Shown here one piece after another: positions 1-64,000 of a stretch of DNA of 64,000 nt. Numbering within the stretch: position 1 is the stretch's first letter; each line of letters opens with the position of its first letter. The notes beneath the pieces are model-generated. The model was not told the origin of the DNA, made no database searches, and saw only the letters and a program-made list of their open reading frames with translations. Origin of the DNA: Azonexus hydrophilus (lineage in GTDB: Bacteria > Pseudomonadota > Gammaproteobacteria > Burkholderiales > Rhodocyclaceae); NCBI RefSeq assembly GCF_001956855.1, contig NZ_MTHD01000003.1:1-64000 (forward strand), given 5' to 3'. The translations under genes and the position numbers were made by a program.

Positions 1-672
1 CCCCTCCAACCCCCCCAGTACCATCCCCACCCCGCGAAAATCCTGCCCGCGGGTGTATTCGCTGATCGTGACCACGCAGCGTAATCCTGCGGTCAACGCG
101 GATTTCAGGCCCATTTCCGAGTCTTCGATGGCCAGGCAGGCGCTTGCTGGCAGGGCGAGGCGGTTGAGGACCCACTGGTAGATGTCCGGAGCCGGTTTTT
201 TGGCCGGGACGATGTCGCCGGCGCCGATGATTTCGAACCAGCCGGGGGCGTCATCGCCGAGGTTGGCGCGGAGCAGGGCGTCGACGTTTTCGGGTGTGGT
301 GGTGGTGGCGATGGCCAGGCGGATGCCGGCTTGCCGGGCTTCTGCGATCAGTCGGGCGACGCCGGGGCGTAGCGGTAGCTGGCCCTGGTCGACCAGGTGC
401 AGGTAGTGCGCGGTCTTGATCTTGTGCAGTTGCGCGACCAGCGCGTCGAAGTCGGGGCGGGCGGCGATGGCCGGGGCGTACTGTGCGGCGTAGTGGCGGA
501 TGCGTTCCTTGCCGCCGGTGATGGCGAGCAGTTCGCCGTAGCGCTGTTCATCCCAGTGCCAGTCCAGCCCGCAGTCGCGGAAGGCGGCGTTGAAGGCCGG
601 TCGATGGCCGTCGCGCTCGGTTTCGGCGAGCGTGCCATCGACATCGAAAATCAGGGCTTGCAGATTGTTCAT
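1..672 (-). CDS. cbbY: CbbY-type HAD phosphatase (partial)
   Basis: A HAD-superfamily sugar phosphatase whose C-terminus runs off the left edge; 224 codons are visible. The start at 672 gives MNNLQALIFDVDGTLAETE, with the DxDGT nucleophile motif at residues 10-14. A Ser/Thr-rich motif II (IATTTT), a motif III lysine (PAKKPAPD) and motif IV (AIEDSEMG) follow. In phototrophs and chemoautotrophs CbbY removes xylulose-1,5-bisphosphate, a Rubisco inhibitor. The gene diverges from the Calvin-cycle operon starting at 851, which supports that role over a generic beta-phosphoglucomutase-like function. The substrate is inferred from context. Confidence 0.85.
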   Translation of the reverse strand, partial: MNNLQALIFDVDGTLAETERDGHRPAFNAAFRDCGLDWHWDEQRYGELLAITGGKERIRHYAAQYAPAIAARPDFDALVAQLHKIKTAHYLHLVDQGQLPLRPGVARLIAEARQAGIRLAIATTTTPENVDALLRANLGDDAPGWFEIIGAGDIVPAKKPAPDIYQWVLNRLALPASACLAIEDSEMGLKSALTAGLRCVVTISEYTRGQDFRGVGMVLGGLEG

Positions 673-743
673 GGCAGTGACGATAGCCACGCGCGCGCGT
701 TCGGGCCAGTCAATGTTGCTGATGCCTGGGTTCAGTGCTATTT

Positions 744-761
744 AATAAGACATGGCTTATT
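744..761. promoter_or_regulatory. Inverted repeat, candidate CbbR (LysR-type) operator
   Basis: The arms AATAAG and CTTATT flank six bases in the divergent 178-bp gap between cbbY and the cbb operon. The dyad contains a T-N11-A core of the kind LysR-family regulators bind. A smaller dyad (CTTA-AC-TAAG) lies at 788-797. CbbR control of divergent cbb promoters is established in proteobacteria. No cbbR gene is in the window, so the assignment is inference. Confidence 0.4.
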
Positions 762-850
762 TGCCAATTAAGAAAATCTGACTATGCCTTAACTAAGAAG
801 TCACTTACCTTTGTCCCCAATGCAGTAATACAACAATGACTGGAGACACC

Positions 851-1912
851 ATGCATATCGGACGCACCACCCTGTCGAAGTTCGTCATCGAGCAGACACG
901 CGGCGCGCACAGCGAGATGGGCGCCTTGCTCATCGACGTGGCGGCGGCGGTGAAGACCATTTCCGGTCTGGTCGGCAAGGGCGCGCTGAGCGGCTTTTCC
1001 GGTTCGATGGATTCGACCAATGTCCAGGGCGAGGTGCAGAAGAAGCTGGATGTGCTGACCAACGAGGCCATCCTGCGCCATTGCGAATGGGGCGGCCAGC
1101 TGGCCGGCATGGCGTCGGAGGAGATGGACGCGCCGTATGCGATTCCTGCCCAGTACCCGCGTGGCCGCTACCTGCTGATTTTCGATCCGCTCGACGGTTC
1201 GTCGAACAGCGACGTGAATGTTTCGGTCGGCACCATTTTTTCGATTTTGCAGCGGTCGACCGCAGGCGACGCCGAAGCGGCCGATTTCCTGCAGCCGGGG
1301 GCGCAGCAGATTGCTGCCGGCTACGCCATCTACGGCCCGTCGACGATGCTGGTGCTGACTGTCGGCAGCGGTACGCACGGGTTCACGCTGGATCGCGAGA
1401 GCGGCAATTTCATCCTGACGCATGCCGACATCCGCGTCCCGGAAGCCACCCGCGAGTTCGCCATCAACACCTCCAACGCGCGTTTCTGGGAGCCGCCGGT
1501 GCAGCGTTACGTTGCCGAATGCCAGGCGGGGAAGACCGGCGTTCGCGGCGAGGATTTCAACATGCGCTGGATCGCGTCGATGGTCGCCGAGGTGCACCGC
1601 ATCCTGATGCGCGGTGGCATCTTCATGTACCCCAAGGACAGCAAGGATCCGTCGCGTCCCGGTCGCCTGCGCCTGCTGTACGAAGCCAACCCGATGGCGA
1701 TGCTGGTCGAGCAGGCCGGCGGCGCGGCGAGTACCGGGCGCGGGCGTATCCTCGAGGTGGTCCCGGAGGCGCTGCATCAGCGCGTGCCGGTGATTCTCGG
1801 GTCGCGCGAGGAGGTCGAACGCGTCGAGCGCTACCACCACGATCACGATACCGGGGTCGACCGCCCCTACGTCTCGCCGCTGTTCGCCGAACGTTCGCTG
1901 TTCCGCGATTAG
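851..1912 (+). CDS. cbbF: Fructose-1,6-bisphosphatase class I (Calvin-cycle copy)
   Basis: Hydrolyses fructose-1,6-bisphosphate (and probably sedoheptulose-1,7-bisphosphate) in the regenerative part of the Calvin cycle. It is 353 aa, normal for class I FBPase. The metal/phosphate-binding motif FDPLDGSSN is at about residues 111-119, and the substrate region GGIFMYPKD lies further on. I chose ATG 851 over the in-frame ATG at 836 because GGAGA lies 5-6 bases before 851 and nothing like a ribosome site precedes 836. It is the first gene of an operon with phosphoribulokinase. A second FBPase is encoded at 23004-24017. Confidence 0.95.
1252..1263. repeat. Full copy of iterated palindrome GCGGTCGACCGC
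   Basis: A perfect 12-bp palindrome inside cbbF. It is one of five full copies in the window and is treated as a dispersed repeat in the findings. Confidence 0.8.
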
Positions 1913-1945
1913 GCCACCGGATTTCCATTCAGCAGGGAGCGCAGC

Positions 1946-2818
1946 ATGTCCGTCAAACATCCCATCATCGCCATTACCGGCTCATCCGGTGCCGGCACCA
2001 GTACCGTGATGCAGAGTTTCCAGCACATCTTCCGTCGCGAGAAACTCAACGCGCAGATTGTCGAGGGCGATTCCTTCCATCGCTACGACCGGCTGAGCAT
2101 GCGCGCCGAGATGAAGGCGCAGGAAGAGCAGGGCAACCTGAACTTCAGCCATTTCGGCCCGGAGGCCAATCTGCTGGAGGAATTGCAGGATCTGTTCGTC
2201 AGCTACGGGCGCAGCGGCAGCGGCAAGGTGCGCAAGTACCTGCACGATGCCGGCGAGGCCGAACCCTGGGGCCAGGCGCCCGGCACCTTCACGCCCTGGC
2301 AGGAGATCGCCGGCGACACCGACCTGATGTTCTACGAAGGCCTGCACGGCGCCTGGGCCGGTGACGGCATCGACATTTCGGCGCAGGTCGACCTGTGCGT
2401 CGGCGTCGTGCCGATCATCAACCTGGAGTGGATCCAGAAGCTGCACCGCGACCAGAAGATGCGCGGCTACTCGCAGGAGGCGGTGACCGACACCATCCTG
2501 CGCCGCATGCCCGACTACGTCAGCCACCTGTGCCCGCAGTTCTCGCGCACGCATGTCAATTTCCAGCGCGTGCCGATCGTCGATACGTCGAACCCCTTCA
2601 TCGCCCGCGACATCCCGAGCGCCGACGAAAGCATGGTGGTGATCCGCTTCGCCAATCCGAAGGGCATCGACTTCCAGTACCTGCTGAACATCCTGCACGG
2701 CAGCATGCTGACCCGCCCGAACACGCTGGTCGTGCCCGGCGGCAAGATGGGCCTGGCGATGCAGATGATCTTCACGCCAATGGTGTTGCGTCTGATGGAC
2801 CAGAAGCGCCGCGCCTGA
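1946..2818 (+). CDS. cbbP: Phosphoribulokinase
   Basis: Phosphorylates ribulose-5-phosphate to ribulose-1,5-bisphosphate, the step specific to the Calvin cycle. At 290 aa it matches the short proteobacterial class I enzyme rather than the longer plant/cyanobacterial form. The P-loop GSSGAGTST is at residues 12-20, followed by the substrate region [10 protein letters not shown] and the acidic Walker-B-like [14 protein letters not shown] precedes the start. The gene lies 33 bp after cbbF and 22 bp before transketolase, so the three are probably co-transcribed. Its presence implies Rubisco elsewhere in the genome. Confidence 0.96.
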
Positions 2819-2840
2819 ACCTGACCACAAGGAGAGCAAC

Positions 2841-4874
2841 ATGAATGCACCGATTTCCCGGCGCACGCTGGCCAACGCCCTGCGTTTTCTTGCGGTCGAC
2901 GCCGTCGAACAGGCAAAATCCGGCCACCCCGGCGCGCCGATGGGCATGGCCGACATCGCCGAAGTGCTGTGGCGCGATCATCTGCGCCACAACCCGGCCA
3001 ACCCGCAGTGGCCCGACCGCGACCGTTTCGTGCTGTCCAATGGTCACGGCTCGATGCTGCTTTACGCCCTGCTGCACCTGGCCGGTTACGATCTGCCGCT
3101 CGAACAGTTGCAGCGCTTCCGCCAGCTCGGCAGCAAGACCGCCGGCCATCCGGAAGTCGGCCATACGCCCGGGGTCGAGACGACCACCGGACCGCTCGGC
3201 CAGGGGCTGACCAACGCCGTCGGCATGGCGCTGGCGGAAAAGCTGCTGGCCCGCCGCTACAACCGGCCGGGGCTGGACATCGTCGATCACCGGACCTGGG
3301 TTTTTGTCGGCGATGGCTGCCTGATGGAAGGCATCAGCCACGAAGCCTGTTCGCTGGCCGGCGTCTGGGGGCTGGACAAGCTGACCTGCTTCTATGACGA
3401 CAACGGGATTTCGATCGACGGCCATGTCGACGGCTGGTTCCGCGACGACACGCCGGCCCGCTTCCGCGCTTATGGCTGGGACGTCATCGGCCCGATCGAC
3501 GGCCATGATGCCGTCGCCGTGGCGGCAGCGGTGGCCGAAGCGAAGACTTCGCGCGGCAAGCCGACGCTGATCGTCTGCCGGACGCAGATCGGCTGGGGTT
3601 CGCCGAACAAGGTGGGGACGCACGACGTGCATGGCGCGCCGCTCGGTGCCGCCGAAATCGCCGCGACCCGCGCCGCGCTCGACTGGCCGCATGCGCCGTT
3701 CGAGGTGCCGGCCGAGATTCGTGCCGCCTGGGACGCCAGCAGCGCCGGCGCCGCAGTCGAAGCCGAATGGCAGCAGCGGTTTGCCGCCTACCGTGCGCAA
3801 TATCCGGAGCTGGCGGCCGAGTTCGAACGCACGCAGGCCGGCGGCCTGCCGGAAGCCTGGCCGGAAATCCGCGGTGAACTGCTGTCGACCGCAGCAGCGA
3901 AGCGTGGCGGCATTGCCAGCCGCAAATCCTCGCAAAATTGCCTCGATTTCCTTGTCGACTGCGTGCCCGAACTGCTCGGCGGCTCGGCCGACCTGACCGG
4001 CTCCAACCTGACCGCCGGCAAGGGCAGCGTTGCCTGGCACGCCGCCGGCGAGCGGCTGCCGAACTATCTTTCTTACGGCGTGCGCGAATTCGGCATGAGC
4101 GCGATCATGAACGGCATCGCGCTGCACGGCGGGCTGATTCCGTACGGCGGCACCTTCGCGGTGTTTTCCGACTATGCGCGCAACGCCATCCGGATGAGCG
4201 CCTTGATGCAACAGCGCGTCATCTACGTGCTGACGCACGATTCGATCGGCCTCGGCGAGGACGGGCCGACGCACCAGCCGATCGAGCACGTCGGCAGCCT
4301 GCGCCTGATTCCCGGTCTCGATGTCTGGCGTCCGTGCGACGAGCTGGAAACGGCGGTGGCCTGGTGCGAATCGCTGGAACGTCGCGACGGCCCGGCGGCG
4401 CTGTTCCTGTCGCGGCAGAACCTGGAGCAATGTGGCGACCTGGCCGGCCGCGCCGCCGCCATCGCCCGCGGCGGTTACGTGCTGCGCGAAGCCGACGGCC
4501 CGCTGCAGGCGGTGATCATCGCCACCGGTTCGGAAATCGGGCTGGCGCTGACGGCGCAGCAGGAACTGGCTGCCCATGGCGTCGCCGTGCGCGTCGTCTC
4601 GATGCCGTGCTGCGAACGCTTCGACCGGCAGACGCCGGCGTGGAAGAAATCGGTGCTGCCGCCGGACATTCCGCGCATCGCCATCGAGGCCGGGCATCCC
4701 GATCCGTGGCGCAAATACGTCGGCATGGTCGGCGAAGTGGTCGGCATCGACAGCTTCGGCGCCTCCGGCCCGGCGCCGGCACTGTACGAACACTTCGGTC
4801 TGACCGCCGCACATCTGGCGCGCGTCGTTGTCGAAACCATTGCCCGCGAGAGCGCAAGCGACGGCGACTTCTGA
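2841..4874 (+). CDS. cbbT: Transketolase (Calvin-cycle copy)
   Basis: A thiamine-diphosphate enzyme moving two-carbon units between sugar phosphates to regenerate pentose phosphates. It is 677 aa, the usual length. SGHPGAPMG is at 27-35, the cofactor-binding GDGCLMEG begins at 157, and the C-terminal half carries the [14 protein letters not shown] signature. AAGGAGA precedes the ATG by a normal distance. A paralogue of similar length is at 16319-18322 on the other strand; operon position suggests this copy serves carbon fixation. Confidence 0.96.
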
Positions 4875-4904
4875 ATATTGCGGTCGACCCCGGAATTTCA
4901 TTAA

Positions 4905-5930
<1,026 letters not shown>

Positions 5931-5941
5931 AAGGAACGATC

Positions 5942-6979
5942 ATGGCCCTCATTTCCCTGCGCCAACTGCTCGACCACGCCGCCGAGCACAGTTACGGTCT
6001 ACCCGCTTTCAACGTCAATAACATGGAGCAGATCCAGGCCATCATGCAGGCCGCCGCAGCCTGCGACAGCCCGGTCATCCTGCAGGCTTCGGCCGGCGCG
6101 CGCAAATACGCCGGCGAGCCTTACCTGCGCAAGCTGGTCGAAGCCACCATCGAGCAATACCCGGACATCCCCGTCTGCCTGCACCAGGATCACGGCACGT
6201 CGCCGGCCGTCTGCCAGCAGTCGATGCGCAGCGGTTTCTCCAGCGTCATGATGGACGGCTCGCTCGGCACCGACGGCAAGACGCCGAGCAGTTACGACTA
6301 CAACGTCGAGGTGACGCGCAAGGTCGTCGAAATGGCCCACGCCATCGGCGTCTCGGTCGAAGGCGAACTCGGTTGCCTGGGTTCGCTGGAAACCGGCGAG
6401 GCCGGCGAGGAAGACGGCATCGGCGCCGCCGGCAAGCTCGACCACGCGCAAATGCTGACCGACCCGGAAGAAGCCGCCGACTTCGTCGCCAAAACCGGTG
6501 TCGATGCGCTGGCCATCGCCATCGGCACCAGCCACGGCGCCTACAAGTTCACCCGGCCGCCGACCGGCGAAATCCTCGCCATCGACCGCATCAAGGCGAT
6601 CCACGCGCGGATTCCGAACACTCATCTGGTCATGCACGGATCAAGTAGCGTGCCGCAGGAATGGCTGGCGATCATTCGCCAGTACGGCGGCGCGATCAAG
6701 GAAACCTACGGCGTGCCGGTCGAAGAGATCGTCGAAGGCATCCGCCACGGCGTGCGCAAGGTCAATATCGACACCGACATCCGCCTGGCGATGACCGGCG
6801 CGATGCGGCAGGCGATGGCCGAAAAGCCGGATGAATTCGACCCCCGGCATTTCTTCAAGGCCGCCGTTGCCGCCGCCCGCGACATCTGCCGCCAACGTTT
6901 CGAGGCCTTCGGCAGCGCCGGCCGGGCCAGCCGCATCAAACCCGTGGCACTGGAAAAAATGGCTGCAACCTACTGCTGA
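5942..6979 (+). CDS. cbbA: Fructose-bisphosphate aldolase class II (cbb copy)
   Basis: Condenses triose phosphates to fructose-1,6-bisphosphate and, in Calvin enzymes, to sedoheptulose-1,7-bisphosphate. It is 345 aa. Zinc-ligand region CLHQDHG is at about 79-85, and [12 protein letters not shown] is near the C-terminus. AAAGGA lies just before the ATG, 11 bp after cbbG. A close paralogue sits on the opposite strand at 8488-9552, so the two aldolases face each other across rpe and gph. Confidence 0.95.
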
Positions 6980-7018
6980 CCAAACCGAGCATCACTCTGC
7001 GCGACCTTGCGTCGTTTT

Positions 7019-7046
7019 GGGCCCCGCTGGTCGGGGCCCCTTTTTT
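7019..7046 (+). terminator. Rho-independent terminator after cbbA
   Basis: The stem GGGCCCCG / CGGGGCCC has a five-base loop and is followed by six T. It divides the cbb genes into an upstream block (cbbF-P-T-G-A) and a downstream rpe-gph pair, perhaps as a partial attenuator because the next gene starts only 16 bases later. Confidence 0.85.
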
Positions 7047-7061
7047 GCGAAGGAGCCGTCC

Positions 7062-7766
7062 ATGGACGCACCGGAATACGTCATTGCCCCCAGCCTGCTG
7101 TCGGCCAATTTCGCCCGTCTGGGCGAGGAAGTCGTCAACGTCATCGCCGCCGGCGCCGACTGGATTCATTTCGACGTGATGGACAACCACTACGTCCCCA
7201 ACCTGACCATCGGGCCGCTGGTCTGCGAAGCGATCCGGCCGTGCACGATGGCGCCGATCGACGTTCATCTGATGGTCGAGCCGGTCGACCGGATCATTCC
7301 CGATTTTGCCCGCGCCGGTGCCGACATCATCACCTTTCATCCGGAAGCCTCGGCGCACGTTGACCGCAGCCTGTCGCTGATCCGCGATGCCGGTTGCCGC
7401 GCCGGCCTGGTGTTCAACCCGGCAACGCCGCTCAACTGGATGGATCACGTGCTGGACAAGCTCGACGTGGTTTTGCTGATGAGCGTCAATCCGGGGTTCG
7501 GCGGGCAGAAATTCATTCCCGGGACACTGGCCAAGGCACGGGCGGCGCGTGCGAAAATCAATGCCTACGAAAAGGAAACGGGGCGGCGCATCCGGCTGGA
7601 GATCGATGGTGGGGTCAACCCGGCCAACATCGCCGAAATCGCCGCCGCCGGGGTCGATGCCTTCGTCGCCGGTTCGGCGGTGTTCGGTGCCGGCCGCGAC
7701 GACGATCCGCACCGTTACGATACGATCATCCAGACATTGCGCCAGGCGCTCGGGAACCCCGCATGA
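7062..7766 (+). CDS. rpe: Ribulose-phosphate 3-epimerase
   Basis: Interconverts ribulose-5-phosphate and xylulose-5-phosphate. It is a 234 aa TIM barrel with APSLLSANF at the N-terminus, the [12 protein letters not shown] metal/substrate motif, VHLMVEP, and the phosphate-binding [16 protein letters not shown] precedes ATG 7062. The stop overlaps the start of the next gene (ATGA), implying translational coupling with the phosphoglycolate phosphatase, a typical cbbE-cbbZ arrangement. Confidence 0.95.
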
Positions 7767-8425
7767 AATTCAGATCCGTAACCTTCGACCTCGACGGCAC
7801 CCTGCTCGACACCGTCGGCGACCTGACCGAAGCCTGCCGGCGGATGCTCGCCGAACTCGAACTGCCGACGCGCAGCGAAACGGAAATCCGCAGCTTCGTC
7901 GGCCAGGGCATGCTGGTGCTGGTGCAGCGCTGCCTCAATCGCGGCAGCCCGCCAGACGAGGCCCTGACGGCCCGCGCGGTGGCTGCCTTCAAGACTCACT
8001 ATGCTGCGGTCAACGGCGAAAATACGCAGTTTTTCCCGGGCGTGCGCGAAGGCCTCGACGCCTGGTACGCCACCGGCCTGCCGCTGGCCATCGTCACCAA
8101 CAAGCCGGAAGCCTTCACGCTGCCGCTACTGGAAAAGACCGGCCTGGCCCGCTATTTCCGCAGCGTCGTCGGCGGCGACACGACGCCGCAGCGCAAACCG
8201 CACCCGGCACCGCTGCTGCACGCCTGCGCGGCGCTGGGCGTCGACCCGGCCGACAACCTGCACATCGGCGATTCCCGCCACGATATCGAAACCGCACGCA
8301 ACGCCGGCTGCACCGTCTATTGCGTCCCCTACGGTTACAACGAAGGCGAAGCGGTACGGGCGGAAGACTGCGACGCGCTGGTCGCCGACCTGACGGTGGC
8401 GCTGCGGCTGGCGCACAGCGCCTGA
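7763..8425 (+). CDS. gph: Phosphoglycolate phosphatase
   Basis: A HAD phosphatase that dephosphorylates 2-phosphoglycolate from the Rubisco oxygenase reaction (cbbZ in autotrophs). It is 220 aa with DLDGT at 9-13, where D9 and D11 are nucleophile and acid/base. IVTNKPE is motif II, and [16 protein letters not shown] is motif IV. It overlaps rpe by four bases. The divergent cbbY at the left edge is a second HAD phosphatase of the same pathway. Confidence 0.93.
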
Positions 8426-8430
8426 AATGG

Positions 8431-8456
8431 CAACAGCCACCCGAAGGTGGCTGTTG
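8431..8456. terminator. Bidirectional hairpin between convergent gph and fba
   Basis: An 11-bp perfect stem (CAACAGCCACC / GGTGGCTGTTG) has a four-base loop that reads C(TTCG)G on the minus strand. It lies directly after gph and about 30 bases beyond the stop of the minus-strand aldolase. No long T run follows, so efficiency is uncertain. Confidence 0.6.
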
Positions 8457-8487
8457 CGGTCAACGGTGAAAAAAGCGGGAAAAACGC

Positions 8488-9552
8488 TTACTTGACGATC
8501 TGGTTCAGCTCGCCCTTGGCGTAACGTTCGGCCATCTTCTCCAGCGGCACGACCTTGATCTTGCTTGCCTGGCCGGCGCAGCCGAAGGCTTCGTAGCGGG
8601 CGAGGCAGATCTTCTTGGCGGCTTCGCGGGCCGGCTTCAGGTAATCGCGCGGGTCGAACTTGGACGGGTTTTCGAACAGGTAGCGACGGACGGCGCCGGT
8701 CATGGCCAGGCGGATGTCGGTGTCGATGTTGATCTTGCGTACGCCGTTGGCGATGCCCTTGACGATTTCCTCGACCGGCACGCCGTAGGTTTCCTTCATG
8801 TCGCCGCCGAACTGGCGGATTTCGTCGAGCAGTTCCTGCGGCACCGACGACGAGCCATGCATTACCAGGTGGGTGTTCGGGATGCGCGCGTGGATTTCGG
8901 CGATGCGGTCGATGGCGAGGATGTCGCCGGTCGGCTTCTTGGTGAACTTGTAGGCGCCGTGGCTGGTGCCGATGGCGATGGCCAGCGCGTCGCAGTTGGT
9001 CTGCTTGACGAAGTCGGCGGCCTGCTCGACGTCGGTCAGCAGTTGTTCGCGGGTCATCACGCCGTCGGCGCCGTGGCCGTCTTCCTTGTCGCCCATCATC
9101 GTTTCCAGCGAACCGAGCACGCCCAGTTCGGCTTCGACCGAGACGCCGATGGCGTGCGAGAACTTGACGACCTCTTTCGACACCGCCACGTTGTATTCGT
9201 AGGAGGCGGTGGTCTTGCCGTCGGCTTCCAGCGAGCCGTCCATCATCACCGAGGTGAAGCCGGACTTGATCGCAGCCATGCAGATGGCCGGGCTCTGACC
9301 GTGGTCCTGGTGCATGACGACGGGGATGTGCGGGTAGGCTTCGAGCGCGGCCAGTATCTGGTGGCGCAGGAAGGGCTCACCGGCGTATTTGCGGGCGCCG
9401 GCCGAGGCCTGCATGATCACCGGCGCGTCGATCTGGTTCGCTGCTTCCATGATCGCCCACACCTGTTCCATGTTGTTGACGTTGAAGGCGGGCAGGCCAT
9501 AGTTGTTCTCGGCAGCGTGGTCGAGCAGTTGGCGCATGGAAACGAGCGGCAT
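8488..9552 (-). CDS. fba: Fructose-bisphosphate aldolase class II (second copy)
   Basis: A glycolytic/gluconeogenic class II aldolase of 354 aa, clearly homologous along its length to the cbb copy at 5942-6979. It shares [23 protein letters not shown] and [19 protein letters not shown] precedes the ATG. It is the last gene of the minus-strand series epd-pgk-(receiver/GGDEF)-pyk-fba; epd-pgk-fba order is a classic proteobacterial arrangement. Confidence 0.95.
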
Positions 9553-9598
9553 GGGGACTCCTGATTTCGGTAAGTTTCGGGTTCAGCCCGGTATTTTA

Positions 9599-11038
9599 TT
9601 ACGGTTGAGTGTTCAGATGGTCGCCGACGCGGACGATCTTCAGTGTATTGGTGCCGCCGATGCTGCCGATCGGTTCGCCGATGGTGAGCACGATCAGGTC
9701 GCCGAGTTCGACGACGCCACGCTCGATCAGCAGGCTTTCGGCCTCGGCCAGCAACTGGTCGCGGTCGGTATGCTGCTGGGCCATCAACAACGGGCGGACT
9801 TCGCGGTACAGGGCCATGCGCGACAGCGATACGGCATCCGGCGTCAGCGCGTAGATCGGCACGCCGCAGTTCAGGCGGCTCATCCACAGCGCGGTCGAAC
9901 CGGACTGGGTCAGCGCGGCGATGGCCTTGACCTTGAGGTGGTGCGCGGTCCAGATCGCGGCCATGGCGATCGACTGGTCGATGCGGGTGAAGATGCGGTC
10001 GAGGAATTCGCGGTCGAGCGTCACTTCGGCCGAGCGCTCGGCTTCGACGCAGATCCGCGCCATCGATTCGACCACCTCGACCGGGTACTTGCCGGCGGCG
10101 GTTTCGGCCGAGAGCATCACCGCGTCGGTGCCGTCGAGCACGGCGTTGGCGACGTCCGAGACTTCGGCGCGGGTCGGCACCGGCGACACGATCATCGATT
10201 CCATCATCTGCGTCGCAGTGATCGCCAGCTTGTTCTTGTCACGCGCCATGCGGATCATCTTCTTCTGCAGCGCCGGCACGGCGGCGTCGCCGACCTCGAC
10301 CGCAAGGTCGCCGCGGGCGACCATGACGCCGTCGGAGGCGTCGAGGATTTCGGCCATGTTGGTCACCGCCTCGACGCGCTCGATCTTGGCGATCAGCACC
10401 GCGTCGCTGCCGGCGGCGCGCAGCAGCTGGCGGGCCATGTACATGTCGGCGGCGCTCTTGGGGAAGGAGACGGCGACGAAGTCGACACCGATTTCGGCGG
10501 CGGTGCGGATGTCTTCCATGTCCTTGGCGGTCAGCGCCGGCGCGGTCAGGCCACCGCCCTGGCGGTTGATGCCCTTGTTGTTCGACAGGTCGCCGCCGAC
10601 CAGGACGCGGGTGTGGATTTCGGTGCCGCGGACGGCGTCGACCACAAGTTTCAGGCGGCCGTCGTCGAGCAGCAGGATATCGCCGGGGCGCACGTCCTTC
10701 GGCAGGTCCTTGTAGTCGAGGCCGACGCGTTCCTGGGTGCCGAGCGTGCAGGCGGCATCGAGGATGAAGGATTCACCGGCGGTAAGGAAGATCTTGTTGT
10801 TCTCGAACTTGCCGACGCGGATTTTCGGTCCCTGCAGGTCGCCGAGGATGCCGACAATGCGGCCATGCTTGGCGGCGGCAGCACGGATGCCTTCGGCGCG
10901 GGCGCGGTGATCGGCGGCGGTGCCGTGGGAGAAATTCATGCGGACGACGTCGACGCCGGCCTGCACCATGCGTTCGAGGACTTCCTGGGATGAGGAGGCG
11001 GGGCCGAGGGTGGCGACGATCTTGGTGTGGCGGGTCAT
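9599..11038 (-). CDS. pyk: Pyruvate kinase
   Basis: Converts phosphoenolpyruvate and ADP to pyruvate and ATP. It is 479 aa, standard for bacterial type II enzymes. The N-terminal TKIVATLGPAS, the MNFSHG motif, the catalytic-lysine region LIAKIERVEAV, and GVMVARGDLAVEVG are all visible. It starts 28 bp after the stop of the receiver-GGDEF gene and ends 46 bp before the aldolase start, so it is probably in one transcript with both. Confidence 0.95.
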   Translation of the reverse strand: MTRHTKIVATLGPASSSQEVLERMVQAGVDVVRMNFSHGTAADHRARAEGIRAAAAKHGRIVGILGDLQGPKIRVGKFENNKIFLTAGESFILDAACTLGTQERVGLDYKDLPKDVRPGDILLLDDGRLKLVVDAVRGTEIHTRVLVGGDLSNNKGINRQGGGLTAPALTAKDMEDIRTAAEIGVDFVAVSFPKSAADMYMARQLLRAAGSDAVLIAKIERVEAVTNMAEILDASDGVMVARGDLAVEVGDAAVPALQKKMIRMARDKNKLAITATQMMESMIVSPVPTRAEVSDVANAVLDGTDAVMLSAETAAGKYPVEVVESMARICVEAERSAEVTLDREFLDRIFTRIDQSIAMAAIWTAHHLKVKAIAALTQSGSTALWMSRLNCGVPIYALTPDAVSLSRMALYREVRPLLMAQQHTDRDQLLAEAESLLIERGVVELGDLIVLTIGEPIGSIGGTNTLKIVRVGDHLNTQP

Positions 11039-11066
11039 GTCTCTTCTCTTCTGGCTGTTGTGACGT

Positions 11067-12164
11067 TCATTCGGGGGCGGTCTGCTGCTGGAAACGTGCT
11101 TCCATCCGCTCGAGCGGCAGGCCGAAATGGAACTGCTGCTCGAACATGCGCAGCAGCGGCATCATCTCCAGCCCGGCCTGGCCCAGCTGGCTGGCGGTGT
11201 TTTCCTGGCGCAACAGTTCGCGCATGCGGACGAAGGGATCATCGGCCGCCGGGTCGCTGGCAACGACCTGACCACCCGGTGTCTGGCGGGCCAGGTCGAG
11301 GCGTTGCAAGGCCAGGTCGATCAACTGCGCCGCCGTTCGCCCGCTGTCGGCCGGCAGGCTGGCGATGCCGGCGCTGATGCCGATGCGCATGCGCTGGTCG
11401 CCGACCTGCACATTGCGTTCGCCGAGGGCGCGGCAGACGCGCTGGGCAAACGCCGTTGCCGTGGCCAGGCTGGTGCCGGGCGAGACGATCACGTAGGCCG
11501 ATTTGCCGGCATGGCCGATGCTGTCGTGGCGGCCGATCTTTTCGCGGACGACATGGGCGATACGCTCGCCGATCTCGCGCATTACCGCTTCGCCGAAGCG
11601 TTGCGTGATGGCCTCTTCACTTTCCAGACCGAAGGTCAGGATGCAGGCCGGTGTGCTGTCATCGGCGGCACGGCTGGCCATGTCGTCGCACAGCTTGCGG
11701 CAGATGATCGTGCGCACCGGGAAGGGGGGCGGCGGTTCGTACGTGCTGGCCGGGGCGTTCGGGGCGATGCTGGTCGAAATGTCCCAGTTCACCAGCCGGC
11801 CGATACGCTGGCGGATTTCGCTGCCGGCCATGCCGCGGACGACGAAGTCGCTGACGCCGCGGTCCCTGGCGGCGTCCCGGTTGGGGGCGGTTTCATCCTT
11901 GGAGATGAGCAGGAAGAAAGGCATGTCGCTGAGCCGCTGCAGGCGGTTTTCGCGCAGCCGGGACAGCAGTTCATAGCCATTGGTCCGGCCGAGGTCGATG
12001 CTGGAAACGACGGCGACGATGGAGGCATCAAGGACCAGCGTTTGCCAGGCCGATTCGCCATCGCCTTCCTCGCGGACGTCGAAATCATCGCGCAGGTGCT
12101 TGACGAGCGCCGTCCTGGCCACCCGCGACGGATCGGCAATCAGGATGCGGCGCTTGTCGCTCAT
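11067..12164 (-). CDS. Degenerate receiver-GGDEF protein inside the glycolytic operon
   Basis: A 365 aa protein with an N-terminal CheY-like receiver (about 1-125) and a C-terminal diguanylate-cyclase-like domain (about 170-330). Both active sites look lost. The phospho-acceptor position, eight residues before G63, is Ser55 instead of Asp. The GGDEF signature is replaced by AGKSA in the context HAGKSAYVIVSPG. It is therefore probably a binding or scaffold protein rather than an active cyclase. It sits 5 bp after pgk and 28 bp before pyk on the same strand, suggesting co-expression with glycolysis. Function unknown. Confidence 0.8.
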   Translation of the reverse strand: MSDKRRILIADPSRVARTALVKHLRDDFDVREEGDGESAWQTLVLDASIVAVVSSIDLGRTNGYELLSRLRENRLQRLSDMPFFLLISKDETAPNRDAARDRGVSDFVVRGMAGSEIRQRIGRLVNWDISTSIAPNAPASTYEPPPPFPVRTIICRKLCDDMASRAADDSTPACILTFGLESEEAITQRFGEAVMREIGERIAHVVREKIGRHDSIGHAGKSAYVIVSPGTSLATATAFAQRVCRALGERNVQVGDQRMRIGISAGIASLPADSGRTAAQLIDLALQRLDLARQTPGGQVVASDPAADDPFVRMRELLRQENTASQLGQAGLEMMPLLRMFEQQFHFGLPLERMEARFQQQTAPE

Positions 12165-12169
12165 CGCGT

Positions 12170-13354
12170 TCAGCCGGCGGCGCGTTCTTCGAGCACGGCG
12201 ATGGCCGGCAGCGTCTTGCCTTCGAGGAATTCCAGGAAGGCGCCGCCGCCGGTGGAGATGTAGCCGACGTCGTCGGCGATGTGGAACTTGGCGATGGCGG
12301 CCAGCGTGTCGCCGCCGCCGGCGATCGAGAAGGCTTCCGAATGGGCGATGGCGGAGGCCATCATCTTGGTGCCGCCGGCGAATTGCGGCAGCTCGAAGAC
12401 GCCGACCGGGCCGTTCCAGACGATGGTGCCGGCGTGGGCAATGATTTCGGCCAGCTTGACGGCCGTCTTCGGGCCGACGTCGAGGATGCGGTCGTGGGCG
12501 CTGACGTCGTCGATCGAGATCTTGTTGGCGCGGGCCAGTGCCGAGACTTCGTCGGCGACGACGACGTCGGTCGGCAGCGGCACTTCGGCACCGCGTTCCT
12601 TCATGATGTCCATGATCGCGTGTGCTTCCTTGACCAGATCGGCTTCGGCCAGCGAGTCGCCGATGCGTTTGCCGGAGGCGAGCAGGAAGGTGTTGGCGAT
12701 GCCGCCGCCGACGATCAACTGGTCGACCTTGCTCGCCAGTGACTTGAGAATGGTCAGTTTCGACGACACCTTGGAGCCGCCGACGATGGCCACCAGTGGG
12801 CGCTTCGGCTCGTGCAGGGCCTTGGTCAGGGCGTCGATTTCGGCGCCCATCAGCATGCCGGCGCAGGCCACCGGGGCGTATTTGGCAATGCCGTGGGTGG
12901 TCGCTTCGGCGCGGTGCGCGGTGCCGAAAGCGTCATTGACGTAGACGTCGCACAGCTTGGCCATTTTCTGGGCCAGTTCGTCGTTGTTCTTCTTTTCGCC
13001 CTTGTTGACGCGGCAGTTTTCAAGCAGCACGACCTCGCCCGGCTTGACCTCGAAGTTGCCGTCGACCCAGTCGGCAATCAGCCGCACCGGCAGGTGCAGC
13101 ATCTGGCCGAGGCGTACGGCGACCGGCATCAGGCTGTCGTCCGGGTTCAGTTCGCCTTCGGTCGGGCGGCCGAGGTGCGACGTGACCATCACCGCCGCGC
13201 CTTTTTCCAGGCAGTAGCGGATCGACGGCAGCGACGCGCGGATGCGGGTGTCTTCGGTGATGTTGCCGGCTTCGTCCTGCGGCACGTTGAGGTCGGCGCG
13301 GATGAAAACGCGTTTGCCGGAAACATCGAGATCGGTCAGCTTGATGACGTTCAT
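12170..13354 (-). CDS. pgk: Phosphoglycerate kinase
   Basis: Transfers phosphate between 1,3-bisphosphoglycerate and ADP. It is 394 aa, the usual length, with [11 protein letters not shown] near the N-terminus, [11 protein letters not shown], and the C-terminal nucleotide motif [13 protein letters not shown] chose ATG 13354 because GGAGAA precedes it; an upstream in-frame ATG at 13417 lies inside the preceding gene and has no ribosome site. It follows the Epd-like gene by 22 bp. It is the only pgk in the window and presumably serves both the Calvin cycle and glycolysis. Confidence 0.95.
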
Positions 13355-13376
13355 TGTCTTCTCCAGAAGGTGGGGT

Positions 13377-14438
13377 TTATTGTTGATCAGTCCAGTGGCG
13401 CGACCAGTGGTCGGCAACTTCCAGCATGCGGTTGGCGAAGCCCCATTCGTTGTCGAACCAGACGAAGAGATTCACCAGGTGGCTGCCGGCGGTACGGGTC
13501 TGGCTGCCGTCGACGATGGCCGAATGCGGGTCGTGATTGAAGTCGATCGACGCATGGGCCTGGTCGGACCAGGCCAGGCGCCGGCTCAACGGCCCGGCGG
13601 CGGCATCGGCTAGCAGCCGGTTGATGGTTTTGGCGGACACCGCCTGGCGGGTGTGTACGGTCAGGTCGATGGCCGAGACGTTCAGCGTCGGCACGCGGAT
13701 CGCCTTGGCGTGTACGCGGCCGGCCAGTTGCGGCAGTAGGCGCTCGACGCCGCGTGCCAGACCGGTCGATACCGGAATGATCGACTGCATGGCGGAACGG
13801 GTGCGGCGCAGGTCGTCGTGGTGATAACCGTCGATCAGCGGCTGGTCGTTCATCACCGAATGCAGCGTGGTCAGCAGGGTCTGTTCGATGCCGATTTCGC
13901 GGTCGAGCAGGTCGAGGACGGGAACAATGGCGTTGGTCGTGCATGAAGCCGCCGAGACCAAGCGTTGCTCGCCATTCAGCTCGTTCTGGTTGATGCCGGC
14001 AACGATCGTTGCGTCGACGTCTTCGCCGCTGTGGCCGGGATGCGATAGCAGCAGGCGCGGACAGCCGGCGGCGAGAAAACGGGTCAATTCGTCGCGTCGA
14101 CCGTAAACGCCAGAACATTCGACGAGCAGGTCGATGCCGTGCTCCGACCAGTCTACTTCCTCCGGCGTGCGCGCATGGCTGACGGTGATCGGCTGGCCAT
14201 CGATGAACAGGCGGCGCTCTCCGAGTCCGATTTCGGCCGGGAAACGCCCGTGCGTCGAGTCATAACGGGTCAGGTAGGCAATGCTGTCGAGGTTGGCCGG
14301 CTCGTTGATCGCAACCACTTCAAAACGCCGGCGGGCATCGGATTCGTGCAGGGCGCGCAGAAAGCAGCGTCCGATACGGCCGTAGCCGTTGATGGCAAGA
14401 CGCAGCGGCGAGGATGTCGCGGGAGTGGGCGCAGGCAC
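13377..14438 (-). CDS. epd: Erythrose-4-phosphate dehydrogenase-like GAPDH-family enzyme
   Basis: A 353 aa member of the GAPDH superfamily with NGYGRIGR at 17-24 and catalytic Cys166 in SAASCTTNA. Near the C-terminus [17 protein letters not shown] resembles Epd more than glycolytic GAPDH. Epd oxidises erythrose-4-phosphate to 4-phosphoerythronate, the first step of DXP-dependent pyridoxal phosphate synthesis. Its position directly upstream of pgk matches the conserved epd-pgk-fba order. A GAPDH role cannot be excluded from sequence alone. Confidence 0.8.
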
Positions 14439-14552
14439 GGGCAGGAATTGCCACCAGAATGAAAGTGGTGATTTTACCGCGATGCCGACTGGCTGAACAT
14501 TGTTAAACCGTCAGTATGTCTGAATCCGGGATGTACTTTTGCTGAGGATAGG

Positions 14553-14564
14553 GCGGTCGACCGC
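14553..14564. repeat. Full copy of iterated palindrome GCGGTCGACCGC
   Basis: An intergenic copy between the divergent epd and the orphan gene at 14694; it continues with AA on the right. Confidence 0.8.
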
Positions 14565-14643
14565 AAGGTGCTGCTGCCGGCAATTTCTGCCGAATGCTTT
14601 CGACGATGGGTGGCAAATGCCTGAAATAAGTGGCTCTGGCAAC

Positions 14644-14659
14644 GGGTACGCTATTTGCA
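14644..14659 (+). promoter_or_regulatory. Candidate sigma-54 promoter
   Basis: GGGTACG, four bases, then TTGCA fits the TGGCACG-N4-TTGCA consensus with two mismatches and the required 12-base spacing of the GG and GC doublets. The downstream ATG at 14694 leaves a short leader containing the GAGGAC ribosome site. No enhancer-binding protein is encoded nearby, so this is a sequence match only. Confidence 0.4.
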
Positions 14660-14693
14660 TGATGCCAATGTCGATTTCTTTTGTGAGGACGGG

Positions 14694-15218
14694 ATGAAGA
14701 TCGGTACGGATTATTCGGGGCTGTCGACAGATCGCGGCAGTGCTGCCCAAGGGGCTGTTGCGGGTGATTTTGCGGCAGCCATGGCGCAGGCGAAGGCGGC
14801 GCAGGAGGGTGCGCAGGCAAGCGCTGCCAGTGAAGAGGATGCGGAACGTGAGCCGACCGAGGCCGAGCGCATCGCTGCGGCACGCGAAGCGCGCTCGGCC
14901 TTGCTGCAGGAATTGACCGAATTCCTGGAAAAACCGCTTGAAGTGCATCTGCGCGAAGCGGTGATGAAGGAAATGGGCATCACCGAAGCGGACCTCGCGG
15001 CGATGCCGCCGGCCGAGCGTCTGGCAGCCGAAGCGATGATCACCCAGAAGGTTCGCGAGCGTCTGCTCGAGCGCAAGGACGAAGGCGAGCGTTCCTCGAT
15101 GGATCAGCCGCTGCGTCCGGGGAACGAGGTGGTGGCAGCAGCGGATGTGCAGTTCAGCGCCGAACGTCTGGCTACGATCATGGCCAACAGCATGGCCATG
15201 GTCGGCGGCAAGGCATAA
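14694..15218 (+). CDS. Hypothetical alanine/glutamate-rich protein
   Basis: I do not recognise this 174 aa protein. There is no signal peptide or membrane segment. Residues 22-75 are rich in Ala, Glu and Gln with likely helix or coiled-coil character, followed by a charged helical segment (LLQELTEFLEKPLEVHLREA) and a second one containing AEAMITQKVRERLLERKDE. ATG 14694 is chosen over an upstream ATG at 14655 because GAGGAC lies just before it. It is isolated between divergent epd and convergent gap and may depend on the sigma-54-like promoter at 14644. Confidence 0.7.
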   Translation: MKIGTDYSGLSTDRGSAAQGAVAGDFAAAMAQAKAAQEGAQASAASEEDAEREPTEAERIAAAREARSALLQELTEFLEKPLEVHLREAVMKEMGITEADLAAMPPAERLAAEAMITQKVRERLLERKDEGERSSMDQPLRPGNEVVAAADVQFSAERLATIMANSMAMVGGKA

Positions 15219-15223
15219 AAAAA

Positions 15224-15248
15224 CCGCCGGGCAGGCCGGCGGCTTTTT
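15224..15248. terminator. Bidirectional terminator between convergent genes
   Basis: The stem CCGCCGG / CCGGCGG has a five-base loop, with a T run on the right and an A run on the left. It can therefore end both the hypothetical gene (+) and gap (-). Confidence 0.85.
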
Positions 15249-15264
15249 CGCTGGCGGCATCGCC

Positions 15265-16293
15265 TTACTTGGCGGCCATCCAGGCGCGCGCGGCGTCGAG
15301 CATGCGGCAGGAGTAGCCCCACTCGTTGTCGTACCAGGCCAGGACCTTGACCAGCACCGAGCCGTCTTCGCCCTTGATGACGCGGGTCTGCGTGGCATCG
15401 AAGGTGGAAGAAACGGTGGTGTGGTTGAAGTCGGACGACACCAGCGGTTCGTTGTTCACATCCATGATGCCCTTCAGCGGGCCGTTGGCGGCGGCGGTCA
15501 TCAAGGCGTTGATTTCTTCCTTGGTGGTGGCGCGCTCGGCGGTGAAGGTCAGGTCGACCAGCGAAACATTGATCGTCGGCACGCGCAGTGCGAAACCGTC
15601 AACCTTGCCGACCAGTTGCGGCAGCACCAGGCCGACAGCCTTGGCAGCACCGGTCTTGGTCGGGATGATGTTGGCGGCGGCGGCACGGGCACGGCGCAGG
15701 TCCTTGTGGCGGACGTCGACGGTCACCTGGTCGTTGGTGTAGGCGTGGATGGTGGTCATCAGGCCCTGCTTGATGCCGATGGCGTCGGACAGGATCTTGG
15801 CGACCGGTGCCAGGCAGTTGGTCGTGCACGAGGCGTTGGAGACAACGGTCATGTCGGCCTTCAGTGCGCCTTCGTTAACACCGACGACGATCGTGGTGTC
15901 GACATCGTCACCGCCCGGGGCGGAGATCAGCACGCGCTTGGCACCCTGGTCGAGCAGTGCCTGGGCCTTGGCCTTCGAGGTGTAGGCGCCGGTGCATTCG
16001 AGCAGGACGTCGACGCCGTGGTCGGCCCAGTTGATGTCCTTCGGGTTTTTGGTCGAGTAGAAGGCGATCTTCTTGCCGTCGATGATGATGCAGTTTTCAC
16101 CTTCGGTTTCGACGCTGGTGCGGAAACGGCCGTGCGTGGTGTCGTACTTCAGCAGGTGGGCGTTGGTCGTCAGGTCGCCGGAGGCGTTGATGGCGACGAC
16201 GTCGAATTCGTTCTGCAGCCCCTGCTCGTAAATGGCGCGCAGCGTGCAGCGACCGATACGACCGAAACCATTGATTGCAACCTTGATAGCCAT
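15265..16293 (-). CDS. gap: Glyceraldehyde-3-phosphate dehydrogenase type I
   Basis: A phosphorylating, NAD-dependent enzyme of glycolysis and gluconeogenesis. It is 342 aa with [10 protein letters not shown] at the N-terminus, catalytic Cys in [11 protein letters not shown], and WYDNEWGYS near the C-terminus. Start 16293 begins MAIKVAING and follows an AGGAGAAAG ribosome site. It lies 25 bp downstream of the transketolase on the same strand, forming a tkt-gap operon. It is the third GAPDH-family gene in 12 kb. Confidence 0.95.
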
Positions 16294-16318
16294 GTGAAGC
16301 TTTCTCCTATTGATAAAA

Positions 16319-18322
16319 TCAGGACAGCAGTGCCTTCGTCGTGGCGACGACGTTGGCAACCGTGAAACCGAACATTTCGAACAACTGGCCGGCCGGTGCC
16401 GATTCGCCGAAGCGGTCGATGCCGACGACGGCACCGTGCAGGCCGACGTACTTGCGCCAGAAATCCGGGTGGGCGGCCTCGATGGCGACCCGCTTCTTGC
16501 AGGCGCCGAGGACCGATGCCTTGTATTCGTCGCTCTGGCGGTCGAAGACGTTGGTGCAGGGCATCGAGACGACGCGCGCGGCGATGCCTTCGCCGGCCAG
16601 CGCAGCCTGGGCGTCGAGCGCCAGCTTGACTTCGGAGCCGGTGGCGATCAGCGTCACCTGGGCATCGGCGTTCTCGGCCAGTACGTAGCCACCCTTGGCG
16701 ATATCGGCGTCGGTGGCGTTCTGCGTCACGGTCGGCAGGTTCTGGCGCGACAGGGCGAGCAAACTTGGCCCATTCTTGCGGTCGACCGCAGAAATCCACG
16801 CAATTGCGGTTTCCGTAGCATCGGCCGGACGCCAGACATCCAGATTCGGAATAATGCGCATCGACGGGATGTGCTCGACCGGCTGGTGCGTCGGGCCGTC
16901 TTCGCCAAGGCCGATGGAGTCATGGGTGTAGACCATGATCTGCCGCTGCTTCATCAGCGCCGCCATGCGGATGCCGTTGCGGGCGTAATCGGAGAAGACC
17001 AGGAAGGTCGCGGTGTAGGGGATCAGGCCGCCGTGCAGCGCGATGCCGTTGGCGATCGCGGTCATGCCGAATTCACGCACGCCGTAGTAGCAGTAGTTGC
17101 CGCCCTCGGTCTTGGTGACGCCCTTGCTGCCCTTGACGAAGGTCAGGTTGGAGCCGGCCAGGTCGGCCGAGCCGCCGAAGATTTCCGGCACGGCCGGGAC
17201 CAGCGCGGCAATCGCGTTCTGCGAAGCCTTGCGCGTGGCAATGTTCTCGGCCTTGTCGCGGCAGGCCTGCAGGTAGGTGGCCTTGGTCGCTTCCCAGTTC
17301 GCCGGCAGATCGCCCTTGATGACGCGGCGCTCGAATTCGGCGGCCATTTCGGGGAATTCGGCCTGGTACTTGGCAAAACGGCGTTCCCAGTTTTCCTGGA
17401 AGGCAGCGCCACGGACCTTGCCGTTCCAGGCGGCGTACACGTCGCCCGGGATTTCGAACGGCGGATGGTTCCAGCCGATGTAGGCGCGGGCAGCAGCGAT
17501 TTCGTCCTTGCCCAGCGGGGCGCCGTGGCAGTCGTGGCTGCCCTGCTTGTTCGGCGAACCGGCGCCAATGACGGTGCGGCAGCAGATCAGGCTGGGCTTG
17601 TCGGTCACGGCCTTGGCAGCGAGCAGGGCGCGCTCGATGGCTTCCGGATCGTGGCCATCAACGTGCGGGACGACGTGCCAGCCGTAGGCTTCGAAGCGCT
17701 TCGGCGTGTCGTCGGTAAACCAGCCTTCGACGTGGCCGTCGATCGAGATGCCGTTGTCGTCCCAGAAAGCGATCAGCTTGCCCAGGCCAAGCGTGCCGGC
17801 GAGCGAGCAGGCTTCGTGCGAAATGCCTTCCATCAGGCAGCCGTCGCCGAGGAAGGTGTAGGTGTGGTGATTGACGATGTCGTGACCGGGGCGGTTGAAT
17901 TCGGCGGCCAGTACCTTCTCGGCCAGCGCGAAGCCGACGGCGTTGGAAATGCCCTGGCCGAGCGGCCCGGTGGTCGTCTCGACGCCAGGTGTGTAGCCGT
18001 ATTCCGGATGGCCGGGAGTCTTGGCGTGCAACTGGCGGAAATTCTTCAGGTCGTCGATCGATAAATCGTAGCCAGTCAGGTGCAGCAGCGCGTAGACCAG
18101 CATCGAGCCGTGGCCGTTCGACAGCACGAAGCGGTCGCGGTCCGGCCATGCCGGGTTCGCCGGGTTGTGGCGCAGGTGACGCCGCCACAGCACTTCGGCG
18201 ATTTCGGCCATGCCCATCGGGGCGCCCGGGTGACCGGAGTTGGCCTGTTGCACGGCATCCATGGCCAGCGCGCGGATGGCGCCGGTCAGGGGATTGAATT
18301 TGGGAGGGATGCTGACGCTCAT
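16319..18322 (-). CDS. tkt: Transketolase (second copy)
   Basis: A 667 aa thiamine-diphosphate enzyme paralogous to the copy at 2841-4874; the two share [39 protein letters not shown] and [11 protein letters not shown]. It pairs with the following gap gene, so it probably serves the pentose phosphate pathway and glycolysis rather than carbon fixation. A full copy of the repeated palindrome lies inside the gene at 16778-16789, where it encodes the AVDRK stretch. Confidence 0.95.
16778..16789. repeat. Full copy of iterated palindrome GCGGTCGACCGC
   Basis: Within tkt, flanked by TT and AG so that the dyad extends to TGCGGTCGACCGCA. Confidence 0.8.
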
Positions 18323-18441
18323 GATCCGGAAATCCAGCCTGCTGAAAAGATGGAATTATCGGCGAAAAGCACTGTTTTGGATAGGCATGTCATTGCTTCC
18401 CGGGCGCTTGCGGCAAGCCCCCGGGATGTTGGAAGGATATT

Positions 18442-18465
18442 GCCGGACCGGCTATGATGTCCGGC
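18442..18465. other. Inverted repeat upstream of lipoprotein gene
   Basis: The arms GCCGGAC and GTCCGGC flank ten bases in the 212-bp gap between divergent tkt and the lipoprotein gene. It could be an operator or an RNA hairpin in the leader. There is no T run, so it is not an obvious terminator. Nothing else recognisable was seen in this gap. Confidence 0.3.
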
Positions 18466-18534
18466 GACGCGGCTGCCGCAGGACTTGCGGGTCTTTTGTC
18501 GCACGCCGTCACCCGCCATGAATTCGAAAGGAAT

Positions 18535-19137
18535 ATGTCTGTGATGAAATTCTCCGCTATCAGGTATCTCCCCGCTGCCGCCGCGTTTCTGGTGCTGGCA
18601 GGCTGCGTAGCCAATCCGCCGAAGGAAGAGGCGAAGCCGATGCAGGAAGCGCCGGTGGCCGAGAAAAAGGAAGCAGGGAAAAAGACGGCTGCTCCCGCAC
18701 CGGCGCCTGCTGCAGCAACGGCAAAGAAGGCGCCGGCCCCGGTTGCCGCTGCCGACAAGGGCGGCTACAACCTGTCGAAGAACAAGCCGGTAACGGATTC
18801 AACCAAGGTTGAATCCGGCCAGGGCACGATGGTCAAGGGAATCAACGACTGGGAGGGCGAAGTCACTGGTGTACCGGGCCCGAAGAGCCGTTTCACCCGC
18901 CTGCGCATCGGCATGTCGCAGCAACAGGTTGTCGATCTGGCCGGGCAGCCGACGGACCAGGGTGCGTACGTGACCGGAAAGGCATTCATCCCCTTCTATT
19001 TCGGTAGCGACCGTTCGCGCTGGGAGATGGTTTACAAGGGGCAGGGGCGACTGATCTTTTCCAATCAGTCGGGCTTCGGTTCCGGCTACTACCTGACCTG
19101 GATCATCCACAACGCGAACGAAGGCGGCTATCGCTGA
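18535..19137 (+). CDS. Lipoprotein with C-terminal SmpA/BamE-like domain
   Basis: A 200 aa predicted lipoprotein. After MSVMKFSAIRYLP comes a hydrophobic stretch ending in the lipobox LVLAGC, so the mature protein would begin at Cys24. Residues 25-80 form a Lys/Ala/Pro-rich linker of the sort that spans periplasm or peptidoglycan. The C-terminal ~85 residues contain LRIGMSQQQVVDLAGQPT, resembling SmpA/OmlA (BamE-fold) domains. AAAGGA precedes ATG 18535. Its precise role is unknown; the fold assignment rests on one motif. Confidence 0.7.
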   Translation: MSVMKFSAIRYLPAAAAFLVLAGCVANPPKEEAKPMQEAPVAEKKEAGKKTAAPAPAPAAATAKKAPAPVAAADKGGYNLSKNKPVTDSTKVESGQGTMVKGINDWEGEVTGVPGPKSRFTRLRIGMSQQQVVDLAGQPTDQGAYVTGKAFIPFYFGSDRSRWEMVYKGQGRLIFSNQSGFGSGYYLTWIIHNANEGGYR

Positions 19138-19151
19138 TCGTCGGCTGACCT

Positions 19152-19169
19152 GTCAGGGCTATCCCTAAT
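19152..19169. promoter_or_regulatory. Dyad shared by both TRAP promoters (dctQ side)
   Basis: GTCAGG-N6-CCTAAT lies 73 bases upstream of the dctQ start. The matching dyad ATTAGG-N6-CCTAAT lies upstream of the separately transcribed dctP at 22972-22989. A TTGACG hexamer follows directly (19172-19177). It is a candidate operator for co-regulating the split transporter. Confidence 0.4.
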
Positions 19170-19242
19170 TTTTGACGCCTCAGCCCGCGAGTAGACTGCA
19201 TCGCTGAAGTGCCGCCATTCGCGCGGCCCAAGGAGGATGACA

Positions 19243-19845
19243 ATGCAGCTTCTACTCAGGCTGTCGCGTTTGATCGACGCGTTCAGCGAACGTTTGGGAA
19301 AACTGATTTACTGGCTGGTTCTGATTGCCGTTGTGATTTCTGCGGGTAATGCGACCATACGCAAGACATTGAACATCAGTTCAAATGCCTTCCTGGAAAT
19401 CCAGTGGTACCTGTTCTCGGCGGTTTTCCTGCTCGGTGCGGGCTTTGTGTTCATGAAGAACGCCCATGTCCGCATCGATTTCCTGTCCAACCGTTTTTCG
19501 CCGAAAGTGCGCAACATTGTCGACATCGTCGGCATCTTGCTCATCCTCACGCCTTTCTGTCTGGTTTTCATCGATCTCTCCTGGCCACTGTTCCATCGCG
19601 CCTGGGTCAGTGGCGAGATGTCGCAGAATGCCGGCGGACTGATCCGCTGGCCGGTCTATCTGATGATGCCGCTCGGTTTCGGGCTGTTGCTGCTGCAGGC
19701 AGCTTCTGAACTGATCAAACGTTTTGCCTTCCTCGCCGGCCTGATCCCCGATCCGCTGGCTCACAGCGCGCATGCGCCTGACGAGGATGGTCTCACCTAC
19801 GAAATCGAAGAGCACGCCGGTCGTGCCCGCGAGGAGCTACGCTAA
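19243..19845 (+). CDS. dctQ: TRAP transporter small permease (DctQ family)
   Basis: The small membrane subunit of a tripartite ATP-independent periplasmic transporter. It is 200 aa with about four hydrophobic segments (near 21-42, 53-70, 90-110 and 135-155), typical for DctQ. ATG 19243 follows AAGGAGG by six bases; the ATG at 19237 overlaps that site and is rejected. Its stop overlaps the start of dctM by one base. The subfamily resembles the mannitol/chloroaromatic group. Confidence 0.88.
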   Translation: MQLLLRLSRLIDAFSERLGKLIYWLVLIAVVISAGNATIRKTLNISSNAFLEIQWYLFSAVFLLGAGFVFMKNAHVRIDFLSNRFSPKVRNIVDIVGILLILTPFCLVFIDLSWPLFHRAWVSGEMSQNAGGLIRWPVYLMMPLGFGLLLLQAASELIKRFAFLAGLIPDPLAHSAHAPDEDGLTYEIEEHAGRAREELR

Positions 19846-21593
19846 TGGCCTTCATCGTCGAATACTTCGTCCCGCTGATGTTTGTCGGGCTGATCTTCTT
19901 CCTGCTCTCCGGTTTTCCGGTGGCCTTTGCGCTCGCTGCCACCGGTCTGCTTTTCGGTACCATCGGCATGGAGGCCGGGCTGTTTTCGTCCACGCTGTTC
20001 CATGCCCTGCCGTTGCGTCTGTTCGGCATCATGCAGAACGACACCCTGCTGGCCATTCCCTTCTTCACGATGATGGGCATCATCCTGCAGAAAAGCGGTA
20101 TGGCCGAGGATCTGCTCGAATCGATCGGCCAGGTATTCGGCCCCCTGCGTGGCGGGCTGGCGCTTGCCGTCATCGTTGTCGGCGCGCTGCTGGCGGCAAC
20201 CACCGGTGTGGTCGCGGCGTCGGTGATTGCCATGGGCCTGATCTCGCTGCCGATCATGTTGCGCTACGGCTACAACCGTTCCATCGCTGCCGGCACCATT
20301 ACCGCCGCCGGCACGCTGGCGCAGGCTGTGCCGCCTTCGCTGGTGCTGATCGTCATGGCCGACCAGCTCGGTCGTTCGGTTGGTGACATGTACGCCGGGG
20401 CAATGATTCCGGCGATGATGCTGATCGGGCTCTATGTGCTGTTCATCATCGGTCTGGCCATTTTCAAGCCGGAATGGGTGCCGGCGCTGCCGCCAGAGGC
20501 GCGCATCTACCGCGAGCCGAATGGCAGCAGCGGCCAGTTGTCCTTGTGGCTTCTGTCGGCTGGTTCCTGGGCCATCGGTCTGGTCCTGTATTTGAACTAC
20601 GACAGTGTCGCCGCTTCCCTGTTTGGCCGGACAGGTGAAGCTCCGTTCGACGAACGGGCGATCTTCACGCTGTCAGTGATCGGCCTGGTCTCGCTGCTGC
20701 TGGCGATCATCAACCGCAAATTGAAACTTGGACTGCTGTCGGTGCTTGCGGAACGCGTCACTTTTGCCCTGGTTCCTCCGCTGGTGCTGATCTTCCTGGT
20801 GCTGGGCACGATCTTCCTCGGTATCGCAACGCCGACCGAAGGTGGAGCGATGGGGGCTGTTGGCGCCTTGATCATGGCCTTGTCGCGGCGACAGCTGTCG
20901 ATGGTGCTGCTCAAGGAAGCGCTGGACAACAGCGCCCGGCTGTCCTGCTTCGTGCTGTTCATCCTGATCGGCTCGACGGTATTTTCCTTCACTTTCAATG
21001 CTGCCGATGGCCACATCTGGGTCGAGCATCTGTTCGACAAGCTGCCTGGCGGACAGGTCGGTTTCCTGGTGTTCGTGAACCTGCTGGTCTTCGTTCTCGG
21101 CATGTTCATCGACTTCTTCGAGATTGCCTTCATCGTCGTGCCGATTCTGGCGCCGGTGGCGGACAAGATGGATATCAACCTGATCTGGTTCGGGGTCATC
21201 ATTGCGATGAACCTGCAGACCTCCTTCCTGACGCCGCCATTTGGTTTTGCCCTGTTTTACCTGCGTAGCGTCGCGGCCCGTACGGCCTACAAGGATGTGG
21301 TCACCGGCAAGCAGATCCAGCCGCTGACGACGCCGCAGATATACAAGGGAGCGTTTGCCTTCATCATTCTGCAACTGGCCATGGTGGCCGTATTGATCGC
21401 TTATCCTGGTCTGGTGACTGGTAGCCTGGACGAGAAGGTCAAGGTGGATCTCAATACCGTCGAACTCGGTACAGGTGGTAGCAGTGGCTGGGGTGAGGAG
21501 CCGAATTTGCCGGCACCGGCAGAGACGGGGGAGGCCCAGGCTGATCCGGCTGCCGCCTTGATGGAGCAGATGCGGCAAGACGGACAACGCTGA
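19845..21593 (+). CDS. dctM: TRAP transporter large permease (DctM family)
   Basis: The large membrane subunit carrying the sodium/proton-coupled transport path. It is 582 aa, longer than the typical ~430 aa DctM. The additional length is an internal loop around residues 200-260 and a soluble Gly/Pro/Ala-rich C-terminal tail after the last hydrophobic segment. Many hydrophobic helices and motifs such as LSGFPVAFALAATG and ATPTEGGAMGAVGAL are visible. The gene for its periplasmic binding protein is convergent at 21724 rather than in the same operon. Confidence 0.9.
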   Translation: MAFIVEYFVPLMFVGLIFFLLSGFPVAFALAATGLLFGTIGMEAGLFSSTLFHALPLRLFGIMQNDTLLAIPFFTMMGIILQKSGMAEDLLESIGQVFGPLRGGLALAVIVVGALLAATTGVVAASVIAMGLISLPIMLRYGYNRSIAAGTITAAGTLAQAVPPSLVLIVMADQLGRSVGDMYAGAMIPAMMLIGLYVLFIIGLAIFKPEWVPALPPEARIYREPNGSSGQLSLWLLSAGSWAIGLVLYLNYDSVAASLFGRTGEAPFDERAIFTLSVIGLVSLLLAIINRKLKLGLLSVLAERVTFALVPPLVLIFLVLGTIFLGIATPTEGGAMGAVGALIMALSRRQLSMVLLKEALDNSARLSCFVLFILIGSTVFSFTFNAADGHIWVEHLFDKLPGGQVGFLVFVNLLVFVLGMFIDFFEIAFIVVPILAPVADKMDINLIWFGVIIAMNLQTSFLTPPFGFALFYLRSVAARTAYKDVVTGKQIQPLTTPQIYKGAFAFIILQLAMVAVLIAYPGLVTGSLDEKVKVDLNTVELGTGGSSGWGEEPNLPAPAETGEAQADPAAALMEQMRQDGQR

Positions 21594-21615
21594 ACAACTG
21601 CAACTGCATGACTAG

Positions 21616-21644
21616 AGCCGCCCGGGTTTTTCGGGCGGCTTTTT
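21616..21644 (+). terminator. Rho-independent terminator after dctM
   Basis: The stem AGCCGCCCG / CGGGCGGCT has a loop GGTTTTT and is followed by a T run, directly after the dctM stop. Confidence 0.85.
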
Positions 21645-21673
21645 CGTGTCTGAAGCCTGAAAACAGCACCCAT

Positions 21674-21702
21674 AAAAAAACCCGCAGCCTGGCTGCGGGT
21701 TT
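21674..21702 (-). terminator. Rho-independent terminator after dctP
   Basis: The stem ACCCGCAGCC / GGCTGCGGGT is followed by a T run when read on the minus strand, 22 bases beyond the dctP stop. Together with the previous hairpin it separates the two convergent transcripts. Confidence 0.85.
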
Positions 21703-21723
21703 TGGTCTTGCCGGGAAGGGGGC

Positions 21724-22863
21724 TTACAGCTTCTGTGCCTGCATGTAGCTGTCGAAACCGGCTTCGGCGAAGCGGAACCACTGGTGCTGATCGCGGCGGA
21801 ATACTTCGTAGTCGGCGTAGATCTTCCGCCAGTTCGGGTTCTTTTCCGAGAGTTCGGCGTAGTGCTGCTGCGAGAACTTGAAGGCGGCGTCCATGACGTC
21901 CTTCGGCAGGCGGAACAGCTTGGTGCCACCGGCAACCAGTTCCTTCAGCGCCGTCGGGTTGCGGGCATCGTATTTGGCCTGCATGTCGACGTGGGCGAAG
22001 GCCGAAGCGCACTCGATGATCGCCTTGTACTCGGAAGACAGCGAGTTGTAGGCCTTGTCGCTGACGTACAGCGTCAGTTGCGGGCCGCCTTCCCACCAGG
22101 CCGGGTAGGCATAGTAGCCAGCAACCTTGTTGATGCCGAGTTTCTGGTCGTCGTAAGGACCGATCCATTCGGTGGCATCGATCGTGCCCTTTTCCAGCGA
22201 CTGGTAGATTTCACCGGCCGGGATGTTCTGCGGCACACCGCCGATGCCGGCCAGGATGCGGCCACCGAAACCACCGATGCGCATCTTCAGGCCATTCATG
22301 TCGGCCAGCGACTTGATTTCCTTGCGGTACCAGCCGCCCATCTGGGCGCCGGTATTACCCATCGGGAAATTGACGATGTTGTACTGGGCGTACAGTTCGC
22401 GCAGCAGCTTGAGGCCGTTGCCCTGGAACATCCAGGCCGTGGTCTGGCGGGAGTTGAGACCGAACGGGATGGTGCAATCCATCGCGAAGCTCTCGTCCTT
22501 GCCGAAGAAGTAGTAAGGCGCGGTATGCGCGCATTCGACGGTGCCCTGCTGGACGGCATCGAGGACACCGAACGGGGGAACCAGCTCGCCACCCGGGTGG
22601 ATGGAGATTTCGAACTTGCCGCCGGAGAGTTCCTTGACCTTGGCAGCGAAGGTTTCTGCTGCACCGTAGATGGTGTCGAGTGACTTCGGGAAGCTGGAGG
22701 CCAGGCGCCAGCGAATGGTCTCGCCGCCGGTGACGACGGCCGGAGCGGCCGGTGCAGCGGTTTGCGGGGCGGCTTCTTCCTTCTTGCCGCAGCCGCTCAG
22801 CAGCATACCGGCGCCAGCAGCAGCGCCCAGCGAAGCGGTGGTCAGAAACTTGCGTCTTTGCAT
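21724..22863 (-). CDS. dctP: TRAP transporter periplasmic solute-binding protein
   Basis: A 379 aa binding protein that delivers substrate to the DctQM permease. The N-terminus MQRRKFLTTASLG looks like a twin-arginine signal, and LLSGCGKK is also a good lipobox, so it may be a Tat-exported lipoprotein. The mature part (WRLASSFPKSLDTIYG, then GGFGGRILAGIGGVPQ and ATEWIGPYDD) resembles the alpha-keto-acid / mannitol-chloroaromatic group of DctP proteins. The substrate is not determined. It faces dctQM instead of preceding it, with its own promoter region at 22864-23003. Confidence 0.88.
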   Translation of the reverse strand: MQRRKFLTTASLGAAAGAGMLLSGCGKKEEAAPQTAAPAAPAVVTGGETIRWRLASSFPKSLDTIYGAAETFAAKVKELSGGKFEISIHPGGELVPPFGVLDAVQQGTVECAHTAPYYFFGKDESFAMDCTIPFGLNSRQTTAWMFQGNGLKLLRELYAQYNIVNFPMGNTGAQMGGWYRKEIKSLADMNGLKMRIGGFGGRILAGIGGVPQNIPAGEIYQSLEKGTIDATEWIGPYDDQKLGINKVAGYYAYPAWWEGGPQLTLYVSDKAYNSLSSEYKAIIECASAFAHVDMQAKYDARNPTALKELVAGGTKLFRLPKDVMDAAFKFSQQHYAELSEKNPNWRKIYADYEVFRRDQHQWFRFAEAGFDSYMQAQKL

Positions 22864-22971
22864 GAATTGTCTCCTCGGTTTTGATGCCTTGCCCAGGCAA
22901 GGCGGATTGATGCAGCGTTTATCGAAGCAAATCGATAAACGCCATGGTCAGCCCATTTGCTTCATTCCCGA

Positions 22972-22989
22972 ATTAGGATATTCCCTAAT
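22972..22989. promoter_or_regulatory. Dyad shared by both TRAP promoters (dctP side)
   Basis: The perfect inverted repeat ATTAGG-N6-CCTAAT lies 108 bases upstream of the dctP start, in the gap before fbp. It matches the dyad upstream of dctQ. Confidence 0.45.
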
Positions 22990-23003
22990 CGCCAGCCGGC
23001 CTT

Positions 23004-24017
23004 TCAGTTGCCGTGGTATCCGGTGACGCGGTCAACTTCGTTTCTGGAACCAAGAATGACCGGCACGCGCTGGTGCAGTCTGTCCGGAACGATGTCGAGG
23101 ATGCGCTCGCGACCCGTGGTCGCGGCACCGCCGGCCTGCTCGACGAGGAAGGCCATCGGATTGGCTTCGTACATCAGGCGCAGCTTGCCGCCCTGTGCCT
23201 GCATCTTGCTGTCCATCGGATACATGAAGATGCCGCCGCGGGTCATGATGCGATGCACGTCGGCGACCATCGAAGCGACCCAGCGCATGTTGTAGTCCTT
23301 GCCCAGTGGCCCGGTCTTGCCGGCAACCATCTCGTCGACATAGCGCTTGACCGGCGTTTCCCAGAAGCGCTGGTTTGACATGTTGATGGCGAATTCCTTG
23401 GTGTCGGCGGGGATCTGCACGTGTTCCTGAGTCAGGATGAACTGGCCCTGTTCGCGGTCGAGCGTGAACACGGCAACGCCGTCGCCGACGGTCAGCACCA
23501 GCAGCGTCGTCGGGCCATAAACCGCATAACCGGCGGCAACCTGGGCGGTGCCGGGTTGCAGGAAGGCCTGTTCGGCGGCGGCTGCGGTCGACAGGTCGGC
23601 GCCTTCGGGGGACTTGAGTACCGAGAAGATGGTGCCGATCGAGACGTTGACGTCAATGTTCGACGAGCCGTCGAGCGGATCGAAGGTCAGCAGGTATTCG
23701 CCTTTGGGGAAACGGTTGGGGACCAGGTGCGGCAGATCCATTTCCTCGGAAGCCATGGCGGCGAGATGACCACCCCATTCGTTGGCTTCGAGCAGGATTT
23801 CATTGGACAGGACGTCAAGCTTCTTCTGCGCTTCGCCCTGGACGTTGTCGCTGCCGGCTTCGCCGAGCACGCCGCCGAGGCCGCCCTTGCCGATGGCAAT
23901 CGAGATGGCCTGGCAGGCGCGCGAGACGACTTCGATCAGGAATTTGAGGTCGGCCGGAATGCGGCCCTTGTTGCGATGCTCTTCGGTCAGATAGCGAGCC
24001 AGCGTGCGCTGTGCCAT
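23004..24017 (-). CDS. fbp: Fructose-1,6-bisphosphatase class I (second copy)
   Basis: A gluconeogenic FBPase of 337 aa. The metal-site motif [20 protein letters not shown] is intact, and [11 protein letters not shown] lies further on. Start 24017 ([10 protein letters not shown]) is preferred over the upstream in-frame ATG at 24095, which overlaps the neighbouring gene. It lies 34 bp downstream of the PAS-GGDEF-EAL gene on the same strand, so read-through is possible. The paralogue at 851 belongs to the Calvin operon. Confidence 0.94.
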
Positions 24018-24051
24018 GGGAACTCCGGACGGGAAAGATAAAGGCGGGATT

Positions 24052-26535
24052 TTACTCTGCCGGGTGGGCTGCGTGCAGGAAGGCAAAGGCGGCACCGCTG
24101 GTCAGCGGCTTGCTGAACAGGTAACCCTGGACTTCGTCGCAGCCGTTGGCGCGCAAGAGTTCGAGCTGGTCGGCGGTCTCCACGCCTTCAGCGATGACGT
24201 TGAGTCCGAGCGAGTGGGCGAGTGCGATGGTGCCGAAAGCGATGGCCCGGTCGTTGAGGTCGTGCTCGATGTCGCGGACGAAGGAGCGGTCGATCTTCAG
24301 GTGGTCGATCGGGAACAGCTTCAGATAGGCGAGTGAGGAATAGCCGGTGCCGAAATCGTCGATCGCCAGGCTGATGCCCATGCGGCCGATGCGCTCGAGG
24401 ATGTGAATGGCTTCCTGGGGGTTTTCCATCACCGAGCTTTCGGTGATTTCCAGTTCGAGCAATTCAGCCGGCAGGCCGGATTCCGCCAGTGCGCCGGCGA
24501 CCGTTTCGCAGAAGTCACGGCGACGAAGCTGGCGCGCCGAGACGTTGACCGCAACCCGCAGCGGCTTGAGGCCGTTGTCGATCCAGTGCTTCATTTCGCG
24601 GCAGGCGGTGAGCATGACCCAGTCGCCGATTTCGACGATCATCCCGGTTTCCTCGGCGACCGGGATGAAGCGGTCGGGGGAGATCATGCCGTCGGTCGGG
24701 TGGTGCCAGCGCAGCAGCGCTTCGACGCCGGTCGGCCGGGAACTGTCGGCGCGGAACTGGGGCTGGTAGACCAGGGCCAGTTCGTTGCGGCTGATCGCGT
24801 GGCGCAGCTTGCGTTCGATGTCCAGGCGCTCGGTGGCGATCTGGTTCATGTCGGCGGCGAAGAACTGATAGTTGTTGCGGCCGGCCGATTTGGCGTGGTA
24901 CATCGCCGTGTCGGCGTTTTTCAGGATGCTGTCGCCGTCCGGTCCGTCGTCGGGGAACAGGCTGATGCCGATCGACGGGCTGGTGTGCAGTTCGTGGCCT
25001 TCGGCCTCGATCGGCGTGCTCAGTGCATTGACGATCTTGCTGGCGACCAGCGCGGTATCGGCCGGGTTGGCGATGCCGGGCAGGATGACGACGAATTCGT
25101 CGCCGCCGAGACGGGCGACGAAATCGGTTTCGCGGACCACGCTTGACAGCCGGCAAGCGACTTCGCGCAGCAACTCGTCGCCGACCTGGTGGCCGAGCGT
25201 GTCGTTGATGATCTTGAAGCGGTCGAGGTCGATGAACATGATCCCGACCTTCCATTCGTGCCGACGGGCTTCCGGCAGCAACTGGCCGAGACGCATCAGC
25301 AGCGCCAGCCGATTGGGCAGGCCGGTCAGCGAGTCATGCTGCGCGATGTGCTGCATCCGCGCTTCGGCTTCCTTGCGCTCGGTGATGTCGGCGAAGATCC
25401 AGATGTAATGTCTGGCCAGGCCGCCGCTGCTTTCCTCGACGCGATTGGTACGCAGGCTGGCCGGGAAACTTTCGCCGTCGCGGCGTCGCATCGGGACTTC
25501 GCCGCGCCAGGCACCGTGCAGTCCGAGCGTGCCCAGCAACTGCTCCTTTCGCCAGGAGTCGTCCGCCAGCATCAGTTCGAAAACCGGGGAGCCAATCAGT
25601 TCGTTGGCGCTGCGCCCGGTCATGCTGGCCGCCGCCGGGTTGATCGACAGCACCAGGTAGTTTTCGTCGGTGACGACAATACCGGCCGGCGTGTGGTTGA
25701 ACACGACCTGGGCCAGTTGGTCGCGTTCGGCGCTGGCGCGCCGTTCGGTGACATCGGTGTAGATGGTGACGAAACTGCCATCGTCCAGCGGCACGCCGCG
25801 GACGTCGACGGTCTGTCCATTCGGACGCGTCCGTTCGAAATGGTGGGCGACGGGATGGCGGGCCCGCGCCAGCAGGGCGCGAACGATCGATTCGGATTCG
25901 CCCGGGCCGTATTCCCCGCGTTCGGCATTGAAGCGGAAAATGCGCTCCATGCTCACCGGGGTTTGTTCAAACAGCCTGTCCGGCAGGCCGAGCAGTTGCT
26001 GGAATTCGCGATTGTGCAGCAGCAGGTTCAGATTCTTGTCGAACAGCGTGACGGCACAGGGAATGGCTTCGATGACGGTTTCCAGCAGGGCATGCTGGTG
26101 ACGCAACTGTTCCTCGGCAGATTTGCGCTCGGTGATGTCGGTGTAGGTCGTGACGAAGCCGGTCAGCTTGCCGTTGATCAGCAGCGGTTCGCCATGGACC
26201 AGATGCGTGCGCCCACTGGGCCGGGTACGCTCGAAGCGGTGCGGCTGGAAATCCTGTGCCAGTGTCGTGATCCGGCGGACATGGTCCTCCGGGTCGCCCG
26301 GGCCGTATTCGCCCCGCTGTGCCGGGATGCGGATCAGGTCGGAAAAACTGACGCCATCCACGACGATCTCGGGCGGCAGTTCAAGCATCTCGATGAAACC
26401 TTCGTTCCACACGCGCAGACGAAGCTGTTCGTCGAAGACGCTGATGCCCTGCGGCAGGCTCGACACCACCGCCTGCAGGTAGGCGAGACGAAGCCGGGAA
26501 TCGTCAATGGCGGAGAGGTTGTCGTCGATGTTCAA
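24052..26535 (-). CDS. PAS-PAS-PAS-GGDEF-EAL cyclic-di-GMP protein
   Basis: An 827 aa signalling protein without membrane segments. Three PAS domains (about 15-135, 145-265 and 270-390, each ending in a DxTERK-type junction) precede a GGDEF domain with intact GGDEF at 477-481 and the inhibitory site RETD at 468-471. An EAL domain follows with EAL at 605-607 and DDFGTGYSS near its end. Both catalytic motifs look complete, so it could make or degrade cyclic-di-GMP, with the PAS region sensing a cytoplasmic signal. Confidence 0.92.
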
Positions 26536-26613
26536 GATGTGGCCGGGCTTGTCACAATTATTACGCGATGATAACCGAAGGCGTGTTCATGGCAGTAGCC
26601 GATCTGGCTGGGA

Positions 26614-27171
26614 TCAGGTATTTCGCCATTTGATCGAGCAGCCGATCGAAGCGTGCTGTTCTTGCGGTCCACGATCCGTTTCGGCGATTTTCCGCATGGC
26701 AGCGAACAGTTCGCGTGGTGCGTCGGCCGGGCCGGGGGTTTTGCCTGAAGCGTCGAGTCGACCGCGATATTGCAGTTCGAGCCGGCTGTTGTAGCCGAAG
26801 AAGTCAGGCGTGCACACGGCGCCGTAGGCGCGGGCGACCGACTGCTCGACGTCGAGCAGGTAGGGGAAGGGGAAGGCCAGCTCTGTCGCCCAGCGCTGCA
26901 TGTTGGCGAAACCATCGCCCGGGTAGGCCTCGGTGTCATTGCTCATGATCGCGACACTGCCGATGCCGTGGTTCTGCAGTTCGCGGCAGTCGCGGATCAG
27001 GCGGTCGATGATCGCCTTGACGTAAGGACAGTGGTTGCAGATGAACATCACCAGCAGGCCGTTCGGGCCGCGACAGCCGGCCAGGCTGTATTGCTTGCCG
27101 TCGGTGCCGGGCAGGGAGAAATCGATGGCCGGCAGGCCGAAATCGCATAACGGCGGATTGAGTGCGACCAT
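26614..27171 (-). CDS. Thioredoxin-fold redoxin family protein
   Basis: A 185 aa AhpC/redoxin-like protein. The motif MFICNHCPYVKAI carries a CxxC redox pair, and the C-terminal SIGCSIKW is typical of this family of single-domain thioredoxin-like proteins. There is no signal peptide, so it is probably cytoplasmic. Start 27171 has GGGAGC before it. It diverges from rsmE with a 42-bp gap. The physiological partner is unknown. Confidence 0.82.
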   Translation of the reverse strand: MVALNPPLCDFGLPAIDFSLPGTDGKQYSLAGCRGPNGLLVMFICNHCPYVKAIIDRLIRDCRELQNHGIGSVAIMSNDTEAYPGDGFANMQRWATELAFPFPYLLDVEQSVARAYGAVCTPDFFGYNSRLELQYRGRLDASGKTPGPADAPRELFAAMRKIAETDRGPQEQHASIGCSIKWRNT

Positions 27172-27213
27172 GATGCTCCCTTCGGCGACGTGTTTCGCCG
27201 CATAATAGCACCG

Positions 27214-27951
27214 ATGAATCTGCCCCGTTTCTATTGCCGGGAGGCCCTTTCGCCGGGCGCCCATGTCGAATTGCCCGAACCCGTGGCCCGCCACGCCGTG
27301 CGTGTCCTGCGCCTGCCGCCGGGGGCGCCGATGGTGTTGTTTGACGGCCGGGGCGGCGAGTATCCTGCGCATATCGAGCGCATCGAGAAGAACCGCGTTT
27401 TTGCCGAGCTGGCTGACTGGCGCGATGTCGAGCGTGAGTCACCGCTGGCGGTGACGCTGGTGCAGGCCCTGCAGGCCGGCGACAAGATGGATTTCACCAT
27501 CCAGAAGGCGGTCGAGCTCGGCGTACGTGACATCGTCCCGGTGGAAAGCCGGCGCAGCGTGCTGAAGCTGGCCGGCGAGCGTGCCGGCAAGCGGGTGGCG
27601 CACTGGCAGGGTGTGGCCGCGTCAGCTTGCGAGCAATGCGGGCGCAATCAGGTACCGCTGGTGGCGCCGCTGGAACGTCTCGATCACTGGCTGGCGAAGC
27701 CGGCGGCAGGCATCCTGCGGCTGATGCTGGCGCCGGATGCCGAAAATACGCTGAGCGACATCGCACCGGCGACGAATGTACAACTGTTGATCGGGGCCGA
27801 AGGGGGGCTTGATCCGCAGGAAGTGCTGGCAGCGCGACAGTCGGGTTTCCAGGCGGTTCGCCTGGGGCCGCGCGTGCTGCGTACGGAAACGGCAGGCCTG
27901 GCGGCGCTGTCCGTGCTGCAGGCCTTGTGGGGTGATTTCAGGGGGGAGTGA
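27214..27951 (+). CDS. rsmE: 16S rRNA (uracil-1498-N3)-methyltransferase
   Basis: A SPOUT-family methyltransferase modifying U1498 of 16S rRNA. It is 245 aa, with the N-terminal PUA-like part (HAVRVLRLPPG) and the C-terminal knot motifs LLIGAEGGLDPQE and RLGPRVLRTETA visible. ATG 27214 starts MNLPRFYC. It is three bases from the pap start, suggesting co-transcription. Confidence 0.92.
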   Translation: MNLPRFYCREALSPGAHVELPEPVARHAVRVLRLPPGAPMVLFDGRGGEYPAHIERIEKNRVFAELADWRDVERESPLAVTLVQALQAGDKMDFTIQKAVELGVRDIVPVESRRSVLKLAGERAGKRVAHWQGVAASACEQCGRNQVPLVAPLERLDHWLAKPAAGILRLMLAPDAENTLSDIAPATNVQLLIGAEGGLDPQEVLAARQSGFQAVRLGPRVLRTETAGLAALSVLQALWGDFRGE

Positions 27952-27954
27952 AAC

Positions 27955-29451
27955 ATGTTCGAATCAGCAGAGCTGGGCCACGAAGTCGACAAGGAGACGT
28001 TCAAGAAGGAAGTGCCGTTGCTGCGCGCGGCCTTGCTCGACGTCCAGTACGACGTGTTGCAGAAGAAGGAGTTTCCGGTCGTCATCCTGATTTCCGGGGT
28101 CGACGGCAGCGGCAAGGGTGAAACCATCAACCTGCTGTATTCGTGGATGGACCCGCGACACATCTCGACGCTGGCCTTCTCGACGCCGAGCGACGAGGAA
28201 GCGGCGCGGCCGTACATGTGGCGCTACTGGCGTGCCTTGCCGGCCAAGGGCAAGGTCGGCATCTTCGCCGGCTCGTGGTATTCGCAGCCGATCGCCGACC
28301 GGATCACCGGCGTCATGCGGCGCGCCGAACTGGACGAGCAACTCGATGACATCAACCGTTTCGAGGCGATGCTGGTCAATGAAGGCGCGCTGGTCCTGAA
28401 GTTCTGGTTCCACCTGTCGAAGGATGGGCAGAAGAAGCGCCTGAAAGCGCTGGAGAAGGACCCGCGTACGGCCTGGCGGGTGACCAAGGAAAGCTACGAC
28501 CGGCTGAAGACCTACGACAAGCTGCAGGATGTCGCCGGTCATGTGCTGCGCGTGACCAATACCGCCAAGGCGCCGTGGATCATCGTCGAAGGCACCGACG
28601 ATGCCTACCGTTCGCTGACCGTCGGCCGCATCGTTCTCGATGCGATGAAGCGCCGCCTGCAGCAGCCGCTGCAACAGGTGCCGGTGGCGCCGCCGATCAT
28701 TCATCCGATCGACCGCAAGAACGTGCTCAGCGAACTCGACCTGACGCAGAAACTGGGCAAGAAGGATTACGAAAGCCAGTTGGCGAAATATCAGTCGCGG
28801 TTGTCGGAACTGGTGCGTGATCCGCGCTTCGTCGGCAAGCGGTCGCTGGTGCTGGTCTTTGAAGGTTCTGACGCGGCCGGCAAGGGCGGCAGCATCCGCC
28901 GGCTCGGCGCGGCGATGGATGCGCGCCAGTACCAGATCATCCCGATCGCCGCCCCGACCGAGGAGGAGCGTGTCCAGCCCTACTTGTGGCGTTTCTGGCG
29001 CCACCTGCCGCGGACCGGCCGGGTGGCGATCTTCGATCGCTCGTGGTACGGCCGCGTGCTCGTCGAGCGGGTCGAGGGTTTTTGCTCCGAACCCGACTGG
29101 CTGCGTGCCTACGCCGAGATCAACGATTTCGAGCATCAACTGGCGCAGGCCGGCACCGTGGTCGTCAAGTTCTGGCTGCAGATCTCCGCCGAAGAACAGT
29201 TGCGCCGTTTCAAGGAGCGTCAGGACACCGAGTTCAAGCGCTTCAAGATCACCGATGAAGACTGGCGCAATCGCGAGAAATGGGATGAATACGTTTCTGC
29301 GGTCTGTGACATGGTCGACCGCACGTCAACGGGACAGGCCCCCTGGACGTTGGTTGAGGCCAATGACAAGAACTTTGCCCGCGTGAAGGTCCTGAAGACC
29401 CTCTGCGAACGCCTGGAAGACGCCCTCAAAGACGAAGGAAAAAAATCCTGA
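27955..29451 (+). CDS. pap: Polyphosphate:AMP phosphotransferase (two PPK2 domains)
   Basis: A class II PPK2 enzyme that phosphorylates AMP to ADP with polyphosphate. It is 498 aa, made of two tandem PPK2 domains. The N-terminal one has the Walker A GVDGSGKGE at about 46-54 but FAGSWYSQ where the catalytic lid normally reads DRSWYG. The C-terminal one has GSDAAGKGG near 305 and an intact DRSWYGRVLVERVEG. That asymmetry matches known PAPs, where the C-terminal domain is catalytic. The gene fits the phosphate and polyphosphate theme of the window. Confidence 0.9.
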   Translation: MFESAELGHEVDKETFKKEVPLLRAALLDVQYDVLQKKEFPVVILISGVDGSGKGETINLLYSWMDPRHISTLAFSTPSDEEAARPYMWRYWRALPAKGKVGIFAGSWYSQPIADRITGVMRRAELDEQLDDINRFEAMLVNEGALVLKFWFHLSKDGQKKRLKALEKDPRTAWRVTKESYDRLKTYDKLQDVAGHVLRVTNTAKAPWIIVEGTDDAYRSLTVGRIVLDAMKRRLQQPLQQVPVAPPIIHPIDRKNVLSELDLTQKLGKKDYESQLAKYQSRLSELVRDPRFVGKRSLVLVFEGSDAAGKGGSIRRLGAAMDARQYQIIPIAAPTEEERVQPYLWRFWRHLPRTGRVAIFDRSWYGRVLVERVEGFCSEPDWLRAYAEINDFEHQLAQAGTVVVKFWLQISAEEQLRRFKERQDTEFKRFKITDEDWRNREKWDEYVSAVCDMVDRTSTGQAPWTLVEANDKNFARVKVLKTLCERLEDALKDEGKKS

Positions 29452-29452
29452 C

Positions 29453-30772
29453 ATGAGCGACACCCCCTACGACGACCACTTCGTCTCCTGGTTCCGGGCC
29501 GTCACGCCCTACATCAACGCCTTTCGCGGCAAGACTTTCGTCATTGCCTTCGGTGGCAAGGCGATTGCCAGCGAGTTCATCAAGACCCTGGCCTACGACG
29601 TGAACCTGCTGGTCAGCCTGGGCATCCGCCTGGTGCTGGTGCATGGCGCGCGACCGCAGATCGAGGAAGAGCTGCGCGAGAAGAACATCGAGTCGAAGTA
29701 TCACCGCGGCTACCGTGTCACCGACGCCGATACGCTCGATTGCGTGCTTGATGCGGTCGGCAGCGTCTACCTGGAAATCGAGGCGATGCTGTCGCAGGGC
29801 TTGCCGAACACGCCGATGGCCAACAGCCGGATCCGCGTGATCGGTGGCAACTTCATCACCGGCCAGCCGATCGGCGTGCTCGACGGCATCGACATGCATT
29901 ACGCCGGCAAGGTGCGCAAGGTGGATAGCGAGGGCATCAACGCCCAGCTTGGCCTGGGCAACATCGTGCTGCTCAACTGCGAAGGGCCGTCGCCGACCGG
30001 TGAAATCTTCAACCTGCAGATGGAAGAAGTGGCCGAAGCCATCGCCAGCTCGCTGAAGGCCGACAAGCTGGTGTACCTGACCGACAGCCGCGGCGTCACC
30101 GACAAGGCTGGCGAACTGCTCGATGCGATGACTGCCGACGAGGCCTCGCAACTGCTGCGCGATGCCGACTGGCTGACCACCGACATCATCCGTTACCTGC
30201 CCTGCGCCGTGCGCGCCAGCCGGGCCGGTGTCGGCCGGGTGCATGTCATCGGCTTCGCCCAGGACGGGGCGCTGCTGCGCGAGTTGTTCACCCACGACGG
30301 TGTCGGCACCGTGGTCACCCGCGAGTCGCTGGAGAATATCCGCGAAGCCAAGCCGGACGACATCGCGGCACTGATTGCGCTGATCGAGCCGATGGAACAG
30401 GAAGGCATCCTGGTGCACCGGCCGCGCGAATTGCTGGAGCGGGAAATCGAGCAGTTCTCGATCATGCTGCACGACGGCATAATCGTCGGCTGTGCGGCGC
30501 TCTACCAGCACTCTGCCGAGGAAGCCGAACTGGCCTGCCTGGCGGTCAATCCCGATCATCGCGAGTGGGGTTACGGCGAGCAACTGATGGAGCGCATCTT
30601 CCGCCGCGCCAAGAAGGCCGGCATCAAGCGCCTGTTCGTGCTGACCACGCGCACCGAGCACTGGTTCGTCGAGCGTGGCTTCAAGCTTGGTACGGTCGAC
30701 GACCTGCCGGCGGCAAAAAAGGAAATGTACAACTACCAGCGGCGTTCGAAGGTACTGTTCAAGACCTTATAA
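29453..30772 (+). CDS. argA: N-acetylglutamate synthase
   Basis: Catalyses the first step of arginine synthesis: acetyl-CoA plus glutamate gives N-acetylglutamate. It is 439 aa with an N-terminal amino-acid-kinase-like domain (FVIAFGGKAIAS, then LVLVHGARPQIEEEL) that binds arginine, and a C-terminal GNAT domain (LACLAVNPDHREWGYGEQLM). It begins two bases after pap ends, so it is in the rsmE-pap-argA-yggX run. Confidence 0.93.
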   Translation: MSDTPYDDHFVSWFRAVTPYINAFRGKTFVIAFGGKAIASEFIKTLAYDVNLLVSLGIRLVLVHGARPQIEEELREKNIESKYHRGYRVTDADTLDCVLDAVGSVYLEIEAMLSQGLPNTPMANSRIRVIGGNFITGQPIGVLDGIDMHYAGKVRKVDSEGINAQLGLGNIVLLNCEGPSPTGEIFNLQMEEVAEAIASSLKADKLVYLTDSRGVTDKAGELLDAMTADEASQLLRDADWLTTDIIRYLPCAVRASRAGVGRVHVIGFAQDGALLRELFTHDGVGTVVTRESLENIREAKPDDIAALIALIEPMEQEGILVHRPRELLEREIEQFSIMLHDGIIVGCAALYQHSAEEAELACLAVNPDHREWGYGEQLMERIFRRAKKAGIKRLFVLTTRTEHWFVERGFKLGTVDDLPAAKKEMYNYQRRSKVLFKTL

Positions 30773-30802
30773 TTCGCCGCATCAATTCCCAAGGAGAATG
30801 GC

Positions 30803-31075
30803 ATGGCAAGAATGGTCAATTGCATCAAGCTCGGTCGCGAGGCCGAAGGTCTGGATATGCCGCCCTACCCGGGCGAACTGGGCAAGCGCATCTTCGAGAG
30901 CGTCTCGAAGGAAGCCTGGCAGCAGTGGATCAAGGTGCAGACGATGCTGATCAACGAAAATCGTCTGAACCTCGTCGATGCGCGTCACCGCAAGTATCTG
31001 AGCGAACAGGTCGAGAAGCATTTCTTTGGCGACGGTGCCGACCAGATTCAGGGCTACGTCCCGCCGAAACCCTGA
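30803..31075 (+). CDS. yggX: Fe(2+)-trafficking / oxidative damage protection protein
   Basis: A 90 aa YggX-family protein that supports iron-sulfur cluster repair and protects against oxidative damage. [14 protein letters not shown] carries the single conserved Cys, followed by [10 protein letters not shown] and [26 protein letters not shown] precedes the ATG. It is 30 bp after argA and is followed by a terminator. Confidence 0.93.
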
Positions 31076-31095
31076 TTCGGGCGTCGGATAAAAAG

Positions 31096-31116
31096 AACCC
31101 CGCTGCGGCGGGGTTT
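31096..31116 (+). terminator. Rho-independent terminator after yggX
   Basis: The stem AACCCCGC / GCGGGGTT has a four-base loop and is followed by a T-rich stretch; it ends the rsmE-pap-argA-yggX run. Confidence 0.8.
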
Positions 31117-31123
31117 GTCGTTT

Positions 31124-31336
31124 TCAGGGACTCGCCTGGAGGCCGAGGGCGTAGAGCACGATCCCGGCACAGGGGAGAAAGACGCCGCCCAGCCACAACC
31201 AGGCGAGACGCAGGGCGTTGTCGAGGCTGGCGCTGTCGCCATCGCCATCTTCTGCGCAGGATTGTGACGGACAGGCGGCAAGCGCCAGCCGGTAATTCGC
31301 GTTACCGGCGCGATCGTGGCTGATGGTAGGTGTCAT
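31124..31336 (-). CDS. Small single-pass membrane protein, hypothetical
   Basis: A 70 aa protein I do not recognise. Residues 43-67 (LAWLWLGGVFLPCAGIVLYA...) form one membrane segment. The N-terminal half is soluble and polar with two Cys (CPSQSC) and an acidic patch. AAGGAG lies a few bases before ATG 31336, which supports translation. It lies about 100 bases downstream of the 54 aa gene after phoX on the same strand and may be part of that transcript. Confidence 0.55.
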   Translation of the reverse strand: MTPTISHDRAGNANYRLALAACPSQSCAEDGDGDSASLDNALRLAWLWLGGVFLPCAGIVLYALGLQASP

Positions 31337-31434
31337 TCGCGGCTCCTTCGGGGTTTTTCTGAAGTCGTGGAAATGATATACCAGATGGATTTCCGTTGGA
31401 TGACGTTTGTATTTATTCTGGTGCGGAGCCTGCC

Positions 31435-31599
31435 TTATGCCGCTCGTCCGACAAGATAGAGCAGTGCCAGACCGCCCGGCAGCGCAACCGAGGCGGTAAG
31501 CAGGCCGGCGCGCTTCAGCCGGGAGATCTGTTCGTCGAGGAACTGTTCCATGCCGTCGAACAGTTCAGGAAAGGTCACTATGTCGTTCTGCTTGTGCAT
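31435..31599 (-). CDS. 54-residue membrane protein downstream of phoX
   Basis: Starts MHKQNDIVTFPELFDGMEQF and contains one C-terminal hydrophobic segment (GLLTASVALPGGLALLYLV). It is too short for ordinary gene calling, but CAGGAGC lies just before ATG 31599. The start is 14 bases after the phoX stop, so it is probably translated from the phoX transcript. The function is unknown; a small accessory membrane protein is the simplest reading. Confidence 0.6.
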   Translation of the reverse strand: MHKQNDIVTFPELFDGMEQFLDEQISRLKRAGLLTASVALPGGLALLYLVGRAA

Positions 31600-31613
31600 G
31601 GCTTGCTCCTGTT

Positions 31614-33536
31614 TCAGCCGGTAACCGGCCGGCCATCGCGGCGGGTGATGACAACGGTGGCCGAGCGTGGCCGACCGCCAACGGCTTCGGAAAACTGGTT
31701 GGCCGGCCAGGCCGAGTAGGCCGTTGGCTTGCCGGGGTCGGCGCGCTCGCTGGGCGATTCGCCGGGGTGCTGGATATTGACGAAGAGCGTGCGCCCATCC
31801 GGTGTGCTGGTGATGCCGGTGACTTCGCAATTGACCGGGCCGGTCAGGAAGCGGCGGGTTTCTCCGCTGCTCGGGTCGGCAACCAGCATCTGGTTGTTGC
31901 CCATGGCGGCGTATTCGCCCTTGTTGAGGGTGCTGGCGGAGACATCGGTCTGTATCCACAGGTGGCCGTTGCTGTCAAACCACAGGCCGTCCGGGCTGCC
32001 GTAGCTGTCGCCGCGCACGCTGCCTCGCTGCTGCGGGTTCGCGCTGGCAGGATCGCCGGCGAGGGCAAAGATGTCCCAGGTAAAGGCTTCAGCTGCGGCA
32101 TCCCGCCCATCTTCCTGCCAGCGCACGATATGGCCGAAACTGTTTTCCGGGCGCGGGTTGGCAGCATCGGTGCCGGATTTGCCGGCGGTCCCGCGCTGCG
32201 TGTTGTTGGTCAAGGTGACGTAGACATCGCCATTGGCCGGATGGACGGCAATCCACTCCGGTCGGTCCATCTTCGTTGCGCCGGCAATGTCGGCCGCCTG
32301 GCGGCAGCGGATCACCACGTCGCCCTGATCGGCAAAGCCGGATTCTGCGGTCAACGCGCCGCCAGCGTATTTTTTCCCGTGGCGCAGTGGCAGCCAGCGT
32401 CCCTTGCCGTCGTCGTCGAAGCGGGCGACGTAGAGTGTGCCTTCGTCGAGCAGGCTGCCGTTGTCTGTTTGACCGGGGCGGAAGCGGTCGCGTGAGACGA
32501 ATTTGTAGACGTACTCGAAGCGTTCGTCATCGCCCATGTAAACAACGACACGTCCGTCGCGGGCGAGGGTGCAGGTCGCTCCCTCGTGCTTGAAGCGACC
32601 GAGTGCGGTACGCTTGACCGGTGCCTGCCCTGGGTTCCAGGGGTCGATTTCGACGACCCAACCGAAGCGGTTGGCTTCGTTGGGGTGTTTTTCCAGGTCG
32701 AAGCGCTCGTCGAATTCATGCCAGCGGTAGCCACTGGTCTTGGCGTTGATGCCATAGCGCTTGTGTTCGGCGCTGGCCTGGGCCGGAGCCTTGAAATAGC
32801 CGTTGAAATTTTCTTCGCAGGTCAGGTAGGTGCCCCATGGCGTGACGCCCATGGCGCAATTGTTCAGCGTGCCGAGGACAAGGTTGCCGCGATTGTCCAT
32901 GTGGGTGCGCATGGCCGGGTGACCGAGGGCCGGTCCGGCGATGCGGCAGGGCGTGTCGGCGGTGACGCGTCTCGCCCAGGAGGATGGCCGGACGACTTGC
33001 CAGCCGCCCGCTTCGCGGCGCACTTCGATGACCGATACGCCATGCGCGGCCTGGGATTTTGCTACCTTGTCAGCGCTCCAGTCGTGCATGCCGCCAGCGT
33101 GCAGCAGACCATCATCGGTGTATTCATGGTTGATGCACAGCAGGCCGTGGGTGGACGACGGCTTGCCGTATTCCATGAAGGGGAAGAAATGCATTCCGTC
33201 GTGGTGCATGCCGGCCTGCTGGCGCTGGCTTGCCGCATCGTCGCCGGCATCGGCGCGGGCGCGCGGACCATCGGAAACCGGGTCGCCCCAGGCGTACAGC
33301 AACTGGCTGGCGTAATCGTGGCCGACCCGGACGAGGTCTTCGGTCGAAGTCGACAGCGAGGAAAAATGCTGGAGTGAGCCGCTTGCCCGGCCAACGCTGG
33401 CGGCCAGCGCCGGGAGTGGCAGGCTGGCCCCGGCCAGCAGACCTGCAGCCAGCAGGCGGCGGCGGAAGGGATCGTCCGGCTGCCCGGCTGGCGCCGGGGA
33501 GACGACTTCTTCGTCTTCAAAACAGTGGTTTTTCAT
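31614..33536 (-). CDS. phoX: PhoX-family alkaline phosphatase (Tat-exported)
   Basis: A 640 aa periplasmic phosphatase of the PhoX/DUF839 family, calcium- and iron-dependent in characterised members, which releases phosphate from esters. The N-terminus carries DPFRRRLLAAGLLAGASLPLPALAA, read in two parts: a twin-arginine RRRLLAAG motif and an AxA cleavage site. CINHEYTDDG, TYLTCEENFNGYF, EIDPWNPG and SPDGLWFD are family-like segments. Start 33536 gives MKNHCFEDEE; its ribosome site is weak. A Pho box at 33842-33859 precedes the small gene in front, fitting phosphate-starvation control. Confidence 0.9.
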   Translation of the reverse strand: MKNHCFEDEEVVSPAPAGQPDDPFRRRLLAAGLLAGASLPLPALAASVGRASGSLQHFSSLSTSTEDLVRVGHDYASQLLYAWGDPVSDGPRARADAGDDAASQRQQAGMHHDGMHFFPFMEYGKPSSTHGLLCINHEYTDDGLLHAGGMHDWSADKVAKSQAAHGVSVIEVRREAGGWQVVRPSSWARRVTADTPCRIAGPALGHPAMRTHMDNRGNLVLGTLNNCAMGVTPWGTYLTCEENFNGYFKAPAQASAEHKRYGINAKTSGYRWHEFDERFDLEKHPNEANRFGWVVEIDPWNPGQAPVKRTALGRFKHEGATCTLARDGRVVVYMGDDERFEYVYKFVSRDRFRPGQTDNGSLLDEGTLYVARFDDDGKGRWLPLRHGKKYAGGALTAESGFADQGDVVIRCRQAADIAGATKMDRPEWIAVHPANGDVYVTLTNNTQRGTAGKSGTDAANPRPENSFGHIVRWQEDGRDAAAEAFTWDIFALAGDPASANPQQRGSVRGDSYGSPDGLWFDSNGHLWIQTDVSASTLNKGEYAAMGNNQMLVADPSSGETRRFLTGPVNCEVTGITSTPDGRTLFVNIQHPGESPSERADPGKPTAYSAWPANQFSEAVGGRPRSATVVITRRDGRPVTG

Positions 33537-33558
33537 GGGCAGGGCTCGTCGGGTAAGG

Positions 33559-33795
33559 TTAGAGAATGCCGCCGCTGCGCTGCAGCAGGCTCCAGTCAGC
33601 CTGGCGGCGGCTGGCTTCCTGGTTTTGCCGGCTTTGCTGCTGGCCGAAGGCATCACGTTCCTGGCGGCTGCTGTTTGCCGCTTCGATGCTCTTTACGCAG
33701 CGCCAGCGGTAGCCGGCCCGTGTCGGATAGAGACGCATCTGCTCACGCGGGTGGTGTACCCGGCAGCAGTAGCAGAACTGCAGTTCATCGTTCAT
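33559..33795 (-). CDS. 78-residue Cys-rich protein upstream of phoX
   Basis: A hypothetical protein beginning MNDELQFCYCCRVHHPREQM. Cys8, Cys10, Cys11 with His14 and His15 suggest a metal-binding knuckle, with another Cys at 33. The C-terminal half is polar and Gln/Arg-rich. It ends 22 bases before the phoX start on the same strand and is itself preceded by a Pho box, so it is a candidate phosphate-regulon member. The ribosome site is poor and the function is unknown. Confidence 0.55.
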   Translation of the reverse strand: MNDELQFCYCCRVHHPREQMRLYPTRAGYRWRCVKSIEAANSSRQERDAFGQQQSRQNQEASRRQADWSLLQRSGGIL

Positions 33796-33841
33796 GGTGT
33801 CTGGCAGTACGTTGGAGACGGAGACAGCATGCCGGCGCTTG

Positions 33842-33859
33842 ATTACATCGACATGACAG
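33842..33859 (-). promoter_or_regulatory. Pho box upstream of the phoX operon
   Basis: Read on the minus strand: CTGTCAT, spacer GTCG, ATGTAAT. The first 7-mer is the perfect Pho half-site and the second matches five of seven positions; the spacing is the canonical four bases. The box ends 46 bases before the 78 aa gene. The EAL-CBS-GGDEF gene diverges about 90 bases away on the other side. Confidence 0.65.
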
Positions 33860-33948
33860 TTTCCGGCACCTGCGTGTTCCAGCTTTCACCGAACTGAAAT
33901 ATGCGCCGCCTACACTGGCCTCCCCGAACAAGTCCGCGTTGTATTTCC

Positions 33949-35778
33949 ATGCTCTCCCTGATCGATGATGAAATTTCCGAGTTGCGCAATATCCTGGCGG
34001 AAGGTCTGCTGGTGCCGGTATTTCAGCCGATTGTCGATTTCCGGGCGCGCTCGATCTTTGGCTACGAGGCACTGATTCGTGGTCCGGAAGGCGGTTCGCT
34101 GCATTCTCCGGACCAGTTGTTTGCCGCCGCCAAGCGCGCCGGGCTGGCGCTGGAACTGGAGCACGCCTGCCGTGAGGCCAGCTTGCGGGGGTTTGCCGCG
34201 CAATCGCTGGTGGGGCGGCTGTTCCTGAATGTCACTCCCGGCTGCCTGCTTGACCCGCAACTGATGAACGGACATACCCAGGCGCTGTTGCGTGAGCTTG
34301 GCCTGCCGGCCAACCGCATCGTGCTGGAGCTGACCGAAAACCAGCAGATCACCGATCTGCCCGGTATCCAGGAGGCACTGCTGCATTACCGCGGACGTGG
34401 TTTCCAGATTGCCATCGACGATCTCGGCGAAGGCTTTGCCAACCTGCGCATGTGGTCCGACTTGCGTCCGGAGTTCGTCAAGATCGACAAGCACTTCGTC
34501 CATGGCATCGCTGATGACCGGATCAAATACCATTTCGTGCGGGCGATGCAGGATCTGGCGGAAATCTGCAATGCCTCGCTGGTGGCCGAGGGCATCGAGC
34601 GGGCCGAGGATTTCAACTGCATCCGCGACATGGGCATCGCTTGCGGTCAGGGTTATTTCATTGCCCGGCCGGCGCCGAAGCCGCCGCGCCACTTGCCGCC
34701 GGCGGTGTCCAGCGCACTCGACCAGCGGCGCATTTCGTTGACACCGCTGGCCAGCGGTTCCGGCAAGCTGCCGACGGCGCGCACGCTGCTCCGGGCGATC
34801 GAACCACTGAGCATTTCGGCGACGAACGACGTGGCGATTGCCCGTTTTGAAGCCGATCCGGAGTTGTACGTGCTGCCGGTGGTCAATGCCGGCCAGCCGG
34901 TCGGCATGCTCAACCGGCACAGCCTGATCGACCGTTTTGCCCGGCCGTTCCGGCGTGAGCTGTATGGAAGCAAGAGTTGCGATCTGTTCATGGACCATGC
35001 GCCGCTGATCGTCGATGAGCAGGCCAGCATCCAGGAACTGGCGCTGATGCTGGCGCTGGCACCCAAACATTATCTCTACGACGGCTTCATCGTCACCGGC
35101 GACGGCAAGTATCTCGGCGTCGGCAGCAGCCAGGACCTGATGGCGACGATTACCGAGATGCAGATCAGCGCGGCGCGTTACGCCAATCCGCTGACCCAGT
35201 TGCCGGGCAACGTGCCGATCAACGAGCATATCGACCGCATGCTGGGGGCCGATGTGGATTTTGTCGCGGCCTACATCGATATCGACAATTTCAAGCCATT
35301 CAACGACAACTTCGGTTACCGCCGTGGCGATGACGTGATCCAGACGCTGGGGCAGCTGGTCTGCGAAGCCGTCGATCAGCGCAACGACTTTGTCGGCCAT
35401 ATCGGTGGCGACGATTTTTTTGTCGTCTTCCAGAGTGTCGACTGGGAAATCCGTTGCTGGCAGCTGATCCGCAGCTTTGCCGAGCGCATGGACGCGATGA
35501 TCGGGCCGGAAGAACGTGCCCAGGGCGGTTACATGGCGGAAAACCGGCGCGGTGAACTGGGTTTCCAGTCGCTGCCGACCTTGTCCATCGGTGCCGTACG
35601 GGTCCAGTCCGGGCAATTCGAATCGCATCGCGAAGTGGCCGCCGCTGCCTCGGTGGCCAAAAAACAGGCCAAGAAACGGGCCAAGGATCCGGGCGGCGTG
35701 ATCGGTGGCAGCGTTTTCATCGAGCGCCGCCGGCTGGGCGCCGATCTCGTTGTACCGGCATCCCGGCAACTGAACTGA
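33949..35778 (+). CDS. EAL-CBS-GGDEF cyclic-di-GMP protein
   Basis: A 609 aa cytoplasmic protein with the less common EAL-first order. The EAL domain (about 10-245) has EALIR at 40-44, LELTE at 126-130, DDLG at 157-160 and EGIE at 214-217. Residues 285-400 look like a CBS pair. The GGDEF domain (about 415-590) has GGDDF at 486-490, a conservative variant. Start 33949 (MLSLIDDE) is chosen, though 33901 is in frame; neither has a strong ribosome site. CBS domains often bind adenine nucleotides, suggesting energy-state input. Confidence 0.85.
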   Translation: MLSLIDDEISELRNILAEGLLVPVFQPIVDFRARSIFGYEALIRGPEGGSLHSPDQLFAAAKRAGLALELEHACREASLRGFAAQSLVGRLFLNVTPGCLLDPQLMNGHTQALLRELGLPANRIVLELTENQQITDLPGIQEALLHYRGRGFQIAIDDLGEGFANLRMWSDLRPEFVKIDKHFVHGIADDRIKYHFVRAMQDLAEICNASLVAEGIERAEDFNCIRDMGIACGQGYFIARPAPKPPRHLPPAVSSALDQRRISLTPLASGSGKLPTARTLLRAIEPLSISATNDVAIARFEADPELYVLPVVNAGQPVGMLNRHSLIDRFARPFRRELYGSKSCDLFMDHAPLIVDEQASIQELALMLALAPKHYLYDGFIVTGDGKYLGVGSSQDLMATITEMQISAARYANPLTQLPGNVPINEHIDRMLGADVDFVAAYIDIDNFKPFNDNFGYRRGDDVIQTLGQLVCEAVDQRNDFVGHIGGDDFFVVFQSVDWEIRCWQLIRSFAERMDAMIGPEERAQGGYMAENRRGELGFQSLPTLSIGAVRVQSGQFESHREVAAAASVAKKQAKKRAKDPGGVIGGSVFIERRRLGADLVVPASRQLN

Positions 35779-35788
35779 TGAAAAAAAA

Positions 35789-35806
35789 CCCGGCCGTAGC
35801 CGGGTG
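35789..35806 (-). terminator. Terminator after phasin gene
   Basis: The stem ACCCGGC / GCCGGGT has a four-base loop and is followed by eight T on the minus strand. It lies between the convergent EAL-CBS-GGDEF and phasin genes. Confidence 0.8.
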
Positions 35807-35826
35807 AAAATGGAGAGAGACGGTTT

Positions 35827-36396
35827 CTAACTGTTGTTCTGTCTTGCCTGACGCGTCGTCGCGCGCTTGGTCGGGGGCGTGCTCTCGCTGATTGATTCGG
35901 AAATCTGGTGCACTTCGTTCTCGGCCAGTTCGACGCTCTGGATCGCTGCCGTGCTCATGCCCTGCAGTGTTTTTTCGGCGCTTTCCAGCGTTGTGCGCAT
36001 TGCGTGAAGAGCAATCCCGGCTTCCCATGGGCTGTTTCTCTCGGCGCGCCGGATGCTGGCGAAAGCGATTTCGTCGAAGACGCGAACCTGCGCTTCGGCG
36101 TTGCGGATCATTGCCTTGTGGGTATCGCCGATGATGGCGTAGATACTGTCCAGCAACTGGCTGTTGCGGGCCAGCGAGTCCAGCCACAGGGCGGCGGGAA
36201 ACTGCGTCAGCGATTCGAGCTGGCCGTGACCGAGCGCACTCCAGTGCTTGCTGGTGTGCTGCACGCTGTCGCGGCTGGCGTTGCCGAGCAGTTCGCTCAG
36301 GCGCTGGCCGGCATGCAGGCAACTGGAGGACCAGCCGAGCAGGTTGTTCAGCGCGTGGTCGCGACTGTTGGCGATTTCCTGGGCGGACAAGTACAT
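35827..36396 (-). CDS. Phasin-family protein
   Basis: A 189 aa, entirely helical-looking protein with no signal peptide. The pattern of amphipathic helices and the acidic EVHQISESISES stretch followed by a Lys/Arg-rich tail (TKRATTRQARQ) resemble PHA granule-associated phasins. Phasins coat polyhydroxyalkanoate granules and control their size. No PHA synthase is in the window, so the assignment rests on the protein's character alone. Confidence 0.65.
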   Translation of the reverse strand: MYLSAQEIANSRDHALNNLLGWSSSCLHAGQRLSELLGNASRDSVQHTSKHWSALGHGQLESLTQFPAALWLDSLARNSQLLDSIYAIIGDTHKAMIRNAEAQVRVFDEIAFASIRRAERNSPWEAGIALHAMRTTLESAEKTLQGMSTAAIQSVELAENEVHQISESISESTPPTKRATTRQARQNNS

Positions 36397-36456
36397 GGGG
36401 CGCTCCCGGCGATTGAGTGTCGCCAGCGTAGCGCCCCGATGTGACAGGAAAATGAA

Positions 36457-37125
36457 TCAGCCGATGCGGCGGACCCCGGTTTCGGTACCGAGCAAGAGCA
36501 CGTTGGCCGGGCGCAGTGCGAACAGGCCGTTGGTGACGACGCCGACGATCTGGTTGATCTGCGCCTCCAGGCCCTTCGGGTCGGTGATGGCGAGTCCCCT
36601 GACGTCGAGGATCAGGTTGCCGTTGTCGGTGACGAAGCCCTCACGCAGCACCGGCGTGCCGCCCAGCTTGGCCAGTTCGCGGGCGACATGGGCGCGGGCC
36701 ATCGGGATCACCTCGACCGGCAGCGGGAACTTGCCCATGGTGTCGACCAGCTTCGAACCGTCGGCGATGCAGACGAAGGTGGTCGCCACCGCGGCGACGA
36801 TCTTCTCGCGCGTCAGCGCACCGCCGCCGCCCTTGATCATGTTCAGGCCGGCATCGACTTCGTCGGCACCATCGACGTAGATCGGGATGCAATCGACGTC
36901 GTTGAGGTCGAGCACGGCGATGCCATGGCTTTCCAGACGCTTGCGCGTCGCTTCCGAGCTGGCGACGGCGCCCTGGTAACGATCCTTGAGCGCGGCCAGC
37001 GCGTCGATGAAGAAGTTTGCGGTCGACCCCGTGCCGACACCAATAATCGCGCCGGCCGGCGCGTGTTCGGCAACGTAATCGGCTGCCGCCTGGGCGACGG
37101 CCTGCTTCAGTTCATCCTGGGTCAT
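36457..37125 (-). CDS. rpiA: Ribose-5-phosphate isomerase A
   Basis: Interconverts ribose-5-phosphate and ribulose-5-phosphate, feeding the pentose phosphate and Calvin cycles. It is 222 aa with [14 protein letters not shown] near the N-terminus, the catalytic DGADEVD, and [21 protein letters not shown] precedes the start. It is separate from the cbb operon and lies next to the phasin gene. Confidence 0.95.
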
Positions 37126-37237
37126 GGCAATTCTCCGTGGTGGTGTTGGCGCGCATTTTACCTGTCAAAAAAGTTTAATCTTGTGACAGTGCAAAATCGC
37201 TAAACTACACATACCGTTTTTATCAGGGAGAGTAGCC

Positions 37238-37807
37238 ATGACCAATACCAAGCAGGCGCCGAAAACCGCTGCACCGAAGCCGCCGGCCAAACTGAAGCCG
37301 CGTGTGGCACCGCAGGCCGAAACCGCCGTCGCCGCGCAAGCTCCGGCAGCAGAAACCGCCGCTGTCGCAGCCCCCGTCGCTGCGCCGGCAACTGCCGCAG
37401 CGACGGCCAAGGCCCGTCCGGCGCGTACGGCACGCAAGCCGTCGACCGTGGACCAGACCGTCGCCAAGCACCAGAAGGCACTGGCCGAAGCCCTGGAAAA
37501 GGCCGAAGCCATCAGTTACGACCCGCCCCAGGCACCGAAGGCCAAGCCGGCCAAGGCAGTCAAGGCCGAGAAGCCGGTCAAGGCGAAGAAGACGAAACTG
37601 GTGCGCGACAGCTATGCGATGCCGGAAGCCGAGTACGCCCAGATCGCTGTGCTCAAGAAGCGCCTGGGCACGCTCGGCAACGAGGTCAAGAAGAGCGAGT
37701 TGCTGCGTGCCGGCGTGGCCGTGCTGGCGGCGCTCAACGATGCGGAACTGCAGGCCGTGATGGGCCGTGTCGAACGGATCAAGACCGGACGTCCGGCGAA
37801 GAAGTAA
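37238..37807 (+). CDS. H1-like Lys/Ala/Pro-rich protein with conserved C-terminal domain
   Basis: A 189 aa protein. Residues 1-115 are low-complexity Ala/Lys/Pro with repeated AKP / KAEKP motifs resembling histone-H1-like bacterial proteins. Residues 118-189 form a compact domain (VRDSYAMPEAEYAQIAVLKK, then TLGNEVKKSELLRAGVAVLA) that looks like a helix-rich DNA-binding or oligomerisation unit. GGGAGAG precedes the ATG. I infer nucleoid association from composition, not from a recognised family. Confidence 0.65.
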   Translation: MTNTKQAPKTAAPKPPAKLKPRVAPQAETAVAAQAPAAETAAVAAPVAAPATAAATAKARPARTARKPSTVDQTVAKHQKALAEALEKAEAISYDPPQAPKAKPAKAVKAEKPVKAKKTKLVRDSYAMPEAEYAQIAVLKKRLGTLGNEVKKSELLRAGVAVLAALNDAELQAVMGRVERIKTGRPAKK

Positions 37808-37814
37808 GCAGGGA

Positions 37815-37837
37815 CGGCTGGCGGCAATGCCGCCAGC
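37815..37837. terminator. Hairpin between convergent genes
   Basis: The 10-bp perfect stem GGCTGGCGGC / GCCGCCAGCC has a three-base loop. T residues downstream are few, so termination strength is uncertain. Confidence 0.55.
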
Positions 37838-37843
37838 CGGCTC

Positions 37844-38776
37844 TTATTGCGCCGCCTCGAAACGCAGATAGGCGCGGTTGATGTTGCCGCGATGCAGTTC
37901 GTCGAAATTTTTCAGGTGGCGAAAGTCCGGTGCATCCTTCAGCGCACCGACGGCGGCATCGACGCCGGCCATGTCCTCGGCAAACTTGCGCGTGCCAGAG
38001 ACGAGGAAGCGCAGGTAGTCGCCGGTTTCGCGCTGCGCCTGCGCCACGTCGCAGACCCTGCCGTGCCCCGGCACGATGCGTGCGGGCTGCAGCGCAATTG
38101 CCTGATCAAAGGCGGCCAGCCAGGTTTCGGCGTTGCTCTCGGGCAGGATGCCAAGCATGCGGTCGACGTAGATGTGGTCGCCGGTGAACAGGATTTTTTC
38201 CTGCGGCAGCCAGACTACGACATCGCCAGCGAAATGGGCGTCGGCAAAATAGCGGATTTCAAGCGTGCGGCCAGCCAGCGTCAGATGGGCGCTGTCGCCA
38301 GGCTGAGGCCGCTCGGCGACGGTCGGGCGAGTGTCCTGCAACTGCTCGCGCAGTACGCCGGACAGCGCTTCGATCTGGGCCCGGCCGAGTTTTTGCTGGC
38401 TGACGGTGGTGCGTTGCAGGGCGATGATTTCGGCACCTTGCGCTGCGAAATAGCCGTTACCCAGCCAGCGGTGATCCTGGACACCGGTATTGATCACCCA
38501 TTTCACCGGCTTGCCGGTCAGCTTCCTGGCTTCGGTCTCCAGCAGTCTGGCGGCTGCTGCCGAGGCGCCGGAATCGATCAGGATGGTGCCGTCCGGCGTA
38601 TCGATGACGCCAAAGTTGGCATTCAGTCCGTAGTTCTCGTACAGCCGGCCGCCGGTCGGGCCGATCAGCGCGAAGATGCCGTCAGCCAGTTTTTCGACCT
38701 TCAGGATCGGCTCCGCCCAGACCGCCTGGGCGCACAGCAGCAAGGCGCCAAACAGCGCCAGCACGTTTTTTTTCAT
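37844..38776 (-). CDS. Periplasmic metallo-beta-lactamase-fold protein, atypical site
   Basis: A 310 aa exported protein with a Sec signal peptide (MKKNVLALFGALLLCAQAVWA). The fold is recognisable from VIDTPDGTILIDSG, KILFTGDHIYVDR and IVPGHG. The usual THxHxDH metal motif is reduced to NTGVQDH (residues 96-102), keeping the Asp-His but lacking the first two His. It may bind one metal or have a changed activity. It resembles quinoprotein-associated or Sox-associated hydrolase relatives in layout; the substrate is unknown. Confidence 0.78.
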   Translation of the reverse strand: MKKNVLALFGALLLCAQAVWAEPILKVEKLADGIFALIGPTGGRLYENYGLNANFGVIDTPDGTILIDSGASAAAARLLETEARKLTGKPVKWVINTGVQDHRWLGNGYFAAQGAEIIALQRTTVSQQKLGRAQIEALSGVLREQLQDTRPTVAERPQPGDSAHLTLAGRTLEIRYFADAHFAGDVVVWLPQEKILFTGDHIYVDRMLGILPESNAETWLAAFDQAIALQPARIVPGHGRVCDVAQAQRETGDYLRFLVSGTRKFAEDMAGVDAAVGALKDAPDFRHLKNFDELHRGNINRAYLRFEAAQ

Positions 38777-38803
38777 TGTCTCTCTCCGTTGTGGTTCATT
38801 GGT

Positions 38804-39034
38804 TTATAACCAGGTGCTGATTTTCGCACGATCCGGGACGCCGCCGGCGTGCACGACCTTGCCGTCGACAACCACGCCTGGCGTGGACATCACGCCGTAC
38901 TTCATGATCTCGGGCAAATCCTCGATTTTCGTGAGGTTGACCGCAACATTGCGTTCGGCGGCGACTTCCTCGATCAGCTTGACGGTATTGCGGCAGTTGG
39001 CACAGCCGGTGCCGAGAACCTTGATGTCTTTCAT
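38804..39034 (-). CDS. Redox-active disulfide (thioredoxin-like) protein
   Basis: A 76 aa mini-thioredoxin with GTGCANCRNT, a CxxC site at residues 11-14, and the cis-Pro segment STPGVVVDGKVV. It belongs to the small redox-active disulfide protein 2 group, often beside DUF318/ArsP permeases. It begins 10 bases after the permease stop and is surely co-transcribed with it. A role in reducing an arsenic- or metal-related partner is inference. Confidence 0.85.
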   Translation of the reverse strand: MKDIKVLGTGCANCRNTVKLIEEVAAERNVAVNLTKIEDLPEIMKYGVMSTPGVVVDGKVVHAGGVPDRAKISTWL

Positions 39035-39044
39035 GATGTGCTCC

Positions 39045-40091
39045 CTAAATGACGATGTTGAACAGATAGCCGACGACGATGATGCCGCTGGCGACGATGC
39101 CGACGTAGATGGCGATCAGCTTCACCTTGAGCGCTTTGCGCAGGATGATCATTTCCGGCAATGACAGTGCGACCACGCTCATCATGAACGCGAGCAGCGT
39201 GCCCATGGCTGCGCCCTTGCCGTACAGTGCCTCGACGATCGGGATGACGCCGGCGGTGTTGGTGTACATCGGTACGCCGATGCCGACTGCGGCCGGCACC
39301 GCCCACCAGGCGTCCTTGCCCATCAGCGTCGCCATCAATTCCTGCGGCACGTAACCGTGGATGCCGGCGCCGATGGCGATGCCAACCATCACGTAAGGCC
39401 AGACGCGGCCGACGATTTCCTTGACGCTGGCCCACGCCGAAGCGAAGCGTTCCGGCCAGGTCGGCGTGGCCATCTCGATGCTCAGCGCACCGTTCTTCTG
39501 GATGGCGACAACCCAGTCCTCAAGCAGGTGTTCCAGATTCATCCGGGTCAGGATCATGCCGGCGACCACCGCCAGCGCGATGCCGAAAGTGAAATACAGC
39601 GCCGCCACCTTCCAGCCGAACATTGCGAACAGCATGACGACGGCGATCTGGTCGATCATCGGCGCCGCGATCAGGAAGGTCAGCGTGATGCCGAGCGGCA
39701 CGCCGGCGGACAGGAAGCCGATGAACAGAGGCACCGCCGAGCACGAGCAGAACGGGGTGACGGCGCCGAGCAGCGCCGCCAGCAAATAATTGACCGAGGC
39801 GGCGCGACCGGCCAGCAAGGCCCGCGTGCGTTCCGGCGTGAAGAAGGTATGGACGATGCCCATGACGAAGACGACGCCGGTCAGCAGCAACAGCACTTTG
39901 GGCGTGTCATAGAAGAAGAAATGCAGGGCTTCGCCCAGGTGCGTCGTCCGGTCGAGGCCGAACAGGCTGATGAGCCAGTTGGCGAATTCGATCAGGTGGC
40001 TGTAGGCAGCGATCCAGAGTGTTGTGCAGAAGGCGATCAGGGCCAGCCAGGATGATGTGTGGCTTGGCGGCGAGAGGCGGAGGGCGTGCAT
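39045..40091 (-). CDS. DUF318 / ArsP-like permease
   Basis: A 348 aa membrane protein with about eight helices. TPFCSCSAVPLFIGFLSAGV is the diagnostic motif of the UPF0718 family, whose ArsP members export trivalent organoarsenicals. Start 40091 (MHALRL) is chosen over the upstream ATG at 40178. It forms an operon with the disulfide protein and diverges from an arsenate reductase at 40250. The context supports an arsenic role, but other substrates are possible. Confidence 0.82.
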   Translation of the reverse strand: MHALRLSPPSHTSSWLALIAFCTTLWIAAYSHLIEFANWLISLFGLDRTTHLGEALHFFFYDTPKVLLLLTGVVFVMGIVHTFFTPERTRALLAGRAASVNYLLAALLGAVTPFCSCSAVPLFIGFLSAGVPLGITLTFLIAAPMIDQIAVVMLFAMFGWKVAALYFTFGIALAVVAGMILTRMNLEHLLEDWVVAIQKNGALSIEMATPTWPERFASAWASVKEIVGRVWPYVMVGIAIGAGIHGYVPQELMATLMGKDAWWAVPAAVGIGVPMYTNTAGVIPIVEALYGKGAAMGTLLAFMMSVVALSLPEMIILRKALKVKLIAIYVGIVASGIIVVGYLFNIVI

Positions 40092-40249
40092 GGTTTTTCC
40101 CGAAATGCAGTGGTTGACCGTGGAGACGGATGAACCGGGAAAAAGACGCAGGCGGCGTGAAACATTTCGGTCATGCACCTGAAATCAAGGGCGCCGGGGC
40201 GGCTGATTACACTGCTGGCGAGTCATCAACCTGTATCCGGGAGGCCGTA

Positions 40250-40771
40250 ATGTCCGACGTCAAGAACGCACTTTTCCTCTGCACCGGCAATTCAGCCCGT
40301 TCGATCATGGCCGAGGCCATCATGAACGATATCAGCATCAACAAGGGACGCTTCCGCGGCTTCAGCGCCGGTAGCATGCCGAATGGCACGGTCAACCCGC
40401 TGGCCATCGAACAATTGCAGAATCTGCACCTGTCGACCGCAGGATTGCGCAGCAAATCCTGGGAAGAGTTTGCCGTACCGGGCGCGCCGCAGATGGATTT
40501 CGTCTTCACCGTCTGCGACAACGCCGCCGGCGAAGTCTGCCCGGTGTGGCCGGGGCAGCCGCTGACCGCGCACTGGGGAATTCCCGATCCGGCAGCGGTC
40601 GAGGGCAGCGATTTCGAGAAGCATCGGGCCTTTGTCGAAGCCTTCCGCCAGTTGCGCAACCGCATCGAACTGCTGGTCAACCTGCCGCTCGACAAACTCG
40701 ATCACATCGCGCTGCAGAAGCATCTGGATGATATCGGGCGTGTGCCGGAGACGGCGGCCAGCCAGGTGTGA
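40250..40771 (+). CDS. arsC: Low-molecular-weight phosphatase-type arsenate reductase
   Basis: A 173 aa protein of the LMW tyrosine phosphatase fold. The P-loop LFLCTGNSARS (CX5R) is near residue 10, with the later Cys in FTVCDNAAGEVC, as in thioredoxin-coupled ArsC. It would reduce arsenate to arsenite. GGGAGG precedes ATG 40250. A second ArsC of the same type lies in the ars operon at 44593-45093; this copy is on the other strand, divergent from the permease pair. Confidence 0.85.
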   Translation: MSDVKNALFLCTGNSARSIMAEAIMNDISINKGRFRGFSAGSMPNGTVNPLAIEQLQNLHLSTAGLRSKSWEEFAVPGAPQMDFVFTVCDNAAGEVCPVWPGQPLTAHWGIPDPAAVEGSDFEKHRAFVEAFRQLRNRIELLVNLPLDKLDHIALQKHLDDIGRVPETAASQV

Positions 40772-40854
40772 CTCCGGTTATCGTGGGGGCGAAGCGACGC
40801 GGCGATCCAGAACACGGCCTGGATTGCCCCGCTGCGCTCGCACTGACAGCATTG

Positions 40855-41400
40855 TCACGGCGGCGGGCGCGGGATGAAGCCGGCGACCTGGCCGTCGGCG
40901 TCGAAACACACCTGGCAGCCTTCGACCAGTCGTGCTTTCAGGCGCAGGCGTGCCCGCTGCAGACGGGATTTGGCGCCGGATAGCGAAATGCCGAGTTGCT
41001 CGGCGAGTGCCTGTTGCGGCTGGCCGGCAATGTCGCACAATTCGATCGCCAGCCGGTCGGCGGCCGCGAGTTCGCCGAGCACGCGCGGCAGGCACTGGGT
41101 CAACTGGTCGACCGGCGCTGGCGACTCGTTTTCGGCGGCGGCGAGGTCGTCGCTCAGCTGGCTTTGCGGGTGGCTGGCGCGCAGGCGGTCGGTCAGCGCG
41201 TTGCGGGCGACCTGAAACAGCCAGGCACGCGGGTTGTCCAGCGTGCAGAAGGCGTTGCCCTGGCGCAGCGCGCGCAGGAAGACTTCCTGCAGCAGGTCGT
41301 CGGCTTCTGCTTCGCTGTCGAGCCGGTGGCGCAGCCAGCCGCGCATTTCGCCACGGGTTTCGCGCCAGGCGTGAGTCAGGCAGGGGCGGTCGTCAGGCAT
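40855..41400 (-). CDS. ECF sigma factor, SigZ-like
   Basis: A 181 aa extracytoplasmic-function-type sigma factor. Region 2 (DDLLQEVFLRALRQ, then NPRAWLFQVARNALTDRLR) and region 4 (LAEQLGISLSGAKSRLQRAR) are both present. The C-terminal extension CQVCFDADGQVAGFIPR carries a CxxC and is characteristic of SigZ-like proteins. It overlaps the end of arsA by eight bases, so it is translationally coupled as the last gene of the ars operon. No anti-sigma factor is adjacent. Cys-based sensing is plausible but unproven. Confidence 0.82.
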   Translation of the reverse strand: MPDDRPCLTHAWRETRGEMRGWLRHRLDSEAEADDLLQEVFLRALRQGNAFCTLDNPRAWLFQVARNALTDRLRASHPQSQLSDDLAAAENESPAPVDQLTQCLPRVLGELAAADRLAIELCDIAGQPQQALAEQLGISLSGAKSRLQRARLRLKARLVEGCQVCFDADGQVAGFIPRPPP

Positions 41401-43144
41401 CGAGCTGGCGCAGGCCGTCGACGCCGACCGGCGCCACCGCCAGCCACGGCACCAGGGCGCAACGCGGCGCCAGCGTGTCGGCGACGCGGCGGATGAACGG
41501 GATTTCGTAGGCGCCGCGCAGCGACAGCAGCGGATCGTGGCTGCCGCTGGCGAGCAGGCTTTGTTCGATGACCCAGGCCCACGGCTTGATGCCGGCGCGG
41601 GCGAGGTCGCCCTGCAGGCGCTCGGCCTCGTGCACCGGCGTTGCCTCCGGCAGCGTGACGATCAGCACGTGGGTGAACGCCGGGTCGCGCAGGCGCGGCA
41701 GCAGTTGCGTCACGGCCTCCGGCATTTCGCCACGGGTGCGCAGCACTTCGCGGTGATAGGCCTCGGCGGCGTCGAGTAGCAGGATGGTGTGACCGGTTGG
41801 CGCGGTGTCGAGGACAACGAAGCCCTCGCCGCCGCGATCGACCTCGCGGGCAAACGCCCGGAAGACGGCGATTTCCTCGGTGCAGGGCGAGCGCAGGTCT
41901 TCCTCGAGCAGCGCCAGTGCGCTGGGGTCGAGCGTGCCGCGCGCCTTGCCCACGACTTCCTCGGTGTAAGCGGCCACTTCGGCGGCCGGGTCGATACGGC
42001 TGACGGAAATGCCGGCAATTTCGCCGTCCACCGCAGCAGCGATGTGCGCCGCCGGATCGGTGGTCGATAGATGCACCTTGTGCCCGCGTTTGGCCAGCGC
42101 GACCGCGACGGCGGCAGCAACGGTGGTCTTGCCGACGCCGCCCTTGCCCATGGTCATCACCACACCGTGGCCGGCTGCCGCCAGTTCGTCGATCAAGGGG
42201 CCAAGGCCGGCAGGTAACGGGGTTGAGGCATCGGACGGCCGGGTCGGCGGGCTGAGCGTTTCCGGATGGACCAGCGCGCGCAGCGCATCGAGGCCAACCG
42301 TGCCGCGTGGCAGGAAGGGTACGACCTGGCGCGGCAGTGCGCCGAGTCCCGCCGGCATGGCCAGCAGCGCATCGGCGCTGCGCTTGCTCATGGCCAGCGC
42401 GACGGCGTCGTCGGAGGCGGCGGTGAACAGGCCATTGATCGCCAGGCGGATATTGGCGATGCCAAGTTCGGCCAGTTCGTGGCGGGTGCGCTCGGCTTCG
42501 CGCAGGGCCGCCGGGTCGGCGCGGGCGACCAGCATGACACGGGTTTCGGCCGGGTCAGAGAGGCGGGCGACGGTGGCGGCGTACAGGGTTTTCTGTTTCT
42601 CCAGCCCGGCCAGCGGGCCGAGGCAGGAGGCGCCGCCCTGGTTGGTGTCGATGTAGCCGCTCCACGCCGACGGCAGCGTCAGCAGGCGCAGCGTGTGGCC
42701 GGTCGGTGCGGTGTCGAAGATGACGTGGTCGAATGCTGCGGTCGACGCCGGTTCTCCGAGCAATTTGGCGAACTCGTCGAAGGCCGCAATCTCGACCGTA
42801 CACGCGCCGGAGAACTGTTCTTCCATGCTCTGGATCGCCGCCGCTGGCAGGATGTTGCGGTAGGGCGCGACCATCCGCTCGCGGTAGGCGGCGGCCGCCG
42901 CTTCCGGATCGATGTTCAGTGCAGCCAGGCCGGGAGCGCCCTTGATTGCGGTCGCCGTGCCGGAAAGCGGCGTTTCCAGCACTTCATCAAGGTTGGAGGC
43001 CGGATCGGTACTGACGATCAGCACCCGTTTGCCCTGTTCGGCCAGCGCCAGCCCGGTCGCGCAGGACAGCGAGGTCTTGCCGACGCCGCCCTTGCCGGTG
43101 AAGAAGAGGTAGCGCGGTGTGTCGTTCAGCTCGATCATGGCCAT
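41393..43144 (-). CDS. arsA: Arsenite efflux ATPase ArsA
   Basis: A 583 aa, two-domain ATPase that energises arsenite extrusion. Each half has a deviant Walker A: FFTGKGGVGKTSL near residue 15 and MGKGGVGKTTVAA near 335. DTAPTGHTLRLL and DTAPTGHTILLL are the matching signature sequences. It works with ArsD as metallochaperone and here with an Acr3 pump rather than ArsB. The gene begins three bases after arsD ends; a second ATG lies two codons in. Confidence 0.93.
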   Translation of the reverse strand: MAMIELNDTPRYLFFTGKGGVGKTSLSCATGLALAEQGKRVLIVSTDPASNLDEVLETPLSGTATAIKGAPGLAALNIDPEAAAAAYRERMVAPYRNILPAAAIQSMEEQFSGACTVEIAAFDEFAKLLGEPASTAAFDHVIFDTAPTGHTLRLLTLPSAWSGYIDTNQGGASCLGPLAGLEKQKTLYAATVARLSDPAETRVMLVARADPAALREAERTRHELAELGIANIRLAINGLFTAASDDAVALAMSKRSADALLAMPAGLGALPRQVVPFLPRGTVGLDALRALVHPETLSPPTRPSDASTPLPAGLGPLIDELAAAGHGVVMTMGKGGVGKTTVAAAVAVALAKRGHKVHLSTTDPAAHIAAAVDGEIAGISVSRIDPAAEVAAYTEEVVGKARGTLDPSALALLEEDLRSPCTEEIAVFRAFAREVDRGGEGFVVLDTAPTGHTILLLDAAEAYHREVLRTRGEMPEAVTQLLPRLRDPAFTHVLIVTLPEATPVHEAERLQGDLARAGIKPWAWVIEQSLLASGSHDPLLSLRGAYEIPFIRRVADTLAPRCALVPWLAVAPVGVDGLRQLDA

Positions 43145-43147
43145 TTC

Positions 43148-43510
43148 TCAGCAGCAACCGGACTTCGGCGAGCAGCAGGATTTTTTCGGTGCTTCGTCGC
43201 CGCTGGTCAGTGTCAGACCGAGCTTCTGCGCCAGTTGCGCGCGTGACGGGTAGAGGCCGGTGGTGACGATCTGGCCGTCGATGGCGATGATCGGCAGGCG
43301 TTCCATGCCGGCTTCCATTTCCTTGACCACGGCGGCGTTGACCGCAAAAGCCTGCGGTTCCTGGCCGAGGTTGTAGCGCGTGACGGCGACGCTCTGTTCG
43401 CCGACCCAGGCCAGGTCGGCAGCGAACTGGACCAGTACCGGATCGACTTCAACGCCACAGATGCCAGTCGAACAGCACATGGCGGGATCGTAGACTTCAA
43501 GCTTTTTCAT
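43148..43510 (-). CDS. arsD: Arsenical metallochaperone ArsD
   Basis: A 120 aa protein that hands arsenite to ArsA and weakly represses the operon. All three Cys sets of ArsD are visible: CCSTGIC at 12-18, and the C-terminal pairs CC at about 112-113 and CC at 119-120. Position between acr3 and arsA is standard for ars operons. Confidence 0.94.
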   Translation of the reverse strand: MKKLEVYDPAMCCSTGICGVEVDPVLVQFAADLAWVGEQSVAVTRYNLGQEPQAFAVNAAVVKEMEAGMERLPIIAIDGQIVTTGLYPSRAQLAQKLGLTLTSGDEAPKKSCCSPKSGCC

Positions 43511-43525
43511 CTTCGTCTCCTGAAT

Positions 43526-44596
43526 TCAAAGGGATTTTTCGTACCAGGCCTTGCTCGAATTGACCATCTTCACCAGCCACAGCATGACCGGCACCTCGAT
43601 CAGCACGCCGACCACAGTAGCCAGCGCGGCGCCAGAGTCGAAACCGTACAGGACAATGGCAACCGCCACAGCGAGTTCGAAGAAGTTCGACGCGCCGATC
43701 ATCGTCGCCGGGCCGGCAACGTCGTGCTGGACGTGGAACTTGCGACAGAGCCAGTAGCCGATGGCGGCGATCAGCAGTCCCTGAAGCAGGATCGGCACGG
43801 CCAGCATGGCGATGATCAGCGGCTGCTTGACGATGGCTTCGCCCTGGAAGGCAAACAGCAGCACCAGCGTCGCCAGCAGCGCCATGATGGTGAATGGCCC
43901 GATGCGGTCGACCGCTTGTTTGAAGGCATTTTCACCGCCGCGCAGGAAGTGCTTGCGCAGCGCCTGGGCGATCGCCAGCGGGATGACGATGTACATCACC
44001 ACCGACAGCAGCAGCGTGTCCCACGGCACCGGGATCGCCGACACGCCGAGCAGCAGCGCGACGATGGGGGCGAAGGCGAAGACCATCACCAGGTCGTTCA
44101 GCGCCACCTGCGAAATCGTGAAATTGGCGTTGCCGCGGCACAGGTTGCTCCAGACGAAAACCATCGCCGTACAGGGCGCCGCACCAAGCAGGATCAGGCC
44201 GGCGATGTAGCTGTCGAGCTGTTCGGCCGGCAGGTAGGGGGCGAAGACGTGGCGGATGAACAGCCAGCCGAGCGCGGCCATCGTGAACGGCTTGACCGCC
44301 CAGTTGACGAACAGCGTGATGCCGATGCCGGCCTTCTGGTCCTTCACTTCATGGATCGACGCGAAGTCGATCTTCATCAGCATCGGGATGATCATCACCC
44401 AGATCAGCAGGCCGACCGGGATGTTGACCTGCGCGTACTCCAGCCGCCCGAGCGCTTGGAAAGCGGCCGGAAACCACTGGCCGAGCAGTATGCCGGCGAC
44501 GATGCAGAGCACCACCCAGACGCTCAGGTAGCGCTCGAAAAAGCCCATCGGGGCTCCGGCCGCCTGCTTGGCGGCAACACCGCACTGGGCGCTCAT
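43526..44596 (-). CDS. acr3: Arsenite efflux pump Acr3
   Basis: A 356 aa, ten-helix carrier of the Acr3 (BASS-related) family that extrudes arsenite. GAAPCTAMVFVWSNL contains the conserved Cys essential in Acr3, and FFELAVAVAI is in the later helices. Start 44596 overlaps the arsC stop by four bases (ATGA). A full copy of the repeated palindrome lies inside at 43904-43915. Confidence 0.94.
   Translation of the reverse strand: MSAQCGVAAKQAAGAPMGFFERYLSVWVVLCIVAGILLGQWFPAAFQALGRLEYAQVNIPVGLLIWVMIIPMLMKIDFASIHEVKDQKAGIGITLFVNWAVKPFTMAALGWLFIRHVFAPYLPAEQLDSYIAGLILLGAAPCTAMVFVWSNLCRGNANFTISQVALNDLVMVFAFAPIVALLLGVSAIPVPWDTLLLSVVMYIVIPLAIAQALRKHFLRGGENAFKQAVDRIGPFTIMALLATLVLLFAFQGEAIVKQPLIIAMLAVPILLQGLLIAAIGYWLCRKFHVQHDVAGPATMIGASNFFELAVAVAIVLYGFDSGAALATVVGVLIEVPVMLWLVKMVNSSKAWYEKSL
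43904..43915. repeat. Full copy of iterated palindrome GCGGTCGACCGC
   Basis: A perfect 12-bp copy within acr3. Confidence 0.8.
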
Positions 44597-45093
44597 GCTG
44601 CCGCCTCTTCGTGGATCTTGCGTGCTGCCGCCTTGATTTCTGCGGTCGACAGCGTTTCCAGGGGCAATTTGACAAAGGCTTCGACCCGTTCGCGCAGCAG
44701 TGCGTAGGCTTTCTCGAAGGCTGCGCGGCGGGCTTCCATCGGTTCGACATGCGCCGGGTCATCGATGCCCCAGTGCGCGGTGGTCGGATGCCCCGGCCAG
44801 ATCGGGCAGGTTTCGCCGGCCGCCGAAGCGCAGACAGTGAAAATGAAATCGATCTTCGGTGCATGCATGCCGACGAATTCATCCCATGACTTGCTGCGCG
44901 CCTCGGGCAACGGAACGCCGTGCTTCGCCAGCGTCTCCAGCGCCACCGGGTTGACCTTGCCGGTCGGCCGGCTGCCGGCGGAAAAGGCGCGGACACGACC
45001 GCCACCGAGATGATTGAACAACGCCTCGCCGAGAATCGAGCGGGCGGAATTGCCGGTGCACAGCACCAGCACGTTGAAGGTTTTTGCGGTCAT
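44593..45093 (-). CDS. arsC: Arsenate reductase ArsC (thioredoxin-type)
   Basis: A 166 aa LMW-phosphatase-fold arsenate reductase. VLCTGNSARSILGEALF gives the CX5R loop near residue 10; FTVCASAAGETCPIWPG supplies the resolving Cys pair. Start 45093 (MTAKTFN) overlaps the arsR stop by four bases, implying coupling. It is homologous to the divergent copy at 40250. Confidence 0.92.
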   Translation of the reverse strand: MTAKTFNVLVLCTGNSARSILGEALFNHLGGGRVRAFSAGSRPTGKVNPVALETLAKHGVPLPEARSKSWDEFVGMHAPKIDFIFTVCASAAGETCPIWPGHPTTAHWGIDDPAHVEPMEARRAAFEKAYALLRERVEAFVKLPLETLSTAEIKAAARKIHEEAAA

Positions 45094-45425
45094 GTGTTCT
45101 CCGTGGTCGCGCAGACATGCTCTTGCTCGCCGCAAGGCTCGCCGGCGCAGCAGTGGTCGGTCAGGTAGCCGAGCAGTTCGTTCATTGCCGGGTAGTTGGC
45201 CGAGTAATAAATGAAGCGGCTGGCCTGCCGGCTGCGGATCAGGCCGGCGTTGCTCAACTCCTTCAGGTGGAAGCTGAAGCTGCCGTTGGCTTCGGCGTTC
45301 AGATGGCCGGCCAGATCAGCGACGCACAAACCCTCCGGTCCGGCCTGGACAAGACGGCGAAAGATGCGCAGCCGGGTTTCGTGGGCGAGCGCCTTGAGGG
45401 CATTGGTAGCGAGTTCGATATCCAT
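45090..45425 (-). CDS. arsR: ArsR-family arsenic-responsive repressor
   Basis: A 111 aa winged-helix repressor, first gene of the operon. The helix-turn-helix ends in SFHLKELSNAGLIRSR. The classic ELCVCDL metal site is reduced to GLCVADL (only Cys34). Instead Cys92, Cys93 and Cys98, with Cys105 further on, cluster at the C-terminus (HCCAGEPC), like the arrangement in Acidithiobacillus-type ArsR. Start 45425 is chosen because an upstream ATG at 45464 would add an unconserved extension. The AT-rich promoter (TATTCTATAAAT) lies just upstream. Confidence 0.9.
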   Translation of the reverse strand: MDIELATNALKALAHETRLRIFRRLVQAGPEGLCVADLAGHLNAEANGSFSFHLKELSNAGLIRSRQASRFIYYSANYPAMNELLGYLTDHCCAGEPCGEQEHVCATTENT

Positions 45426-45490
45426 ATTTATAGAATAGTCGAAACGTCGCGCCCGGCAAAGCATTTTTTCCAGGCTTCGTTGAGACTGCT

Positions 45491-45536
45491 TCAGTCCTCG
45501 TGCAGATCGTCAATGCTGATGGCCAGCGTAATATCG
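45491..45536 (-). pseudogene. Remnant of an HTH antitoxin C-terminus
   Basis: This short stretch encodes DITLAISIDDLHED then a stop, out of frame with the neighbouring zinc-finger gene. Over about 45 bases it closely matches the 3' end of the intact HTH antitoxin gene at 45827 (encoding ALAVSIDDLRDD). It looks like the last codons of a lost duplicate antitoxin gene. There is no start or upstream body. Confidence 0.55.
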
Positions 45537-45764
45537 TCAAGCGGCGGCGTAACGTCGCAGTTCGACTTGCACGCCTTCTCTGGCGGCGGTTTCGGCGGTG
45601 TGCAGCAAATTTGCCGAAGCGGTTTCATCGATGAATTCCTCACCGCAATTGTCGCAAACCTGGGCAGGTACGTCCTTGAACAACAAGGTTGTCGAGTCCC
45701 GCTCCAACGTCACGCTGGCGAAACCGGGGCGGGTGTTGCCGCATCTGCAAATCGGGCAAATCAT
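45537..45764 (-). CDS. YgiT/MqsA-type zinc-finger protein
   Basis: A 75 aa protein with two CxxC zinc-binding pairs (CPICRC near residue 3 and VCDNCGEEF near 37), the hallmark of YgiT-type domains found in MqsA antitoxins and in partners of DUF4258 toxins. AAGGAAAC precedes ATG 45764. No toxin gene remains beside it; the upstream gap to the HTH gene is only 62 bases. It is probably an orphan or degraded toxin-antitoxin relic. Confidence 0.75.
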   Translation of the reverse strand: MICPICRCGNTRPGFASVTLERDSTTLLFKDVPAQVCDNCGEEFIDETASANLLHTAETAAREGVQVELRRYAAA

Positions 45765-45826
45765 GGCGTTTCCTTCTCTGAAGCGATTTTCAGCAAGATA
45801 TTCCACCATCCTCGTTGCCGGGGGAT

Positions 45827-46210
45827 TCAGTCGTCGCGCAGGTCGTCGCGCAGGTCGTCGATGCTGACGGCCAGCGCATCGGCCAAGGCCTTGAGGGTTT
45901 TCATGGCACCGGTCCGCTTGCGTGTCTCAATCTGGCACAGGTAGGCCTTGCTGATACCCGCCGTTGCGGCCAGAAGCTCCTGCGTCAGGCCGCGATGCTC
46001 GCGCCAGACCTTCACCGGTTGTTCGCCATCCAGCAAGGCGTTGGCCACCGCAGCCGGGATGCGGAAACCGTCATCGGCGGCGCGGGCAGCATCGAAAAGG
46101 GTGGCTTCCTCGGCGTCTTCAAAAGCGGCCGAGAGGCGTTCGTACAACTCGATCGGAATTACTGCAAATTCGCGTTTGCCATCGCGTTCTATGAATTGAA
46201 TAGCGGTCAT
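45827..46210 (-). CDS. HTH (Xre/HigA-type) antitoxin
   Basis: A 127 aa protein with a C-terminal Xre-type helix-turn-helix (WREHRGLTQELLAATAGISK, followed by YLCQIETRKR) and an N-terminal toxin-binding segment (about 1-60). It ends in a tandem 12-base duplication encoding LRDDLRDD. Its start overlaps the toxin stop by four bases. It would neutralise the toxin and repress the operon. Confidence 0.88.
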   Translation of the reverse strand: MTAIQFIERDGKREFAVIPIELYERLSAAFEDAEEATLFDAARAADDGFRIPAAVANALLDGEQPVKVWREHRGLTQELLAATAGISKAYLCQIETRKRTGAMKTLKALADALAVSIDDLRDDLRDD

Positions 46211-46464
46211 TGATACACTCCTCCACGTGGTGCGACGGCCAGCACATGAATTACCAACCGAGCGCCTTCTATCTCGTAAATTACTCGCCAGTCGCCAACT
46301 CGCAAGCGAAACGCCTCGCGGCCAACCAACTTCTTGACGTTGTTGTTTGCTGCAAAAGGATCTGCCGCCAGAAGCTCGATCTTTCCGCGTATCTGCAACG
46401 ACACGTTACGCGGCATTACTTTCAAGGACTTGAGCGCGTCGCGGGAATATTCGATCTGGTACAT
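46207..46464 (-). CDS. RelE/ParE-superfamily toxin
   Basis: An 85 aa toxin with the RelE/HigB fold pattern: MYQIEYSRDALKSLKVMPRN, LAADPFAANNNVKKLVG, and FRLRVGDWRVIYEI with conserved basic residues. Members of this family are mostly mRNA interferases acting at the ribosome; some inhibit gyrase. The order is toxin first, as in higBA. An AT-rich, AGCTAACTT-containing promoter region lies at 46465-46495. Confidence 0.87.
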   Translation of the reverse strand: MYQIEYSRDALKSLKVMPRNVSLQIRGKIELLAADPFAANNNVKKLVGREAFRLRVGDWRVIYEIEGARLVIHVLAVAPRGGVYQ

Positions 46465-46495
46465 GATCTTATGTTAGCAAAAAGCTAACTTCAAG

Positions 46496-47461
46496 TTAAA
46501 TATTCCCTGGCTGACCGTCTGTACTTGCCAGTGGCCAAGGTTTTGCAAAGACGGCCTTGAATTTCAGTGTCGTCTCGAATAGCCACCTAAATGCAACTTC
46601 TCTCGGCTGCCTGGCGAAATCGAAGGGAAGAAAGGCACGGATGCGGCTGGCTTTCCTCTCGGGCAGTTCCTGCCACAACAAACCCGATAGCCCCAGTGCT
46701 GTTTCAATGGCTACCTGGTTCGAATGGAGGGAATGGAACAATGCTTTCGAGTTGGGAATATAAATTTCGCAGCCGATCTGATTTTCGGTGATCAATGCCG
46801 TCAGGGCCACGTGACAATCAGAACGACCAATTGCGACGTCGTACCAATGCTGGGCTCGTGGTGTGCGAAGCCGTAATGGTGGTTTCTGATTGACGGCAAA
46901 ATCGTGCAATTGTTGCCAGAAGTCCAGTTGCATCAGCTTGGTTTCAGAGAGCGCTGTCTGCTCGTTGGCTGTACCGCGAATCGACTTGGTCCAGTCATTC
47001 GGGCGCGAGACCACGACAAATTTGGGCGCCGGGTTTGAGTCGCCGATCTGCCAAAGCTCGATGCGGATAAGGAAGAAGTTGATTTTCTCGTCGGTGTGCT
47101 CATTTAGCCAATCGACGGCCTGCTTGTGTTCATCGCGCGCTTCTCGAACGATCCAGACGATGTACTCCGCCTCTATTCCGGCCGCGTATGTCAAAATTTG
47201 CCCTAGGTGGCTGTGGTCGGTTGTTTCCAGCTGATTCTCAATGACGATCTTGCGGCCGGTCGTTTCCTCCTGCGCCAAAATGTCGGCGCTGAAGCGCCCG
47301 ACGCCGGCCTCCGTTTGAATCAGCGTAATGTCTACGCCAATCTCGTTGCCCAATTCTTCAAGGTTTTCTGGCAAGGCGAGCCAACGGGTGAAGTCCAGTG
47401 CCTCGTGTTTCCAGTATTCGCGCAAATCAATCTTCTTCAGTTTGCCGAGTTTCAGATTCAT
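46496..47461 (-). CDS. DUF4268-type protein with PD-(D/E)XK-like N-terminus
   Basis: A 321 aa soluble protein. Asp60, then Glu75 and Gln77 in IVIENQLETTDHSHLGQILT, match the D...ExQ pattern of the PD-(D/E)XK nuclease fold with Gln in place of Lys. The C-terminal half has the DUF4268 character (FWQQLHDF, then PREVAFRWLFE near the end). It starts five bases after the fused nuclease-methyltransferase stop, so the two form an operon. I infer a defence role; biochemical activity is unknown. Confidence 0.75.
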   Translation of the reverse strand: MNLKLGKLKKIDLREYWKHEALDFTRWLALPENLEELGNEIGVDITLIQTEAGVGRFSADILAQEETTGRKIVIENQLETTDHSHLGQILTYAAGIEAEYIVWIVREARDEHKQAVDWLNEHTDEKINFFLIRIELWQIGDSNPAPKFVVVSRPNDWTKSIRGTANEQTALSETKLMQLDFWQQLHDFAVNQKPPLRLRTPRAQHWYDVAIGRSDCHVALTALITENQIGCEIYIPNSKALFHSLHSNQVAIETALGLSGLLWQELPERKASRIRAFLPFDFARQPREVAFRWLFETTLKFKAVFAKPWPLASTDGQPGNI

Positions 47462-47466
47462 GTTTG

Positions 47467-50367
47467 TTATCCCTTCGTAGTCGACCGTTCAAGATTCAGC
47501 GCCAGCAGGCGGCGGAGGATTTCGTCGTCGGGCATCTCGGCCTTATAGTCGTTCCAGCCGTAGGCGGCAGCGACGGCTTTGTCGAGTTCCTTGTGGGCGA
47601 TATCAAGCCAAGCCGGGCGGGCGTTGTAGAGGTTGGTCAGCGTGCGTTTCTTGAGTTCGGCTTCATGGCCGGGCTTGGCCACCGGGCGTTTCGGGAACCC
47701 GGCTTTTTCCTCTTCCGGGGTGATCACCCAATCGACCCATTCGGCCGGGTTCAGCCAAGCTTCGCGCAGTTCGTTGAGGCGGCGGGCGGCAGCGGCAATG
47801 TTGGCGGCGACGATTTCGTTGGCCATGCATGGCGGTGACGCCTGTCCTGGTTTGGGGGCGGTATCGCGCGGTGTCAGGCCGGCGGGGAAGGGGAAGGTTT
47901 CGAAGCAGGTGGTCGGGGTGTAGCGCGGATCGTTGCCGACGCCGAGCCAGGTGCAGAGGCTTAACGACCAGAGTTCGTGGAAGCGGGAATGCAGGATGCC
48001 GAAGGTGGCGTCGTCGCCGCGAGCGACAACAACTAGTGCCTTATCCGGAGAAACTGCTGACGGCAGCCAAACGAAGATTCGGTGTTTGGAGACCGCGCTG
48101 GTGGCGACGTAACGAGGGACTGTTTTTAGAGCGGCGTTGAGCTTTGGTGCTGGTTCGCCAAAAAGCCACCAGTTCTCGGCTCGTGATTGACGACGATTCT
48201 TGATGCGCTCCGGTTTGACGTGCTTTGTCACGTAGTCAAACGGCGCCTCAAACAGGGATGCTTCGCCCTCGCTCATCGTGCCGAAGTCGATGACCCAAAC
48301 GTTACGTGGGCGACGAGTGATATCCAAACCGTTCCATGTAGGCGTAACTACTTTCGCGTTAGAGAGTCCGTTTGGGTTAGGTAAATTCAGCCATCGCATT
48401 GCTATTTCGAAAGGAACGTCAAAGGGACCGTTCTTTTGCGGGCCAATGAATGAAGTCTTCGAATTTTCGGCAAGTTTTTTTGCGTGAATTAGATTGATGC
48501 CGGCGGTAGCGGTGAGATCGGCATGAATCGGCCCCACTTCAAGCCCTTCGAGCTGATTCTTACGGTCAACCGGGAAAATCGGCCCGAATCCAATTAACGA
48601 AACACGCACTGCCGCACCGTCATTAACCCACTCCTCGTCGCTCCATGCCTCGAAAATGCGAGTGGTGTCGACGATGCGTTCCAGAACCTTGCGATTGGCG
48701 CCACCCCGAATAGAGTTGGTGGCAACGAGGCCAGCGCCTTGCAGTTTGCCGGCCTCGATCTGGCCGCGGGCTTTCTCGAACCAGTAGGTGACGAGGTCGG
48801 CGCCGCCGGGGACGCGGCAGTCGTAGGTTTTGCGCAGGGTTTCAACATAGTCGTCGCCGAGTTCGCTGCGCATGACTTTGTCGCCGAGGAAGGGCGGGTT
48901 GCCGACGATGACGTCGGCGGTGGGCCACTCGGCTTCGCTGCCGTCTGGGTTGAGCAGCGCATCGCGGTGGTCGATGCCGTCGAGTGGCTTGAGAATCGGG
49001 TTGATGGCGTGAGGGTAGCCGTTGCGGCGGCACCACTGGATGTCGCCGATCCAGACGGTGACGCGGGCGAGTTCGGCGGCGAATTCGTTGATTTCGAGGC
49101 CGAGGATATTGTGTGGCCCGGAGTGCATGGCGAGTTCAGGTTGCAGGCCGAGTTCCTGGGCGTCGATGTGGGCGCGCTTTTCGATGTCGCGCAGGGCTTT
49201 GAGGGCGAGGTAGAGGAAGTTGCCGCTGCCGCAGGCGGGATCAAGGACGCGGAAGGCGTTGATGCGGTTGAAGAAGCCTTGCAGCAGAGTGTTGCCGCTT
49301 TGCAAGGCATCGTTGGGGCGGTACTCGTTTTTTTTGCGCCCTTTGACCATGCCGAATTTCGGGGCGAGTTCGGCGATTTGTCGGCGGGTGTTTTGCCATT
49401 CGATGGCGAGCGGTTCGCAGACCAGCGGCTGGATCAGCTTGGCGATGGTGCCCGTGTCGGTGTAGTGGGCGCCAAGCGGCGCGCGGGCGGCGGGGTCGAG
49501 GCCGCGCTCGAAGAGGGTGCCGAAGATGGTCGGGTCGATGGCTCGCCAGTCCATGTCGGCGGCTGCGCGGTGCAGGGCGTGCAGGTCTGTTGCGGTCAAC
49601 GACGGAATTTCGATGTTTTTGAACAGGCCGCCGTTGAACCAGGGGATGTCGTGGTCGCCGTAGTCGCCGCCTTTCTTCTGCATGGCGGTGAACAGTTTTT
49701 CGATGCGCCGGGCGGCTTTGCCGGTGTCGCTGCCTGCATTCCTGAGCAGGTCCGTGAAGATGCCGGCTGGAAGTAGGGTTTCGTCTTCGGCGAACATGCA
49801 GAACAGGCACTGGACGAGGAAATGGGCGACTTTCTGCCCTTCTTCGCCCCGGTTGCGCATGGCGGCAGCGAGTTGGGCGAACTGGCCGGCGGCTTCGGCG
49901 GTGATTGTTGCGGTCGACTTCTCCGGACGCAGCTTTTCCGGATCGGTGAATGCCCATTTGAGGGTTTGCCGGGCTTCCGGCTCGCTGAGTTGTTCGATGC
50001 GGATTTCGCGCGGCTCGTCCGGGTAGCCGGTGAAGGCGGTATGGATGACGATGCGTTCGCGGTCGCAGACGACAAGCAGCGGTGGGTTGTCGAGATGAAG
50101 CGCGTAGTCGGTGAGTTGCTTGAGGGCGGCGTTGAGGTCACGCCCCGGTTTCTTGTTTTCCCAGGCGAAATGGCCGCGTTTCCAGACATCGGCCCAGCCA
50201 TCGCCGCCGCCGGCTTTTTTGGCGCCGCGTTCGAAACAGTAGTTGTCCTGATCGCGCGGTTTGTCGACGCCGAGAAGATCGCAAAGATCGCTGAAATGCT
50301 GTTGCGCGCCGGCGCGTTCGTTGAGCGGGTTGTTCTTCCAGGCGGCGATGAACTGTTCTGGCGTCAT
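47467..50367 (-). CDS. Type IIG/IIL (MmeI-like) fused nuclease-DNA methyltransferase
   Basis: A 966 aa protein likely to combine restriction and modification in one chain. The N-terminus has a nuclease-like motif, GDGWADVW followed by FAWENKKPG, with Glu70 and Lys72. The central region has FGTLFERGLDP and LGAHYTD, then methyltransferase motif I DPACGSGNF at 376-384 and motif IV NPPF at 490-493, typical of N6-adenine enzymes. The C-terminal 400 residues would hold target recognition. ATG 50367 (MTPEQF) is preferred to 50403, but neither has a clear ribosome site. Cleavage ability is not certain from sequence. Confidence 0.85.
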   Translation of the reverse strand: MTPEQFIAAWKNNPLNERAGAQQHFSDLCDLLGVDKPRDQDNYCFERGAKKAGGGDGWADVWKRGHFAWENKKPGRDLNAALKQLTDYALHLDNPPLLVVCDRERIVIHTAFTGYPDEPREIRIEQLSEPEARQTLKWAFTDPEKLRPEKSTATITAEAAGQFAQLAAAMRNRGEEGQKVAHFLVQCLFCMFAEDETLLPAGIFTDLLRNAGSDTGKAARRIEKLFTAMQKKGGDYGDHDIPWFNGGLFKNIEIPSLTATDLHALHRAAADMDWRAIDPTIFGTLFERGLDPAARAPLGAHYTDTGTIAKLIQPLVCEPLAIEWQNTRRQIAELAPKFGMVKGRKKNEYRPNDALQSGNTLLQGFFNRINAFRVLDPACGSGNFLYLALKALRDIEKRAHIDAQELGLQPELAMHSGPHNILGLEINEFAAELARVTVWIGDIQWCRRNGYPHAINPILKPLDGIDHRDALLNPDGSEAEWPTADVIVGNPPFLGDKVMRSELGDDYVETLRKTYDCRVPGGADLVTYWFEKARGQIEAGKLQGAGLVATNSIRGGANRKVLERIVDTTRIFEAWSDEEWVNDGAAVRVSLIGFGPIFPVDRKNQLEGLEVGPIHADLTATAGINLIHAKKLAENSKTSFIGPQKNGPFDVPFEIAMRWLNLPNPNGLSNAKVVTPTWNGLDITRRPRNVWVIDFGTMSEGEASLFEAPFDYVTKHVKPERIKNRRQSRAENWWLFGEPAPKLNAALKTVPRYVATSAVSKHRIFVWLPSAVSPDKALVVVARGDDATFGILHSRFHELWSLSLCTWLGVGNDPRYTPTTCFETFPFPAGLTPRDTAPKPGQASPPCMANEIVAANIAAAARRLNELREAWLNPAEWVDWVITPEEEKAGFPKRPVAKPGHEAELKKRTLTNLYNARPAWLDIAHKELDKAVAAAYGWNDYKAEMPDDEILRRLLALNLERSTTKG

Positions 50368-50454
50368 GTTGAGCGGTGAATGACATTGGCTTCGGTGACG
50401 CATGTTAACCGAGTTTGCCCCTCTGGCTCCACGCTTCAGGTCATCGCAATCCCG

Positions 50455-52119
50455 TCATACACTGAAGCGCAGCGTCGATTCGCGTAACCGGTCGGCCAGG
50501 GACGCAACTTCGCCGGCGTTGTCTGACGAACTCTGGGCAGCCCGAGCGCCGCGTTCGATCATTTGCGCCATGCGTTCGGTGTTCTGGGCAATCTGCTCGG
50601 CCGCCAGGCGTTGTTCGCCGAGTACCTCGACGATTTCCCGGGCGGCGACGGCCGAGCGTTCGCAGAAGGATTCGATCCGGGCGATGGCGCTTTCGGCCTG
50701 CTCCGCCAGTTCGGTCCCGCGCCGCGAGCGTTCGGCGGTGGCGGCAACGGCCGTGCTGCTGGTTTCGGCGGCATTGCCGAGTTGGGTGACCAGGGTTTCG
50801 ATCATCCGCGTGGTATCGGCGGTGCGGGTGGCCAGCTTGCGCACTTCATCGGCGACGACGGCGAAGCCGCGGCCGCTGTCGCCGGCGCGGGCGGCTTCGA
50901 TGGCGGCGTTCAGCGAGAGCAGGTTGGTCTGCTCGGAGATTTCCTTGATTTCCCGGGCGAAGCCGGAAATCTGCCGGGTGTGCTGCTGCAGTTCCTGCAT
51001 TGATGCGGTCGACGCCCGTGCTTCGGCAGAAATGTTGCCGATCTCGTTGATCGCCTGATGAATGATCTGGCCGCTCTCGACGGCGGTTTCGCGGGTGATC
51101 CGCGTGGCGTCGGCGGCGCTGCCGGCGCTTTCGGCCATCACCGCGATGGCCGTGGTCAGTTCCTCGATGGCCGCCGTGATCATCGATGCCGAGTCGCTTT
51201 GCAGACTGTTGGCTTCGGCCACTTCGCGGGCCGACTGGCGCAGCGCCAGGGCGTTGCCGGAAGTTGTCTCGGCGCCCTGCTTGACGTCGCCGATGAGCAG
51301 GCGCAGCCGTGTCTGCATGTCGTCGATGGCGACGACCAGCGAGTTGGCGGCCGCCTGGCCGGTGACCATCGGCTGGGTCAGGTCGCCGGCGGCAACCCGG
51401 CGCGTGGCGGCAACCACCGGCTCCAGTTCGCCACCCAGGCGATGCAGGATGTGGCGACCGACAAGGGCGGCCAGCGCCAGGAAAAACAGCGAGCCGAGCA
51501 CGCCGACGGCGAGCACCAGCAAGGCATTGTCGGTGAAGCGCTGTTCGGCCAGTTGTGCGGCATGCGTGACGCTGTCGCTGCTGGCCTGGCTGATCGCGGC
51601 GAAGGTGGCACCGAGAGCATCGACCAGTGGCTGATCGGCGTCGCGGATGCCGGCGTCGACCATCAGGATGTATTTCGGCTCGCCCGGCTCGTTGCCGGCA
51701 AGCACGTCGTCGTAGAGCAGATTCAGTTCTTCGGCCAGTTTGCGGATTTCGCCGCTGCGCCCGGGAACCGGGAGTTCGCCGGCGCGCTGCATCGCTTCGA
51801 GTTGGCCGACGGCTTGCCAGAAGGCCTGGCGTCCGGCGAGGAATTCGGCCTGGCCCTTTTCGAATTCGCTGCTCATGAAGTTGCGCAGCAGCATGTTGTT
51901 GAGTCCGCGCTGCTGTGCCTGGAAAGCGTTGCGGGCGGCGCTGACATGGTTCAGTGCCTGGCTGGTCCGGCCGACCTGGCCGGATACGTCGTGGATGTCG
52001 TCGCGAAAGCCCTGCAGCGAGAGCAGGGCCGTGAGCAGCAGGATGATGCCGAGGGCGCTGCCGACGCCAACAATGGCCAGCAGACCCCCGCGGATGGACA
52101 GCGACGCAAGATGTTTCAC
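50455..52119 (-). CDS. Methyl-accepting chemotaxis protein
   Basis: A 554 aa inner-membrane chemoreceptor. One membrane helix is near 10-33, a periplasmic helical sensor spans about 34-190, the second helix is near 192-215 ([20 protein letters not shown]), and a HAMP-like region follows. The signalling tip includes [20 protein letters not shown] and [15 protein letters not shown]. No cytoplasmic methylation pentapeptide was sought. It lies alone between the defence island and the pst operon; the ligand is unknown. Confidence 0.92.
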
Positions 52120-52216
52120 GATTGAAATTCGCTTTAAGTGACAAAAACGCCAGCTTAGTCGCCAAATGTTTCAGGGTATTTACGGTTGTGCGGGGCCGTT
52201 GCGGCTTTGTTACGGA

Positions 52217-52234
52217 CTGTCATCCGGCTGTAAC
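52217..52234 (+). promoter_or_regulatory. Pho box upstream of pstS
   Basis: CTGTCAT, spacer CCGG, CTGTAAC: two near-perfect Pho half-sites with the canonical four-base spacer, 53 bases before the pstS start. A further CTGTCAC lies at 52256-52262. This is the strongest PhoB site in the window. Confidence 0.85.
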
Positions 52235-52287
52235 AAACGCTGGTTAATCTGTGCTCTGTCACTTTTCACCCACGCAGGAGTTACCTA

Positions 52288-53289
52288 ATGTTCAAGCAAT
52301 CCAAGCTCGTTTCCGCCCTCGCCGTTGCGGGCGTTGCCCTGTTCGGTGCCCAGGCTGCCCACGCCCAGATCGTCAAGATCGACGGTTCTTCCACCGTTTA
52401 TCCGATCACCGAAGCCGTTGCCGAAGATTTCCAGAAGGCCAAGAAGAACGCCATCAAGGTGACGGTCGGCATTTCCGGTACGGGCGGCGGCTTCAAGAAG
52501 TTCTGCCGTGACGAGACCGATCTGCAGAACGCTTCGCGTCCGATCACCGCCAAGGAAATGGCTGACTGCAAGGCCGCTGGTGTCGATTACATCGAAATGC
52601 CGGTTGCCTACGATGCTCTGACCGTCGTCATCAACCCGAAGAACACCTTCCTCAAGCAAGCTACCGTCGAAGAGCTGAAGAAGCTGTGGGAACCGGCAGC
52701 CCAGGGCGTCGTCATGAAGTGGAACCAGGTCAATCCGGCCTGGCCTGATGCACCGGTCAAGCTGTTCGGCGCCGGTGCCGACTCGGGTACCTTCGAATAC
52801 TTCACCGAAGCCATCGTCGGCAAGGCCAAGTCCTCGCGCGGCGACTACACCGCTTCCGAAGACGACAACGTGCTGGTCCAGGGCGTCTCGCGTGACGTCA
52901 ATGGTATCGGCTACTTCGGTTACGCCTACTACGCCGAGAACATGGCCCGCCTGAAGGGTCTGCCGATCGTCAATCCGAAGACCGGCAAGGCGGTTGAACC
53001 GTCGGGTGCCAACGTTGAAAACGGGACCTACGTGCCGCTGTCGCGTCCGATCTTCGTCTATGTCAAGGCCAAGTCGATGCAGAAGCCGGAAGTTCGCGAG
53101 TTCGTCGAGTTCTACATGAAGAACGCCGACAAGCTGATCCGCGAAGTCAAGTACGTGCCGCTGCCGAAGGCTGCCTACGAAGGCAACATCAAGCATGCCA
53201 AGGACGGCAAGATCGGTACCGTGTTCGGCGGCAAGAACGAAGTCGGCATTACCGTCGAAGAAATCATGAAGCGCGAAGCGAAGATGTAA
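52288..53289 (+). CDS. pstS: Phosphate-binding protein PstS
   Basis: A 333 aa periplasmic binding protein of the high-affinity phosphate ABC transporter. A Sec signal peptide ends at AHA before [14 protein letters not shown]. The phosphate-binding loops [18 protein letters not shown] and [10 protein letters not shown] are visible. CAGGAGT precedes the ATG. It is the first gene of pstSCAB-phoUBR, under the Pho box at 52217. Confidence 0.95.
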
Positions 53290-53324
53290 GTCGCACTCGG
53301 CGGGTGCTGTTTGCCCGCTACCAA

Positions 53325-53358
53325 ACAGGCCGGTCCGGCAACGGATCGGCCTTGTTTC
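53325..53358 (+). other. Intercistronic hairpin between pstS and pstC
   Basis: Imperfect inverted repeats (AGGCCG and CGGCCTTG within AACA..TGTT arms) lie in the 85-bp gap after pstS. Such structures commonly stabilise the abundant binding-protein mRNA or reduce read-through to the permease genes. Confidence 0.45.
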
Positions 53359-53374
53359 CGAGAGGAATCTTCAA

Positions 53375-54322
53375 GTGAATCACGCCATGTCTGCAAATTC
53401 CGTATCCGACCTGCACCAGGTCAGCGACCGCCTGGCCCACAACGCCATGCGCCACGTCAGCGAGCGCGTCATCGAGATGCTGCTGTTCGCCGCTGCTGCC
53501 GTTTCTGTGCTGACGACCGTCGGCATCGTCTATGTACTCGTTTCCGAGTCCATCCATTTCTTCCAGAACGTCCCGATCGTCGACTTTCTGACCGATACCC
53601 AATGGACCCCGCTGTTCGATGATGCCCACTACGGCATCATGGTCCTCATCTCCGGTACTTTGGTTTCTTCCGGCGTCGCGCTGGCCGTGGCCATCCCGAT
53701 GGGGACCGTCATCGCCATCTACCTGTCCGAGTTCGCCAATCCGAAAGTGCGCGAAGTTGCCAAGCCGGTGCTCGAACTGCTCGGTGGCATCCCGACCATC
53801 GTTTTCGGCTATTTTGCGTTGTTGATCGTCACCCCGCTGCTGCAGACGATCTTCCCGGAATTGCCGGGCTTCTCGCTGCTCTCCGCCGGCCTGGTGATGG
53901 GTATCATGATCGTGCCCTACATCGCCTCGCTGTCCGAGGATGCGATGCGCGCCGTGCCGATGAGCATGCGCGAAGGCTCCTACGCAATGGGCGCGACCAA
54001 GCTCTACACAGCGATCCACGTTGTCGTCCCGGCGGCCATTTCCGGCCTGGCCGCTTCCTATATCCTGGGCATCTCCCGGGCAGTCGGTGAAACCATGATC
54101 CTGGCGGTTGCCGCCGGCATGCAGCCGAACCTGACCTGGAACCCGATGGAACCTGCTGCGACCATCACTTCCTACATCGTCCAGGTTGCCCTGGGTGACC
54201 TGCCGCATGGCTCGATCGGTTACCAGACCATCTTCGCCGCCGGCCTGACCCTGCTGCTGATCACGCTGATGTTTAACATCGCCGGCCAGTGGCTGCGCCG
54301 TCGCTATCGTGAGGCTTACTGA
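53375..54322 (+). CDS. pstC: Phosphate ABC transporter permease PstC
   Basis: A 315 aa inner-membrane permease with six helices and the EAA-type loop REGSYAMGATKLY. GTG 53375 follows AGAGGA at a workable distance; the ATG at 53387 is the alternative but lies too far from that site. It overlaps the region in which pstA begins, consistent with one transcript. Confidence 0.94.
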   Translation: MNHAMSANSVSDLHQVSDRLAHNAMRHVSERVIEMLLFAAAAVSVLTTVGIVYVLVSESIHFFQNVPIVDFLTDTQWTPLFDDAHYGIMVLISGTLVSSGVALAVAIPMGTVIAIYLSEFANPKVREVAKPVLELLGGIPTIVFGYFALLIVTPLLQTIFPELPGFSLLSAGLVMGIMIVPYIASLSEDAMRAVPMSMREGSYAMGATKLYTAIHVVVPAAISGLAASYILGISRAVGETMILAVAAGMQPNLTWNPMEPAATITSYIVQVALGDLPHGSIGYQTIFAAGLTLLLITLMFNIAGQWLRRRYREAY

Positions 54323-54323
54323 C

Positions 54324-55259
54324 ATGCAACCGATGACTACCGAACAAATCCGCGTGCTGATCGCACGCGGCAAGATGAAAGACACGATTTTCCAGGCACT
54401 CGGCATCATCTGCCTGGCGATCGGCCTGCTGGTGATCTTCCTGCTCGTCGGCGACATGCTGATGCGCGGTCTGGATCGACTCAACATCGAGTTCTTCACT
54501 GAATTCGCCTCACGTCGCGCCCACCAGTCCGGCATCCTGTCGGCCTGGGTCGGCACCATCCTGGTGATGTTCGTCACCGCGATGGCCGCCGTGCCGCTCG
54601 GTGTCGCTGCCGGCATCTACCTCGAGGAGTACGCCAAGCGCAACTGGGTGACCGACATCATCGAGATCAACATCACTAACCTCGCTGCTGTCCCGTCCAT
54701 CGTTTATGGCCTGCTCGCGCTCGGCATCTTCGTCTATACCTTCGGCTTCGGCCAGAGCATCCTGTCGGCCGGCCTGACGCTGGCGCTGCTGATCCTGCCG
54801 ATCGTCATCGTGTCGACCCGGGAAGCGATCCGCTCGATTCCGGCGATGATCCGCGAAGGCTCGATGGCCGTCGGCGCGACGCGCTGGCAGACCTGTCGCT
54901 ACCACATCATCCCCTACGCCATGCCCGGCATCCTGACCGGCGTCATCATCGGCCTGGCCCGGGCGATCGGCGAGACGGCCCCGATCATCACCATCGGCGC
55001 GCTGACCTTCATCGCCTTCCTGCCGCCGGTGCCCTTCACCGCCACCGGCGCAGATGGTGTCTCGGCCGGCCTGTTCGACTGGGTGATGTCGCCCTTCACG
55101 GTGATGTCGATCCAGATCTTCAACTGGACTTCGCGCCCGGACCCGGCCTTCGAGATCAACGCTGCGGCCGCCGGCTTCGTGCTGATGGGCATGGTGCTGT
55201 CGATGAACGCCATCGCCATTTACCTGCGTTACCGCATGCGCAAGAACATCAAGTGGTAA
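54324..55259 (+). CDS. pstA: Phosphate ABC transporter permease PstA
   Basis: A 311 aa, six-helix partner of PstC, with the EAA loop [17 protein letters not shown] 54324 (MQPMTTEQ) has GAGG nine bases upstream; the in-frame GTG at 54309 lies within pstC and is less likely. The stop is followed by a full copy of the repeated palindrome before pstB. Confidence 0.94.
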
Positions 55260-55263
55260 TCCT

Positions 55264-55275
55264 GCGGTCGACCGC
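55264..55275. repeat. Full copy of iterated palindrome GCGGTCGACCGC
   Basis: Intergenic, between pstA and pstB, only four bases after the pstA stop; extended outward by T on the left. Confidence 0.8.
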
Positions 55276-55315
55276 GGAAAAACCCCAGAAACCGACTACC
55301 GAAATGGAATCGCAA

Positions 55316-56095
55316 ATGCAAACTCACGACAAGCCCCAACTCAAGGCCGAGGCCCGCAACCTCAACTTCTACTACGGCGAAGCCAAGGCCCTGAAGAACA
55401 TCAACATGCCGATCTACGACAAGAAGGTCACCGCGCTGATCGGACCTTCCGGTTGCGGCAAGTCGACCTACCTGCGCAGCTTCAACCGCATGCACGACCT
55501 CTATCCGGGCAACCGCTACGAGGGCGAGATCCGCTTCTTCCCGGACAATACCAACCTGCTGTCGTCGGATGTCGATCCGATCGAAGTGCGGATGCGCGTC
55601 GGCATGGTCTTCCAGAAGCCGAATCCCTTCCCGAAAACCATTTACGAGAACGTGGCCTACGGCCTGCGTGTCCGTGGCGAGAAAAACAAGCGCGTGCTCG
55701 ACGAGAAGGTCGAGACCGCCCTGCGCGGTGCCGCCATCTGGGAAGAAGTGAAGGATCGCCTGCAGGAACTGGCACCGAACCTCTCCGGCGGTCAGCAACA
55801 GCGTCTGTGCATCGCCCGCGCGCTGGCCACCGATCCGGAACTGCTGCTGTTCGACGAGCCGACCTCGGCGCTCGACCCGATCGCCACCGGCGCCATCGAA
55901 GAACTGGTGCATGAGCTGAAGAAGCGCGTCACCATCCTCATCGTCACCCACAACATGCAACAGGCGGCACGCGTTTCCGACTACACGGCCTACATGTACC
56001 TGGGCGAGATGATCGAGTTCGGCAAGACCGACGAGATCTTCATCAAGCCGCAGGACAAGCGCACTGAAGATTACATCACCGGCCGCATGGGTTAA
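55316..56095 (+). CDS. pstB: Phosphate ABC transporter ATPase PstB
   Basis: A 259 aa ATP-binding subunit, close to the E. coli length. Walker [10 protein letters not shown], the ABC signature LSGGQQQR and Walker [14 protein letters not shown] are all present. ATG 55316 is preferred because GGAA precedes it; ATG 55304 is a possible alternative, and the GTG at 55253 overlaps pstA. Confidence 0.94.
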
Positions 56096-56108
56096 GGAGC
56101 AGGAAAAA

Positions 56109-56798
56109 ATGAACGAATCCCTACACGTATCCAGCCAGTTCGACGAAGACCTCGGCCGTCTGCGCACGCATGTGCTGCAGATGGGCGGTCTGGTCGAAAC
56201 CCAGATTTCCGCCGCCATCGATGCCTACACGACAGGCGAGGTTGCCAGCGTGAAGACCATCGTCGAGACTGACCGCAAGGTCAACGACCTGGAAAAGGCC
56301 ATCGACGACGATTGCGCCCACATCATCGCCAAGCGCCAGCCGACCGCTTCCGACCTGCGCCTGGTGCTCGGCATCAGCAAGATCGTCACCGATCTGGAGC
56401 GTGCCGGCGACGAAGCCAAGAAGATCGCCAAGGGCGTGCGCCGCATCTACGAAGCCGGGCACATGCCGGCCCAGTATGGCGTCGGCATCCGCCATCTGGC
56501 CGAAGCCGCGCTGACGATGGTACGCCAGGCACTCGACGCTTTCGCCCGGCTTGACGGCACCCTGGCGGTAAGCGTCATCCGTGCCGATGCCGACGTCGAT
56601 GTCGAATTCAAGTCGATCATCCGCCAGTTGATCACGCACATGATGGAAGACCCGCGTACCATTACGACCTCGATCGATATCATCTCGATCTCGCGGGCCA
56701 TCGAACGTATCGGCGATCATGCAAAGAACATTTCCGAGCAGGTGATCTTCGTGGTAGAAGGCCGTGATATCCGTCACAACAAGGAGGCGATCAAGTGA
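56109..56798 (+). CDS. phoU: Phosphate signalling regulator PhoU
   Basis: A 229 aa, all-helical protein made of two three-helix PhoU repeats, each with a metal-binding E/D-x-x-x-D pattern (LERAGDEAKKIA and IERIGDHAKNIS). It links PstB activity to PhoR and restrains the Pho response when phosphate is ample. AGGAGC precedes the start, 13 bases after pstB. Confidence 0.95.
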   Translation: MNESLHVSSQFDEDLGRLRTHVLQMGGLVETQISAAIDAYTTGEVASVKTIVETDRKVNDLEKAIDDDCAHIIAKRQPTASDLRLVLGISKIVTDLERAGDEAKKIAKGVRRIYEAGHMPAQYGVGIRHLAEAALTMVRQALDAFARLDGTLAVSVIRADADVDVEFKSIIRQLITHMMEDPRTITTSIDIISISRAIERIGDHAKNISEQVIFVVEGRDIRHNKEAIK

Positions 56799-57481
56799 CA
56801 CCGACGATTCTGGTCGTCGAGGACGAACCGGCGATTCAGGAACTGGTTGTAATCAACCTCAAGCACGCCGGCTTTCTCGTCGTGCGTGCCGGCAGCGCGG
56901 AAGAGGCCGATTCGGCGATTCGCGCCGCCTTGCCCGATCTGGTGATCCTCGACTGGATGCTGCCCGGCCAGTCGGGTGTCGCGCTGGCGAAGAAGATTCG
57001 CGGCGATGAACGCACGCGCGAGATTCCGATCATCATGCTGACCGCCCGCGTCCACGAAGAAGACAAGGTGCAGGGACTCGACGCCGGCGCCGACGACTAC
57101 GTGACCAAGCCCTTCTCGCCGAAGGAACTGGTCGCCCGCGTCCGCGCCGTCTTGCGCCGCCGGGCGCCGCACCTGGCCGGCGAAGCAGTGGAAGTGGCCG
57201 ACCTCCAGCTCAATCCGGCGACGCACCGCGTGCTGGCCGCCGGCATGCCAATCGAACTCGGGCCGACCGAGTTCCGCCTGCTGTTCTTTTTCATGACGCA
57301 CGCCGAGCGTGTTTATACCCGCGCCCAGTTGCTCGACGAAGTCTGGGGCGACCATGTGTTCATCGAGGAGCGCACTGTCGACGTCCATATCCGTCGCCTG
57401 CGCGCGGCACTCGAATCCTCAGGCCATCACGAACGGGTTGAAACCGTGCGTGGCACAGGCTACCGCTTCCGGGGAGCCTGA
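56795..57481 (+). CDS. phoB: Phosphate response regulator PhoB
   Basis: A 228 aa OmpR-class regulator. The receiver has the acidic pair VVEDEPA and the phospho-acceptor in LVILDWMLPGQSG; the winged-helix output ends RLRAALESSGH...VRGTGYRF. GTG 56795 overlaps the phoU stop. It would bind the Pho boxes described at 52217, 33842 and 60042. Confidence 0.95.
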   Translation: MTPTILVVEDEPAIQELVVINLKHAGFLVVRAGSAEEADSAIRAALPDLVILDWMLPGQSGVALAKKIRGDERTREIPIIMLTARVHEEDKVQGLDAGADDYVTKPFSPKELVARVRAVLRRRAPHLAGEAVEVADLQLNPATHRVLAAGMPIELGPTEFRLLFFFMTHAERVYTRAQLLDEVWGDHVFIEERTVDVHIRRLRAALESSGHHERVETVRGTGYRFRGA

Positions 57482-57486
57482 GCGGC

Positions 57487-58767
57487 GTGCAGCGAGCCTT
57501 GTTTTATGGTGTGTTGACGGCGGCAATTGCCTTCCCGCTGGGTTATTTTGTCGAACAGTGGATGGGGTGGGTCCTGTTCTATACCGGTCTCAGCCTGCAT
57601 CTGGCGATGCATTACCGGAATTTTTCGCGACTCGAACGCTGGTCGCGCAAGCCGGTGCTCGACGCCAGCCTGGAAGGCGATGGTGAATGGGATCGGGTCT
57701 TCCGCCGTCTCTATCGCCACGAAAAGGAACTGCTGGAAAAGATCGAGCGGCGCGAACGCGACATCGCCCGGCTGATTGCCGCCGTGCATGCGATGAACGA
57801 CGGCATCGTGCTGCTCGACGGTGAATTCCGCATCCAGTTCTGCAACAAGACCGCCGAGCGACAGCTGGACCTCGCGTCGGTGACCGATCGTGGTGCACCG
57901 ATTGCCAATATCGTTCGCCAGCCAGCCTTTATCGACTACCTGGCCAAGGCCGATTTTTCCCGGCCGCTGGTGTTGCGTCTGGATCGCTATTTCGAGCGCG
58001 TGCTGTCGCTCTACCTGATCGCCTATGCCGAGAATCACTGGCTGCTGCAGGTCAAGGACATCACGCAGACCGACCGCCTCGACGGCATGCGCCGCGATTT
58101 CGTCGCCAATGTCTCGCATGAACTGCGTACGCCGCTGACGGTACTGTCCGGTTTCGTCGAAACCCTGCAGGAAATCGACGTCGATACCGAATCGCGCCAG
58201 CATTACCTGCAACTGATGGGCGAGCAGTCGCAGCGCATGCAGTCCATCGTCCAGGACCTGCTGACGCTGTCGTCGATCGAGTCGGCGCCGCCGCCGGAAG
58301 ATCAGCAGGTGGACATGGCGACGCTGGTGGACAAGCTGCGCCGCGACGCCGAAGCGCTGTCGGCCGGGCGCCACCGCATCCTGCTGGAAAGCGAAGGCCA
58401 GGGCGACCTGCTCGGGTCGGAATCGGAGCTGGTCAGCGCGCTCGCCAACCTGGTTTCCAATGCCGTGCGCTACACGCCGGCCGGCGGCAGTATCACGTTG
58501 ATCTGGAAAATCTCGGCCGCCGGTGCTGAATTCGCCGTCCAGGACACCGGCATCGGCATCGACCCCAAGCACATCCCGCGCTTGACCGAACGTTTCTACC
58601 GCGTCGACCGCGGCCGCTCGCGCGACGCCGGCGGCACCGGGCTGGGCCTGGCGATCGTCAAGCATTCGCTGAGCCGCCACCAGGCGACGCTGGAAATCAC
58701 CAGCAAGCCGGGCGAGGGCAGCCGCTTCGCCGCGAAATTCCCGTCCAGCCGGGTGACCGGGGTTTAA
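57487..58767 (+). CDS. phoR: Phosphate sensor kinase PhoR
   Basis: A 426 aa membrane-anchored histidine kinase. Two short N-terminal helices are followed by a PAS domain (about 95-190), the His box [19 protein letters not shown], and the ATPase domain ([24 protein letters not shown]). GTG 57487 lies five bases after phoB. The 3' end overlaps convergent purT by four bases. Confidence 0.94.
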
Positions 58768-59963
58768 CCCCCAAGCGGCTTGACCTTGCTGGCGGCCAGT
58801 TTGGCGCGGCTGCGGGCTTCGTCGGTATCGGCGCCGTTGGCAACGGCAACCCCCATGCGGCGTTTGACGAAGGATTCCGGCTTGCCGAACAGGCGCAGAT
58901 CGCTGCACGGTACGGCCAGCGCTTCCTCGATGCCGCTGAAGGCAATGCCGCTGGCTTCCATGCCGCCGTAGATGACGGCCGAGGCGCCGGCTTCGCGCAG
59001 TCCGGTATCGACCGGCAGGCCGAGGATGGCACGGGCGTGCAGTTCGAACTCCGAGAAGCGCTGCGAGCACAGCGTCACCAGCCCGGTGTCGTGCGGGCGC
59101 GGGCTGACTTCCGAGAACCACACCATGTCGCCCTTGACGAACAATTCGACGCCGAACAGGCCGCGCCCGCCGAGGTTGCCGGTGACGGCGGCGGCGATTT
59201 CCTGCGAGCGCTGCAGCGCGGCCGGCGTCATCGCCTGCGGTTGCCAGGATTCGACGTAGTCGCCGGCGACCTGCACATGGCCGATCGGTTCGCAGAAGCG
59301 GGTGACCACGGCGCCGCCGGCATCGCGGGCGCGCACCGTCAGCAGCGTGATCTCGTAGTCGAAGTCGATGAAGCCTTCGACGATGACCCGGCCCTGGTTC
59401 ACCCGACCGCCGCTGGCCGCGTAGTCCCAGGCTTTCGCCACGTCGTCGGGGCCGCGCAGCAGCGACTGGCCTTTGCCGGAAGACGACATCACCGGCTTGA
59501 CGATGCAGGGATAGCCGATTTCATCATCAATGGCCGCCTGCAATTCGGCCAGCGAATCGGCGAAGCGGTAGGGTGAAGTCGGCAGGCCGAGTTCCTCGGC
59601 CGCCAGCCGGCGGATGCCTTCGCGATTCATCGTCAGCCTGGCGGCGCGGGCGGTCGGGATGACTTCGGCCAGCCCGGCTGCTTCGATCTCGACCAGCATG
59701 TCGGTGGCGATGGCTTCGATTTCCGGCACGATCAGATGCGGTTTTTCCAGCTCGACCAGCCGGCGCAGCGTCGCCCCGTCGGTCATCGAAATGACGTGGG
59801 CGCGATGCGCGACCTGGTGGCCGGGCGCATTCTCGTAACGGTCGACGGCGATCACCTCGACGCCAAGGCGCTGCAGCGCAATGATCACTTCCTTGCCGAG
59901 TTCGCCCGCGCCGAGCAGCATGACGCGGGTGGCGGAGGGCGATAGCGGGGTGCCGATTTGCAT
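58764..59963 (-). CDS. purT: Formate-dependent GAR transformylase PurT
   Basis: A 399 aa ATP-grasp enzyme of purine synthesis, converting glycinamide ribonucleotide to its formyl derivative with formate and [20 protein letters not shown] is the N-terminal nucleotide fold, [12 protein letters not shown] the ATP-grasp loop, and [14 protein letters not shown] the metal-binding region. AAGGACATCCC precedes the ATG. It is not evidently connected with the phosphate genes. Confidence 0.95.
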
Positions 59964-60041
59964 GGGATGTCCTTTTTACGGTCGACGGCGAAAATCGGGC
60001 AAATCTAGGCGTGGACCGCAGGAATTGCAAGTGCTGGCGCA

Positions 60042-60070
60042 TTGTCACCGTTTCGTCACATCGTCGTCAT
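60042..60070 (+). promoter_or_regulatory. Triple Pho-type half-sites upstream of plcP-like gene
   Basis: TTGTCAC, CGTT, TCGTCAC, ATCG, TCGTCAT: three 7-base half-sites, each matching the GTCAT/GTCAC core, at an exact 11-base period, ending 33 bases before ATG 60104. This is the architecture of a tandem Pho box. It lies in the 140-bp gap divergent to purT. Confidence 0.65.
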
Positions 60071-60103
60071 ATGCGTTTCACGCGGGCTGGCTATCGTGCC
60101 CGC

Positions 60104-60904
60104 ATGCCCAAAGTCAGAAGCTTGTTCTTGTCCGACATCCACCTAGGCACGCGGGCGTGCCAGGCGGATCGACTCCTCGATTTCCTGCGCGAGCACCCGG
60201 CCGAGCAGACTTTCCTGATCGGCGACATCGTCGATTTCTGGGCGATGAGCCGCAGCATCTGCTGGACTCAGGCGCAGAACACCGTGGTGCAGAAACTGTT
60301 GCGCCGGGCGCGCAATGGCGAACGCGTGGTGTTCATCCCTGGCAATCACGACGAGGTGCTGCGCGAGTATTGCGGCACGGTCTTCGGCGATATCGAAGTC
60401 GCTGACCAACTGATGCACGAGACCGCCGACGGCAAGCGCTACCTGCTGATCCACGGCGACCAGTTCGACCAGGTGACGCGCCATCACCGCTGGGTGGCGG
60501 TGCTGGGCGACAAGGCCTACGACCTGCTGGTCCGGATCAATCACCTGCTTTCCTGGGTGCGCCGCAAACTCGGGCGGCCCGGCTACTGGTCGCTGGCCGG
60601 TTATGCCAAGCGACGGGTCAAGACGGCGCTCAATTTCATCTTCGATTTCGAGGAATCGGCGGTGCACCACGCCCGCGAACGCGGTCTCGATGGCGTCATC
60701 TGCGGCCACATCCACTGGGCGACGATCCGCGACATCGATGGCCTGGCCTACATCAATTGTGGCGACTGGGTCGATTCCTGCACCGCCATCGTCGAACACT
60801 TCGACGGTCGCCTGGAACTCGTCGCCTGGGGCGAGCTGGAAGTGCAGCAGCGGCAACTGGCCGCACCGGCAGCGATGCCGGACAACGAAACAGTCGAGGT
60901 CTGA
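60104..60904 (+). CDS. PlcP-like metallophosphoesterase (LpxH-like fold)
   Basis: A 266 aa calcineurin-fold phosphoesterase. All metal motifs are intact: LSDIHLG at 7-13, GDIVDFW, PGNHDE, LIHGDQFD and CGHIHWA. Generic annotation would be UDP-2,3-diacylglucosamine hydrolase. However, the layout (ACQADRLLDFL, VDFWAMSRS, GDWVDSCTAIVEH) resembles PlcP, the phospholipase C that strips phospholipid head groups during phosphate starvation in alpha- and gammaproteobacteria. The triple Pho site, the adjacent GT4 gene and nearby dgkA support PlcP. There is no clear ribosome site before ATG 60104; an in-frame ATG lies at 60071. Confidence 0.72.
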   Translation: MPKVRSLFLSDIHLGTRACQADRLLDFLREHPAEQTFLIGDIVDFWAMSRSICWTQAQNTVVQKLLRRARNGERVVFIPGNHDEVLREYCGTVFGDIEVADQLMHETADGKRYLLIHGDQFDQVTRHHRWVAVLGDKAYDLLVRINHLLSWVRRKLGRPGYWSLAGYAKRRVKTALNFIFDFEESAVHHARERGLDGVICGHIHWATIRDIDGLAYINCGDWVDSCTAIVEHFDGRLELVAWGELEVQQRQLAAPAAMPDNETVEV

Positions 60905-60905
60905 A

Positions 60906-62087
60906 ATGCGCGTATTGATGGTGTCTGATGTCTATTTTCCGCGGGTCAATGGCGTGTCGACGTCGATCGAGACCTTTCGCCGGACGCTGGCGCTCCAGGG
61001 CGTCGAGGTTCGCCTGGTGGTGCCGCGCTACGGCGACGAGCCCGATGAGCCGGGGATCATCCGCGTTGCCGGCCGGCCGGTGCCGGGTGACCGCGAGGAC
61101 CGGCTGGTCGGCTGGCGGGCGATGCATCGTGCCGTGCTGGCAGCGGCCCGCGATTGCGACCTGATTCATGTGCAGACCCCGTTCATCGCCCATTACGCGG
61201 GCCTGAAGGCGGCCCGCACGCTGGGCCTGCCGGTGGTGGCCACCTATCACACGCTGTTCGAGGAATACATCGCGCACTACGCGCCCTTCCTGCCGGCCGG
61301 CTGGTTGCGCCGGCAGGCGCGGTCGCTGTCGCGGCGCCAGTGCAATGCGCTCGACGCGGTCATCGTGCCGTCGCGGGCGATGCGCGACCGGCTGACCGAT
61401 TACGGCGTGCTCGCCGACCTGCATGTGCTGCCAACGGGGATTCCGCTGGCCCAGTTCGCCGCCGGCGACGGTGCTGAGTTCCGGCGTCAGCACGACATCC
61501 CGGCCGGGCGTCCGCTGGCCCTGTTTGTCGGCCGGGTGGCGCATGAAAAGAATATTGGCTTCCTGTTCGAAGCCTTGCAGCATGCGCATCGGCAGCATCC
61601 AGGCATCCTCCTCGTCGTTGCCGGCGAAGGGCCGGCGATGGCCGACCTGCAGGCGCAGGTCGCGGCTCTCGGCCTGGCTGACTCGGTCCGCTTCATCGGC
61701 TACCTCGACCGGCGTCAGGGCTTGCCCGCCTGTTATGCGGCAGCCGATGTCTTCGTCTTTGCCTCGCGCACCGAAACCCAGGGCCTGGTCCTACTCGAAG
61801 CCATGGCCGCCGGCTTGCCGGTGATCGCGCTGTCGGCCATGGGCACCGCCGACATCCTCGATGCCGGCTGCGGCTGCTTCACGCCGCCCGACGATCCGGC
61901 GGCATTCGGCGAAGTGCTGGGCCGGATGCTGGCCAATCCGGCGGCCTGGGGGCATCTGGCGGCGGAGGCTGGAGAGTATGCCCGCTCGTGGTCGGATAGC
62001 GCCATGGCCAGCCGGCTGGCCGGGCTGTACGGCCAGTTGCAGCAGGCGAAAATGGCCGCCGGCGAGCCGTCGACCGCAAACGCCTGA
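60906..62087 (+). CDS. Glycosyltransferase family 4, candidate diacylglycerol glycosyltransferase
   Basis: A 393 aa GT-B enzyme. The N-terminal acceptor domain begins MRVLMVSDVYFPRVNGVSTS and includes TYHTLFEEYIAHY; the C-terminal donor domain has FVGRVAHEKNIGF and the EX7E-type segment ETQGLVLLEAMAAGLPV. It starts one base after the phosphoesterase stop, so the pair is coupled, as plcP and agt are in lipid-remodelling bacteria. The acceptor as diacylglycerol is inference from context; many GT4 enzymes use other acceptors. Confidence 0.8.
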   Translation: MRVLMVSDVYFPRVNGVSTSIETFRRTLALQGVEVRLVVPRYGDEPDEPGIIRVAGRPVPGDREDRLVGWRAMHRAVLAAARDCDLIHVQTPFIAHYAGLKAARTLGLPVVATYHTLFEEYIAHYAPFLPAGWLRRQARSLSRRQCNALDAVIVPSRAMRDRLTDYGVLADLHVLPTGIPLAQFAAGDGAEFRRQHDIPAGRPLALFVGRVAHEKNIGFLFEALQHAHRQHPGILLVVAGEGPAMADLQAQVAALGLADSVRFIGYLDRRQGLPACYAAADVFVFASRTETQGLVLLEAMAAGLPVIALSAMGTADILDAGCGCFTPPDDPAAFGEVLGRMLANPAAWGHLAAEAGEYARSWSDSAMASRLAGLYGQLQQAKMAAGEPSTANA

Positions 62088-62093
62088 GCTCGC

Positions 62094-62468
62094 TCAGATA
62101 TCTTCGATGACCGGCACCAGCCGGTCGACGGCGCGCAGGCGTTCGGCCATGACGCGCATCACCTGCATGGCGAAGAACGGGGTGTTCTGCACCAGGAACT
62201 GAAAGCGCTTTTCGTCGATGGCAACGAATTCGCTGTCGCTGGTGGCGACGACCGTTGCCGAACGCGGACCGGGAGAAACCAGGCCCATTTCACCGACGAT
62301 GCTGCCGTGCTGGAGCTGTTCAACAACGCGGTTGTTGACCATGACATCGGCGCTGCCATTGGTCAGTACATACATCACGCCGCCTTCGTCGCCTTCGCCG
62401 AACAGCGTTTGGCCGGCAGGAATGCCGACGATGGTCGGGTTGTGGGCGAACAGTTCGAAGAAAACCAT
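62094..62468 (-). CDS. Stand-alone cyclic-nucleotide-binding domain protein
   Basis: A 124 aa protein consisting of one CNMP-binding beta-barrel (GEGDEGGVMYVLTNGSADVM, then GSIVGEMGLVSPGPRSATVV). There is no DNA-binding or catalytic domain. The phosphate-cassette region GEMGLVSPGPRSAT matches the family. It is convergent with the GT4 gene and divergent from dgkA. A Pho-type box at 62525-62542 is oriented toward it. The effector and target are unknown. Confidence 0.82.
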   Translation of the reverse strand: MVFFELFAHNPTIVGIPAGQTLFGEGDEGGVMYVLTNGSADVMVNNRVVEQLQHGSIVGEMGLVSPGPRSATVVATSDSEFVAIDEKRFQFLVQNTPFFAMQVMRVMAERLRAVDRLVPVIEDI

Positions 62469-62524
62469 GGGACTTTTCCGTGAGTTGAGATGGCTCTTTT
62501 TATCATGTCGCCGATGGTCCGGAT

Positions 62525-62542
62525 ATTTCTGCCGGATGACAG
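62525..62542 (-). promoter_or_regulatory. Candidate Pho box between cNMP gene and dgkA
   Basis: Read on the minus strand: CTGTCAT, CCGG, CAGAAAT. The first eleven bases equal those of the pstS box; the second half-site matches five of seven. A second pair with 11-base period (TCGTCAT / CGGTCAC, minus strand) lies at 62576-62593. These are weaker than the pstS box. Confidence 0.4.
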
Positions 62543-62651
62543 TCGGGCGCGGTTTGATCTGGCGCAAGCGCCGATGTGACCGGAAGATGACGATGGCTGT
62601 CATCAAGGTTACGCGAAGCCTGATTAACGTGGGGGCTTTCACGGAGCCCGC

Positions 62652-63068
62652 ATGCAACAACCCGCACCCGAGGAACTGGGCCTGGACCCGGCGAACGAAT
62701 CGCCCTTCAAGGGCAAGACCGGCCTGCGCCGGGTCTGGAATGCCTTCAACTACTCGCTCGACGGCCTGAAAGCCGCCTATCTCTGCGAAGACGCCTTCCG
62801 CCAGGAAACCTGGCTGGCGCTGCTGCTGATTCCGCTGGCGCTGTGGCTGCCGGTCGGCTGGCTGGCGACCGGGCTGCTGATCGCCAGTGTCCTGCTGGTG
62901 CTGGTCGTCGAACTGCTCAATTCCGCCATCGAAGCAGTGGTCGACCGCGTCAGCCTGGAGAACCACCGGCTGGCGAAGCGCGCCAAGGATATCGGCAGTG
63001 CCGCGGTACTTGTATCGCTGCTCCTGGTCTTCGTCGTCTGGGGCAGTGTCTTGCTGGAATTTTCTTGA
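62652..63068 (+). CDS. dgkA: Diacylglycerol kinase
   Basis: A 138 aa small membrane kinase phosphorylating diacylglycerol to phosphatidic acid. Three membrane helices and the signature NSAIEAVVDRV followed by HRLAKRAKDIGSAAV are present. An N-terminal ~30-residue soluble extension precedes the usual start. ACGGAG lies before the ATG. Diacylglycerol is the product expected from a PlcP phospholipase, so its place next to the plcP-like gene is notable. A terminal GT4 gene follows after 13 bases. Confidence 0.93.
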   Translation: MQQPAPEELGLDPANESPFKGKTGLRRVWNAFNYSLDGLKAAYLCEDAFRQETWLALLLIPLALWLPVGWLATGLLIASVLLVLVVELLNSAIEAVVDRVSLENHRLAKRAKDIGSAAVLVSLLLVFVVWGSVLLEFS

Positions 63069-63081
63069 TGGAGATTGCCTG

Positions 63082-64000
63082 ATGCTGGAAATTGCCTTCG
63101 TCACCGAAACCTACCCGCCGGAAGTGAACGGCGTGGCCATGACCGTCGGTCGGCTGGTCGGCGGCCTGCGCGACTGCGGTCACCGCGTCGAGGTTCTGCG
63201 TCCGCGCCAGGGCAAGACGGACGCCGGCAGCGAACTGGACACGCCCTTGCCCGGGGTGCCCTTGCCCGGCTATCCCGGCTTGCGCTTCGGCCTGCCCGCC
63301 GGGCGCGAACTGGTCCGGCGCTGGCGCAAGCGCCGGCCGGATCTGGTCCATGTCGTGACCGAGGGGCCGCTCGGTTGGTCCGCGGTCGGCGCAGCGCGCC
63401 GGCTGGGGATACCGGTGACCTCCGGCTTTCATACCAATTTCGACCGCTATAGCGTGCATTACGGCATGGGCTGGCTGCGGCCGGCGGTGGCGGCGTATCT
63501 GCGCGTACTGCACCGGCGGACGCTGGCGACGATGGTGCCGACCGAGGCGCTGGCTGCCGAACTGGCGGGCGAGGGCGTGCCGGGCGTGCGCGTGGTTGGC
63601 CGCGGGGTCGATTGCCACCTGTATGACCCGGCCCGGCGCAGTGACGAACTGCGCAGCAGTTGGGGCGTCAGCGGCGAGGGGCCGGTCTGCCTCTACGTTG
63701 GCCGGCTGGCACCGGAAAAGAATCTGGCGCTGGTCGAGAAGTGTTTTGCCGCAATCCAGGTCTGGCATCCGGCCGCGCGCATGGTCTGGGTTGGCGATGG
63801 TCCGTCGGCGCAGCGTCTTGCGGTCGACCACCCGGATCACCACTTTTCCGGCATGCGTCATGGCGAGGATCTGGCGGCGCATTACGCCAGCGCCGATCTG
63901 TTCCTTTTTCCCAGTCTCAGTGAAACCTACGGCAACGTGGTGGCCGAGGCGATGGCCAGCGGCGTGCCGGTGATCGCCTATCGCAGTGCGGCAGCGGCCG
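63082..64000 (+). CDS. Glycosyltransferase family 4 (partial, second copy)
   Basis: An open gene running off the right edge, about 306 codons visible. It starts MLEIAFVTETYPPEVNGVAM with a GGAGATT ribosome site before ATG 63082. GFHTNFDRYSVHYGMGW, LYVGRLAPEKNLALV and SETYGNVVAEAMASGVPV mark a GT4 enzyme resembling mannosyl- or glucosyl-lipid synthases (MgtA/SqdX-like). It is probably co-transcribed with dgkA. Acceptor and donor are unknown. Confidence 0.85.
   Translation, partial: MLEIAFVTETYPPEVNGVAMTVGRLVGGLRDCGHRVEVLRPRQGKTDAGSELDTPLPGVPLPGYPGLRFGLPAGRELVRRWRKRRPDLVHVVTEGPLGWSAVGAARRLGIPVTSGFHTNFDRYSVHYGMGWLRPAVAAYLRVLHRRTLATMVPTEALAAELAGEGVPGVRVVGRGVDCHLYDPARRSDELRSSWGVSGEGPVCLYVGRLAPEKNLALVEKCFAAIQVWHPAARMVWVGDGPSAQRLAVDHPDHHFSGMRHGEDLAAHYASADLFLFPSLSETYGNVVAEAMASGVPVIAYRSAAAA

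Follow-up and report, generated by a model that had tools for sequence, protein, structure and literature searches.

The window, i.e., the whole stretch of DNA analysed here, is the opening 64 kb of a 541-kb contig from Azonexus hydrophilus, a freshwater bacterium with a genome of 3.6 Mb. On the plus strand it carries pstS, pstC, pstA, pstB, phoU, phoB and phoR (52288..58767), each scoring above the cut-off of its NCBIfam model, and purT (58764-59963, minus strand) sits between phoR and plcP. The plcP gene (60104-60904, +) encodes a metallophosphoesterase of 266 aa (PF00149, 51.3 bits; cut-off 21.5), assigned to the PlcP type by identity and tree, and a gap of 1 base separates its stop codon from the start of gt4a (60906-62087, +), whose product Pfam and tree identify as a GT4 glycosyltransferase from a clade distinct from that of Agt1. 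A single-domain cNMP-binding protein (PF00027, 63 bits) is encoded on the minus strand from 62094 to approximately 62468, with a start codon picked by reading the sequence. It is followed by dgkA (62652-63068, +), a prokaryotic diacylglycerol kinase gene (PF01219, 116.7 bits; cut-off 22.3), and, starting 13 bases downstream of dgkA, by gt4b (63082-64209, +), which runs past the window end (64000) and codes, again by Pfam and tree, for a GT4 enzyme from another such non-Agt1 clade. An earlier sequence-only reading of this DNA had named five genes, for a phosphoesterase, a GT4 enzyme, a cNMP-binding protein, DgkA and a second GT4 enzyme, and all five are present, with coordinates and Pfam matches. 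It had also placed them just beyond pstSCAB-phoUBR; all seven pst-pho genes do lie upstream, but purT, which that reading did not mention, intervenes.

The arrangement was compared across a set of 80 related loci, obtained by a scan biased toward close relatives, 58 of which have full context. GT4a lies immediately downstream of plcP in 63 of the 77 loci that extend at least 1.3 kb past plcP, and dgkA is found within 5.5 kb of plcP in 31 of the 58 full-context loci, in 30 of these 31 immediately before GT4b. These gene orders, observed directly, show that the plcP/GT4a and dgkA/GT4b arrangement goes beyond chance. In the other 27 full-context relatives, A. fungiphilus (L009) included, dgkA is not nearby, and 18 of these 27 keep GT4a beside plcP. 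Both GT4 types recur beside plcP in related loci; in L075 and L107, plcP, GT4a and GT4b are clustered in another order, without dgkA.

The best named matches of the phosphoesterase are from Azonexus fungiphilus and Azonexus hydrophilus (90-91%). As references we used the PlcP of a public Sinorhizobium meliloti record, close to an AHL synthase, and that of a public P. aeruginosa stretch in which PlcP, a glycosyltransferase and CyaB are consecutive; from known neighbours and identity, we take these records to be SMc00171 and PA3219-PA3218. Over 243 residues the window protein shares 55% identity with the S. meliloti PlcP, and its identity to the P. aeruginosa PlcP is 51-52%. Between the two references we measured 46.6% identity, and the value published for the S. 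meliloti and P. aeruginosa PlcPs is 46% (PMC8528852, in the part of the text available). A quick tree was built on 54 rows, comprising 27 selected relatives, 5 PlcPs that were either named or from the window, and 22 LpxHs (20 of the 39 found LpxHs were used). It separated 32 PlcP from 22 LpxH rows with an SH-aLRT support of 100 and placed the window protein on the PlcP side. The motif GNHDE stands in 32/32 PlcP rows, the window protein among them, and GNRDF in 22/22 LpxH rows. Against the LpxH model TIGR01854 the window protein scored 44.1 bits, under the cut-off of 190.35; the genome has one LpxH copy above that cut-off, at another site, and the same holds in 39 of 41 genomes searched. The sequence-only reading had called the esterase PlcP-like and proposed a tree with LpxH and PlcP references as a check; identity, tree and motif bear it out, and it is not refuted, since the protein groups with PlcP and a separate LpxH exists. 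We read the window phosphoesterase as PlcP and not LpxH, with a predicted phospholipase C activity. Among the matches listed there are also 30 plasmid relatives of this PlcP, 24 of which bear the LpxH name, the other 6 having no listed feature. On a plasmid of Mitsuaria sp. 7 (L092:3914-8697), plcP is followed by the polyphosphate genes ppk1 and, on the opposite strand, a Ppx/GppA gene.

GT4b, and then GT4a, are the genome's closest relatives of P. aeruginosa Agt1, at 32-35% identity, and Pfam places both in the GT4 family. A glycosyltransferase tree was built without the near-duplicate loci L018, L028, L048 and L106 and without a duplicate L091 row; its outgroup branches are very long. In it the GT4a-type (25 rows), GT4b-type (16) and Agt1-type (17) sequences form three groups with supports of 93, 100 and 99, respectively, where the row labels were taken from the best BLAST match, so that the Agt1-clade test is not fully independent. 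Agt1-clade membership of GT4a or GT4b was rejected on these three separate groups, which changes the earlier picture of an Agt glycosyltransferase at work here, and the second glycolipid that the earlier reading attributed to the second GT4 enzyme is a conjecture. By position, GT4a and GT4b would be the glycosyltransferases of the module; because neither is in the Agt1 clade, however, the assignments of sugar and acceptor are guesses.

The window DgkA belongs to the DgkA family, matching the E. coli DgkA structures with E = 7e-29, and another dgkA copy lies elsewhere in the genome. To quantify the linkage, 150 genomes were drawn from the order, of which 70 have plcP. In 13 of these 70, representing seven family codes, dgkA lies within 5 kb of plcP, against an expectation of 0.226 based on genome size and copy number; genomes of the same family are not independent, but one event per family would still far exceed the expectation, and split contigs conceal linkage. 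A dgkA is present anywhere in 59 of the 70 plcP genomes, no DgkA-family match was found in 11, and in 57 dgkA is not within 5 kb. As a control, LpxH was near dgkA in 0 of the 27 genomes with both; plcP-dgkA linkage numbers 3 in the same set, so this control is weak alone. At the level of the phylum, dgkA is within 5 kb in at least 9 of 102 plcP genomes, as counted by eye. The gene order varies, being plcP-agt1-dgkA in L097-L101, L103-L105, L116 and L117; plcP-gt4a-dgkA-gt4b in L096 and in the named relatives L014, L039 and L068; plcP-gt4a-dgkA in L115; plcP-dgkA-gt4a in L069, L077 and L078; and dgkA-plcP-agt1 in L113 and L114, outside the class. In L095 dgkA-gt4b precede plcP, and in L102 dgkA is divergent and one gene off plcP. 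The DgkA tree, from which L164 and L165 (copies of module rows) were left out, is poorly resolved, with 11 module-label changes, at least 2 of them forced by starred branches. The dgkA gene is a recurrent, non-obligatory partner of plcP, and the DgkA pairing noted from the single locus recurs far above chance. Four genomes that share the family code f88 (G199, G219, G337 and G339) show a looser neighbourhood, with dgkA 11-13 kb from plcP.

A PhoB-box-like element that agrees with 12 of 14 consensus positions precedes pstS (52217..52234, +), and at least two units are found in 10 of the 11 pstS upstreams of the locus set, window included. Upstream of plcP, the periodic-core scan found a PhoB-box-like array of three units with an 11-bp period (60042..60072, +). 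With a narrow core, defined as GT[CA]A repeated every 11 bp with at least one GTCA unit and picked after viewing the sequence by eye, this array, starting at 60044 and thus 60 bp upstream of plcP, is the sole run of at least three units in the 64-kb window; runs of at least two units number seven, those at pstS and at 62577 included. The same core occurs with at least two units in 53 and with three in 35 of 72 plcP upstreams (plcP matches of at least 60% identity), against a background of 1.7% with two units and 0.34% with three among 16,200 random 150-bp stretches from related loci. A wider plus-strand core, [GT]T[AC]A, picked after reading the promoters of relatives, gave at least three units in 54 of 56 plcP upstreams of close relatives (at least 78% identity) versus 18 of 8000 random 120-mers. 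By the strict 14-position Pho consensus the plcP array scores below 10/14, and in many loci of the wider gene-order comparison no run of the narrow core was seen upstream of plcP.

The gap between the cNMP gene and dgkA holds three further elements. A PhoB-box-like match directed toward the cNMP gene (62525..62542, -) agrees at 11 of 14 positions, weak alone with 2.85 such matches expected per shuffled window, and the narrow-core scan found a two-unit reverse PhoB-box-like element at 62574..62593 (-). Of 40 dgkA upstreams, 21 have such a reverse two-unit element at position -75 relative to the dgkA start, with the cNMP gene or another gene as neighbour. A CTGTCAT half-site (62597..62603, +), conserved as [CT]TGTCAT, precedes dgkA; of 33 dgkA upstreams, a set that leaves aside seven loci with dgkA after another gene or elsewhere, 31 carry the forward form between -66 and -41. 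Counting both strands, the window has 6 copies of CTGTCAT, of which one precedes pstS and two lie in this gap. We read the gap as a candidate divergent PhoB-controlled region. It is likely that dgkA itself responds to PhoB, although the clear tandem points away from dgkA. The PhoB control claimed for the locus finds agreement at the sequence level in the PhoB-box-like arrays before plcP and beside dgkA.

The same gap and its flanks differ among relatives. The cNMP gene (62094-62468) encodes a lone cNMP-binding domain without a DNA-binding domain, and such a gene is near plcP in 27 of the 58 full-context relatives. In L106 (5321-6010) and many Azonexaceae loci, a gene of approximately 230 aa, exported as judged by eye, stands between the cNMP gene and dgkA, and in those relatives the reverse PhoB-type element is directed at it; its product matched no Pfam family above cut-off. 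Other relatives have a longer ORF, porin-like by eye, in the cNMP-dgkA gap.

The locus has, in our judgement, a good chance of being a phosphate-starvation module for membrane-lipid remodelling with DgkA at the diacylglycerol branch point, and its core, a PhoB-controlled PlcP-glycosyltransferase module, is a well-supported prediction. Protein families, gene order, conserved box arrays and plcP-dgkA linkage are direct observations from sequence. Every enzymatic and regulatory step that we infer from them runs as follows. At low phosphate, PhoB would bind upstream of plcP, at the array, and with less certainty at the divergent element in the cNMP-dgkA gap. PlcP would then strip the phosphorylated head group off phospholipids, yielding diacylglycerol, to which GT4a and GT4b would add sugars, giving phosphorus-free glycolipids. 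DgkA would convert diacylglycerol that is not glycosylated into phosphatidic acid and so set the split between glycolipids and phospholipid re-synthesis; this branch point would be active during starvation and not solely afterwards.

Several other explanations bear on individual parts of this mechanism. The public annotation of relatives would make the phosphoesterase LpxH or a lipid A paralogue: its best NCBIfam models are LpxH, the sole solved relative from the sequence search is LpxH 5k8k, and 24 of the 30 plasmid relatives among the matches listed are annotated UDP-2,3-diacylglucosamine diphosphatase, a name that was probably carried over wrongly, the best ones being PlcP by identity. We give this explanation almost no weight and rejected the LpxH identity on the tree split and the motif; 44 bits against a cut-off of 190 and the LpxH already present elsewhere in the genome also stand against it. 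That dgkA, a housekeeping gene, lies at the locus by chance is scarcely more credible. The enzyme is conserved and of a single family, and it is not beside plcP in most plcP genomes (57/70); the 13 linked genomes against 0.226 expected, on which chance neighbourhood was rejected, the varied orders across seven family codes and outside the class, and the want of LpxH-dgkA linkage in 27 genomes (with plcP-dgkA linkage only 3 there) all argue the other way.

The acceptor of the glycosyltransferases and the timing of DgkA leave more room. One or both GT4s may glycosylate a phospholipid, e.g., phosphatidylglycerol, in place of diacylglycerol, whereby surface charge would be altered and phosphorus not spared. 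The best NCBIfam model for both is GlcNAc-phosphatidylglycerol synthase, and neither lies in the Agt1 clade; the scores of 150 and 147 bits, however, are far under the model's cut-off of 480, the adjoining PlcP would supply diacylglycerol, and the characterised relative Agt1 of P. aeruginosa uses diacylglycerol (PMC8528852, available part), and we regard a phospholipid acceptor as improbable. Somewhat less improbable, though still unlikely, is the version of the sequence-only reading, in which DgkA serves recovery and turns diacylglycerol into phospholipid once phosphate returns. DgkA chemistry is established, remodelling must be reversible, and the plcP-dgkA linkage fits equally; yet both the PhoB-type half-site, which 31 of 33 relatives have upstream of dgkA, and the plcP-agt-dgkA operons elsewhere predict DgkA synthesis during starvation. 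As dgkA is apparently co-produced with plcP, we favour a diacylglycerol branch point operating in starvation as likelier than a role in recovery, although a kinase that re-phosphorylates diacylglycerol spares no phosphorus, which counts against it.

The lipid-swap strategy is known; the locus differs from described plcP-agt pairs in its two GT4 clades apart from Agt1 and in dgkA as a partner. Pairs of plcP and agt with Pho boxes, and their glycolipids, have already been described (PMC4796936, PMC8528852, PMC9239053, each as far as its available text goes). P. aeruginosa, with plcP-agt1 (PA3219-PA3218) and agt2 (PA0842), resembles the window in having PlcP then a GT4 enzyme, Pho boxes and two glycosyltransferases; in the public P. 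aeruginosa stretch, however, there is no dgkA, the two glycosyltransferases are at separate sites (PMC8528852, available part), and the window GT4s belong to clades other than that of its Agt1. In the S. meliloti record, whose PlcP is 55% identical, no glycosyltransferase directly adjoins, unlike in the window. Marine plcP neighbourhood types 2, 3 and 5 share with the window a Pho box and a downstream glycosyltransferase, but the available neighbourhood sections do not name dgkA as a partner; Betaproteobacteria has 0 occurrences in the main text of that paper (PMC4796936). For P. putida BIRD-1, the available text reports both PlcP and a diacylglycerol kinase, DagK, enriched at low phosphate and calls them PHO-dependent; it describes no operon of DagK with PlcP, does not state the family of DagK and does not list it with the proteins that the phoBR mutant lacks (PMC5082522). 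The sequence-only reading named no precedent for the DgkA pairing, and no plcP-dgkA operon was found in the literature (best matches, open full texts), but the co-induction of PlcP and DagK in P. putida is published (PMC5082522, same part). Likewise, among best matches and open full texts, no paper with both Dechloromonas and PlcP was found. The reaction of mcr phosphoethanolamine transferases leaves diacylglycerol. The mcr genes with an adjoining dgkA offer an analogy only, with another enzyme and another purpose (PMC7559476, available part).

These results place lipid remodelling of the PlcP type in Azonexus, in Dechloromonas and in further members of the order; annotation conceals PlcP modules by putting a lipid A enzyme name on 24 of the 30 plasmid relatives among the matches listed. 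They also single out two glycosyltransferase clades apart from Agt1, and DgkA, a long-studied enzyme, gains a testable role in phosphate starvation. More tentatively, and with the odds somewhat against it, we suggest that PlcP and DgkA may form a PhoB-controlled starvation cycle that adjusts membrane charge and head groups as well as phosphorus content, that the two GT4 clades may draw two glycolipids from the same branch point, and that DgkA may have been recruited to plcP operons more than once.

Elsewhere in the window, a 978-aa ORF at 47467-50403 (-) resembles, by eye, a large restriction-type DNA methyltransferase.
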